Origin: Prochlorococcus sp. AG-402-G19
GTDB lineage: Bacteria; Cyanobacteriota; Cyanobacteriia; PCC-6307; Cyanobiaceae
Length of the DNA stretch: 40,914 nucleotides
NCBI GenBank assembly: GCA_003279455.1
Contig: QCHU01000010.1
Location: 1-40,914 of the forward strand
Direction: 5' to 3'
Shown here piece by piece: positions 1 through 40,914 of this stretch. Positions within the stretch are counted from its first letter, which is position 1. Every line of letters begins with the position of its first letter. Both the position numbers and the translations under genes were made by a program. The notes under the pieces are model-generated. The model was not told where the DNA came from. It saw only the letters and a program-made list of their open reading frames with translations, and searched no databases.

Positions 1-23
1 TTTATTTTTTGAGGTATTATTTT

Positions 24-200
24 TTATAAAATCCATTCATCTATCATTATTTGGGCTTTTTCCAGTTCATTATTAGCTTTATGCTCATTAATTCTTCTTA
101 GAGCTGTATATGCCATTTCCCCTCTTTCCCAAAAATGAATCCCACTCATAGGGCTTAGAAGATTAGACTCACCACCAGAATTTGTATGTTTGTTTGGCAT
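24..200 (-). CDS. Small conserved-looking hypothetical protein (58 aa)
   Basis: The minus strand encodes a 58-residue protein from an ATG at 200 to a TAA at 24. It begins MPNKHTNSGGESNLLSPMSG and ends with the acidic/aromatic tail IDEWIL. It has no membrane segment or signal peptide, and its second half (roughly residues 30-58) looks helical, with Arg, Glu and Lys mixed in, including ALRRINEHKANNELEKAQ. I do not recognise a family. The composition and the clean stop-to-ATG frame favour a real small gene over a chance frame. It is the first of several very small genes at this end of the window and runs in the same direction as the 71-residue gene at 372-587. Confidence 0.55.
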   Translation of the reverse strand: MPNKHTNSGGESNLLSPMSGIHFWERGEMAYTALRRINEHKANNELEKAQIMIDEWIL

Positions 201-371
201 TAGTTCAACAAAAAAGAGGTGTTTTTTGATTTAAGCTATTTAGTTAATTATCTTCATTACCAGAATAGACTATTGCTGCTCCTTTATATGGAAAAACAAA
301 AAAGAAGAGACTTTAATTTTTTAGGTATTTATTGGTGATATTAATGGATTTATTAATTTGATTTGGGCGTT

Positions 372-587
372 TTAAAGTTTTTTGTCTTCAGGGAATTCCG
401 GCTTCTCTTTCTTTTTTCTCCTGCCGTCTGAAAGCTCTAATAAAGTTGAGAGTTGTTCATATACTGATCTTAGTGATGATAACTCAGGAAGTAGACCATC
501 GTTCCTCAGATCTTCATCCATATATCTAAGCTCTTGTCGAACATACGAGAGAATAGATTTTGCTTCATCTCTTTTAGGGCCAGCCAT
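372..587 (-). CDS. Small hypothetical protein (71 aa), paralogue of the 3604-3807 gene
   Basis: This 71-residue protein is soluble and probably helical, with a basic, Pro/Glu-rich tail (KKKEKPEF). Aligned without gaps to the 67-residue protein at 3604-3807, about 34 of 66 positions are identical, including the block RQELR, then GLLPEL, then VY and the tail KKK.KPEF. The regular Leu/Glu spacing suggests a short helical hairpin or coiled coil. The family is unknown to me; the pair probably belongs to a small picocyanobacterial family. The plus-strand frame at 382-627 is only the shadow of this gene. Confidence 0.8.
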   Translation of the reverse strand: MAGPKRDEAKSILSYVRQELRYMDEDLRNDGLLPELSSLRSVYEQLSTLLELSDGRRKKKEKPEFPEDKKL

Positions 588-716
588 ATTTTTTTATTTT
601 TTAAAAGATACAACAAAAAAGAACTGAATTAAGATTTCAACTGCGTATCAAGACAATGTGTTTCTAGATAAAATCTTTTATTTAATTTAACTGCATTCAC
701 CGTCTTTTAGGATTTC

Positions 717-761
717 ATTTAAATCTGCCTTTTATTTGTTGAATAAAAGGCAGATTTAAAT
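717..761. repeat. Perfect 20-bp inverted repeat with 5-nt loop
   Basis: Arms 717-736 and 742-761 are exact reverse complements (ATTTAAATCTGCCTTTTATT), with loop TGTTG. It lies between two divergent genes (start at 587 on minus, start at 809 on plus), so it does not follow any annotated gene. Neither side has a strong T-run, so an ordinary intrinsic terminator is not clear. It could terminate an unannotated small RNA, act as an operator, or be a miniature-element remnant. Confidence 0.6.
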
Positions 762-808
762 AAATTACATATTATTTATTTAAACTATAAGTTATTGGAG
801 TCTATCAT

Positions 809-2029
809 TTGATCGTATCAGATCTAGTTATTATTGGTGGTGGTGCTTCTGGTTTTATGGGAGCAATTACAGCGATTAATAAAGGCCTTGATTCTGTTGT
901 TGTACTAGAAGGTAGCTCAAAAGTTCTTGAAAAAGTTAGAATTAGTGGTGGAGGTAGATGTAATTTAACGAACTCATGTTGGGATATATCTAATTTAGTA
1001 AAAAATTATCCTAGAGGAGAAAAACAACTAATAGGCTTATTTAATAGATTTTCTACAGTCGAAGCTTTTGATTGGTTTCAAAAAAAAGGGCTTATTCTTA
1101 AGATAGAGAAAGATGGACGTGTATTCCCTCGCTCTGATTCTTCTGAAGACGTAATAAAATGTTTAACAGCTGTTGCAAAAAGTTCGGGTGTAAAGATATT
1201 TACTAATTCACATGTAAAGAAAATAGAAAAAAAAATAAATGGTTTTAATTTATTAGCTAAAGGAAATAATTACTTTAAAGCAAAAAATATTTTGATTTGT
1301 ACTGGTAGCCATCCCAGTGGACGCAGACTGGCTAAGAGTCTCGGACATTCAATCATTCATCCTGTGCCATCTCTTTTTTCATTATCTACTACTGAAAACT
1401 CATTAAAGTCTTGTTCAGGCGTAACTTTAAATGCTCATGTTGAACTTACTGTTAACAAAAAAAAATTTGCTGAAACAGGCTCTATCCTGATTACCCATAA
1501 AGGCTTTAGTGGTCCTGTCGTTTTACGACTCTCTGCATTTAGTGCTAGAAATTTGTATTTAAATAAATATCAGGGTGAGTTAAGAATAAACTGGCTTTGT
1601 ATGAGTGAAAATGAGGTTAGGAACAAGCTTGATTTGTATAAATTAGAAAATGGTAAGAAGGTTGTAATAAACAATAAACCTTTTCAAGATTTGCCAAGAG
1701 GCTTATGGCGAGCACTTCTCTTAAGCTTAAACATTGATAGTAAATTAAAATGGGCGGATTTATCTAAAAGCCAAAAATATTTGATAGTGAAATGTTTAAT
1801 AACGAAAAAGTATTTAATAAATAGTCGTGGTCCTTATGGTGAAGAATTCGTAACTGCTGGTGGAGTATCTCTTGATGAAATTAATTTTAAAACTATGGAA
1901 AGTAAGATTTGTAAGGGTTTGTTTTTTGCAGGCGAGGTATTAAATATTGATGGTATTACGGGTGGTTTCAACTTTCAACATTGCTGGACAAGCGGTTGGG
2001 TCGCAGGAAACGCTATTTCGGTTAAATAA
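809..2029 (+). CDS. NAD(P)/FAD-dependent oxidoreductase, HI0933/YhiN (BaiN-like) family
   Basis: This 406-residue flavoprotein opens with the FAD-binding Rossmann motif IIGGGASGFMGAI (about residues 8-20), followed by the family signature RISGGGRCNLTN near residue 45. It ends with GLFFAGEVLNIDGITGGFNFQ, the typical C-terminal FAD-contacting block of HI0933-like proteins. Length matches the family (about 400). The start is TTG at 809, supported by TTGGAG upstream. The physiological substrate of these proteins is poorly known; they are soluble flavoproteins related to old yellow/BaiN reductases. It stands alone between small hypothetical genes, so context gives no pathway. Confidence 0.9.
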   Translation: MIVSDLVIIGGGASGFMGAITAINKGLDSVVVLEGSSKVLEKVRISGGGRCNLTNSCWDISNLVKNYPRGEKQLIGLFNRFSTVEAFDWFQKKGLILKIEKDGRVFPRSDSSEDVIKCLTAVAKSSGVKIFTNSHVKKIEKKINGFNLLAKGNNYFKAKNILICTGSHPSGRRLAKSLGHSIIHPVPSLFSLSTTENSLKSCSGVTLNAHVELTVNKKKFAETGSILITHKGFSGPVVLRLSAFSARNLYLNKYQGELRINWLCMSENEVRNKLDLYKLENGKKVVINNKPFQDLPRGLWRALLLSLNIDSKLKWADLSKSQKYLIVKCLITKKYLINSRGPYGEEFVTAGGVSLDEINFKTMESKICKGLFFAGEVLNIDGITGGFNFQHCWTSGWVAGNAISVK

Positions 2030-2059
2030 TTCAAGACTCGCTTGGGTTTCATCCAAAAA

Positions 2060-2143
2060 CTAGTTAAGCGAAGCAATCAAAGCGGGTATCGCAATTATTA
2101 TGATTCCTATAGATGCTGTAGCGGCAAGAAGAGATGTGCTCAA
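2060..2143 (-). CDS. Possible 27-aa single-pass membrane peptide
   Basis: A minus-strand frame starts at TTG (2143) with AGG five bases upstream, and ends at TAG (2060). The product is MSTSLLAATASIGIIIIAIPA followed by LIASLN, almost entirely a hydrophobic helix. Size and layout resemble the tiny single-pass subunits of thylakoid complexes, but I cannot match it to PsbM, PsbX, PsbY, PetM, PetN or PsaM. It lies tail-to-tail with the flavoprotein gene that ends at 2029. Such a short frame could be chance; the start signal and the consistent hydrophobicity argue for a gene. Confidence 0.4.
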   Translation of the reverse strand: MSTSLLAATASIGIIIIAIPALIASLN

Positions 2144-2290
2144 GATTACCTATTAATTAATGAAATTTTAATACGCTACTCAAAATCTTATTGTGAGTAT
2201 TAATACGTTTTAAAGTGATTACGTATTCTTTTGATTTAATTTAAATGCTCGATATAGCTATTACTTGATAAATATTGTTCAAAACTTAAA

Positions 2291-2440
2291 GCTTTAAATT
2301 AGCCTCGACATTCGTTCTCGAGTTATCGCGGCTTCAGACCAAGAAACACACCAGCGCATGGTAAGTATTAATGCTTATCGGCTTGATTGAGGTCGTTCGC
2401 GTCCACACTTTGCATGCGTCTGCAATTAAAGTCCAAGCTA
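2291..2440. ncRNA. GC-rich, hairpin-containing island: candidate structured RNA
   Basis: Bases 2301-2440 are about 48% G+C, against roughly 30% in flanking intergenic DNA. Three hairpins can be drawn: 2304-2308 with 2318-2322 (CTCGA/TCGAG), 2360-2365 with 2374-2379 (GGTAAG/CTTATC with one G-U), and 2410-2414 with 2421-2425 (TTGCA/TGCAA). CTTTAA(A)TT at 2292-2300 can pair with AATTAAAG at 2424-2431 as an alternative closing stem. No plus-strand frame here has a usable start, so coding is not supported. Strand and ends are unknown. It ends just before the doxX start, so a 5' leader for doxX is another possibility. Confidence 0.4.
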
Positions 2441-2456
2441 ATGAATTTAGGTTAAA

Positions 2457-3014
2457 TTGCTTAGTTCCATTCTCTATAAAACCGTACTTAAGGATTTGTC
2501 AATCCTTATTTTGAGAGTTTTTACTGGTGCATTACTAATCCACCATGGTTTTGAAAAATTAAATGATATAAATAATTTTGCTGATGCTTTTGTGCGTCCT
2601 CTTCACTTGCCTTTCCCTGTAACTCTATCTTACTTGGCTGCTGCTTCCGAGATCGTTGGAAGTTGGTCATTAATAATAGGTCTTGGTACAAGACTAGGGG
2701 CGTCTGCAATTTTAGGGACAATGAGTGTAGCTATTTACCATGCTTTAGTGACTTCGGGCTTCAATATCTATTTGTTGGAACTCCTTGCTCTATATTTTTC
2801 TTCCGCTGTTTCAATAATTGGTTTAGGTCCAGGAAAATTCTCGGCTGATTATTTAATTAATGAGATTTTAATTAACAAAACAAATCCTATTGGAATTAGC
2901 TCTAAGAAAATTTCAACACAGAAAGTTGAAAGTAATTTTACTAAAGATAAAACAAATAGATCAAAGCAAGAAAAGTTTTTTGTATTCCCTTTTTCTAGTT
3001 TTTTATCTTCTTAA
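2457..3014 (+). CDS. DoxX family membrane protein
   Basis: This 185-residue protein has four hydrophobic segments within residues about 12-135 and the DoxX hallmarks LRVFTGALLIHHGFEKL near residue 18 and AASEIVGSWSLIIGLGTRL around residue 62. DoxX proteins are small inner-membrane proteins linked in other bacteria to redox and thiosulfate metabolism; the role in cyanobacteria is not established. A polar tail of about 45 residues (rich in Lys, Ser, Asn) follows the last membrane helix and is longer than in many relatives. The start is TTG at 2457 with AGG five bases before it. It follows the GC-rich island directly. Confidence 0.85.
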   Translation: MLSSILYKTVLKDLSILILRVFTGALLIHHGFEKLNDINNFADAFVRPLHLPFPVTLSYLAAASEIVGSWSLIIGLGTRLGASAILGTMSVAIYHALVTSGFNIYLLELLALYFSSAVSIIGLGPGKFSADYLINEILINKTNPIGISSKKISTQKVESNFTKDKTNRSKQEKFFVFPFSSFLSS

Positions 3015-3025
3015 TTGTATATTAG

Positions 3026-3340
3026 TTATTTTAAATTAGTATCTCTCTTTTTCATTGATAAGTAAAACCACATCCAAGTGGGTAAGGTAATAAAGAATCC
3101 AATTAGAAATATATAGCTTTTTGTAGTATCCCATGAAGCTTCATAACATATTTCTTTAATTTGATCGGTGCTTTTAACTTTTGAGCTCAAGGTACTACAA
3201 ATATTAAGACCATGAATGCTAAGAGTGCCATAAGTTATGGCTGTGGGAACAGTTGCAAGAAATATTGCAATTATTAGATTGCCGAGCCTCAGATTGAGTT
3301 CTTTTCTTTTTTTGTAATCCATGTATATATTCTTAACCAT
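3026..3340 (-). CDS. Small two-helix membrane protein, hypothetical (104 aa)
   Basis: The protein has a basic N-terminus (YKKRKELNLRLGN), a first membrane helix at about residues 22-42 (LIIAIFLATVPTAITYG), a polar loop with two cysteines (C48 and C65) and a second helix at about 75-95 (YIFLIGFFITLPTWMWFYL), ending in KKRDTNLK. By the positive-inside rule both ends face the cytoplasm and the Cys-containing loop faces the lumen or periplasm. The start may be the ATG at codon 7 rather than codon 1. It converges with doxX with an 11-base gap. No family recognised. Confidence 0.7.
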   Translation of the reverse strand: MVKNIYMDYKKRKELNLRLGNLIIAIFLATVPTAITYGTLSIHGLNICSTLSSKVKSTDQIKEICYEASWDTTKSYIFLIGFFITLPTWMWFYLSMKKRDTNLK

Positions 3341-3603
3341 CTATTACGCATAGCCCAGTATAGTTCTTATTTTTTTACAAAATAGGAATCACACTCACTT
3401 AGTAGTGTTTTGAATTATTGGGGATGGCATATAGAGAGGTTGATTTTGGTTGATTTTTTTGTAATCAATATTTAATAAATAATTAAGTGTGTTTGAAAAA
3501 TGTTGATTTTTCTCGGACTTTATAAACTTTGTGAAAATCCAGATGCTTATTATACTTATCTTAAGCTAAAATAAAATATTGAAGCAATTTAATTTATTTT
3601 ATA

Positions 3604-3807
3604 ATGTCTACTAGTAAGAGAGAGGAGGTTAGTTCTCATTTGCGTTATATCAGGCAGGAACTTCGAGACTTGGATCAAATGCTTGGCCAATATGGCTTGT
3701 TGCCTGAGTTGGCTGAGCTTAAAGAGGTATATAACTCCTTAGATGCTTTACATCAATTGCTTTCAGGTAAAGTTAAAAAGAAACCCAAACCTGAATTTGA
3801 TGATTAA
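3604..3807 (+). CDS. Small hypothetical protein (67 aa), paralogue of the 372-587 gene
   Basis: This 67-residue protein shares about half its residues with the one at 372-587, on the opposite strand 3 kb away: KR.E at the start, Y.RQELR, GLLPEL, VY..L, then KKK.KPEF at the end. It looks like a short helical pair with a basic tail. An ATG at 3604 follows a very AT-rich leader. No function is known to me. The two copies in inverted orientation suggest a local duplication followed by divergence. Confidence 0.8.
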   Translation: MSTSKREEVSSHLRYIRQELRDLDQMLGQYGLLPELAELKEVYNSLDALHQLLSGKVKKKPKPEFDD

Positions 3808-3952
3808 TAAAATAAACAAGTTAAGGTATAGTATTTTGATTTCTTTTTGGGAGGATTAATTAAATTTAAATTCTATATAATGAACAATATATATTTGGAC
3901 TTGCAAAAAAAGAACTACTAACAATATATATATAAGTTAATCAATCAAAATA

Positions 3953-4159
3953 ATGACTGGATAAACTTGGAAGAATCAGTATAAGAAGTGGGAAGATTTA
4001 AAACCATATAATCAAACTGATTGATGATTGCCTTATTTTTCAATCTCAGATATGGATTTTGAACTCAATGTGTTGCAAATGGATAGATTTGAAAAAATAA
4101 ATGTATCTGAAAACTCAGAAAAAGTTATTTCTTTATTGACTAACCCTTGGGAAACATAA
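3953..4159 (+). pseudogene. Possible gene remnant or 35-43-aa peptide
   Basis: One frame runs from ATG 3953 and is broken by TAA at 3962 and by TGA TGA at 4022-4027. Between and after the stops it reads coding-like: TWKNQYKKWEDLKPYNQTD, then from 4028 (TTG) or 4052 (ATG) an acidic stretch ending SLLTNPWET with TAA at 4157. Either a short gene has decayed, or only the last 35-43 residues are expressed, or the frame is chance. The rest of the 3808-4186 gap is AT-rich with nothing else recognisable. Confidence 0.25.
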
Positions 4160-4186
4160 CAATTGTTTCTATCTTTTTCTTTAGGT

Positions 4187-5257
4187 TTAATTAGAAGAAT
4201 ACTTTTTTTCTAAAATGTCAGTAATAATTACTTCTTTCACAACCACTTGGATTACAACAGCCATTGGAATTGCTAATAACAAGCCTATTGGTCCGAAAAG
4301 GATAGTAAATATAAATTGCGCGGTAATTGTTAGTCCTGGAAGCAACTTGACTTGTTTGTGCATTATTGAAGGTGTTATTACATAGCTTTCAATATTTTGA
4401 ATTACTACGTATAGGCCTAGAACAGCCAATGATTTCCATGGGGTATCAAGCAAAGCAACAGAAAGAGGGAAAATAGTACTAATTGTTGGCCCTACGTTTG
4501 GGATCACATTTAAAACACCTGCGATTAAAGCATTAGCAATTACTAATTTTATTCCTAATAAATATAGTCCTATAGAAGCAAGTATCGCTACACAGATTGA
4601 GCTAAGTACAACACCAGCCATCCAACTACTTAAGGCATTGCCACATGTCGATAAAATAGTTCTTGCTCGTCTTCTGTAAAATGAAGGGATTAACAATATA
4701 GTAACTTCTTTATATGAATTAGGCTGTAAGGCTATCATTAACCCAACAGAGACTATGAAAAATAGTTGAAGTATTCCTATGCCAACATTGCTTACTAAAT
4801 TGATTAACTTTGTAATGCTATCTGTTACACCACTGGCAAGTGTTGCACTGTCTGGGATAAAACTAAGCTGATTTGATGATAATGATCTATCAGCTAAGTT
4901 TGGAATACTATCTTTATATATAATTTCTGCGAAATTAAAAAATGAATTTATTATAAGCTCCCATAGCTTGCTTGCTGCTGATGGTATCTGATTTATTAGC
5001 TGTTGGAACTCACTGGTGAACTGAGGTATTATTAAAACTATTAAAACACTTGAAATTATTATAATAGATATTATTGTTATTCCTAAAGATATCCATCTTG
5101 GGATATGAAAAAAATTACGAATTTTACCAGTAATTGTACATAGTGCCATTGCTATAACTATTGAAGCAAAAAATAGTATAATTATGTCTTTTAAGCTCCA
5201 TAAAATCAATATAGAAATAATTAAAGATGTAAAAGATAGTAAGGTAGTTGATTTCAC
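4187..5257 (-). CDS. AI-2E family transporter (PerM/YdiK type)
   Basis: This 356-residue membrane protein has about eight hydrophobic segments: two or three at residues 5-90, a soluble stretch at about 90-155, and the rest from about 155 to 345. The C-terminal half carries the family pattern GVLNVIPNVGPTISTIFPL and ends with the hydrophobic stretch FTILFGPIGLLLAIPMAVV. Members export small molecules; the AI-2 link comes from one E. coli homologue and should not be assumed here. It lies 9 bases downstream of psb28 on the same strand, so the two are probably cotranscribed. Confidence 0.88.
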   Translation of the reverse strand: MKSTTLLSFTSLIISILILWSLKDIIILFFASIVIAMALCTITGKIRNFFHIPRWISLGITIISIIIISSVLIVLIIPQFTSEFQQLINQIPSAASKLWELIINSFFNFAEIIYKDSIPNLADRSLSSNQLSFIPDSATLASGVTDSITKLINLVSNVGIGILQLFFIVSVGLMIALQPNSYKEVTILLIPSFYRRRARTILSTCGNALSSWMAGVVLSSICVAILASIGLYLLGIKLVIANALIAGVLNVIPNVGPTISTIFPLSVALLDTPWKSLAVLGLYVVIQNIESYVITPSIMHKQVKLLPGLTITAQFIFTILFGPIGLLLAIPMAVVIQVVVKEVIITDILEKKYSSN

Positions 5258-5266
5258 TTTTGATAT

Positions 5267-5608
5267 TTAATTTTTAGCCAATGAATTTGCATACCTTATA
5301 GAAAAACGCATGAACCTTTCAAATTCTTTTTCTGAATACCAGCTATATGTAGACGTTACTTCTTTAATAAGATTTCCCGAAATATATAAATCAATTTTTT
5401 TTGTTTGAAGTTCACCTTCTTCGTCAATTAAATACATTTTCTGGATCGTTTTGAAGTTTTCTATTGTGATTGTTTTAGGGGTATAAAATTTATACACCGC
5501 TTTACCTCTTTTGCCATCCAAGTCTCTGTACATTCGTATTTCAGGATCACCTTTTTCGTTTTCCCCTTTGAGAAATTGAATTGAAACATTCTCCTTGATT
5601 TCTTTCAT
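5267..5608 (-). CDS. psb28: Photosystem II assembly protein Psb28
   Basis: This 113-residue soluble protein matches Psb28 along its whole length: an early strand IQFLKGENEKGDPEIRMYRD, the core MYLIDEEGELQTKKIDLYI, and the C-terminal YSWYSEKEFERFMRFSIRYA, equivalent to the family's EWDRFMRFMERYA. Psb28 binds PSII assembly intermediates lacking CP43 (via CP47) on the cytoplasmic side of the thylakoid and protects the acceptor side during assembly or repair. It sits between mnmH (42 bases upstream) and the AI-2E transporter (9 bases downstream), all on the minus strand. Confidence 0.92.
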   Translation of the reverse strand: MKEIKENVSIQFLKGENEKGDPEIRMYRDLDGKRGKAVYKFYTPKTITIENFKTIQKMYLIDEEGELQTKKIDLYISGNLIKEVTSTYSWYSEKEFERFMRFSIRYANSLAKN

Positions 5609-5650
5609 CTCTCCTTTAGATGCTATTCATAGATTTCGTCTTGTATAAAA

Positions 5651-6706
5651 CTATAAGGGACTAAGGTTCTTATTTAAGATTTTTATCAAAGATGATTCTA
5701 GACTTAGGTCACGAAGATCAATAGAGTCTATATTTTTTGTTTTTTTAAGTTCGTATTCATAGCATTTATCGTAATAATCCAGCATGGCTTCACAGGCTTT
5801 TGACCATTCTTTTTCCCTGATCGCAAGTAATGCTTCTTTTGTTCTTTGTGGACCTAATCTTTTTTGTATTCTTTCTACAGCTTTTTCTAATTCATCTTGA
5901 GGGTTTTTACTATAAAGATTGACTAAATTCTCTATTCGCTCATTCTTGGTTTTTATTATTTCAAGAATTGGTGCTTTCTTCATTTTTGAATACAACATAT
6001 TAGGTATTCGACATTTTCCTAAATTAGAACTTTCAGCCTCTATCCATATCTCAATAGCTTTGTTGCTTTTATGAAATTCATCAAGAGACTCTGCGAGGAT
6101 GTTTTCAAATTGTTGAGTTGAAGGTTGCTTCTTCATGCCTAATGAACCAAAACTACTTCCTCTATGATTGGCAATTCCTTCTAAATCAATGACATGTATA
6201 TCTTCTTTATTTATGTAATTGAGTAGATCTGTTTTTCTTGTACCTGTTTTACCTCCTATTAGTCTTATTGGTAAATCAGCCTCAAACTGATTTAAAACCC
6301 ATTTCCTATAACTTTTATATCCACCTTCTAATAAATAGGTCTTAATTCCAATTGTTCTTGCAAGCCATGCAAAAGCACCAGATCTCATTCCACCCCTCCA
6401 GCAGTAAACTCTTAATGATTTATCCCCACCCTTCTTTTTTGTAATTGCTTTTTTCATTTCTTCCAGTAGTTTTGTAGTGCTTGGGAGTGTCACTTTTAAA
6501 CCATTGAGGATTGCTTTTAGGCGACTCTCTTTTTTGTAGCTTTTCCCTATCGTTTCTCTTTCCGAATCAGAAAACAAAGGAATATTGATGGCACCTGGCC
6601 AATGACCTTGAGAAAATTCACTTGGACTTCTTACATCAACTATTGGGCTGGTTAAATTCCGAAAATCAGTTACGGGATAACCTGAATTGGTATGTTTCTC
6701 TGACAT
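5651..6706 (-). CDS. mnmH: tRNA 2-selenouridine/geranyl-2-thiouridine synthase MnmH
   Basis: The 351-residue protein has an N-terminal rhodanese domain (about 18-135) with the catalytic Cys102 in YCWRGGMRSGA, then a P-loop domain starting near 145 and the family block HRGSSFGS near residue 181. MnmH modifies the wobble 2-thiouridine of tRNAs for Lys, Glu and Gln by geranylation and selenation. The P-loop reads GGKTGTRKT at 151-159: the invariant Gly before Lys is Arg157 (codon 6236-6238). Everything else looks intact, so activity is uncertain. No selenophosphate synthetase gene is in the window. Probably first gene of a minus-strand group with psb28. Confidence 0.9.
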   Translation of the reverse strand: MSEKHTNSGYPVTDFRNLTSPIVDVRSPSEFSQGHWPGAINIPLFSDSERETIGKSYKKESRLKAILNGLKVTLPSTTKLLEEMKKAITKKKGGDKSLRVYCWRGGMRSGAFAWLARTIGIKTYLLEGGYKSYRKWVLNQFEADLPIRLIGGKTGTRKTDLLNYINKEDIHVIDLEGIANHRGSSFGSLGMKKQPSTQQFENILAESLDEFHKSNKAIEIWIEAESSNLGKCRIPNMLYSKMKKAPILEIIKTKNERIENLVNLYSKNPQDELEKAVERIQKRLGPQRTKEALLAIREKEWSKACEAMLDYYDKCYEYELKKTKNIDSIDLRDLSLESSLIKILNKNLSPL

Positions 6707-6744
6707 AGTATTAGTGCTTTGGTCATTTAGGCCGGTAGTAGATT

Positions 6745-7461
6745 ATGACTAAAGAAAAATCAAATCCTAATAAAGAAAGCATAGAGGAGTTCCTAGAGTC
6801 TTTCAGAATGGCTTCAGAAAGGAAGCAACTCGGCTTGTTGAATGTTTTCGAGGAACGAGTTGAAGAGCTTCTTTCCCTAGGACCGTCTTTAATGTCTAGA
6901 TTTGATCCCTGTTCCTCCGATTGGGTTCCTGGTTTTATTTTGCAACTCATTCATAAATCTGATGGAAATTTTATAAAAAATAATCTCAATTGCGAGGACC
7001 TATCTTGGTTCACAGCACCTTCAGAAGTTGGGTTTGATTATTCGCCTTTACAGCAATATTTGTTAAATGAAAGTTTTGAGGATGCTGATCGTTTCACAAG
7101 CTCGAAACTTAGAGAGCTAGCAGGAGAAAAGGCTGTAAAAAGAGGATATGTTTATTTTTCTGAGGTTGAATTAATACCTACTATTGATTTATCAACTTTA
7201 AATAAATTGTGGATTGTCTATTCTAGAGGCAAATTTGGTTTTACAGTTCAAGCAAAACTATTAGATTCCTTAGGGGGAAGATATGACAAGCTTTGGCCTC
7301 GAATAGGCTGGAAAAAAGATGGAGTTTGGACTAGATATCCCAAATCATTTAATTGGTCCATTGAAGCACCAAACGGTCATATGCCATTAGTTAACCAACT
7401 TAGAGGAGTTCGATTGATGGATGCTTTGCTAAATCATCAAGCATTAAAAGAGAAAACCTAA
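6745..7461 (+). CDS. GUN4 domain protein
   Basis: A 238-residue protein. The C-terminal part (about residues 90-230) is a GUN4 domain: FEDADRFTSSKLRELAG, then IPTIDLSTLNKLWIVYSRGK, FGFTVQAKLLDSLGG, the IGWKKDGVW segment and the end IEAPNGHMPLVNQLRG. GUN4 binds porphyrins and stimulates magnesium chelatase in chlorophyll synthesis. Residues 1-85 form a helical N-terminal extension (acidic, with FEERVEELLSLGPSLMSRF), like that of the Synechocystis protein. The gene is divergent from mnmH with 38 bases between starts. Cyanobacteria have several GUN4-domain proteins, so whether this is the chelatase partner Gun4 itself is likely but not certain. Confidence 0.88.
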   Translation: MTKEKSNPNKESIEEFLESFRMASERKQLGLLNVFEERVEELLSLGPSLMSRFDPCSSDWVPGFILQLIHKSDGNFIKNNLNCEDLSWFTAPSEVGFDYSPLQQYLLNESFEDADRFTSSKLRELAGEKAVKRGYVYFSEVELIPTIDLSTLNKLWIVYSRGKFGFTVQAKLLDSLGGRYDKLWPRIGWKKDGVWTRYPKSFNWSIEAPNGHMPLVNQLRGVRLMDALLNHQALKEKT

Positions 7462-7592
7462 CCATTTAATGATGAATTTTTAATTTTTTCTCATTGAATA
7501 CTATTTATGGCTTAAATTTAATTTATGAATTTTATTTATATACTAAATTCTTTGTTCAGAAGATTAATTTACTAAGGATGTTTTAATTAATT

Positions 7593-7985
7593 GTGGAGTC
7601 CTCTAAAAACTGGGCTGTATTTATTCACCCCTCTACTTTACAACTAGCATCATTTGTTGAAACTCTTTTAGAGCCTGTAATATGCAAAGAAACTGCCAAA
7701 AAAATTGAATTGGGTTTGCATGAGGCTCTTGTAAACGCTGTTGTTCATGGAAATTTATCCAATCCTAATAAAGTTGTTCGGGTTAGAAGAATCCTTACTC
7801 CCAATTGGTTCGTATGGCAAATTCAAGATGAAGGAATTGGCATAGTTAAAAATAAAAGGCTAAGTTCTTTACCTCAAGAAATTGATGCTAATAGTGGAAG
7901 AGGAATATATTTAATTCATAAATGTTTTGATGATGTTAGATGGAGTAACAAAGGGAATAGATTACAGCTATCATTGAAAAAATAA
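7593..7985 (+). CDS. Anti-sigma factor-type serine kinase (RsbW/SpoIIAB-like HATPase)
   Basis: The 130-residue protein is a lone GHKL ATPase domain with the N-box LHEALVNAVVHGN (about residues 43-55), G1 box QDEGIGI near 88 and G2 box SGRGIYLI around 111. That layout matches anti-sigma factor kinases that bind a sigma factor or phosphorylate an anti-sigma antagonist. No sigma factor or STAS-domain partner is adjacent, so its target is unknown. The start is GTG at 7593; the preceding TTG at 7591 is out of frame. Confidence 0.85.
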   Translation: MESSKNWAVFIHPSTLQLASFVETLLEPVICKETAKKIELGLHEALVNAVVHGNLSNPNKVVRVRRILTPNWFVWQIQDEGIGIVKNKRLSSLPQEIDANSGRGIYLIHKCFDDVRWSNKGNRLQLSLKK

Positions 7986-7989
7986 GGTT

Positions 7990-8247
7990 TTAGTGGTTTT
8001 TACAGCCTGTATCTTTTATCTCTTCTTTTAACCATAATATTGCTTGATTGAGTAGGTTCTCTATTTCTATTTCGTCTCCTTCATTAATTAATTGTGAAAT
8101 TGCAGAAATAATTAATTCAGCACTTCTTCTATTTTTATTTCCCCTGAATTCATGCCAATTATAATTATCAATACTAACTTCCTTGTGAAGTTCTTTTGCT
8201 AGAGACTTGGCTTTCTCTGACCAAATACATTTATTTTTTTTGGCCAT
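7990..8247 (-). CDS. Small cyanobacterial hypothetical protein (85 aa)
   Basis: This 85-residue soluble protein looks all-helical. It contains WSEKAKSLAKELHKEVSIDNYNWHEFRGNKNRRSAEL, then LLNQAILWLKEEIKDTGCKNH at the end. The WH.(F/L)RG..RR motif followed by a Trp-containing amphipathic helix resembles a small family confined to cyanobacteria (I think annotated DUF6439, from memory and not checked). No function is known. It converges with the anti-sigma-type gene with a 4-base gap. Confidence 0.75.
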   Translation of the reverse strand: MAKKNKCIWSEKAKSLAKELHKEVSIDNYNWHEFRGNKNRRSAELIISAISQLINEGDEIEIENLLNQAILWLKEEIKDTGCKNH

Positions 8248-8295
8248 AATAAAATGTTTGTTTTAAGTGTTTTCGTAGATATTTTTTTTATAAAA

Positions 8296-9357
8296 TTAAA
8301 TTCGTTTATGCGCTTTCCATATTTTAGTCATGAAATGTGATTCAGAAGTTATTGATGAAAACCCGCTCTCTTTTAATCTTAAATTTATATCATCTATTAT
8401 GTAGTCCCTATAGTAAGGTTCATGAAATATTTTATGAAAGTTTTCCATAATTGAAGTGAATTTTGGAGAATCCTCTATCTGTATGGAGTCAGCAAGAACA
8501 AGAGTCCCTCCAGGTTCTAACAATCTAAAACATTCATTCAAAACATTCTGTCGTGCCTCTCTGGGAAGCTCATGAAAAAGGAATACACAAGTCAAAGCTT
8601 GAAAACTGTTTGATGAGTAAGGCATATTTTCTGCATTTCCTTTTGTCAGTTGGACGAGATCACCACTTCTTGAACTCAGGTATTTACTAGCTTGTTTTAG
8701 GTATGAGCCTGATAAGTCTAGGCCATATAATTCTACTTCAGGTAAAGCACTTTGTATTTGTTGGAGAGTTCTTCCTGTCCCAGTCGCAACATCTAAAACT
8801 TTTACTTTCTTTGATTTTTCAGTTAAAAATTTTTTTAGACCACTTTTTAAAGGAGATAAAATTCTTCTTCGCATGGAATCGGCTGTTCCATTAAAAAGTA
8901 TCTCAACTTGTAAGTCATAAATTTCAGCGGAATGATCACTTAAATATCCATCTGTTTGATGATGAAAATTTTGTAAATAGTAACTTGGGTAATCTTCCTC
9001 TTTAACATTTCGCGGAATTTCTCTTGTTTTATTCTTTTTACGTCTTTCCCAAGTCTTGGGCATGTCAAACCAAATTAAAGGGTATTTCTTTGCCCATTCC
9101 AACCAAGGGGCTTCAAAAAGTTGAGATTTTGGGTAAATACCTGCCTCTGCTTCTTGCCAATCGACTTTCTCAAGCTGTTCCATCGATCTTCTAACTTCTT
9201 TTATTAGCTCTTGATCGATTGGAAAATCATTTGGAACAGCTTCTGGTGCGAAAACTTCCATTAATTTAGTACTCAACTCTTTATGAGCTAAGCCAGCCAG
9301 TGTTTTTCCCTGTTGAAGAGTATGATAAGCAATTTTTTTAAGGCTTGGCGTTGCCAT
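8296..9357 (-). CDS. Class I SAM-dependent methyltransferase
   Basis: The 353-residue protein has a Rossmann methyltransferase domain at about residues 180-315: motif I VLDVATGTGRTLQQIQ near 187, an acidic strand end ELYGLDLSG at 210, and the later motifs ALTCVFLFHELP and LLEPGGTLVLADS. The N-terminal 180 residues are helical, with YPLIWFDMPKTWERRKKN and YYLQNFHHQTDGYLSDHSA. This two-part layout is common to a UbiE-related family of cyanobacteria whose substrate is unknown. It lies downstream of glnA but is separated from it by a strong terminator, so it probably has its own promoter. Confidence 0.82.
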   Translation of the reverse strand: MATPSLKKIAYHTLQQGKTLAGLAHKELSTKLMEVFAPEAVPNDFPIDQELIKEVRRSMEQLEKVDWQEAEAGIYPKSQLFEAPWLEWAKKYPLIWFDMPKTWERRKKNKTREIPRNVKEEDYPSYYLQNFHHQTDGYLSDHSAEIYDLQVEILFNGTADSMRRRILSPLKSGLKKFLTEKSKKVKVLDVATGTGRTLQQIQSALPEVELYGLDLSGSYLKQASKYLSSRSGDLVQLTKGNAENMPYSSNSFQALTCVFLFHELPREARQNVLNECFRLLEPGGTLVLADSIQIEDSPKFTSIMENFHKIFHEPYYRDYIIDDINLRLKESGFSSITSESHFMTKIWKAHKRI

Positions 9358-9422
9358 GAACCGTTGTCTAAATTTTTTTTATTATCTAACAGATTTGATT
9401 ATTTAGTGACCAGTTAACTAAA

Positions 9423-9467
9423 AAAAACTAAGGACAATGCAAGAATTTTGCATTGTCCTTAGTTTTT
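9423..9467 (-). terminator. Strong intrinsic terminator after glnA
   Basis: Arms 9423-9442 and 9448-9467 are perfect complements over 20 bp (core ACTAAGGACAATGCAA) around a 5-base loop. In the minus direction the hairpin starts 30 bases past the glnA stop and ends in a T-run formed by the A-tract at 9421-9427. The A/T tracts on both sides allow function in either direction. It uncouples glnA from the methyltransferase gene downstream. Confidence 0.85.
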
Positions 9468-9496
9468 AAGCTTTATTTTAGACTTAAGTTTTTATT

Positions 9497-10918
9497 TTAA
9501 GCGTCGTAGTACATAGTGAATTCATGTGGATGAGGTCTTTGCCTTAACTGTTGAACTTCTTCGTACTTAAGTTCTATCCAGTTCTCAATGAAATCGTTAG
9601 TAAATACTCCTCCTTCAGTTAAATATTTGTTGTCACTTTTCAATGCCTCCAATGCATCATTCAACGAGGAAGGAACAGTATCTATTTTTGATAATTCCTC
9701 TGAAGGGAGTTCAAAAAGGTCAACGTCAACCCCATCCCCAGGATCAATTTGATTCTTGATCCCATCAATACCTGCCATCATCATCGCTGAAAAAGCAATA
9801 TAAGGATTAGCTAATGCATCACCTGATCTGAATTCAAGCCTCTTTGCTTTTGGACTTGGTCCTGTCAAAGGAATTCTTACAGCGGCTGATCTATTACCTT
9901 GTGAGTAAACTAAATTAACTGGTGCTTCAAATCCTGGTACTAATCTTTTGTAACTATTGGTAGTTGGGTTTGTAAATGCAAGGAATGAAGGGGCGTGTTT
10001 CAGAATTCCTCCTATGTACCATTTAGCCGTTTGAGATAAATTAGCGTAAGTACCTTCGCCATAGAATAAAGGCTGACCACTTTTCCATAAACTTTGATGA
10101 ACATGCATTCCTGTTCCATTGTCATTAAAGACTGGCTTGGGCATGAAAGTTGCAGTCTTTCCGTATTTTTTGGCTACATTCCTGACAATGTATTTGTAAA
10201 TCATCACATTATCTGCAGCGTTGATTAGGGGTGCGAATTTCATCCCCAATTCATGTTGTCCAGCACCTGCTACTTCATGGTGATGTTTTTCAATAGGTAT
10301 TCCAAGCTCACCCATTAAAAGAAGCATTTCAGATCTCATGTCTTGGGCAGTGTCATTAGGAGAGACGGGGAAATATCCTTCTTTGAGTTGAATCTTGTAT
10401 CCAAGATTGCCACCCTCTTCAACTCTTCCTGTGTTCCAAGGGGCTTCTATCGTGTCTACGCTATAAAAACTCCCACCTTCACCTGAGTTATATCTAACGT
10501 CATCAAAAATAAAGAATTCTGGTTCAGGACCGAAGAATGCAGCATCTGCAACACTAGTGCTCCCTAAATAGTCCAATGCTTTTTGTGCCAAAGCTCTTGG
10601 ACATCTGGCATATGGTTCTCCACTTCTAGGTTCCTGAATTGAACAAATCAAGCTAAGAGTTTTGTGATGGTAAAAAGGATCTATCCAGCTTGTTGATGGA
10701 TCTGGAACCATTGCCATGTCTGATTCGTTAATAGCTTTCCATCCGCGAATAGAAGAACCATCAAATGCAAGTCCCTCTGTGAAAGAGGCTTCTTCAATAA
10801 GATCTGAAGCTACGGTTAAATGCTGCCATTTTCCATGTAAGTCAGTGAATTTTAGATCTATTAGCTCAATGCTTTCATCCTTAATTTGACGAAGAACATC
10901 TTGAGAGGTCTTGCTCAT
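9497..10918 (-). CDS. glnA: Glutamine synthetase type I
   Basis: The 473-residue protein is a full-length GSI. Visible landmarks are FDGSSIRGW (51-59), the metal/ATP region [13 protein letters not shown] near 216-228, [12 protein letters not shown] around 265-275, and NRSAAVRIP (342-350). It forms ammonia-assimilating dodecamers and is the main entry of ammonium into amino acids. The site corresponding to the adenylylated Tyr of enterobacterial GS reads DLFELPSEE with Phe402, so regulation by adenylylation is not possible; this agrees with cyanobacterial GS being controlled at transcription and by small inhibitors. A near-consensus NtcA promoter lies upstream and a terminator downstream, so it is probably monocistronic. 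Confidence 0.97.
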
Positions 10919-10954
10919 GATGAATTTGATTTACAACAGAGATACTTAATTATG

Positions 10955-10996
10955 AACGTAATAATAGATTGCATCTCTTTTTGTATCAAGATGCAC
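10955..10996 (-). promoter_or_regulatory. NtcA-type promoter of glnA
   Basis: Read on the minus strand, 10996-10983 is GTG-N8-TAC, one base off the NtcA consensus GTA-N8-TAC. Exactly 22 bases later, 10960-10955 reads TACGTT, fitting the TAN3T -10 box. This spacing is the classic class II NtcA arrangement. The -10 box is about 37 bases upstream of the glnA start codon. NtcA control of glnA is well established in cyanobacteria; the site here is my own reading. Confidence 0.75.
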
Positions 10997-11140
10997 TTTT
11001 TTTGGACTTTTAACATAAAACTTTGATTTTTTTTGCCTAATAGAGCATATCTAGCAAATTCCTATTGCAATCCCTAAAAAAAATACCCCGACTTTGCCTA
11101 TCGCCTTTTAGGCTCGAAGTATATAAACCGATCTGTTTTC

Positions 11141-12304
11141 TTGGCCACTCAAATTCTTCCTTCTGTTGATAATCAACATCGTAAAGATTTTGGTCCAACT
11201 GTTTCTCCTGAAAGGTTATTGCTTGGGCCAGGCCCATCAAACGCAGATCCTGCTGTTTTGAAAGCGCTCTCACAACCTCCCATTGGTCATTTAGATCCTT
11301 TTTATGTGGAATTGATGAGTGAGGTTCAAGAATTGCTTAGATATGCGTGGCAAACCAGCAATCGATTAACACTTCCCATGAGTGGTACAGGAAGTGCAGC
11401 AATGGAGGCAACATTGGCAAATGTTGTTGAGCCAGAAGATACGGTTTTAGTTGCTATTAAAGGATATTTTGGACATCGGCTTGCGGATATGGCAGGTAGA
11501 TATAAGGCAAATGTAGAAACCATTCATAATGATTGGGGTAATGCGTTTTCACTTGATGAAATAGAGGAGGCACTGAAAAAACATAATCCAGCTGTATTTG
11601 CAATTGTTCATGCCGAAACTTCAACAGGTGTTTGTCAACCTATGGATGGGATTGGCGATTTATGCAGAAAATATAATTGTTTACTTCTTGTAGACACAGT
11701 AACTTCTTTGGGAGGCGTTCCTCTTTATTTGGATGAGTGGAAAATTGACTTGGCTTATAGTTGCAGTCAAAAAGGATTAAGTTGTCCTCCAGGATTAGGC
11801 CCTTTTTCAATGAATGAAAGGGCTGAAAATAAAATGAGTAATAGAAAAGATAAAGTTCCTAACTGGTATTTAGATGTCTCTTTACTAAATAAATATTGGG
11901 GTAGTGATCGTGTTTATCATCACACAGCCCCCGTAAACATGAATTTTGGCATTCGAGAAGCACTCAGACTTTTAGCAAAAGAAGGATTGGAAGTTTCATG
12001 GGATAGACATAGAAAAAATGCAAAATCGCTTTGGAATTCGTTGGAAAACATTGGTTTGGAATTACACGTTAAAGAAGAATTGCGATTACCTACTCTTACA
12101 ACTGTAAAAATCCCTGATGGAGTTGATGGCAAGGCTTTTACTAACCATTTACTGAATAATTTTGGTGTTGAGATAGGAGGAGGCCTTGGTGATCTGGGTG
12201 GAAAAGTATGGCGAATTGGTTTGATGGGATATAACTCAACTTCTACAAATGTAGATAAAATAATAAATATTTTTGAAACTGAATTACCTAAGTTTAGACA
12301 ATAA
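11141..12304 (+). CDS. Class V aminotransferase (alanine-glyoxylate / serine-pyruvate type)
   Basis: The 387-residue PLP enzyme starts with ERLLLGPGPSNADPAVLKAL (24-43), has MSGTGSAAMEATLANV around 79-94, LLLVDTVTSLGGVPLYLDEW near 180, and the PLP-lysine segment YSCSQKGLSCPPGLG near 206-220. These are the family hallmarks. Alanine:glyoxylate aminotransferases remove photorespiratory glyoxylate, giving glycine; serine-pyruvate activity is also possible. Older cyanobacterial annotations sometimes call this protein soluble hydrogenase small subunit, which the sequence does not support. The start is TTG at 11141. It is divergent from glnA, with a 222-base shared upstream region, and its last 21 bases overlap tadA. 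Confidence 0.9.
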   Translation: MATQILPSVDNQHRKDFGPTVSPERLLLGPGPSNADPAVLKALSQPPIGHLDPFYVELMSEVQELLRYAWQTSNRLTLPMSGTGSAAMEATLANVVEPEDTVLVAIKGYFGHRLADMAGRYKANVETIHNDWGNAFSLDEIEEALKKHNPAVFAIVHAETSTGVCQPMDGIGDLCRKYNCLLLVDTVTSLGGVPLYLDEWKIDLAYSCSQKGLSCPPGLGPFSMNERAENKMSNRKDKVPNWYLDVSLLNKYWGSDRVYHHTAPVNMNFGIREALRLLAKEGLEVSWDRHRKNAKSLWNSLENIGLELHVKEELRLPTLTTVKIPDGVDGKAFTNHLLNNFGVEIGGGLGDLGGKVWRIGLMGYNSTSTNVDKIINIFETELPKFRQ

Positions 12305-12820
12305 ATCCTTGCCTAATAATCTTTTATCTTTAAACCAATCCACTATAATCTTTTTTGATTCTTCTTCCATAAGGCCTTTTTCAACAATCATTTTATGATG
12401 GGCACTTTTATGTTCCGCGAGATTAATAGTTCCACCTAGCGCCCCTCTCTTTGGGTCTTCAGATCCATAGATAATTTTCCCCATCCTTGCTTGTATTAAA
12501 GCGCCTGCGCACATTGGACATGGCTCTAGATTTACTATCAATGTACAGTCATTAAATCTCCAATCATTATTTATCCAAGAAGCTTGTCGGAGGGCTACTA
12601 ACTCAGCATGACCTAAAGGATCTTTCGTTGTTTCCCTTCTGTTTTCCCCATAGCCAATACATCTCCCTCTTTTGTCGAGAATAACTGCAGCAATAGGAAC
12701 TTCACCTCTTTCTCCTACAAGGTTTGCTTTGGTTAGCAATCTTGTCATCCACTTTATTTTTTCTTCCTGACTTAGAGCGATTGGTTTTGACAATTTTTTA
12801 GGTCTTTGGAGAATTATCAA
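12284..12820 (-). CDS. tadA: tRNA-specific adenosine deaminase TadA
   Basis: The 178-residue cytidine/adenosine deaminase-fold protein has the zinc site HAELVAL (catalytic Glu) near residue 72 and PCPMCAGALIQAR near 98-110, plus the TadA-specific GALGGTINL near 127. It converts A34 to inosine in the anticodon of tRNA-Arg(ACG). About 25 residues before the catalytic domain are basic and variable, so the true start could be the ATG at codon 25. It converges with the aminotransferase gene and overlaps it by 21 bases. Confidence 0.9.
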   Translation of the reverse strand: MIILQRPKKLSKPIALSQEEKIKWMTRLLTKANLVGERGEVPIAAVILDKRGRCIGYGENRRETTKDPLGHAELVALRQASWINNDWRFNDCTLIVNLEPCPMCAGALIQARMGKIIYGSEDPKRGALGGTINLAEHKSAHHKMIVEKGLMEEESKKIIVDWFKDKRLLGKDLLSKLR

Positions 12821-12900
12821 ATAAAATATTTATCTACAGATTAATCATTTTTTTTGTTTGAACTGGATCATCAAATACTACAAATAAAGACTTATTTTCT

Positions 12901-14271
12901 TTGGACCCTTTCGCATCACCACACAATTTAGATAGAGAACTGCATTCTTTACTTGCTCAAGCCTCAAGTAATCTTTGTGATTGGTTTGCTGAATCAGGTG
13001 GTCAAGCTCCAATGCCTGACTCCTTTGACTTGCCAGATGCCTATCCAGCGAAAGAAGGCGTCTCTAATAGTGTTTTGTTGAGCGAACTTAAATTGTTAAT
13101 GAATGGTTCCTATCGACCATCCCATCCAGGATCGCTTGCTCATTTGGACCCACCTCCGTTATCAGCTTCAATAGTAGGAGAACTAATTTGTGCAGGTTTA
13201 AACAATAATCTTTTAGCAGAAGAATTATCGCCCAGCTTGTCATCCTTAGAAAGAAACCTATGTAAATGGTTTTGTCAGAGATTGGGTTTTGGTGATTTGT
13301 CTGGCGGTGTAGCAGCTAGCGGAGGAAGTATAAGCAATTTAATGGCATTAGTAATGGCAAGAAATATTGCTGGTTTGGAAAGCGATCCTAGTGCTGTCTT
13401 TTTTGCTAGTGATGATTGTCATGTCTCATTCTTGAAAGCTCTTAGGATTATGGGTTTGAAAAAGGAATCTCTTCAAAGAATTCCTACAGATGAAAATGGT
13501 GAATTAAAAATTTCTTGTTTAAGTTCAAGTTTAAATAAAATTAAATCTGAGGGTAAGAAATGCTTTGCTGTAGTCGCGACAGCAGGAACTACGGTAAGAG
13601 GAGCTATTGATCCACTTTCTGAAATTGCTCAATTTTGTCAAAAAGAGAAAGTTTGGCTTCATGTTGATGCCGCAATTGGTGGAATTTTTGGGCTATCAAC
13701 AATTACTTCAGAAATTGTTAAAGGGTTAGGCTCCGCTGACTCCTTAACTGTTAATCCACAGAAATTATTGGGAATCGCCAAAACATCTTCTTTATTGCTT
13801 GTGGCTAATAAAAACCATCTTTCTACTACATTTTCAACTGGACTACCTTATGCAGAACCAATTTTAGGTAATGACTTTCATGGAGGAGAACTTGGAATCC
13901 AAGGAACTAGATCTGCCGAGTCTTTGAAATTGTGGATTGGCTTAAGACAATTGGGCGAAGATGGTATTGAAAAAATACTTTTGGAGTCTATTAAAAAAAG
14001 ATGTCATTTAGAATCAAAAATTGATTCGTCAAAATTCAAAATAATATCAGGACCTCTTCATCTGCTGGCATTAACGCCATTAAACTATACTTCTTCTCAA
14101 GCGTCCGAATGGTCTATAAAAACTAGAACCTCTTTGTTAGCTAATAAGTTTATGCTCTCTAGACCAATGTATGAAGATAGATATTATTTAAAAGCTGTTA
14201 TGGGGAACCCTAATACTAAATTTGATGATTTAGAACTTTTAGCTAATCTAATTAATCATTCAATTATTTGA
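12901..14271 (+). CDS. Group II PLP-dependent decarboxylase
   Basis: The 456-residue protein belongs to the glutamate/tyrosine/diaminobutyrate decarboxylase superfamily: HPGSLAHLDPPPLSASIVGE near 78, GVAASGGSISNLMALVMARN around 137-156, VATAGTTVRGAIDPLSEIA near 226, the PLP-contacting HVDAAIGG near 255, and the lysine segment NPQKLLGIAKTSS near 284. The Lys motif is NPQK where most relatives have DPHK. The substrate cannot be told from sequence; L-2,4-diaminobutyrate, aspartate or an aromatic amino acid are all possible. Start TTG at 12901. A 54-residue membrane protein gene follows 7 bases downstream and may be cotranscribed. Confidence 0.85.
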   Translation: MDPFASPHNLDRELHSLLAQASSNLCDWFAESGGQAPMPDSFDLPDAYPAKEGVSNSVLLSELKLLMNGSYRPSHPGSLAHLDPPPLSASIVGELICAGLNNNLLAEELSPSLSSLERNLCKWFCQRLGFGDLSGGVAASGGSISNLMALVMARNIAGLESDPSAVFFASDDCHVSFLKALRIMGLKKESLQRIPTDENGELKISCLSSSLNKIKSEGKKCFAVVATAGTTVRGAIDPLSEIAQFCQKEKVWLHVDAAIGGIFGLSTITSEIVKGLGSADSLTVNPQKLLGIAKTSSLLLVANKNHLSTTFSTGLPYAEPILGNDFHGGELGIQGTRSAESLKLWIGLRQLGEDGIEKILLESIKKRCHLESKIDSSKFKIISGPLHLLALTPLNYTSSQASEWSIKTRTSLLANKFMLSRPMYEDRYYLKAVMGNPNTKFDDLELLANLINHSII

Positions 14272-14278
14272 TTTTAAA

Positions 14279-14443
14279 ATGAATAATAATCTTTTTAATA
14301 AAAATAATATTTTGGCTTTAATAACAGCTTTTATATCAATTTTGATTGGCTTGATTTATTTGGCATTGGTTTTTGCTTTAGACTTTAGAGGTCCAATGAG
14401 TCCTCCCCCCTCGGAGGCCTTGATCGCGGCGGTAGTTTTTTGA
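14279..14443 (+). CDS. Small single-pass membrane protein (54 aa)
   Basis: From ATG 14279 to TGA 14441 the frame encodes a polar start (MNNNLFNKNN), one strong membrane helix at about residues 11-34 (LALITAFISILIGLIYLALV), then FRGPMSPPPSEALIAAVVF. The helix plus a short Pro-rich tail looks like a genuine small thylakoid or plasma membrane protein. It begins 7 bases after the decarboxylase gene and its last 59 bases run through the 3' end of the GTPase gene on the other strand. The overlap is GC-rich for this genome, as expected for sequence constrained on both strands. Confidence 0.6.
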   Translation: MNNNLFNKNNILALITAFISILIGLIYLALVFALDFRGPMSPPPSEALIAAVVF

Positions 14444-15938
14444 ATTTTTCTTCAACTAAAGGATCAATAACTCTCTCATAAGCTCTGCGAATAAAACTTT
14501 TGAAATACTCGTCTCTTTTGTTTAAGTTGTAATGAAATTCAACAACTTCTTGGATTCCACCATCTCCCCAATTTTGGTCTTGCTGAAAATAAGTTATAAA
14601 ACTTGCCCCCGCAATTCTTGTTAGCCAGGATACACTTACTCCTTGAATTACTTTACTGACAACTAATGTTGGAAGTGACAAACTTAATGTAGAGCTTATT
14701 AGAGATACTCCACCTTTAACTAACCCCATAGTGGCAAGTGTTTTTCCTACTGAAAATGCTAAGTTTTTTGCTTTTTCCTTTGTGATTTTAATACCATAAA
14801 TTTTTGCGATTTCAATAACCATTTGTGCATTGACCGCAGCTGCAGCGATCATATCGATAACTGGTAACGGTGTTAATATTAATACTCCGCTACTTAACCA
14901 AGCATACTTATCAATACATTTTTTAGCTGATTGACTTCTCTGCTTAACTAATAACCTTTTCCCTTCTTTACCAAGATTACTACATTGAAGTAATATATTA
15001 TCTGCTATCAACTCTTCACCCTCTTCATGTAATATATTTGCTAGTCTTCTAATTAAATTACTGACTTCAGGCTCAGGCTGAAAGGGTTTTTCTCCAGGGA
15101 TTGGAATTGTCTGAGGTGCCGCTGATGTACAAATAATATCTTTTGATTCGATAAAATCACAACATCGAGAATTAAGAATTTCAATTAATCTTTTTTCCTC
15201 ATTTTCTCCTCTTAAGTCTATTTTATTGAGAACTAGTAATAGTCTTTTCCCTAATTTAGATAAAGTTCTAATTGTTCTTGTTTCGGCAGAACGTAAATCA
15301 CCTTCTATTACGACTAACATTAAATCAGATTTACGTGCTTCTATTAACGCATTTTTTTCCCTCTCTCTTCCTTTTTTTCCTGCTTCAAGTATCCCTGGCG
15401 TATCAATTATTCTAATTCCTCTGGTAAGCCCTTTTAGCTTGAGCCTATAGGTCTCTTGAACTTTTGTTGAGCCCATTTCAGGACTAACTTTACCTACTAT
15501 TCTTTTTAGCAGAGCTCTTATTAATGATGTTTTGCCACTGGAGCCAATTCCAAAAACTACTAAAATAATATCGCCTCTGTCTAACTCTAATGAAACTCTA
15601 TTTTTTTCATCTATTAATGCTTTTGCCTTTACTTTGTCGTTAATTAATGTGATTAACTGATCAATTGTCTTTAATGACTTTCCTGCAGCTTCTTTCTTGC
15701 TTATGAGTGATAGGTCTAATAATTTTTCCTCCTTTTTATTTTTGAATATAGGTTTAAGAATGCTTTTAACCCAATCTATTTTTTTTGTATAAATTAAACC
15801 ACCTAAAATTAAAACTGTAATAAATATTGCAGGAATATTTATTAATCTAATTATTGCTCCGACCAAGCCTACAAGTATCAAGCTAATGAATATTATGAAA
15901 ATATAAAATATTATTTTTTTTGATGTATAGATTTTCAT
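14385..15938 (-). CDS. Membrane-anchored Era-like GTPase with DUF697 domain
   Basis: The 517-residue protein has two hydrophobic segments at about 8-50, a GTPase domain at about 125-300 with P-loop GIGSSGKTSLI, G3 DTPGI and G4 NKIDL, and a C-terminal DUF697-like region (about 340-445) with amphipathic and hydrophobic stretches such as LPVIDMIAAAAVNAQMVIEIAKIYG. The tail is basic and Pro-rich (KKLPPRSRPPRGEDS). Such proteins occur throughout cyanobacteria and some other bacteria with no settled role. It is on the same strand as lspA and bioY, 38 bases downstream of lspA. Confidence 0.85.
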   Translation of the reverse strand: MKIYTSKKIIFYIFIIFISLILVGLVGAIIRLINIPAIFITVLILGGLIYTKKIDWVKSILKPIFKNKKEEKLLDLSLISKKEAAGKSLKTIDQLITLINDKVKAKALIDEKNRVSLELDRGDIILVVFGIGSSGKTSLIRALLKRIVGKVSPEMGSTKVQETYRLKLKGLTRGIRIIDTPGILEAGKKGREREKNALIEARKSDLMLVVIEGDLRSAETRTIRTLSKLGKRLLLVLNKIDLRGENEEKRLIEILNSRCCDFIESKDIICTSAAPQTIPIPGEKPFQPEPEVSNLIRRLANILHEEGEELIADNILLQCSNLGKEGKRLLVKQRSQSAKKCIDKYAWLSSGVLILTPLPVIDMIAAAAVNAQMVIEIAKIYGIKITKEKAKNLAFSVGKTLATMGLVKGGVSLISSTLSLSLPTLVVSKVIQGVSVSWLTRIAGASFITYFQQDQNWGDGGIQEVVEFHYNLNKRDEYFKSFIRRAYERVIDPLVEEKFKKLPPRSRPPRGEDSLDL

Positions 15939-15976
15939 ATAATAAATATCATTTTTATTTTTTAATGATTTAGTGC

Positions 15977-16444
15977 TTATTTATCTTTAGTCTGAACTAT
16001 ATCAATTATAAAACATAACATAGCAATATTTATTGATATATCTGCTACATTAAAAATAGGAAAATTAATTGGAACCAGTTCAAAAAAATCTAGAACATAG
16101 CCTTTGAATAATCTATCAATTCCATTGCCTACAGTCCCACCTAAAAGATATGCCAGCCCAATTAAATTCCAAAAAGATCTTGGTGGAGATTTTAATATGA
16201 TAGTAACTAAGAGTAATGTGGCTAGAATACTTATAATAGTGAGAATGGTTGTTGAATTGCTAAAAAGACTAAATGCAGCCCCTTTGTTTTTTACTAGGGT
16301 GAAATTTAATAAATTAGGAAAAATATTTTTTGATCTTTCAAAGCCTAATGTGCTTAATATTAAAAACTTGCTAAATTGATCTAATAAAACAATGAATAAA
16401 GAGAAAGTTATTATTTTTATACTTCTACTCTTGAATGGAGTCAT
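15977..16444 (-). CDS. lspA: Lipoprotein signal peptidase (signal peptidase II)
   Basis: The 155-residue protein has four membrane helices and the two catalytic aspartates of the LspA family: GNGIDRLFKGYVLDFFEL (Asp of GNxxDR) and FNVADISIN (Asp of FNxAD). NKGAAFSLF is also a family signature. It cleaves signal peptides from diacylglyceryl-modified prolipoproteins such as the DevB-like protein encoded at 20901. Its ATG overlaps the bioY stop by 4 bases (coupled translation likely). Confidence 0.95.
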   Translation of the reverse strand: MTPFKSRSIKIITFSLFIVLLDQFSKFLILSTLGFERSKNIFPNLLNFTLVKNKGAAFSLFSNSTTILTIISILATLLLVTIILKSPPRSFWNLIGLAYLLGGTVGNGIDRLFKGYVLDFFELVPINFPIFNVADISINIAMLCFIIDIVQTKDK

Positions 16445-17040
16445 CTTATTATTAATATAAATTTTAATAATATTGACAATAGACTAATTGATATGCAAAG
16501 TAATAATTGAATTGGAAAAGTTGTAATAGTATTTATCAAAATAAGATCGAATAAATTATCTGACCAATTTCCCAATATTTTACCAAAAATTAGATAAATA
16601 ACACCGAACAAATGCAAAATGCATAATGATAGTGCCGTATAAAGTGAATAATTAATTAAATTGGCTTTTGAATTTTTTTTTGCTAAGAAACCAGATGTCC
16701 AAGCAGCAGGAATAAATCCTATCAAGTAACCAAATTCATGAGTTAAGATATAACCAACGCTTCCACCTCCATGAAAAACAGGTAAATAGAATAAGCCTAT
16801 AATCAGATAGGAAATTGCTGAAATTGTTCCTATTTGAGGTCCGCAAAGCAATGAAGTCAAAAGAAGCCCTTGAATTTGCCAATTGCTATGAAGTGGAATA
16901 ACTGAGAGAGAGAGGTCTTCTTGAGGAAAAATTATGGATGATGGTAACATTGCGAATATTATGATTAACATTACGCCTGTTATTGCTTTTAACCCGCTAC
17001 TAAATTTTTGCAATGAATTTAATGAGCAGATCTCATACAT
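16441..17040 (-). CDS. bioY: Biotin transporter BioY (ECF S component)
   Basis: The 199-residue protein has six hydrophobic segments and the BioY signatures PLHSNWQIQGLLLTSLLCGPQ near residue 51 and LPVFHGGGSVGYILTHEFGYLIGF near 87, including the conserved GYI...GYLIGF pattern. BioY is the biotin-binding membrane subunit of an ECF transporter and can act with or without the shared energising module. No ECF ATPase or T component is next to it. Stop codon overlaps the lspA start. It may be translated from a start a few codons upstream, but ATG 17040 fits well. Confidence 0.88.
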   Translation of the reverse strand: MYEICSLNSLQKFSSGLKAITGVMLIIIFAMLPSSIIFPQEDLSLSVIPLHSNWQIQGLLLTSLLCGPQIGTISAISYLIIGLFYLPVFHGGGSVGYILTHEFGYLIGFIPAAWTSGFLAKKNSKANLINYSLYTALSLCILHLFGVIYLIFGKILGNWSDNLFDLILINTITTFPIQLLLCISISLLSILLKFILIIR

Positions 17041-17098
17041 TAATTATTTACAAATTGCTTGATATGTCAATAAGATCATCTTCGGTTGTTTAAGCATA

Positions 17099-17320
17099 AT
17101 GAAATTTTCAATTGGAGAAAGAGTATCCTTACAGGTTCCTTTGCCTTATTTGAAGACAGCAGATCCTATTTCAACGTTAAGACCTCCAGATTTAGTATCT
17201 CTTGATGAGGTTGGCGTGATTATTGGGATTAGGTCAAAAGATGTATTAGAAGTAAAATTTAGAAGGGGCAATTTCTTGATTCCTTCTGAAAGACTTAACA
17301 TTCTTAGTAATGGTGACTGA
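17099..17320 (+). CDS. sipA: NblS-interacting protein SipA-like (DUF3148)
   Basis: The 73-residue protein is a single small beta-barrel domain: GERVSLQVPLPYLKTADPIS, then LRPPDLVSLDEVGVIIGIRS, then VKFRRGNFLIPSERL. YLKTADP and LRPPDLV are the signature of the cyanobacterial SipA/DUF3148 family. In Synechococcus SipA binds the histidine kinase NblS, which governs high-light and nutrient-stress responses. It is divergent from bioY (58 bases) and faces the M16 peptidase genes tail to tail with an 8-base gap. The family assignment is by remembered motif. Confidence 0.8.
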   Translation: MKFSIGERVSLQVPLPYLKTADPISTLRPPDLVSLDEVGVIIGIRSKDVLEVKFRRGNFLIPSERLNILSNGD

Positions 17321-17328
17321 TAATTAAA

Positions 17329-18582
17329 TTATCCCTTCCAGGCTTTATTGATTTTCCGGATAACTTCTTTGTTTCCACAAACGCTAAGCATTGGTTCCTT
17401 TAAATATTTATTGGCAGCATCTTTGATTTCTTTACTAGTTATACTTTCAAGTCTTAGTAATACTTTTTTATCGTGATCCTTTGTTAGACCAATTCCTAAA
17501 AGATGTGCTTTATGCTCAGCTCTTTGACTAATACTTTGTAATGAATGGGCCACTTGGCCTCGATATTTTATCTTTACAAGATCTAATTCTTCTGGTGATA
17601 TCTCACTATTTAGAATTTTTTCCCAACATTCTTTCAGTAACTGGAGTGTTAAAATTGCCTTCTCTTCAGTTGTAGAGGCGTGCAAAACAAATGGTGTTTG
17701 ACTCTCTCTAATAGGATGGTAAACTCCTGCTTCATAAACTACTCCATGCTTTTCTCTGAGAATCTTAAATAATAAACTTGACATTCCATAACCTAAGTAA
17801 CATGACAATAATCTAAGTAAAATATCCGATTCATTATCATATCTAATTGTTGCTTTGCCTAATATTAGAATGACTTGATGTGTATTTAATGAGCGTGTAC
17901 AAAGGCTCAATTTTGGGCTATGTAGGATTTCATTTTTTTTAATGTTATTTTTCTTTGATATAATTTTTTGATCAGTAAAATTTTTAATAATCCCATTAAA
18001 TGAAATTGTATTCTTTATATAATTGTCTACGTTAGTTGGAAACTTTCCTGAGATTACTAGGTTCTTTTTTCTATGAATTAATGTTCTTGCAATTGGTAAT
18101 ATATGTTCTTTCTTGATTTTATTTATATCATTGATTGATCCCATTGGATCATGTCCATATGGTCCATCTCGATATACCATCTTTCTCCAGCCATCAAAAG
18201 CTAATTGATAAGTACTCTCTTTTTGTCTTTTAATGGCCTTTATCGTTAGATCTTTTTCTAATTGAATTTGATCTATCTGAAGTATAGGTTTTGTAATCAT
18301 CCAACCAATTAAAGGAAGAAGTTTATAAGCATCACTCTCGATACATTTGAGACTTATTAGAAGACCATCTTCGAATGTGTCACAGTTTAAATTTGCTCCA
18401 GAACTTTCTACGATTTCAGCAATTTGCTTATTATTGTATGGTCCACAACCTCTAAGCATTGTTGAGCTTAAAAGTTGATGAATACCTTTCTGATTTTTTG
18501 GATCACTTCTGCTACCATCTTCTATCCACAATTTTGCGGACATTATTTTTTTGCTATTAAGTTTGTCTAGAATTATGTTCAT
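17329..18582 (-). CDS. M16 peptidase subunit lacking the zinc site (regulatory-type subunit)
   Basis: The 417-residue protein has the M16 fold pattern, but the zinc motif HxxEH is replaced by HQLLSS at about residue 35, so it cannot hold catalytic zinc. It keeps the Arg/Tyr pair LREKHGVVYEAG near 285 that binds substrate in the second half of M16 enzymes. It follows the active-type subunit by 2 bases on the same strand. Two-subunit M16 enzymes elsewhere split zinc site and R/Y pair between subunits, and this pair looks the same. Substrate is unknown; presequence- or peptide-degrading roles are typical. Confidence 0.87.
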   Translation of the reverse strand: MNIILDKLNSKKIMSAKLWIEDGSRSDPKNQKGIHQLLSSTMLRGCGPYNNKQIAEIVESSGANLNCDTFEDGLLISLKCIESDAYKLLPLIGWMITKPILQIDQIQLEKDLTIKAIKRQKESTYQLAFDGWRKMVYRDGPYGHDPMGSINDINKIKKEHILPIARTLIHRKKNLVISGKFPTNVDNYIKNTISFNGIIKNFTDQKIISKKNNIKKNEILHSPKLSLCTRSLNTHQVILILGKATIRYDNESDILLRLLSCYLGYGMSSLLFKILREKHGVVYEAGVYHPIRESQTPFVLHASTTEEKAILTLQLLKECWEKILNSEISPEELDLVKIKYRGQVAHSLQSISQRAEHKAHLLGIGLTKDHDKKVLLRLESITSKEIKDAANKYLKEPMLSVCGNKEVIRKINKAWKG

Positions 18583-18584
18583 AT

Positions 18585-19817
18585 TTATTTTTCTGGTTCA
18601 GCAATTAATGTAAATGCATTTTCTGGATTAAATAATGGAAAAATTAATTCATTTAAACGTGAAGTTGTCCAATATGAAATATCATCTATTGATTTCAATA
18701 CGGATTGATGTCGTCCCCATACAGCTTGATTCCCTAATGTTGAAGCAATTTGAGTGCTCAACTCTAGACCAAAATAAATATTATTTATAACTAATCTTTT
18801 TGCTCGTTCTAAATCTTTATTAGTAACTAAATCCACGGTTAAGTTTTTAAGGATACTATTGATTTCACTTTCGGCAAGTTTAAGATTCTCTAGTTGGCAA
18901 CTTACATCTAGAAGAATTAATCCACCCTCTTCCAGAATTTGTAAATCTATATCTATTGATTCAATAATACGTTTTTCTTCTCTTAAGTCTTTAACAATAA
19001 CACTATTTTTACCTTCGCATAAAATTGTGGCAGCAATTTCTGCTCCTAAAATTATGATTTGTTCTTTTGCAGGTGGAAGTTTCCAGGCTTTCAATATTCT
19101 TCCTCCCTCAAGCCTAGGAATAGTTTCTTTCTTGTATCCCCTATTAAAAGTAGTTTTTCTAATATTTTTCTTTTCTTTAGTAGTTTTTTTAAATTCATTA
19201 AGTTTACTTTTGTTAACCATAGAAATAATTTCGTTTGGTAATTCTCCTGCTATACAAAGTGTACAGTTTTTACCTACATAATGATTTTTGTGAAATTGCT
19301 TCATTTGTCTAGGATTTATATTTTTTACAGTTTTTTCATCACCAAGTATTGGTTTTGAATATCTATGTGGTGTTAAACATTCATTTAATAACTTCATATA
19401 AATAATTTCATCTGGTTGCTCAATATTTTGTGCGATTTCCTCCAGAACTACTTCTTTCTCTACCTCAAAGGCGTCTTGTTCTATTTTAGGAAATAGTAAT
19501 AATTCTAATAACAAATTTAGTCCTTCATCTATCTTCTCTGGTGGTACTAGAACGTGATAATGAACATCGTCTAACCCAGTCGCGGCATTACTACTTCCGC
19601 CAAGAGATTCAATTCTTAAATCGAATTCGCCTTCTTTAAGGTTTTTACTCCCTTTAAACATCATATGCTCTAAGAAGTGTGCCATTCCTTCTTCATCTTT
19701 TTTTTCACAAAGACTTCCTCCTTTGCACCAAAAGTCAATACAAGTCAATGTTGATTGTTCTATATCAGCTACGACACAGGTAGCACCATTAGGTAATGAC
19801 CAATGATTTACTTTCAT
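18585..19817 (-). CDS. M16 zinc metallopeptidase (catalytic subunit)
   Basis: The 410-residue protein carries the inverted zinc motif HFLEH (His47, Glu50, His51) followed by MMFKG, and the third ligand in the VEKEVVLEEIAQN helix about 75 residues later, as in pitrilysin/processing-peptidase relatives. The second half has LREEKRIIESIDID where an R/Y pair should be, with the Tyr missing. It is the upstream partner of the zinc-less subunit at 17329 with 2 bases between them, and together they probably make one heterodimeric peptidase. Confidence 0.92.
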   Translation of the reverse strand: MKVNHWSLPNGATCVVADIEQSTLTCIDFWCKGGSLCEKKDEEGMAHFLEHMMFKGSKNLKEGEFDLRIESLGGSSNAATGLDDVHYHVLVPPEKIDEGLNLLLELLLFPKIEQDAFEVEKEVVLEEIAQNIEQPDEIIYMKLLNECLTPHRYSKPILGDEKTVKNINPRQMKQFHKNHYVGKNCTLCIAGELPNEIISMVNKSKLNEFKKTTKEKKNIRKTTFNRGYKKETIPRLEGGRILKAWKLPPAKEQIIILGAEIAATILCEGKNSVIVKDLREEKRIIESIDIDLQILEEGGLILLDVSCQLENLKLAESEINSILKNLTVDLVTNKDLERAKRLVINNIYFGLELSTQIASTLGNQAVWGRHQSVLKSIDDISYWTTSRLNELIFPLFNPENAFTLIAEPEK

Positions 19818-20181
19818 TCTAAATATCTTATAACACGCTAAATCTTTATGCTATAAATCCATGCTATAAATATTTTTTAATGTAAAATAAGAGGGTTCTA
19901 CTCTTTTTAATTGTAAAAGATTAATTTAATATGTATCTATTTTTTAGATCTAAACTTTATTTTATACTTAAATTATCCTCATTTACTTCTTGTATTATTG
20001 CTTTTTATTCTTTTTCTAAATTCAATCTTTGAACCTTTGCTTCTTATTTAAGTCTCTTTGGATAAAAAAATCTCTTTTCAGTCCTTTTTTGCCTAGATAC
20101 TCATATAATATTGTTTGAACATATTTATAAATAAACCCTTTCTATAATTCTTAGCCAACCTTTTTACTTGAGTTCTTAGTT
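19818..20181. other. Gene-free AT-rich spacer with a short direct repeat
   Basis: This 364-base region between the divergent M16 and pcyA genes has no convincing frame or RNA. It is very AT-rich and T-rich on the plus strand. An 11-base direct repeat ATGCTATAAAT occurs at 19848-19858 and 19861-19871 just upstream of the M16 genes, possibly promoter elements. I see nothing else. Confidence 0.5.
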
Positions 20182-20907
20182 TTGAAGTCAGTTTTTTGCA
20201 CTAAAAGTAAATTGAATCCTCTTTTGCTTGAAGCTTTCGAACTTATCAAGAAAAGAATCATTTCGTTAGCTGATGTTGAACCTATAAATATTGACTCTAA
20301 GTCCAAAAAGATTTATGCCAATCTAAACAAGGAGGAACTATTTATTAGTAACGAGTTTTATCAAGCAAGAGGATTTAGAAAAATTCATTTGGAGGTCGCA
20401 AAGCTTGGAAATGCATTGGAAATACTCCATTGTGTCTTTTTCCCTGATCCATGCTTTGAACTTCCAATATTTGGAGCTGATTTGGTGGTTAATTCAAATA
20501 ATATTTCTGCTGCCATTGTTGATTTGTCCCCTGTTGGAAAGCACTTGCCTGATGCCCTGGTTTCTGAAATGAGATCATTACACGTCCCCAAATTTAATGA
20601 ACCTGGGAAGCTGCCAAAGTGGGGATGTATCTTTTCTCCATATGTTTGCTTTATCCGTCCTGTTGATTTGTTCGAAGAAAAACTATTTTTAAAACTTATT
20701 GATCAATATTTGTCACTGCTGTTATCTTTATTAGTTAGGGTAAGGAAAGACGAAATTAATTCGTTGGATACCATGAATAGACTTAATTATCAAAAAAGAT
20801 ATTGTTCTAATCAAAAACTTAATGATAAGACTAGGGCTATTCTAACTAAATTTTTTGGTTCCTCTTGGGCAGATGAATACATTAATAAAATCCTTTTTGA
20901 ATGTTAG
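20182..20907 (+). CDS. pcyA: Phycocyanobilin:ferredoxin oxidoreductase PcyA
   Basis: The 241-residue protein matches PcyA: LHCVFFPDPCFELPIFGAD at 82-100, then AAIVDLSPVG near 110, then KLPKWGCIFSPYVCFIRPVD near 151. His83 and Asp100 fall at the spacing of the catalytic His/Asp pair of the Synechocystis enzyme. PcyA reduces biliverdin with four electrons from ferredoxin to phycocyanobilin. Prochlorococcus lacks ordinary phycobilisomes, so its bilins would serve a residual phycoerythrin or a sensory/regulatory role. Start is TTG at 20182. It overlaps devB by 7 bases, so the transport genes downstream are likely in the same operon. Confidence 0.92.
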   Translation: MKSVFCTKSKLNPLLLEAFELIKKRIISLADVEPINIDSKSKKIYANLNKEELFISNEFYQARGFRKIHLEVAKLGNALEILHCVFFPDPCFELPIFGADLVVNSNNISAAIVDLSPVGKHLPDALVSEMRSLHVPKFNEPGKLPKWGCIFSPYVCFIRPVDLFEEKLFLKLIDQYLSLLLSLLVRVRKDEINSLDTMNRLNYQKRYCSNQKLNDKTRAILTKFFGSSWADEYINKILFEC

Positions 20908-21818
20908 TTATGCTTAAATACTTATCTTTAAAATTGTTTTTTTTTATCGGCATAACTCCCTTGTTTATGCTCTTGGTTAGTGGATGTAATAATAAAGATT
21001 TAAAAGTAAATAAAACTCCAATTAATAATCAAGTTGTTGATAGGATTGATGGTGTTGCAGCATTAGGTCAATTAAACCCTCTTGGAGAAATAAGAGAATT
21101 AGCAGCTCCAACAAGTGGAAAAGGTGGTACACCAAGATTATATAAGTTATTAATTCGAGAGGGTGAATCTATTATTAAGGGTCAAATCTTAGCTGTTTTT
21201 GATAATCGTCCGAAACTTGAAGCTGATTTGAAATCTGCACAAGCCGATTTAAATATATTAATTAGTGAAATCAGGATAAAAAAAAGGGAAATCAATAGAT
21301 ATCAATCTCTTGTTGATAAAGGCGCAGTGGCGTTCATTGTTTTAGATAAGATGAAAGATGATTTGTTCATTTCTGAGGCTAGGATTTCAAAGCTTCAATC
21401 TGCTATTGATGCAATTAACGTTGATTTAGAACAAACCCAATTAAAAAGTCCAATTGATGGGATTGTTCTGCAAATCTTAGTTCGTGAGGGAGAACGACCA
21501 AAGTCTTCTGGTGTAATTAATGTTGGCGCTAATCAATTAATGGAAGCACTTATTGAAGTGTATGAATCCGATATAGATAGAGTTCAAGTGGGTCAGGCTG
21601 TTGATTTGATTAGTGAGAATGGAGGTTTTAATGGTTCTTTAAGAGGTCAAGTGAGTTTGATTAGCCCACAAGTCAGGCAAAGAAGAGTACTTTCAACTGA
21701 TCCAACTGGCGATGCTGATTCAAGAATTATCGAGGTCAGAGTCAAACTTGATAATGCATCAGCTAAACAGGTTTCTCATTTAACTGGAATGAAAGTCATT
21801 GCACGTTTTCAGCCCTAG
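20901..21818 (+). CDS. devB: DevB-like membrane fusion lipoprotein (HlyD family)
   Basis: The 305-residue protein has an N-terminal helix (about 5-28) ending in a lipobox LLVSGC with Cys29, so it is probably a lipoprotein processed by LspA. Then come the paired biotinyl-lipoyl-like strands (LKSPIDGIVLQILVREGE near 178), a helical hairpin around 95-170 rich in Lys/Glu/Ala (ADLNILISEIRIKKREINRYQ) and an HlyD-type C-terminal barrel. DevB is the periplasmic adaptor of DevBCA exporters, which in heterocyst-forming cyanobacteria export glycolipid; here the cargo is unknown. Stop and the devC GTG share one base (TAGTG). Confidence 0.9.
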   Translation: MLVMLKYLSLKLFFFIGITPLFMLLVSGCNNKDLKVNKTPINNQVVDRIDGVAALGQLNPLGEIRELAAPTSGKGGTPRLYKLLIREGESIIKGQILAVFDNRPKLEADLKSAQADLNILISEIRIKKREINRYQSLVDKGAVAFIVLDKMKDDLFISEARISKLQSAIDAINVDLEQTQLKSPIDGIVLQILVREGERPKSSGVINVGANQLMEALIEVYESDIDRVQVGQAVDLISENGGFNGSLRGQVSLISPQVRQRRVLSTDPTGDADSRIIEVRVKLDNASAKQVSHLTGMKVIARFQP

Positions 21819-22993
21819 TGGAATTAAATAATTTTTTAAAAAAAAGAAAAATACCTCTTGCCTGGCTTTTACTGACAAGACAGCCTTTGAGGATATTGGT
21901 GGCTATCGCAGGAATAGCATTTGCTGGAATTTTGATGTTTATGCAATTAGGTTTTAGAGATGGATTGTTTGACGCAAGTGTTACTGTGCATAAGTTATTT
22001 GATGCAGATCTGGTATTAATTAGTCCGCGCTCAAAAAGTTCAATAAGTATGAGTGGTTTTCCTCGAAGAAGATTAATTCAAGCAATGGCACATAAAGATG
22101 TTATTGGAACAACTGCTGTTAATTGGAATTTTCTCCTTTGGCGAAATCCTGAAAATTTATCCACAAGATCTATTCTTGCTTTAGGCTTTGAGCCAAGTAA
22201 GCCATTATTGATTGAGTCTAATTTTGAAAGGAAGGCAGATACCTTAAAGAACAAAGGAAGAGTTTTATTTGACGATCTCTCCAGGGATGAGTTTGGACCA
22301 ATATCTGCATGGTTTAAAGAAGGCCGTTTAGTTGAAACTGAAGTCGCAGGTAAAAGAGTTAGAGTTTCTGGAATAGTTAGTTTAGGTCCATCCTTTGGCG
22401 CAGATGGGAATTTAATAACAAGCAGTGAGACATACTTACAATTATCTCCAGGTAATCCTAAAGGAAGTATTGAAATTGGTTTAGTAAGGTTAAAGAAGGG
22501 ATCTGATATTGAAAATGTAGTTCGCTCATTGAATTTAAGCTTACCTAGTGACGTTAAAGTTATGTCTTTAAAATCATTTATAGATTTTGAAAAGAATTAT
22601 TGGAAAAGTAGTACATCGATTGGATTTATTTTTACATTGGGTGCTGCAATGGGATTTGTTGTTGGTTGTGTAATTGTTTATCAAATTCTCTATAGTGATG
22701 TCAGTGATCATTTACCTGAATATGCAACCTTAATGGCCATGGGATATAACTTAAAAAGCCTTTTAGGAGTAGTAGCTAGAGAAGGATTAATTTTATCAGT
22801 AATGGGATATATTCCTGCTTATGTTTCAGGACAAGCCTTATATGCTTTGGTTAGATCATCTACTAAATTACCTGTTGAAATGAGTTTTAGTAGAGCTTTA
22901 ACTATATTTTGCTTAATACTTTTTATGTGTATGGGATCAGCATTGGCAGCTATGAAAAAATTGGCAGATGCTGATCCTGCTGAGATTTTTTAA
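21818..22993 (+). CDS. devC: DevC-like ABC transporter permease
   Basis: The 391-residue protein has an N-terminal membrane helix (IPLAWLLLTRQPLRILVAIA, 12-31, then GIAFAGILMFMQLGFRDG), a large periplasmic domain at about 50-265 and three more helices to the end (SIGFIFTLGAAMGFVVGCVIV, then VMGYIPAYVSGQALYALV and FCLILFMCMGSALAAMKK). This MacB/DevC topology and the ending KLADADPAEIF are typical. GTG start at 21818. Forms the membrane part of the DevBCA exporter. Confidence 0.9.
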   Translation: MELNNFLKKRKIPLAWLLLTRQPLRILVAIAGIAFAGILMFMQLGFRDGLFDASVTVHKLFDADLVLISPRSKSSISMSGFPRRRLIQAMAHKDVIGTTAVNWNFLLWRNPENLSTRSILALGFEPSKPLLIESNFERKADTLKNKGRVLFDDLSRDEFGPISAWFKEGRLVETEVAGKRVRVSGIVSLGPSFGADGNLITSSETYLQLSPGNPKGSIEIGLVRLKKGSDIENVVRSLNLSLPSDVKVMSLKSFIDFEKNYWKSSTSIGFIFTLGAAMGFVVGCVIVYQILYSDVSDHLPEYATLMAMGYNLKSLLGVVAREGLILSVMGYIPAYVSGQALYALVRSSTKLPVEMSFSRALTIFCLILFMCMGSALAAMKKLADADPAEIF

Positions 22994-23024
22994 TGAATAA
23001 TATAATGCTTAGTTTAAATAATTT

Positions 23025-23717
23025 ATGAATAATATAAATAATAATACTTTAGATATTGTTTCTTTGAACCATTGGTATGGTCATGGAGAAATGAGAAGGC
23101 ACGTTCTTCAGTCTGTCTCAATGGAAATTTCTCCTGGTGAGGTTGTTTTATTAACGGGACCTTCAGGATGCGGAAAAACCACTCTTTTAACGTTGATTGG
23201 AGCTCTTCGTAAAGTACAAGATGGTGACCTTAAAGTGCTTGGTAAACAACTTTTTGGAGCCAGCAGGAAAACTAGGCAGAAGCTTAGAAAAAATATTGGA
23301 ATGATTTTTCAGGGACATAATCTTTTGAGGTGTCTTACCGCTGAGCAAAATGTCCAAATGGGAGCTGACCTTTTAAATGGATTTTCATACAAGGCTCGTA
23401 GAGCTCAGTCTAGAGAATGGCTAAGAACTGTTGGATTAGAAGACCACTTATCTAAGCTGCCTCATGATTTATCAGGGGGGCAAAAACAGAGAGTTGCAAT
23501 TGCTAGAGCTCTTGCGGCTAGACCAAAATTACTATTAGCGGATGAACCAACATCTGCATTAGATAGTTCAACTGGTAGAGAAATAGTTGATTTGTTGAAA
23601 AAACTAGCTTCAGAACAATCGTGCTCAGTGTTGATGGTTACTCATGATCCGAGAATACTTGATGTAGCAGATCGTCTCTTGCGAATGGAAGATGGCCAAA
23701 TATTGCCCTCAGTTTAG
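23025..23717 (+). CDS. devA: DevA-like ABC transporter ATPase
   Basis: The 230-residue ATPase has Walker A GPSGCGKTTLL (45-55), Q-loop MIFQGHNLL near 93, ABC signature LSGGQKQRVAIARAL near 144, Walker B LLLADEPTSALD near 167 and H-loop VTHDPRI. It resembles MacB/LolD/DevA exporters. With devB and devC it makes a complete three-part exporter. It starts 31 bases after devC. Confidence 0.93.
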   Translation: MNNINNNTLDIVSLNHWYGHGEMRRHVLQSVSMEISPGEVVLLTGPSGCGKTTLLTLIGALRKVQDGDLKVLGKQLFGASRKTRQKLRKNIGMIFQGHNLLRCLTAEQNVQMGADLLNGFSYKARRAQSREWLRTVGLEDHLSKLPHDLSGGQKQRVAIARALAARPKLLLADEPTSALDSSTGREIVDLLKKLASEQSCSVLMVTHDPRILDVADRLLRMEDGQILPSV

Positions 23718-23741
23718 TAAATTAGATAGAAATAAATAACT

Positions 23742-23753
23742 GTAGGTACCTAC
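23742..23753. repeat. Palindrome GTAGGTACCTAC, shared with sir upstream region
   Basis: A perfect 12-base palindrome just before the 51-residue gene. The same ACTGTAGGTACC core (here 23739-23750) occurs, doubled, upstream of sir at 33141-33162. The AGG in it lies nine bases before the ATG, so part of the motif may simply be the ribosome binding site. Confidence 0.4.
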
Positions 23754-23755
23754 GT

Positions 23756-23911
23756 ATGTCCAAAAGACGAAATCTTAAGAAAGAGAAGCAAGAGAGAAAT
23801 CGAGCTTATGCCAGGAAATTTAAGAAACGTAAGCTGCGCAATGATGGTAGAGGAGAAGGTGCAGGTAATGGTGTTACTGGAACTGCAAATAACGGAGGGG
23901 CTGCTGATTAA
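23756..23911 (+). CDS. Small basic protein with glycine-rich tail (51 aa)
   Basis: ATG at 23756 to TAA at 23909. Residues 1-29 are extremely basic (MSKRRNLKKEKQERNRAYAR then KFKKRKLRN); residues 30-51 are Gly/Ala/Asn-rich and neutral (GRGEGAGNGVTGTANNGGAA). The first part probably binds RNA or DNA; the tail is flexible. It follows devA by 38 bases on the same strand. It resembles small basic proteins annotated as hypothetical in marine picocyanobacteria, but I know of no function. Confidence 0.65.
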   Translation: MSKRRNLKKEKQERNRAYARKFKKRKLRNDGRGEGAGNGVTGTANNGGAAD

Positions 23912-24003
23912 TAAACCGCTATCCAAATCAGATAATCATTTTTTTAAATCTTTTATTTTAAAGAGTTTAAAAACAAATTTTTGATTTTATTTTTTAATTA
24001 AGG

Positions 24004-24936
24004 ATGTTAATAAGCGTTGTTATACCTACCTACAACAGACTCCCCATACTAAAAAAGTGTCTAGATGCATTAGAAAAACAATTTTTAAATAATGAAATTC
24101 AAAATTTTGAAATTGTAATAGTCGATGACGGATCAACAGATGGGACGGTTGATTGGCTGAGAAATAATATTGAGACTTATCCTCATTTAAGACTTTTTGA
24201 ACAATCCCATGGAGGGCCAGCTTTAGGAAGAAATCTTGGAGTTGAAAAGTCAAGAGGAGACTTAATTGTTTTTATAGATAGTGATCTGGTTGTTGATAGA
24301 TATTTCCTAATGAGCCATGTTGACGCCCTGCGCAAAGCTTGGACAAAACTTGGTAATAGAAAATGTTTTACCTATGGATCTGTAATAAATACTTCTAATT
24401 TTAATAATCCAAATTCTGAGCCTTTTAAAATCCAAGACTTGTCCTGGGCTTACTTTGCTACTGGAAATGTTGCTATTGATAAAAATGTTTTAGAAAAATC
24501 AGGCCTTTTTGACACATCTTTTCGGCTATATGGTTGGGAGGATTTGGAATTAGGAGAAAGATTAAGAAATATGGGTGTTAAACTTATCAAATGTCCAACA
24601 GCTATTGGATTTCATTGGCATCCAGCATTAGCTCTTGATCAAATTCCTAATTTGATTCGAATTGAAAAAGAGAGAGCAAAAATGGGATTGGTGTTTTATC
24701 GTAAGCACCCAACTTTGAGAGTGAAATTTATAATTCAATACACTTTCTTTCATCGTTGCCTTTGGGAATTTTTAACTTTTGGTGGACTTATTAACACAAA
24801 GACACTCAGGCCTCTTTTGTCTTTGTTGATCAAGAGTGGTAGATCAGGTTTGGCTATGGAATTGTTAAGACTTCCTCTTAATTTGATTGGAGTGAGACAA
24901 ATTTTTAGAGAAGCATCATTATTGGGACTTCGGTGA
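24004..24936 (+). CDS. Family 2 glycosyltransferase
   Basis: The 310-residue GT-A enzyme starts with LISVVIPTYNRLPILKKCLDA, has VDDGSTDGTVDWL near residue 40, the metal-binding DSDLVVD near 92, and the acceptor-side YGWEDLELGERLRNMG around 179. ED is the usual catalytic base pair. Substrate is unknown; surface polysaccharide or glycolipid is plausible. Preceded by AGG at 24001. The DevBCA genes 300 bases upstream might be functionally linked, but this is only proximity. Confidence 0.9.
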   Translation: MLISVVIPTYNRLPILKKCLDALEKQFLNNEIQNFEIVIVDDGSTDGTVDWLRNNIETYPHLRLFEQSHGGPALGRNLGVEKSRGDLIVFIDSDLVVDRYFLMSHVDALRKAWTKLGNRKCFTYGSVINTSNFNNPNSEPFKIQDLSWAYFATGNVAIDKNVLEKSGLFDTSFRLYGWEDLELGERLRNMGVKLIKCPTAIGFHWHPALALDQIPNLIRIEKERAKMGLVFYRKHPTLRVKFIIQYTFFHRCLWEFLTFGGLINTKTLRPLLSLLIKSGRSGLAMELLRLPLNLIGVRQIFREASLLGLR

Positions 24937-25005
24937 GCGATTGTTTGTTAGAATTATCCTTGAAAACTTAAAACCGCACACCTGACTGTTTCGGGTGATG
25001 AATAA

Positions 25006-25027
25006 ATAATGATTTATTAATCATTAT
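25006..25027 (+). promoter_or_regulatory. Hairpin in the rpsB leader
   Basis: ATAATGATT (25006-25014) pairs with AATCATTAT (25019-25027) around TATT. It is followed by CTAG and no T-run. It lies about 50 bases before the rpsB ATG, so a leader structure or a weak terminator after the glycosyltransferase are both possible. Confidence 0.3.
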
Positions 25028-25075
25028 CTAGTTTGTCCCTGTTGGGTGGAGGCGAACCCGGAACTTACAAAAAAC

Positions 25076-25768
25076 ATGGCTGTAGTTTCTCTTTCAGAGA
25101 TGATGGAAGCTGGTGCTCATTTTGGGCATCAGACAAGAAGATGGAATCCCAAGATGTCCCGTTACATCTACTCCGCTCGCAATGGGGTTCATATTATTGA
25201 TCTAGTTAAGACCGCTGTTTGCATGAACAGTGCTTATAAATGGACTAGAGGAGCCGCCAGAAGTGGTAAAAGATTCCTTTTTGTCGGAACAAAAAAACAA
25301 GCTTCCGAAGTAGTTGCTCAAGAAGCCATTAGATGCGGAGCATCTTACGTAAATCAAAGATGGCTTGGAGGGATGCTTACAAATTGGACAACAATGAAAG
25401 CGAGAATTGATCGACTAAAAGATCTTGAAAGAATGGAATCTAGTGGTTCTATTGCAATGCGCCCCAAGAAGGAGGGTGCCGTTTTACGTAGAGAATTAGA
25501 ACGTTTGCAAAAATACCTTGGTGGACTAAAAGGAATGAGACGTCTCCCTGATGTTGTAGTTCTAGTCGATCAAAGGCGCGAAACAAACGCTGTTCTAGAG
25601 GCTAGAAAACTTGATATTCCGTTAGTTTCAATGCTTGATACTAATTGCGATCCAGATCTATGCGAAATCCCTATACCATGTAATGATGATGCAGTTCGAT
25701 CTGTTCAACTAGTTTTGGGCCGATTAGCTGATGCTATTAATGAAGGGAGACATGGCACTAATGAATAG
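25076..25768 (+). CDS. rpsB: 30S ribosomal protein S2
   Basis: The protein has the S2 signatures [19 protein letters not shown] at the start, [35 protein letters not shown] and VVLVDQRRE, with LDTNCDP near the C-terminus. The reading frame is open to a GTG at 25046 (adding [10 protein letters not shown]), but the conserved cyanobacterial start is the ATG at 25076 (MAVVSLSEM), 230 codons. It sits on the small subunit and recruits S1. tsf follows 60 bases later, the common bacterial order. Confidence 0.96.
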
Positions 25769-25828
25769 CTAATTTACTTGTAATATAAATTCTTATTTTA
25801 ATCTAATTCATCACTACACCTACATAAA

Positions 25829-26485
25829 ATGCCGGAGATAACAGCAAAACTCGTTAAAGAACTTCGAGACAAAACATCTGCAGGAATGATGGACTGCAAA
25901 AAAGCCCTGATTGAGAACAAGGGTGACATGGAAAAGTCTATTGAATGGCTACGACAAAAAGGTATAGCCAGTGCGGAAAAGAAATCAGGTAGAGTTGCTG
26001 CTGAGGGAGCGGTTGGTAGTTATATCCATACAGGCTCTCGTGTTGGTGTCCTTTTAGAGTTGAACTGCGAGACCGACTTTGTAGCTAGAGGAGATTTATT
26101 CCAAGGCCTATTGAGAGATCTTTCAATGCAAGTAGCCGCTTGTCCAAGTGTTGAGTATGTAAGCGTTGATCAAATTCCTGAGGCTATTGCAAGCAAGGAG
26201 AAGGAAATTGAGATGGGAAGAGATGATCTCTCAGGTAAGCCTGATCAAATAAAAGAAAAAATTGTAGAAGGACGAATAGGCAAGAGATTAAAAGAGATGG
26301 CTCTTTTAGAACAACCATTCATTAAGGATAGTTCAATAAATGTTGAAGAGCTAGTAAAACAAGTTGCTGGTAAAACAGGAGAGAACATAAAGGTACGTAG
26401 ATTTACTAGATATACTCTTGGCGAGGGTATTGATGTTAAAAGCTCAGATTTTGCAGAAGAGGTTGCATCAATGACCTCAGCTTAA
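25829..26485 (+). CDS. tsf: Translation elongation factor EF-Ts
   Basis: The 218-residue protein has the UBA-like N-terminal domain with [20 protein letters not shown], then [18 protein letters not shown] and [17 protein letters not shown], all EF-Ts hallmarks. It exchanges GDP for GTP on EF-Tu. Length is normal for the short bacterial form. It is followed by the hypothetical at 26488 after only 2 bases, so that gene is probably cotranscribed. Confidence 0.97.
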
Positions 26486-26487
26486 TT

Positions 26488-27687
26488 TTGTCAAAAAATA
26501 AGTATTTATTGGATTCTAATTTTGATCCTTTAGATCAAATAAGTTTACTAAAGGAAAAATGTAATAACATATCACCTCTTATATATAGAGCTGCCTCTGT
26601 TTATCTTGAGGAGCTGAGAAATTTGCTACCTCAAACTATAAGAACCACATTATTTTCTTTCATCACTGATCGGCCTGGAGATGATTTTGGGTTCTCAACA
26701 TTTAGTTCAAGAAAGCTATTTCAGTTGAAAATTGATAAATTAGTTTCGGATAATATTTCTCTAATAACAATTGAACATTTAATAGAGTTGGCTAAGAAAA
26801 TTGATCAAGAAAATATTCGTCATTTAAGTAATCTTAAAAATGAAATGTCAAATGTACTAAATTTAAAAGATGATTCTAAAAAATCAGAACCATTAAGCAC
26901 TGTTAATTCAATTCACATAAGTTCAATACCGCCATTGGAAAATTTATCAATTATTGAAGGATGGAATGGTGAATTAAAGGCTCCATATGCAATTGATAAT
27001 AATGAAATTTATATGAAAAGTACAAACACTGAAAATGAGTTTTTAATGAAAAATACAAATAAGGAATATGACCAATTAAAAGAAGATGATAAGAATACGG
27101 ATACTTTTAATATAAAAAGTAAAGATTTTGAAGTGTTGCAGTCAATATTTGCATTGACCGATGAATCTAATTCAACTGATTTAGATACCAACACTGATGA
27201 TTTTTATGAGTCCTCCTCTAGTGATGATGTTATAGACAATAGATTTCTTCCACAATCACCAATTGGACTATATGAGTGGATTGTTTCTATAGATACAGCT
27301 TTGATTAGAAGATTGCGTGACGTATCAGATTCCATTAATACTGAGCTTTTAAAATCAGGTATTGTAAATACTCTGATTCCAATAAATATTTTAGATGCGG
27401 CTTTATCTGGTCAATTAATTTCTTCTAAATCTATATCCAATATTCTTACTTTTAAATTGCCAACTAATAATCCTTTAGTTCCTTCTGGTGGATTAGATAT
27501 TGATTGCTTGCTAATTACTCCGTGGGATATGGAATTTGATAATCCAAGACTTAGAAAAAATAGGACTAACATTAAACATTATCAAAATGTACTTTTGGGT
27601 ATGATTAAACAGCAACGTTACTGGGAAGGTCGCTCATTAGCAGAAGAGGTTAATAGAGAATGGTGGAAGGACACAACCAAAATTTAA
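26488..27687 (+). CDS. Cyanobacterial hypothetical protein (399 aa) between tsf and recG
   Basis: The N-terminal part (1-120) is helical, with LDQISLLKEKCNNISPLIYR and ELRNLLPQTIRTTLFSFITD; a low-complexity middle (about 120-255) is rich in Ser, Asn, Asp and Glu; the C-terminal 140 residues are folded-looking, with GLYEWIVSIDTALIRRLRDV and QQRYWEGRSLAEEVNREWW. No catalytic motif seen. It starts with TTG 2 bases after tsf and its end overlaps recG by 28 bases, so translational coupling with recG is plausible. Conserved in position in picocyanobacteria as I remember; function unknown. Confidence 0.75.
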   Translation: MSKNKYLLDSNFDPLDQISLLKEKCNNISPLIYRAASVYLEELRNLLPQTIRTTLFSFITDRPGDDFGFSTFSSRKLFQLKIDKLVSDNISLITIEHLIELAKKIDQENIRHLSNLKNEMSNVLNLKDDSKKSEPLSTVNSIHISSIPPLENLSIIEGWNGELKAPYAIDNNEIYMKSTNTENEFLMKNTNKEYDQLKEDDKNTDTFNIKSKDFEVLQSIFALTDESNSTDLDTNTDDFYESSSSDDVIDNRFLPQSPIGLYEWIVSIDTALIRRLRDVSDSINTELLKSGIVNTLIPINILDAALSGQLISSKSISNILTFKLPTNNPLVPSGGLDIDCLLITPWDMEFDNPRLRKNRTNIKHYQNVLLGMIKQQRYWEGRSLAEEVNREWWKDTTKI

Positions 27688-30200
27688 GTAGTAATGATTC
27701 AATACCTACTCCTGGTAGCAATTCAGGTGAACTAATAACATGGGTTCGACCTTTACAACAAGCATTAACAGTTGAAGTTGATCACGGGTTTAATAATATT
27801 CAAGGTAGAACTAATAAATTTTCTTCTTTTGTAAGTGAATATTTATTAAACTACCCATCTATAGTTGTTACAGAATCTGATCTTTCTAAATTAAAGAAAT
27901 TAGCCCTGGATTATAAAAATTATCCATCTTTGTCCATTGATGATAGACGAAGAATAATAGTTAAGACAAGACAGACTCTTCATAATCTATATAAATATCA
28001 AGAAAACAATGAGAAAATACAACAAAAAAAATTAAAAATAAGAAGTGTGTATGATTCTGTTGGATCTACGAGAAGTTCTTCGGTAGATTTATTAAGTTTA
28101 GGAAGTTCGATTTCAGCCGTTAAGGGTGTTGGACCAAAACAAGCTGAGAGGTTGTCTACACTTGGCCTTTTTTTTATTCGTGATCTCTTAAAGTATTTCC
28201 CTCGTGATTATGTTGATTACACCTCTTTGAAAACTATAGATAAATTACAAGCAGGTCAGAATGTAACGATTGTCGCGAAAGTTAGACGATGCAGTTCATT
28301 TAGAAGTCCTAAAAATCCAAATCTTTCTATTCTTGAATTGTTTTTAAAAGATAGGACTGGTGGAATTAAAGTTACAAGATTTTTTGCAGGTAGTCGTGGC
28401 AGGAGTATTGCCTATGTAAAATCTCAACAAAGTTTGTATGCTGTTGGTTCGACTGTTGCGGTAAGTGGGTTAGTTAAAGAAAGTAAATATGGTAAATCAT
28501 TAAACGATCCCTTGATAGAAATTATCGATAGTCCTAACAGTTATTTGAAATCTAGAACTATTGGTCAGATATTCCCTGTTTATTCTTTAACTGAAGGTAT
28601 TACTGCTGACAAATTCAGAGATCTAATTCTGACTATTATTTATTTAACATCTGAAATTAAGGATCCACTTCCGAAAGACACATTAAATAGATTAGATCTA
28701 CTAACTAAGAAAGAAGCTTTTTTTCATATTCATAACCCTGAGAATTCAAAAATTTTGGCTAAAGCAAAAAGAAGAATTGTATTCGAAGAGTTTCTGTTAT
28801 TGCAGCTTAGTCTTCTTTTAAGACGCGATTTGCATAAGAAATGTAATTCTCCTCAATTAAGCATTGAGCTAAGTAGTAATAGCCTTGTCAAGAAATTTTT
28901 GAGTATTCTTCCTTTCTCTCTAACAAATGCTCAAACAAGAGTTTTGGAGGAAATTGAATCAGATATAGTCAAAGCCGAGCCAATGTCTCGACTATTACAA
29001 GGCGATGTTGGTAGTGGGAAGACTGTTATCGCTATAGCAGCACTACTCAGTGCCGTCCAATCTGGATGGCAAGGTGCTCTTATGGCACCAACTGAGGTTC
29101 TTGCCAACCAACATTATCAAACACTAAGCAAATGGATCCCTCAACTTGAAGTGAACGTAGATTTGTTAACTGGTTCTACACCCAAGTCTCGACGTAAACA
29201 AATTTTCACAGATTTAGCAAATGGTTCTACTAAAGTTCTTGTTGGAACTCATGCAATATTTGAAGACAAAGTTATCTTTGAAAGACTTGGTCTTGTCGTC
29301 GTTGATGAGCAGCATCGCTTTGGTGTTAAACAGAGGAACAAACTTTTGAATAAAGGTTTACAACCTCACTTGCTTACGATGACAGCCACACCTATTCCTA
29401 GAACTCTTGCACTTACTTTGCATGGTGATCTCGATGTGAGTCAATTAGATGAGCTTCCACCTGGTCGAACTCCTATAGATACTAAGCTGATCTCACCAAA
29501 AGAAAAGAATTATGCTTATGATTTAATCAGGAATGAAATTAATAAAGGACATCAAATTTATGTTGTATTACCTTTGATTGAAGAATCTGAGAAACTACAA
29601 ATTAGTTCAGCAATTGATGTACATCATGAGTTGTCTACTGATGTTTTTTCAGATTTTGTTGTTGACTTATTGCATGGCAAAATGAAGAGTGTTGAAAAGA
29701 AAGAGGTCATACAGAATTTTATCAACAAAAAAAGTGACATACTAGTTTCTACTACAGTTATAGAAGTAGGTGTTGACGTGCCAAATGCCAGTGTAATGTT
29801 AATTGAGGATTCCGATCGTTTTGGTCTTGCTCAATTGCATCAATTAAGGGGTCGAGTTGGAAGGGGCGCCTCCAAGTCATACTGTCTCTTGAGTCATCAA
29901 AATAAAAATAAAACATCTCGACAAAGATTGGAAGTCCTTGCAAATTCCAATGACGGATTTGAAATTTCTGAAATTGACTTGCGTTTTCGTGGACCTGGAC
30001 AAGTATTAGGTACAAAACAATCTGGCTTGCCTGATTTTGCATTGGCATCATTAGCTGATGATGCTGACGTGCTTGAACTTGCACGGAATGAGGCTCGTCA
30101 TATTTTAGATACCGATCCTGAGCTTAAAAATAACTCTACTCTTCGTTTGCTTATAAAAGAACAGTGGGAAAAACTTAAAATTGCTAATAAACTAAATTAA
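27660..30200 (+). CDS. recG: ATP-dependent DNA helicase RecG
   Basis: The 846-residue protein has a wedge/OB domain starting with SAVKGVGPKQAERLSTLGLF near residue 152 and YFPRDYVDYT, then helicase motifs: Q-region LTNAQTRVLEEI, Walker A LLQGDVGSGKTVIA near 442, Walker B VVVDEQHRFG (DEQH), TATPIPRTLAL, and the C-terminal QLHQLRGRVGRG. RecG rewinds stalled forks and branch-migrates Holliday junctions. It carries about 150 residues before the wedge, longer than E. coli RecG (693) and usual for cyanobacteria. Start ATG 27660 overlaps the preceding gene. Confidence 0.95.
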   Translation: MVEGHNQNLSSNDSIPTPGSNSGELITWVRPLQQALTVEVDHGFNNIQGRTNKFSSFVSEYLLNYPSIVVTESDLSKLKKLALDYKNYPSLSIDDRRRIIVKTRQTLHNLYKYQENNEKIQQKKLKIRSVYDSVGSTRSSSVDLLSLGSSISAVKGVGPKQAERLSTLGLFFIRDLLKYFPRDYVDYTSLKTIDKLQAGQNVTIVAKVRRCSSFRSPKNPNLSILELFLKDRTGGIKVTRFFAGSRGRSIAYVKSQQSLYAVGSTVAVSGLVKESKYGKSLNDPLIEIIDSPNSYLKSRTIGQIFPVYSLTEGITADKFRDLILTIIYLTSEIKDPLPKDTLNRLDLLTKKEAFFHIHNPENSKILAKAKRRIVFEEFLLLQLSLLLRRDLHKKCNSPQLSIELSSNSLVKKFLSILPFSLTNAQTRVLEEIESDIVKAEPMSRLLQGDVGSGKTVIAIAALLSAVQSGWQGALMAPTEVLANQHYQTLSKWIPQLEVNVDLLTGSTPKSRRKQIFTDLANGSTKVLVGTHAIFEDKVIFERLGLVVVDEQHRFGVKQRNKLLNKGLQPHLLTMTATPIPRTLALTLHGDLDVSQLDELPPGRTPIDTKLISPKEKNYAYDLIRNEINKGHQIYVVLPLIEESEKLQISSAIDVHHELSTDVFSDFVVDLLHGKMKSVEKKEVIQNFINKKSDILVSTTVIEVGVDVPNASVMLIEDSDRFGLAQLHQLRGRVGRGASKSYCLLSHQNKNKTSRQRLEVLANSNDGFEISEIDLRFRGPGQVLGTKQSGLPDFALASLADDADVLELARNEARHILDTDPELKNNSTLRLLIKEQWEKLKIANKLN

Positions 30201-30251
30201 TATTTTGGTTAAATAACTATTGAATTCATTTAATTTTAAAGCTAGAATTCA

Positions 30252-31058
30252 ATGAAGATTTGTATGAAGGATGAAATTTTTTGTTTATATTTTCTACAAA
30301 TTATGAAGATGAAACCTTGGACTAATTTAAAAATAAATGAATGTAATGAGCCTTTAATTTCTATTCCACAATCTATATTTCGATTAACACCTCATCCTTA
30401 TATGTCTTTAGGTGCTCCATATTTAACTGGCGCGGATCCATGGGTTTTACGTAGTAGTGCTTTGAGAAGATTGATTCAAGCACAACAATATCTTTTCGAG
30501 ATTAATCCTCAATTACAGTTGGCTTTGTTTGATGCTTGGAGGCCTATTTCTGTTCAAAAATTTATGTTTGATTACACCATGCAAGAAATTTGCAGCTCGA
30601 GAGGAATTGATATTAACAAACTCTCTATAAATGTAGACATAACTGATGTGATTGATGAAGTAGGTCGGTTTTGGGCACAACCGTCATCTAATCCCCTTAC
30701 GCCTCCTCCTCATAGTACTGGTGGTGCGATTGATTTGACTCTTGCTGATATGACAGGTAAAACCCTAGATCTTGGAGGGGAAATTGATTTTATTGGGGCT
30801 GAATCAACACCAGATTTTTATAAGAATGACAATTCCAGGATTCCTTGTTCAAAAGATCAAGTTTTTCAATATAGAAGATCTCTTTTATTTACAGTTATGG
30901 AAAAGGCTGGATTTGTTCAACATCCAAACGAATGGTGGCATTTTAGCTATGGAGATCAATTATGGTCTTGGTTAAGTCATAAAGGCAATGCTATTTATGG
31001 AGCTGCACTTGAAGTTAATAAAGACATTACAATTTCAGAACCAAGTTTAGTCACATGA
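30252..31058 (+). CDS. D-alanyl-D-alanine dipeptidase-like (VanX, M15D)
   Basis: The protein shows VanX-family landmarks: LALFDAWRPISVQKF near residue 94, the zinc site PPHSTGGAIDLTLAD near 155 (His and Asp) and the catalytic EWWHFSYGD near 226 (Glu plus His). It would cleave D-Ala-D-Ala or a related dipeptide in peptidoglycan recycling. The N-terminal 17 residues (MKICMKDEIFCLYFLQI) are probably not real; ATG at 30303 or 30309 (MKPWTN) is the better start and gives about 250 residues. Its last 64 bases overlap the sulfite reductase gene on the other strand. Confidence 0.88.
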   Translation: MKICMKDEIFCLYFLQIMKMKPWTNLKINECNEPLISIPQSIFRLTPHPYMSLGAPYLTGADPWVLRSSALRRLIQAQQYLFEINPQLQLALFDAWRPISVQKFMFDYTMQEICSSRGIDINKLSINVDITDVIDEVGRFWAQPSSNPLTPPPHSTGGAIDLTLADMTGKTLDLGGEIDFIGAESTPDFYKNDNSRIPCSKDQVFQYRRSLLFTVMEKAGFVQHPNEWWHFSYGDQLWSWLSHKGNAIYGAALEVNKDITISEPSLVT

Positions 31059-33139
31059 TCTCCAAGACTTGATGATAGGCCAGTATCTTTCCAGTTAAGG
31101 AATAAAGGCTCTAATGTCTTCTCCAATTCATTGATAGGCATTTTTTGTAGATAAGGAGTCGCTAATCTTTGTAAATTAGTACTACCACCAAGCCATAGTT
31201 GGTATTGATTTAAGCCACTACCAACTAGCGCTAATTCTGCCATGTATGGGCGAGCACATCCGTTTGGGCAGCCTGTTACTCTTACTAATATTGATTTGCT
31301 TATCTCTAATCTTTTTAATTGATTGTTTATTCGCTCTAAGAGCTCTGGTAAAAATCTCTCTGCTTCAGTCATCGCAAGTCCACATAATGGTAGGGCTGGA
31401 CAAGCCATTGCATGCCTGGTTATTGGGTCAGGGCTTTCTGGCTTATTAAAACCAATACTAATTAGATCATTATTTACACTAACTTTTTGATAATTACCAA
31501 TATTACACAATAGTAAATCTTGGTTGGGAGTTAAACGTACATCCAATGCATATTTTTCAACTATATTTCTCAACTCTTTCTTTATTTCACCATTAAGCCT
31601 ACCTGATAATAGTGGTAAACCAACAAACCATAATTTCTCAGATTGTCTATTCCAGCCTAGATAATCTTCAAGTTTTACATCCCCTTCATCCCTTAAGTTT
31701 CCAATCTTTTTTGTAAAATATTTCGTTGTTAACTGTTTCTTAAACCAATCGACACCCATGTCATGCAAAACATATTTAAGTCTTGAATGTCTACGCGTTT
31801 TTCTATCTCCATAATCTCTTTGAAGAGCGAGAATAGATTGAACAAGTTCTAATATGTATTGCCCTTCTACAAAACCAATTGGATCTGCTATCCTCGCAAA
31901 TGTTGTATCTAAATTGTGTGTTCTACCCATACCTCCTCCTGCGTAGACATTACATCCTTCTAGTATTCCTTTTGAATTTGTGAACGTCACTAGACCTATA
32001 TCATGAGTAAGGATATCCACAGAGTTATCTCCTGGTACTGTGGTTGCACATTTGAATTTTCTTGGCAAGTAGGTTGCACCATATAAAGGTTCATTTTTAT
32101 CCCCACTAAAAACGCCAGGATTTCTTTGCAGCCTCCTTTTGTTTTTGACTTCAGAAGATGGCTTGATAGCATATTTCATTTCGCCATCAACCCATAAATC
32201 AAGGTATGTTTTCTCGGCTTTTTGGGGCGATAAAATATCTGCAATATCATTGGCTAATTTTCTAGCAGCAGGATAAGATCCTTTTTCGTAGGGTGCCGCT
32301 GGAGCCATTACATTTCTGTTGACGTCTCCACAAGCTGCAAGGGTTGACCCCATCGACTTCACTATCGTTCCTATTACTTCTTTAATATTCCCTTTTTTTA
32401 TTCCATGCATTTGAAAGCATTGCCGAGTAGTAGCTCTAAGCGTTTTATTACCTAGTCGATCAGAGAGATCATCTAAGGCAACAAAAAGTGGACCTGGAAC
32501 TAAACCAGCTGGATTTCTTAGTCTTAGCATCATTTGCCAGTCTTTGCCTGTGCCGCCTCTCTTTCTATGTTCCCGGTCATCTTGTTGATAACTACCGTGA
32601 AATTTTAAAAGTTGTACAGCGTCGTTCGTAAAGTGATCGCTGTCGTTTGATAATTCACTTTGTAGAGGTTCTTGTAAGTAATTACTATCGGCTTTAAATT
32701 GTTCAAATTTCGCTCTAGGAGAATTATTTGCTATGCAGGGAGAAGGAACAGTTTTTTCTATACAAAGATCATTTTTACTTCCATCTTCTTCAAAATTCAT
32801 CAGAGCTTCTATGGCTCCATTACTAAATCCAGCCTCTTTTAAGTCCTTTTCTATGTTTTTGGGAGATTCATTTGTATTACTATTTTTGACAGCCTCTAGT
32901 TTTATTCCCTTTGGTAAGGATTTATTTATCTGTTTTGCCTCTTCTTCTCTGAGCTTTTCATCAAATTTTTGTTGAATAATTATTTCTGCTGAGTTTATGT
33001 TCTCTTCGGCTTCTTTTTTTGTATTACCAATTTTTTTTACTACATCACATGTTCCAAAAGCATCCCTTAATTTGCCTCTCGGTACAGCAACCCTGAGGTA
33101 AAAACCCGATCTTCCAGGTATTTGAATTATCTTAGGCAA
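30995..33139 (-). CDS. sir: Ferredoxin-sulfite reductase with N-terminal extension
   Basis: Residues from about 141 match ferredoxin-sulfite reductase: FEQFKADSNYLQEPL, LLKFHGSYQQDDRE, then the [4Fe-4S]/siroheme cysteines in CPALPLCGLAMTEAER and TGCPNGCARPYMAELALVG. It reduces sulfite to sulfide in the cytoplasm. The 714-residue protein is about 75 residues longer than usual. Residues 1-140 (32720-33139) are extra: RSGFYLRVAVPRGKLRDAFG, then VVKKIGNTKKEAEENINSAE, a pattern of the N-terminal arm (DUF6538-like) of tyrosine recombinases, followed by a charged linker. The frame is open throughout. Start TTG at 33139; no Met lies between residue 114 and the reductase core. Confidence 0.9.
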   Translation of the reverse strand: MPKIIQIPGRSGFYLRVAVPRGKLRDAFGTCDVVKKIGNTKKEAEENINSAEIIIQQKFDEKLREEEAKQINKSLPKGIKLEAVKNSNTNESPKNIEKDLKEAGFSNGAIEALMNFEEDGSKNDLCIEKTVPSPCIANNSPRAKFEQFKADSNYLQEPLQSELSNDSDHFTNDAVQLLKFHGSYQQDDREHRKRGGTGKDWQMMLRLRNPAGLVPGPLFVALDDLSDRLGNKTLRATTRQCFQMHGIKKGNIKEVIGTIVKSMGSTLAACGDVNRNVMAPAAPYEKGSYPAARKLANDIADILSPQKAEKTYLDLWVDGEMKYAIKPSSEVKNKRRLQRNPGVFSGDKNEPLYGATYLPRKFKCATTVPGDNSVDILTHDIGLVTFTNSKGILEGCNVYAGGGMGRTHNLDTTFARIADPIGFVEGQYILELVQSILALQRDYGDRKTRRHSRLKYVLHDMGVDWFKKQLTTKYFTKKIGNLRDEGDVKLEDYLGWNRQSEKLWFVGLPLLSGRLNGEIKKELRNIVEKYALDVRLTPNQDLLLCNIGNYQKVSVNNDLISIGFNKPESPDPITRHAMACPALPLCGLAMTEAERFLPELLERINNQLKRLEISKSILVRVTGCPNGCARPYMAELALVGSGLNQYQLWLGGSTNLQRLATPYLQKMPINELEKTLEPLFLNWKDTGLSSSLGDHVTKLGSEIVMSLLTSSAAP

Positions 33140-33140
33140 T

Positions 33141-33162
33141 GGTACCTACACCGGTACCTACA
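33141..33162 (-). repeat. Tandem GGTACCTACA repeat upstream of sir
   Basis: GGTACCTACA occurs at 33141-33150 and 33153-33162, period 12, directly before the sir TTG. Read on the minus strand it is TGTAGGTACC twice; AGG of the proximal copy serves as ribosome binding site. A single copy of the same motif precedes the gene at 23756. It might be a sulfur- or redox-related operator, or a ribosome binding element. Confidence 0.4.
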
Positions 33163-33320
33163 GTGTATCATTTTCCGTGTTGAGTAGTGCCTAATTGTTC
33201 AAATAAAGCTATTACTGATCAAAGGTCCTATTTATTGAATATTAAATTTTTTCTAGGACACAGAATGTAGAAGTAATTCAGATTTAGATCTAATCTTGTT
33301 AGGAATATAAGGAAATTTTT

Positions 33321-35483
33321 TTGTCTACTTACCTTTTAGAAATCGGCACTGAGGAATTGCCAGCTGATATGGCTGAATCTGTTATTTCTCAGCTTGAATT
33401 AAATGTAAATAATGACTTGAATTCTTATCCAATAAAATTTAGTGAAATAAGAGTTACTACTACTCCTAGAAGAATCACATTAACAATTGAAGGGATTGCT
33501 CCATTTTCGGAGGATAACATTGCAGAACGAAAAGGCCCTCCTTTTTCTCAAGCTTTTCATGATGGTAAACCTACCAAAGCAGCAATTGGTTTTGCTAAAA
33601 GATATGGTTTAGCTCCTGAAAACTTAGAGATTAGAGAAACGCCAAAGGGTTCATTTGTTTTCGCTAATTTAATTGAAAAAGGTAAGCCCGTTGAGAGATT
33701 GTTGGCTGACTCTTTGCCTGGTTGGATCACTAAAATTCAGGGAAGAAGGTTTATGAGATGGGGAAAAGGCGATTTCCGCTTTTCTAGACCTATCCGTTGG
33801 ATTGTTTCTTTGATTGATTCTGAAGTTTTACCTTTTAATCTTTCTGGGTGTGATCCAGAAATTCAAGTTGGCAATATCACAAGACCACATAGGTTACATG
33901 GATCAGAATTAACCATAAAGAATGCGACAACTTATTTTGATCAATTGAAGGATGTCGGAGTCACAGTTGACAGGAATAGTCGTCTTTCACAAATCAATGA
34001 TTTAGTTCTTAATCAAGAAATACTCAAAAAAGTTAAGCCAGATCTGACTGAACCTCTTTTAAAGGAACTTACAGATTTAGTTGAATCTCCTTTACTTGTG
34101 ACTGGGGTTTTTGATGAGTCTTTCCTCGATTTGCCTCCTGAGGTTTTGTCCACTGTGATGAAGGTTCATCAAAGATACATACCAATATATAAAGTAAATG
34201 TTGATTTTGATCCATTGTCACTTGACTCTAGAAACATATTACTTCCTAGCTTCTTTTGTATTAGTAATGGATTATCTTCAGCAAAAGAAAATATTATTTT
34301 AGGAAATGAAAAAGTATTAAAAGCAAGGTTTTCTGATGCTTCGTTTTTTATAAAGTCAGATTTATTAATAAATAGCTCGTCACGTATTAATAAATTAAAA
34401 GATGTAACTTTTGCACAAGGATTAGGTTCTCTATATGAACGTGTGAGTCGTATTAAATGGCTTGCTAAATTATTGACATCACAACTTAAATTCGTTCAAG
34501 AGGATATTGAGAAATCTGTGAAAGTGGCACATTTTTGTAAACATGATTTAGTTAGCAACATGGTTGACGAATTTCCAGAGTTGCAAGGAATTATTGGATC
34601 TAAATACTTACTTCATGAAGGCGAATCCAGAGATGTATGCCTTGGAGTTTTAGAACATTACAAACCCAAAGGAACTTCTGACTCTCTTCCTTCTAATAAT
34701 CTAGGGAATGCGGTTTCATTGGCTGAACGTTTTGAATTGCTTTTCAGCATTTATGCTAAAGGAGAAAGACCTTCTGGATCATCTGATCCATATGCTTTGC
34801 GGAGGGCAGCTAATGGAATTTTGTTGATTTTATGGAATAAAGATTGGCAATTAAATATTAATGAAATACTAAATGATTCACTAATATATTGGAAGCAGAT
34901 TTTTCCTTCTCTCTCTTTTGATATAAATAGTCTTGTGTGTGAACTAAAGGAATTCTTTCGTCAAAGAATAATTAGTTTATTAGAAGAGAAAGATATCGAC
35001 TTTGATATTATTCAGGCAATTTCGGGAGATACAACCTCAACGTCAAAATTATTAGATGATCCAACAGATGTTAATTTTCGTACTTCATTATTAATGGATA
35101 TGCGAAAAAATAATACACTTAATTTGTTGCAAGCTGTAGTATCTAGGGCCTCTAAGTTGGCAGATAAAAGTTCAATCGCTAAAGATGTGATAGATCCTAA
35201 AGGCTTTGTCGACAAGTCATTATTTGAAAAGGATTGTGAAAGTGAAATGTTAAAAATTTTAGAGAAATTAAAACCTTTAGCTACTAATTGTGATCGTTCT
35301 AAATATAAATTATTGGCTGACGGTTTAGTCTCAAGCACTGAAACCTTGGCCAACTTTTTTGATGGAGATGAGAGTGTAATGGTTATGACCGATGATATTA
35401 ATCTAAGAAATAATAGACTTAATCTACTAACAATCCTTCGAAATCAGTCTTTGAAGCTTGCTGATTTTAGCAAGCTTAGTTAA
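33321..35483 (+). CDS. glyS: Glycyl-tRNA synthetase beta subunit
   Basis: The 720-residue protein begins YLLEIGTEELPADMAES, has FMRWGKGDFRFSRPIRWIV near residue 139, LSTVMKVHQRYIPIY near 276 and the C-terminal tRNA-binding domain ending in RLNLLTILRNQSLKLADFSKL. It is the beta subunit of the heterotetrameric enzyme; glyQ is not in the window. TTG start at 33321. Divergent from sir with 181 bases between. Confidence 0.96.
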   Translation: MSTYLLEIGTEELPADMAESVISQLELNVNNDLNSYPIKFSEIRVTTTPRRITLTIEGIAPFSEDNIAERKGPPFSQAFHDGKPTKAAIGFAKRYGLAPENLEIRETPKGSFVFANLIEKGKPVERLLADSLPGWITKIQGRRFMRWGKGDFRFSRPIRWIVSLIDSEVLPFNLSGCDPEIQVGNITRPHRLHGSELTIKNATTYFDQLKDVGVTVDRNSRLSQINDLVLNQEILKKVKPDLTEPLLKELTDLVESPLLVTGVFDESFLDLPPEVLSTVMKVHQRYIPIYKVNVDFDPLSLDSRNILLPSFFCISNGLSSAKENIILGNEKVLKARFSDASFFIKSDLLINSSSRINKLKDVTFAQGLGSLYERVSRIKWLAKLLTSQLKFVQEDIEKSVKVAHFCKHDLVSNMVDEFPELQGIIGSKYLLHEGESRDVCLGVLEHYKPKGTSDSLPSNNLGNAVSLAERFELLFSIYAKGERPSGSSDPYALRRAANGILLILWNKDWQLNINEILNDSLIYWKQIFPSLSFDINSLVCELKEFFRQRIISLLEEKDIDFDIIQAISGDTTSTSKLLDDPTDVNFRTSLLMDMRKNNTLNLLQAVVSRASKLADKSSIAKDVIDPKGFVDKSLFEKDCESEMLKILEKLKPLATNCDRSKYKLLADGLVSSTETLANFFDGDESVMVMTDDINLRNNRLNLLTILRNQSLKLADFSKLS

Positions 35484-35492
35484 TTATTTATA

Positions 35493-36827
35493 TTATTTCT
35501 TACTGGTTTTTATTCCACCTTTAATTGAACTTACGGCTAACATTTTATTAACTTCTTTATCATCTCTAACTGCACTAGGTACTGGCTTGTATGTGCTTGG
35601 TGCTAGAGCCTTACCTCTTAAAACAGAACCAATTGTTAATAGAGTAAGTTTTAATTGTTGAAGTGGTTTCATTGCAACTACAGTTTTGTATAGATAACTA
35701 TCAAATGTAAGTCTTTGAACATCCATGTCACCACACATTTCTACAAAGGCCTCCCTTGCACCATCACTTGTGTAGAAAATTCTTTGCAGAATATCTAAAA
35801 CTGTATACGTAGTTCCATACTTTTTATCCCATTTCTTTAAATATTTTTTTAGATCATTTTCTGTGGGTATAATTTTTCCATTTTGACTTGATTCAACGAT
35901 CTGCTCTGCACACATTCTCCCGCTTTTGGCAGCGAAATAAATTCCCTCTCCTGAGCTTTTTGTTACATAACCTGCGGCGTCTCCCACTAGAGCCATCCTT
36001 CCAACAACTCTTCTTGGTCTGGGATGTTCAGGAATTGGATGAGCTTCTACTTTGATGACTTCTCCGTTTACGAGTCTCTTCTTTGCTCTTTCTCTGACAC
36101 CAATCTGAAGGCTTTTTATTAAACCACCATTTTGTTTCATTGTTCCTGTTCCAGCAGCAACATGGTCGTATTTGGGAAAGACCCAACCATAGAAATCTGG
36201 TGAAACATCAGTGCCTACATACATTTCAGCCCTGTCTTCGTAATATTTCATTTCTTCTTTAGGAAGTTTTATTCTTTCTTGAATTGCTACTGCATAGTTG
36301 TAATCACCAGCATCCATTGCTTTTGCAACTCTGCTTGTTGCGCCATCTGCCCCCACAATTAAATCCACCTCAAGTTGCTTACCTTTCTCTTCAGTTTGGT
36401 CGTTAAGGATTTCGGTGTAATGAAGTGTATATGGACCTTGTTTGTTTGTACCAGTTTCTATTTTTGATACCAATCCATTTACTAATGTTGCGCCAAGTTC
36501 TGCAGCGCGATTTCTCATAAATGAATCCATTACTTCTCGCCTCAACATGCCTATATATTCTTTATCACTTCCTGGATAAATATCATCCAAGATAATATCT
36601 ACTTCTCTGTTTGATGGGGATATCATTTTCATGTTCCTGACTTTCCTATCAATAATTGATTCAGGAAGGTCAAATTCAGAAACCATACACAATGGAATCG
36701 CTCCTCCACATGGTTTTGCATTATCAAGCTTTCTCTCGAAAATCCAAGTTTTAATTCCCGCTTTAGCTAAAATCTCCGCAGCGCATGATCCACTTGGACC
36801 ACCACCAATAACAGCAACTCTTAACAT
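35493..36827 (-). CDS. chlP: Geranylgeranyl reductase ChlP
   Basis: The 444-residue flavoprotein has the FAD motif VIGGGPSGSCAAEILAKAG at the start, the cofactor segment PCGGAIPLCMVSEFDLPES, VDLIVGADGATSRVA near 155, and the later motif RMALVGDAAGYVTKSSGEGIYF. ChlP reduces geranylgeranyl diphosphate (or pigment-bound geranylgeranyl) to phytyl for chlorophyll and tocopherol; thylakoid associated. It converges with glyS with a 9-base gap. Plus-strand frames in this interval are shadows. Confidence 0.95.
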   Translation of the reverse strand: MLRVAVIGGGPSGSCAAEILAKAGIKTWIFERKLDNAKPCGGAIPLCMVSEFDLPESIIDRKVRNMKMISPSNREVDIILDDIYPGSDKEYIGMLRREVMDSFMRNRAAELGATLVNGLVSKIETGTNKQGPYTLHYTEILNDQTEEKGKQLEVDLIVGADGATSRVAKAMDAGDYNYAVAIQERIKLPKEEMKYYEDRAEMYVGTDVSPDFYGWVFPKYDHVAAGTGTMKQNGGLIKSLQIGVRERAKKRLVNGEVIKVEAHPIPEHPRPRRVVGRMALVGDAAGYVTKSSGEGIYFAAKSGRMCAEQIVESSQNGKIIPTENDLKKYLKKWDKKYGTTYTVLDILQRIFYTSDGAREAFVEMCGDMDVQRLTFDSYLYKTVVAMKPLQQLKLTLLTIGSVLRGKALAPSTYKPVPSAVRDDKEVNKMLAVSSIKGGIKTSKK

Positions 36828-36964
36828 CTTTGGATGAAAAATTTAGTTCTCTCTATATAAAACTTACATCCTTATCTCATAGAAAGTATAAAGATTTGAG
36901 ATACTCGTTACTATCGAAACATCATTTTTGTGAATTCCAATTGTTTTGATCATAAGCAGATCAT

Positions 36965-37675
36965 ATGAATTATCAAGATGACATCCCTCTCGCTAAAAGG
37001 ATTAGATCCATCAAAACCCTTACTAGCAAGTCTTTTTTACGTTTCGGACTTCTATTTCTAGGACTTGGTATATCCTTAGCGTTTTTAGCTGATAAATCAT
37101 TTTTACGCCAAACAAAATCTTTAGATGATTCTATTAATTCTACAGAGACAAATCAAAATAAAAGTTTGTTGGGCCATCTTCCTTATCCTGAGGCTTCAAA
37201 AAATGATTTAATTCTTTTCTCTCCAGGTGTTTACGTACATAAAGAAATTTATGAAAATTTTAAGGAAATGCAATTTATGGCGGCCCAAAGAGGGATTTCT
37301 TTACAACTATTAAGTGGTTTTAGATCAATAGATTTGCAAAGAGATATTTTTTATGAAAATAAATCTATTAGAAATCAAACTGCTGTTGAGCGCTCAATGG
37401 TTTCAGCACCTCCTGGCTATTCTGAACACAGTACAGGGTATGCAATTGATGTTGGTGATGGGAATTTTCCAGAGACTCATTTTGAGGTTGAATTTGAACA
37501 AACACCTGCTTTTAAATGGATGAAGAGGTTCGCTCCTAAATATCATTTCGTTCTCTCTTTTCCACCAAACAACAAACAAGGAGTAACTTATGAGCCATGG
37601 CACTGGAGATTTGAAGGGACTGTTAATGCTTTGAGAAAATTTGAAGCTGCTAATAAAATTACAAAATTCAAATAA
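36965..37675 (+). CDS. D-alanyl-D-alanine carboxypeptidase (VanY, M15B)
   Basis: The 236-residue protein has an N-terminal membrane anchor at about 27-44 (LRFGLLFLGLGISLAFLA), then a VanY domain with the zinc site PPGYSEHSTGYAIDVGDG near 150 and the catalytic EPWHWRFEG near 207. It trims the terminal D-Ala from peptidoglycan pentapeptides in the periplasm. A second M15 peptidase (VanX type) lies at 30252. Upstream 138 bases, divergent from chlP, must contain both promoters. Confidence 0.9.
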   Translation: MNYQDDIPLAKRIRSIKTLTSKSFLRFGLLFLGLGISLAFLADKSFLRQTKSLDDSINSTETNQNKSLLGHLPYPEASKNDLILFSPGVYVHKEIYENFKEMQFMAAQRGISLQLLSGFRSIDLQRDIFYENKSIRNQTAVERSMVSAPPGYSEHSTGYAIDVGDGNFPETHFEVEFEQTPAFKWMKRFAPKYHFVLSFPPNNKQGVTYEPWHWRFEGTVNALRKFEAANKITKFK

Positions 37676-37807
37676 CTTTGACTTAAATTTTTCTACTTCA
37701 AATTTTATATTCGATATTTTAATTGGCATTTAAATCAGCTAAATGAAATCACGGTGAGATATTCTTTATGTCTCTATTAATCAAAGAATTTTTAATTTTT
37801 TTAAATT

Positions 37808-39610
37808 ATGAGTTTTGATATACAAGCCATAAGGAATATCGCAATAATTGCCCATGTTGATCACGGTAAGACAACTTTGGTTGATGCACTTTTAAATCAA
37901 TCTGGAACTTTTCGAGATAATGAGGAAGTCCCAACTTGTGCGATGGATTCAAACGATTTGGAACGTGAAAGAGGAATAACTATTCTTTCGAAAAACACAG
38001 CTGTCACATATAACGACACCCGGATAAACATTGTCGACACACCAGGGCACGCTGATTTTGGAGGGGAAGTCGAGAGGGTTTTGGGTATGGTAGATGGCTG
38101 TCTTCTTGTAGTTGATGCCAACGAGGGACCAATGCCTCAAACCAGATTCGTTCTGAAAAAAGCTTTAGAGCAGGGCTTAAGACCTATTGTTTTTGTGAAT
38201 AAAATTGATCGTGCAAGAGTAGAGCCTGAAACCGCAGTAGATAAAGTTTTAGATCTGTTTTTGGAATTAGGAGCGGATGATGATCAGTGTGATTTCCCTT
38301 ATTTGTTTGGGAGTGGATTGGGCGGTTTTGCAAAGACTGAAGTAAAAAGTGAAAGCGATAATATGAAACCTTTATTTGATGCAATTATTAGGCAGGTTCC
38401 TCCTCCGGTTGGGGATCAGAATAAGCCTTTACAATTACAAGTAACTACTCTTGATTACTCAGATTTTTTAGGAACGATTATTATTGGAAGAGTGCATAAT
38501 GGTGTAATTAAAAATGGTCAAAGAACATGCTTGATAAAGGAAGATGGCAGCTTAAAAAAAGGAAGGATTAACAAACTACTAGGATTTAAAGGATTAAAAA
38601 GAATTGAAATAGATGAAGCAAATGCTGGCGATATAGTTGCCTTGGCTGGATTTGAGGATGTTTCTATTGGAGAAACTGTAGCTTGTCCTGATGAGCCGAA
38701 GCCTTTACCTCTAATAAAGGTAGATGAACCAACATTGCAGATGACTTTTGTTGTAAATGATTCTCCATTTGCAGGGAAAGAGGGCAAGTTTGTTACCAGT
38801 CGTCAGCTGAAGGATCGTTTAAACAAAGAACTTCTTACGAATGTTGCATTAAGAGTAGAGGATACAGATTCACCTGATCGCTTTTCTGTAAGCGGAAGAG
38901 GAGAGTTACATCTAGGAATTCTTATAGAGACCATGCGAAGAGAGGGGTATGAATTTCAAGTCTCTCAACCACAAGTAATTTTTAGAACCATTGATGAAAT
39001 TAAATGCGAACCTGTTGAGACCTTAGTTCTTGATGTCCCCGAGGCCTCAGTTGGTGCCTGTATTGAAAGCCTTGGCGTAAGAAAAGGTGAAATGCAAAAT
39101 ATGGAAACAGGCACTGATCATAGAACCCAACTTGAATTTGTTATTCCATCCAGAGGCTTAATTGGATTTAGGGGTGAATTTATTCGTGCAACCAGGGGTG
39201 AAGGGATTATGAGTCATTCGTTTTTTGAATATAGGCCATCCGTAGGAGATTTTGAACAAAGGAGAAATGGAGTTCTTATTTCATTTGAAGAGGGTGTTGC
39301 TACTTTTTATTCCTTAAAAAATGCAGAAGACCGTGGACAATTTTTTATTACTCCTGGAGCTAAAGTTTATAAAGGAATGATTATTGGGGAGAATAATCGC
39401 CCACAAGATCTTGAATTAAATATTTGCAAGGCTAAACAACTTACCAATATGAGATCAGCTGGTGCAGATGAGCTAGATCAATTGCAATCCCCAATTGAAA
39501 TGACATTAGAGAGAGCTCTTGAATATATTGGACCAGGAGAAATGTTGGAAGTTACTCCTGAATCTATAAGGCTGAGAAAAATTAATGCAAAGAAAAATTT
39601 GAAAAAATAA
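37808..39610 (+). CDS. typA: Ribosome-associated GTPase TypA/BipA
   Basis: The 600-residue protein has the elongation-factor-like GTPase domain: P-loop [15 protein letters not shown] (15-29), switch [33 protein letters not shown] and NKIDR. The C-terminal part includes [38 protein letters not shown] and the TypA-specific tail ending in [13 protein letters not shown]. BipA binds 70S ribosomes and assists 50S assembly under stress. The stop and the DUF309 ATG share one base (TAATG). Confidence 0.96.
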
Positions 39611-39990
39611 TGACTCTCATAGATAAACAGGATGATTTATTTATAAATGATTCTCGTTTTGAAATAGGGATGAAATTATTTAATTCTTGTCAATGGTATA
39701 AAGCTCATGATGTTTTTGAAGAGATATGGCATGAAACTGGCGGAGCTGAAAGACAGTTGTTACAGGGCATATTGCAAGTTGCTGTTGCACAAGTTCATTT
39801 AGAAAATAAAAATATCAATGGTGCAACGATACTTTATGGAGAAGCATTGGGTAGGTTAAAAAGATTTCAATTCACTAACCTAGGAATAGATGTTGTAGGA
39901 CTTTGTAAATGCGTCAGCAGGAGATTAGAATTTCTTCAAATAGGTAAGGACATATCTACTTGCAGCTTGCCAGTTCTCTATTTCCTATAA
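39610..39990 (+). CDS. DUF309 domain protein
   Basis: The 126-residue helical protein matches DUF309: NSCQWYKAHDVFEEIWHETG near 29, then LLQGILQVAVAQVHLEN near 55 and NGATILYGEALGRLKRF. The His-Glu pattern AHDVFEEIWH is the signature of this family, function unknown. Translationally coupled to typA by the TAATG overlap. The 20 C-terminal residues (ISTCSLPVLYFL) are not typical. Confidence 0.85.
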   Translation: MTLIDKQDDLFINDSRFEIGMKLFNSCQWYKAHDVFEEIWHETGGAERQLLQGILQVAVAQVHLENKNINGATILYGEALGRLKRFQFTNLGIDVVGLCKCVSRRLEFLQIGKDISTCSLPVLYFL

Positions 39991-40142
39991 AAACTTTGTT
40001 AAGCCTCTTACTATTTTGCTATTGAAAGTGAGATTATTTAATATAGTTTATAGCTATGTTTTTGGTTTTATTTTAATTTTGTATAAAAAATAAAATTTTA
40101 ATTAATTCAAATATATATAGAGCGCATCCCTCATAAATTAAA

Positions 40143-40914
40143 ATGGAATTTAAAAGAATCAATCAAATACAATTACCTGGTAAAAATTTTTATGAGATAT
40201 TTTTACCTTGTTTATTTATAATAATTGGTTTGTTCGGTGCATTTAATCATGCACTTTGGAGAGATGAGATGCAAGGATGGTTAGTAGCTTGGCAAAGTGA
40301 TAATTTGATAGATTTATGGAGAAATAACGCACCATCTGGGCATCCTATCCTTTGGTCTTTATTGATTTATTTCTCGAAGAATATTACAGGGACGCCAATA
40401 AGTATGCAACTTTTGCATTGGGTTTTAGGTAGTTTCGCGATTTTAATTTTCTGGAGATTTAGTCCTTTTAATTTATTAACTAAATCTTTATTTGTTTTTG
40501 GATATTTTCCTTTTTGGGAATATTTCTTTGTGTGTCGTCATTACGTAATTGCTGAACTAATAATATTTACTTTTTGTGCTATTTATCATTTAAAACAAAT
40601 AACCTACATCCCATTTGCTTTATGTATTGGCCTTTTGGCTAATACACAAGCTTTTTCCTGGTCATTAGCATTTGCAATTGGAATGACGCTTGTCTTTGAT
40701 TGGTTTGTAAACCCTCAACAAAGGGAAAATTATATGAGAAATAAAAAATGGATTTATGATTTGATTTCAAGTGCAGCTATTTCTGTCGCGTTATTGTGTT
40801 TTGGCGCTTTTAGTCTTTTTCAAGTCAGAGATTCAGTTAAATTAGTTTCATCAGTTATCGACTTTCGTCATTTCCTAAGAGTAATTGGACAGCTTTTTGG
40901 TGGATATGTACTTA
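40143..40914 (+). CDS. Multi-pass membrane protein, possible GT-C glycosyltransferase, cut by window end
   Basis: From ATG 40143 the frame is open for 257 codons to the window edge. After a short polar start it has a membrane helix (FLPCLFIIIGLFGAFN), then HALWRDEMQGWLVAWQSDNL and NNAPSGHPILWSLLIYF, then further helices. An acidic residue in a luminal loop right after the first helix (RDEMQGW) followed by a GHP.LW segment is typical of ArnT/PMT-like GT-C enzymes and their relatives. C-terminus missing, so the assignment is tentative. Confidence 0.65.
   Translation, partial: MEFKRINQIQLPGKNFYEIFLPCLFIIIGLFGAFNHALWRDEMQGWLVAWQSDNLIDLWRNNAPSGHPILWSLLIYFSKNITGTPISMQLLHWVLGSFAILIFWRFSPFNLLTKSLFVFGYFPFWEYFFVCRHYVIAELIIFTFCAIYHLKQITYIPFALCIGLLANTQAFSWSLAFAIGMTLVFDWFVNPQQRENYMRNKKWIYDLISSAAISVALLCFGAFSLFQVRDSVKLVSSVIDFRHFLRVIGQLFGGYVL

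Follow-up and report, generated by a model that had tools for sequence, protein, structure and literature searches.

An integrase-derived arm and paired start-site repeats on a picocyanobacterial sulfite reductase, probably forming a self-regulatory unit

Why should a ferredoxin-type sulfite reductase gene (sir) begin with codons that read like the N-terminal arm of a phage-type tyrosine recombinase, and what might such an arm do on a sulfur enzyme? The gene lies on a contig of 40,914 nucleotides (the window) from Prochlorococcus sp. AG-402-G19; its features are collected in Table 1. The initial annotation described residues 1-140 as free of stops and in frame with the sulfite reductase, and the reading frame, its coordinates and the peptides quoted were all found to be correct. 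It also placed the usual start of such enzymes close to the segment FEQFKADSNYL at residue 141, which had to be corrected: the segment begins at residue 145, and the native Sir start is placed at about residue 106-133, because 12 relatives that lack the extension have an open Sir frame of just 18-46 residues ahead of the SPCIAN-like segment, at residue 133 here (27 or fewer in 11 of the 12). From about residue 133 onward the product is an ordinary ferredoxin-type sulfite reductase according to Pfam and NCBIfam; it matched the curated Sir models full length (NF010029, E = 8e-222, 737.6 bits against a cut-off of 457; TIGR02042, E = 3.3e-216, 718.9 bits, slightly below the cut-off of 731.5), and ACPALPLC and GCPNGC in this part are presumably the expected cofactor cysteines. 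The Pfam scan of the 714-aa product gave NIR_SIR and NIR_SIR_ferr and nothing else, the SAM-like core-binding and the catalytic recombinase domains being absent behind the arm.

Table 1. Features of the fused sir locus and of the arm-Rieske genes (positions are those of the window unless a locus is named)
Feature	Position	Strand	Remark
Fused sir, integrase arm + linker + ferredoxin-type sulfite reductase	30995..33139	minus	714 aa, TTG start
Integrase arm domain, DUF6538-like, residues 1-66	32942..33139	minus	homology to tyrosine recombinases
Captured linker, residues 67-118, also integrase-derived	32786..32941	minus	conserved helix IEKDLKxAGFS..AIEAL; BLASTP, hhalign
Sulfite reductase proper, SPCIAN (residue 133) to stop	30995..32743	minus	Pfam, NCBIfam
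Start codon TTG	33137..33139	minus	TTG 29, GTG 2 among 31 distinct sir start regions
Direct repeat 2, TGTAGGTACC (putative operator, arm-type site)	33141..33150	minus	ends 1 base before start codon
Direct repeat 1, TGTAGGTACC (putative operator, arm-type site)	33153..33162	minus	conserved over genus
TGATACACT, resembles extended -10 (TGnTAnnnT)	33162..33170	minus	overlaps first base of repeat 1; genus-conserved
glyS, divergent neighbour	33321..35483	plus	glyS-sir order kept in relatives without extension, 12/12 outgroup loci
Convergent neighbour, presumably vanX	30252..31058	plus	same position in 12/12 outgroup loci
Arm-Rieske genes	L203:1501-2826; L204:1086-2402	plus; minus	two genomes of another genus of the family

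The comparison of sir N-termini across genomes, which the initial annotation had proposed, showed that the extension recurs in the genus: a search with residues 1-140 recovered it in 30 of 41 genus genomes (G016, whose match at E = 0.24 is not a homologue, is left out of this count). It is no assembly accident, because every one of the 17 genus genomes with a completeness of 90% or more carries it, six of them single-contig assemblies (G002-G007). A Sir-related match was obtained in 389 of 400 genomes of the family; among the matches listed, alignment from residue 1-3 was confined to the genus and to G082 (the single sampled genome of its own genus), and the remaining matches start at 114-143, the exceptions being two that start at 96 and 107 and contain an internal stop, and the genus genome G014, in which sir is split across two contigs. 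For the genus genomes without a strong Sir match the best E was 4e-25, except for a partial match in G032 (4e-65). To judge from these searches, the fused Sir is probably the sole Sir of the genome. Twenty-five sir loci were collected, namely 21 complete fused genes (L002-L021 and L024), two relatives without the extension (L022 and L023), and L025 and L026, which are fragments of one genome. The fused sir genes form a single clade on the Sir tree, with G082 as sister to the genus (100/98). The genus members of this clade probably belong to the low-light I group (e.g. NATL2A). On the GlyS tree G082 was not grouped with the genus (84/91, weak), and a lateral exchange of sir later than the capture is therefore possible. 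All 12 outgroup loci that lack the extension have the same order glyS-sir-vanX; thus, the capture happened in place, at the resident sir. Between sir and glyS (33187-33264), a TTTGAACAATTAGGCAC block and, closer to glyS, TCTGTGTCCTAGAAAAAATTT are both largely conserved in the genus and are probably promoter elements of the two genes.

As for the origin of the extension, an integrase arm had initially been seen in residues 1-66. Its homology to tyrosine recombinases was confirmed via intermediates of the same cyanobacterial family, and the captured part proved larger, spanning about residues 1-116/118 with the arm and a linker helix. The direct DUF6538 profile match that had been named as a check for residues 1-140 was not obtained with Pfam, NCBIfam or PHROGs at E <= 10, though HMMER filters remove most matches above about 0.1. 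In BLASTP the extension matched integrase L131 (48% over 62 aa, E = 3e-13) and integrase L140 (29% across residues 1-118, E = 1e-11), and hhalign against the integrase family gave 99.2% (E = 1e-19, residues 1-116) with two shallow alignments (Neff 1.4 and 2.0). Alignment with integrases L131, L136 and L140 holds along the arm and along a second conserved helix. A second, weaker match in the genus genome G006 (43%, E = 8e-8) is a 422-aa tyrosine recombinase (L086) with PF00589 and a sub-threshold DUF6538.

A five-row arm profile gave matches in 54 of the 400 family genomes, 31 being the sir arm and 23 others; with G006, which has both sir arm and integrase, non-sir matches occur in 24. The 31 distinct non-sir loci considered below are the best place in each of the 23 genomes, seven further distinct places and L086 (a second, weak place in G294 is left out, and the second place in G346 is the same stretch as the first). 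PF00589 was matched at 21 of them, three times below its cut-off; the rest are two cut integrases with the SAM-like domain only, two Rieske oxygenases, and six short or broken frames, four of which were scanned for domains. Over the same stretch as the arm, DUF6538 was detected in 15 of the 21 PF00589-matching loci, 14 times below the curated cut-off and once above it (L148, 30.3 bits vs 27). A phylum-wide sample of 292 genomes contained arm matches in four, all inside the same family. The PDB sequence search with the arm profile returned two chance matches only (E = 1.2 and 2.6), tblastn against phage records returned nothing at E 0.1, and viral contigs searched with the arm alignment and two integrases contained no relatives. 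The capture of the sir extension from a mobile-element integrase is well supported by these sequence comparisons. The one exact DNA match, in viral contig L098, was discarded: it is part of an extended tract of GGTGTTGGTGT-like repeats and has the look of low-complexity coding DNA. Note that L131, the nearest integrase to the sir arm (482-1747 of its locus), is divergent from a gene at 1830-2654 that we take to be exonuclease III-like. A shared motif like TCGACCTGRAWAAACC, perhaps the core of an attachment site or part of a promoter, was seen by eye some 60-100 bp ahead of the arm at L086, L128, L129, L130, L132, L134, L136, L143 and L144. ARAGORN found no tRNA there, and the six of these nine loci that were scanned had no Rfam match; the assignment of the TCGACCTG motif upstream of integrases to a tRNA or an Rfam family was rejected accordingly.

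That the domain has been kept, as first supposed, is borne out by purifying selection on the arm, which evolves as slowly as the enzyme part: pooled dN/dS (omega) was 0.060 for residues 3-66, 0.138 for residues 67-113, 0.277 for residues 114-140 and 0.081 for residues 141-714 (406 pairs of 29 genus sequences, the pairs not being independent).

The two repeat copies stand 12 bp apart, directly upstream of the TTG codon. Each copy reads TGTAGGTACC in 29 and TGTTGGTACC in two of 31 distinct sir start regions, a 32nd row from the integrase L131 being left out of the count, and the spacer between them is GG in 21, GC, AG or GT in three each and AT in one. The distance from the repeat to codon 1 is one, two or three bases in 25, five and one of the 31 regions; since such a gap shifts the frame while the DNA stays, it is the DNA and not a peptide that is conserved. 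In the 30 distinct start regions of the genus, the deviation from the majority base per site was 0.0033 in the repeats, 0.15 in the 2-base spacer, 0.17-0.21 in the flank from -60 to -9 and 0.251 at fourfold sites, with 18 of 20 columns invariant in the repeats vs 3 of 165 fourfold sites. G082 has TGTTGGTACC in both copies, though the rest of its intergenic DNA hardly aligns. A leader-peptide reading, in which a ATGATACAG block starts a short Cys-rich peptide, was rejected, the block being absent in G082 and in the integrases and the frame being variable. At five loci (L017, L018, L020, L024 and L080), one extra base sets an ATG upstream of the repeats in frame with sir, so that Sir could start 11 residues earlier there, with the repeats then translated.

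With up to three mismatches allowed, the tandem site occurs once per genome in 30 of the 41 genus genomes, always at sir; no second site was found elsewhere in the 41, the 11 genomes without any are all less than 90% complete, and the reversed-pattern control gave one match overall. A single tandem site per genome argues for self-regulation and against a regulon. At outgroup sir starts without the extension the repeats agreed at 6-8 of 10 positions, with none above 8/10 (12 regions, 130-bp stretch), and glyS starts taken as a control gave 5-7 of 10 (six starts, 50-bp stretch); single GGTACC copies were present upstream of outgroup sir in 2 of 12. Elsewhere in the window, a TGTAGGTACCTACG palindrome with one sir-type unit (23741-23754) stands just before a small basic ORF (ATG at 23757). 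This ORF was rejected as a second Sir-controlled gene, the site not being conserved in 19 relatives.

Repeat pairs at the other arm genes were scored with an empirical window score. A direct repeat pair of about 10 bp, with copies 12-13 bp apart near the start codon, was found at 17 of the 31 non-sir arm genes (p_emp <= 0.015), five of these 17 being mutually close relatives (L132, L134, L162, L165 and L169); the other 14, including L140 with its clear arm and linker relationship, had no significant pair in the tested window. All four sir genes tested had 10/10 repeats (p <= 0.0032), and the start codon was at profile position 1 in these four sir rows and in all 17 positive non-sir genes. Among the 17 non-sir genes with an arm score of at least 80 bits, the pair was present in 13, ending 0-3 bases before the start codon in 11 of them, and was missed at L129 (single copy), L137 (8/10), L140 and L161. 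The repeat units vary from gene to gene (TGGTAGGACC, TGGTCCTGCA, TGGTTGGGAC, GTTGGAACCA and TGTGGGTACC) yet agree inside each pair; in the G006 integrase, TGGTAGGACC occurs twice at the equivalent place. Repeat unit and arm co-varied in a Mantel test (rho 0.27, p 0.005; sir rows included among the 23 whose pair reached 8/10 or better), and did so after near-copies were collapsed (rho 0.37, p 0.011, n = 16). The arm closest to that of sir among these rows, L131 (45%), goes with the sir-like unit TTGTAGGTAC; the co-variation is only moderate, because at L143 a sir-like unit (90%) is paired with an arm far from that of sir (32%).

The same arm type and start repeats were also found on a Rieske/ring-hydroxylase enzyme in a third genus of the family (L135 in G365 and L137 in G384). 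Of the 265 genomes of that genus, two have the fusion, and a further match, in G508, covers residues 106-278 only, without the arm. The two arms are identical at 32 of 59 positions, with synonymous change saturated. The repeat pair is 10/10 at L135 (p 0.0015) and 8/10 at L137 (p 0.13, not significant alone). Because the Rieske arms fall among integrases on the arm tree, apart from those of sir (split 80/100, from a short alignment), the Rieske arm and its repeats are likely to be a capture separate from that of sir, and the joint acquisition of domain and operator probably occurred twice, on unrelated iron enzymes. The neighbours of the arm-Rieske genes (L203 and L204) give, from their ORFs, the impression of surface-polysaccharide or lipid genes.

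The -10-like block beside the repeats has the genus-wide form TGATACAGT and reads TGATACACT in the window. TAnnnT ending on the first repeat base was found in 11 of 18 rows (close relatives included) vs a background of 4.6% per position, and a second TAnnnT peak lies 14 bases further upstream (6 of 16). From the consensus match, we infer that the element at sir is its promoter; were TGATACACT an extended -10, the transcript would begin within the repeats, where a bound protein would obstruct its synthesis. A precedent is available in the integrase IntS of KplE1, which represses its own promoter and whose arm site P'1 overlaps the -10; in that study, repression was not relieved by any one P' mutation, and P'1 was not separable from promoter function in the tests (PMC2951348).

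We propose that the gene of a mobile-element tyrosine recombinase lost everything behind the arm and linker, and that its 5' end was fused in frame to the resident sir, bringing along the -10 region of the promoter, the pair of repeats at the start and the first 116 or so codons. In the integrases, the repeats most likely serve the arm in two ways, as arm-type sites for recombination and as the operator through which the integrase restrains the expression of its own gene. Two Sir molecules side by side would very probably bind the 22-bp tandem site, which overlaps the -10-like element, the predicted transcription start and the start codon of sir, and plentiful Sir protein would then repress sir transcription. 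We consider it fairly probable that one capture brought in both the domain and the operator belonging to it, and that sir thereby became self-repressing. DNA binding by the arm is indirectly suggested by the conserved start-site repeats; that these are arm sites overlapping the sir promoter is suggested by the consensus together with analogy, and analogy likewise points to repression as the presumed direction of the regulation. Sulfite, siroheme or ferredoxin may affect this putative regulation.

The repeats might instead act in RNA. GGTACC in the sir unit is palindromic, and two GGUACC copies could pair as a hairpin over the start codon and control the translation or stability of sir mRNA, with the arm serving otherwise. 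Predicted folding energies were -10.7 kcal/mol for the sir leaders of three genus members and -12.4 for that of G082 (z -2.5 to -5.0). However, of the 14 non-sir leaders that have direct repeats, 11 are about as stable as shuffled sequences (z -0.95 to 0.30; those folding better are L128, -1.9, L169, -2.4, and L143, -3.6), and it is therefore the direct repeat that is the common feature of the set; moreover, the TGT(A/T) half of the sir unit, which lies outside the hairpin stem of genus leaders, is conserved in both copies too. We regard control by such a hairpin as unlikely. A wider role, in which the arm gives Sir nucleoid binding or a part in the transcription of many genes, would recall the plastid sulfite reductase, which binds and compacts DNA and for which the available part of the literature reports repression of transcription (PMC4154389). 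Against it, no second tandem site with up to three mismatches was found in the 41 genus genomes, and the lone single-unit palindrome of the window was not kept in relatives. The arm may bind DNA non-specifically, and we judge the wider role distinctly unlikely; the plastid nucleoid analogy drawn in the initial annotation is not needed, because the evidence singles out a specific site at the sir gene. We know of no such integrase arm in plastid Sir.

Integrases with related arms occur in the genus (L086 of G006) and in the family, and the Sir arm could interfere with or assist mobile elements, for example, by occupying the arm-type sites of such integrases and blocking insertion or excision. 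That is scarcely probable at all: the unit of the co-resident integrase (TGGTAGGACC) differs from the sir unit (60% identity), such an integrase was found in only 1 of 41 genus genomes, and no further sir-type pair was found in the 41. Fusions can also become fixed by drift, and with a -10-like element directly beside the repeats, the extension might be a leader that does no harm or stabilises mildly, with the repeats as a promoter that came along. This passive reading is highly improbable in view of the arm omega of 0.060, the 18 of 20 invariant repeat columns beside a free spacer, and the recurrence of arm and repeats on another enzyme type.

The self-repressing arrangement proposed here resembles several known systems in part. 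As in KplE1 intS and tRNA-associated integrases, insofar as the available text describes them (PMC2951348), an N-terminal arm is combined with putative arm-type sites that would overlap the own promoter, and with predicted self-repression; unlike there, the catalytic part of sir is a sulfite reductase and its sites lie at the start codon, presumably without a role in recombination. In position at the N-terminus and in sequence pattern, the sir arm agrees with the integrases of the family, 15 of 21 of which match the DUF6538 (PF20172) arm domain of phage-type integrases, but it is below detection by the Pfam model and is joined to a metabolic enzyme, the catalytic part being that of a full-length ferredoxin-dependent Sir (TIGR02042/NF010029) in its ordinary genomic place. 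DNA binding, which is predicted here, is reported for plastid Sir/DCP68 in the available text (PMC4154389); that enzyme compacts DNA broadly, whereas the present one is predicted to have a sequence-specific site at one gene. No description of an integrase arm on a sulfite reductase was found in the titles and abstract openings of the literature matches listed, nor any mention of DUF6538 in the literature searched, both with partial journal coverage. PutA and BirA are enzymes that repress their own genes via an added DNA-binding domain. Like them, Sir is predicted to be metabolic enzyme and repressor in one chain; unlike theirs, its domain and operator come from a mobile element and were apparently acquired together.

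More generally, we give about even chances to the view that integrase 5' ends are a portable self-regulation cassette that marine picocyanobacteria have put to use at least twice, each time on a different iron enzyme, with the amount or state of the metalloenzyme setting its own transcription. If this is true, the cassette would be about 350-400 bp long, with a -10 region, a tandem operator, a start codon, an arm and a linker, and the cases would be the sulfite reductase in two genera and the Rieske oxygenase in two genomes of a third. Placed before an unrelated gene, such a cassette would make that gene self-repressing in one step; a dedicated feedback loop would be gained at once, as the DNA-binding domain and the cognate operator arrive together from the mobile element, which avoids the usual difficulty of separately evolving a regulator and its site. 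The start repeats of these integrase genes are predicted to be the binding sites of the arms, in which case the natural arm-repeat pairs would amount to a specificity code. The arrangement could explain how a sulfur-assimilation enzyme is controlled in a streamlined genome with few regulators.
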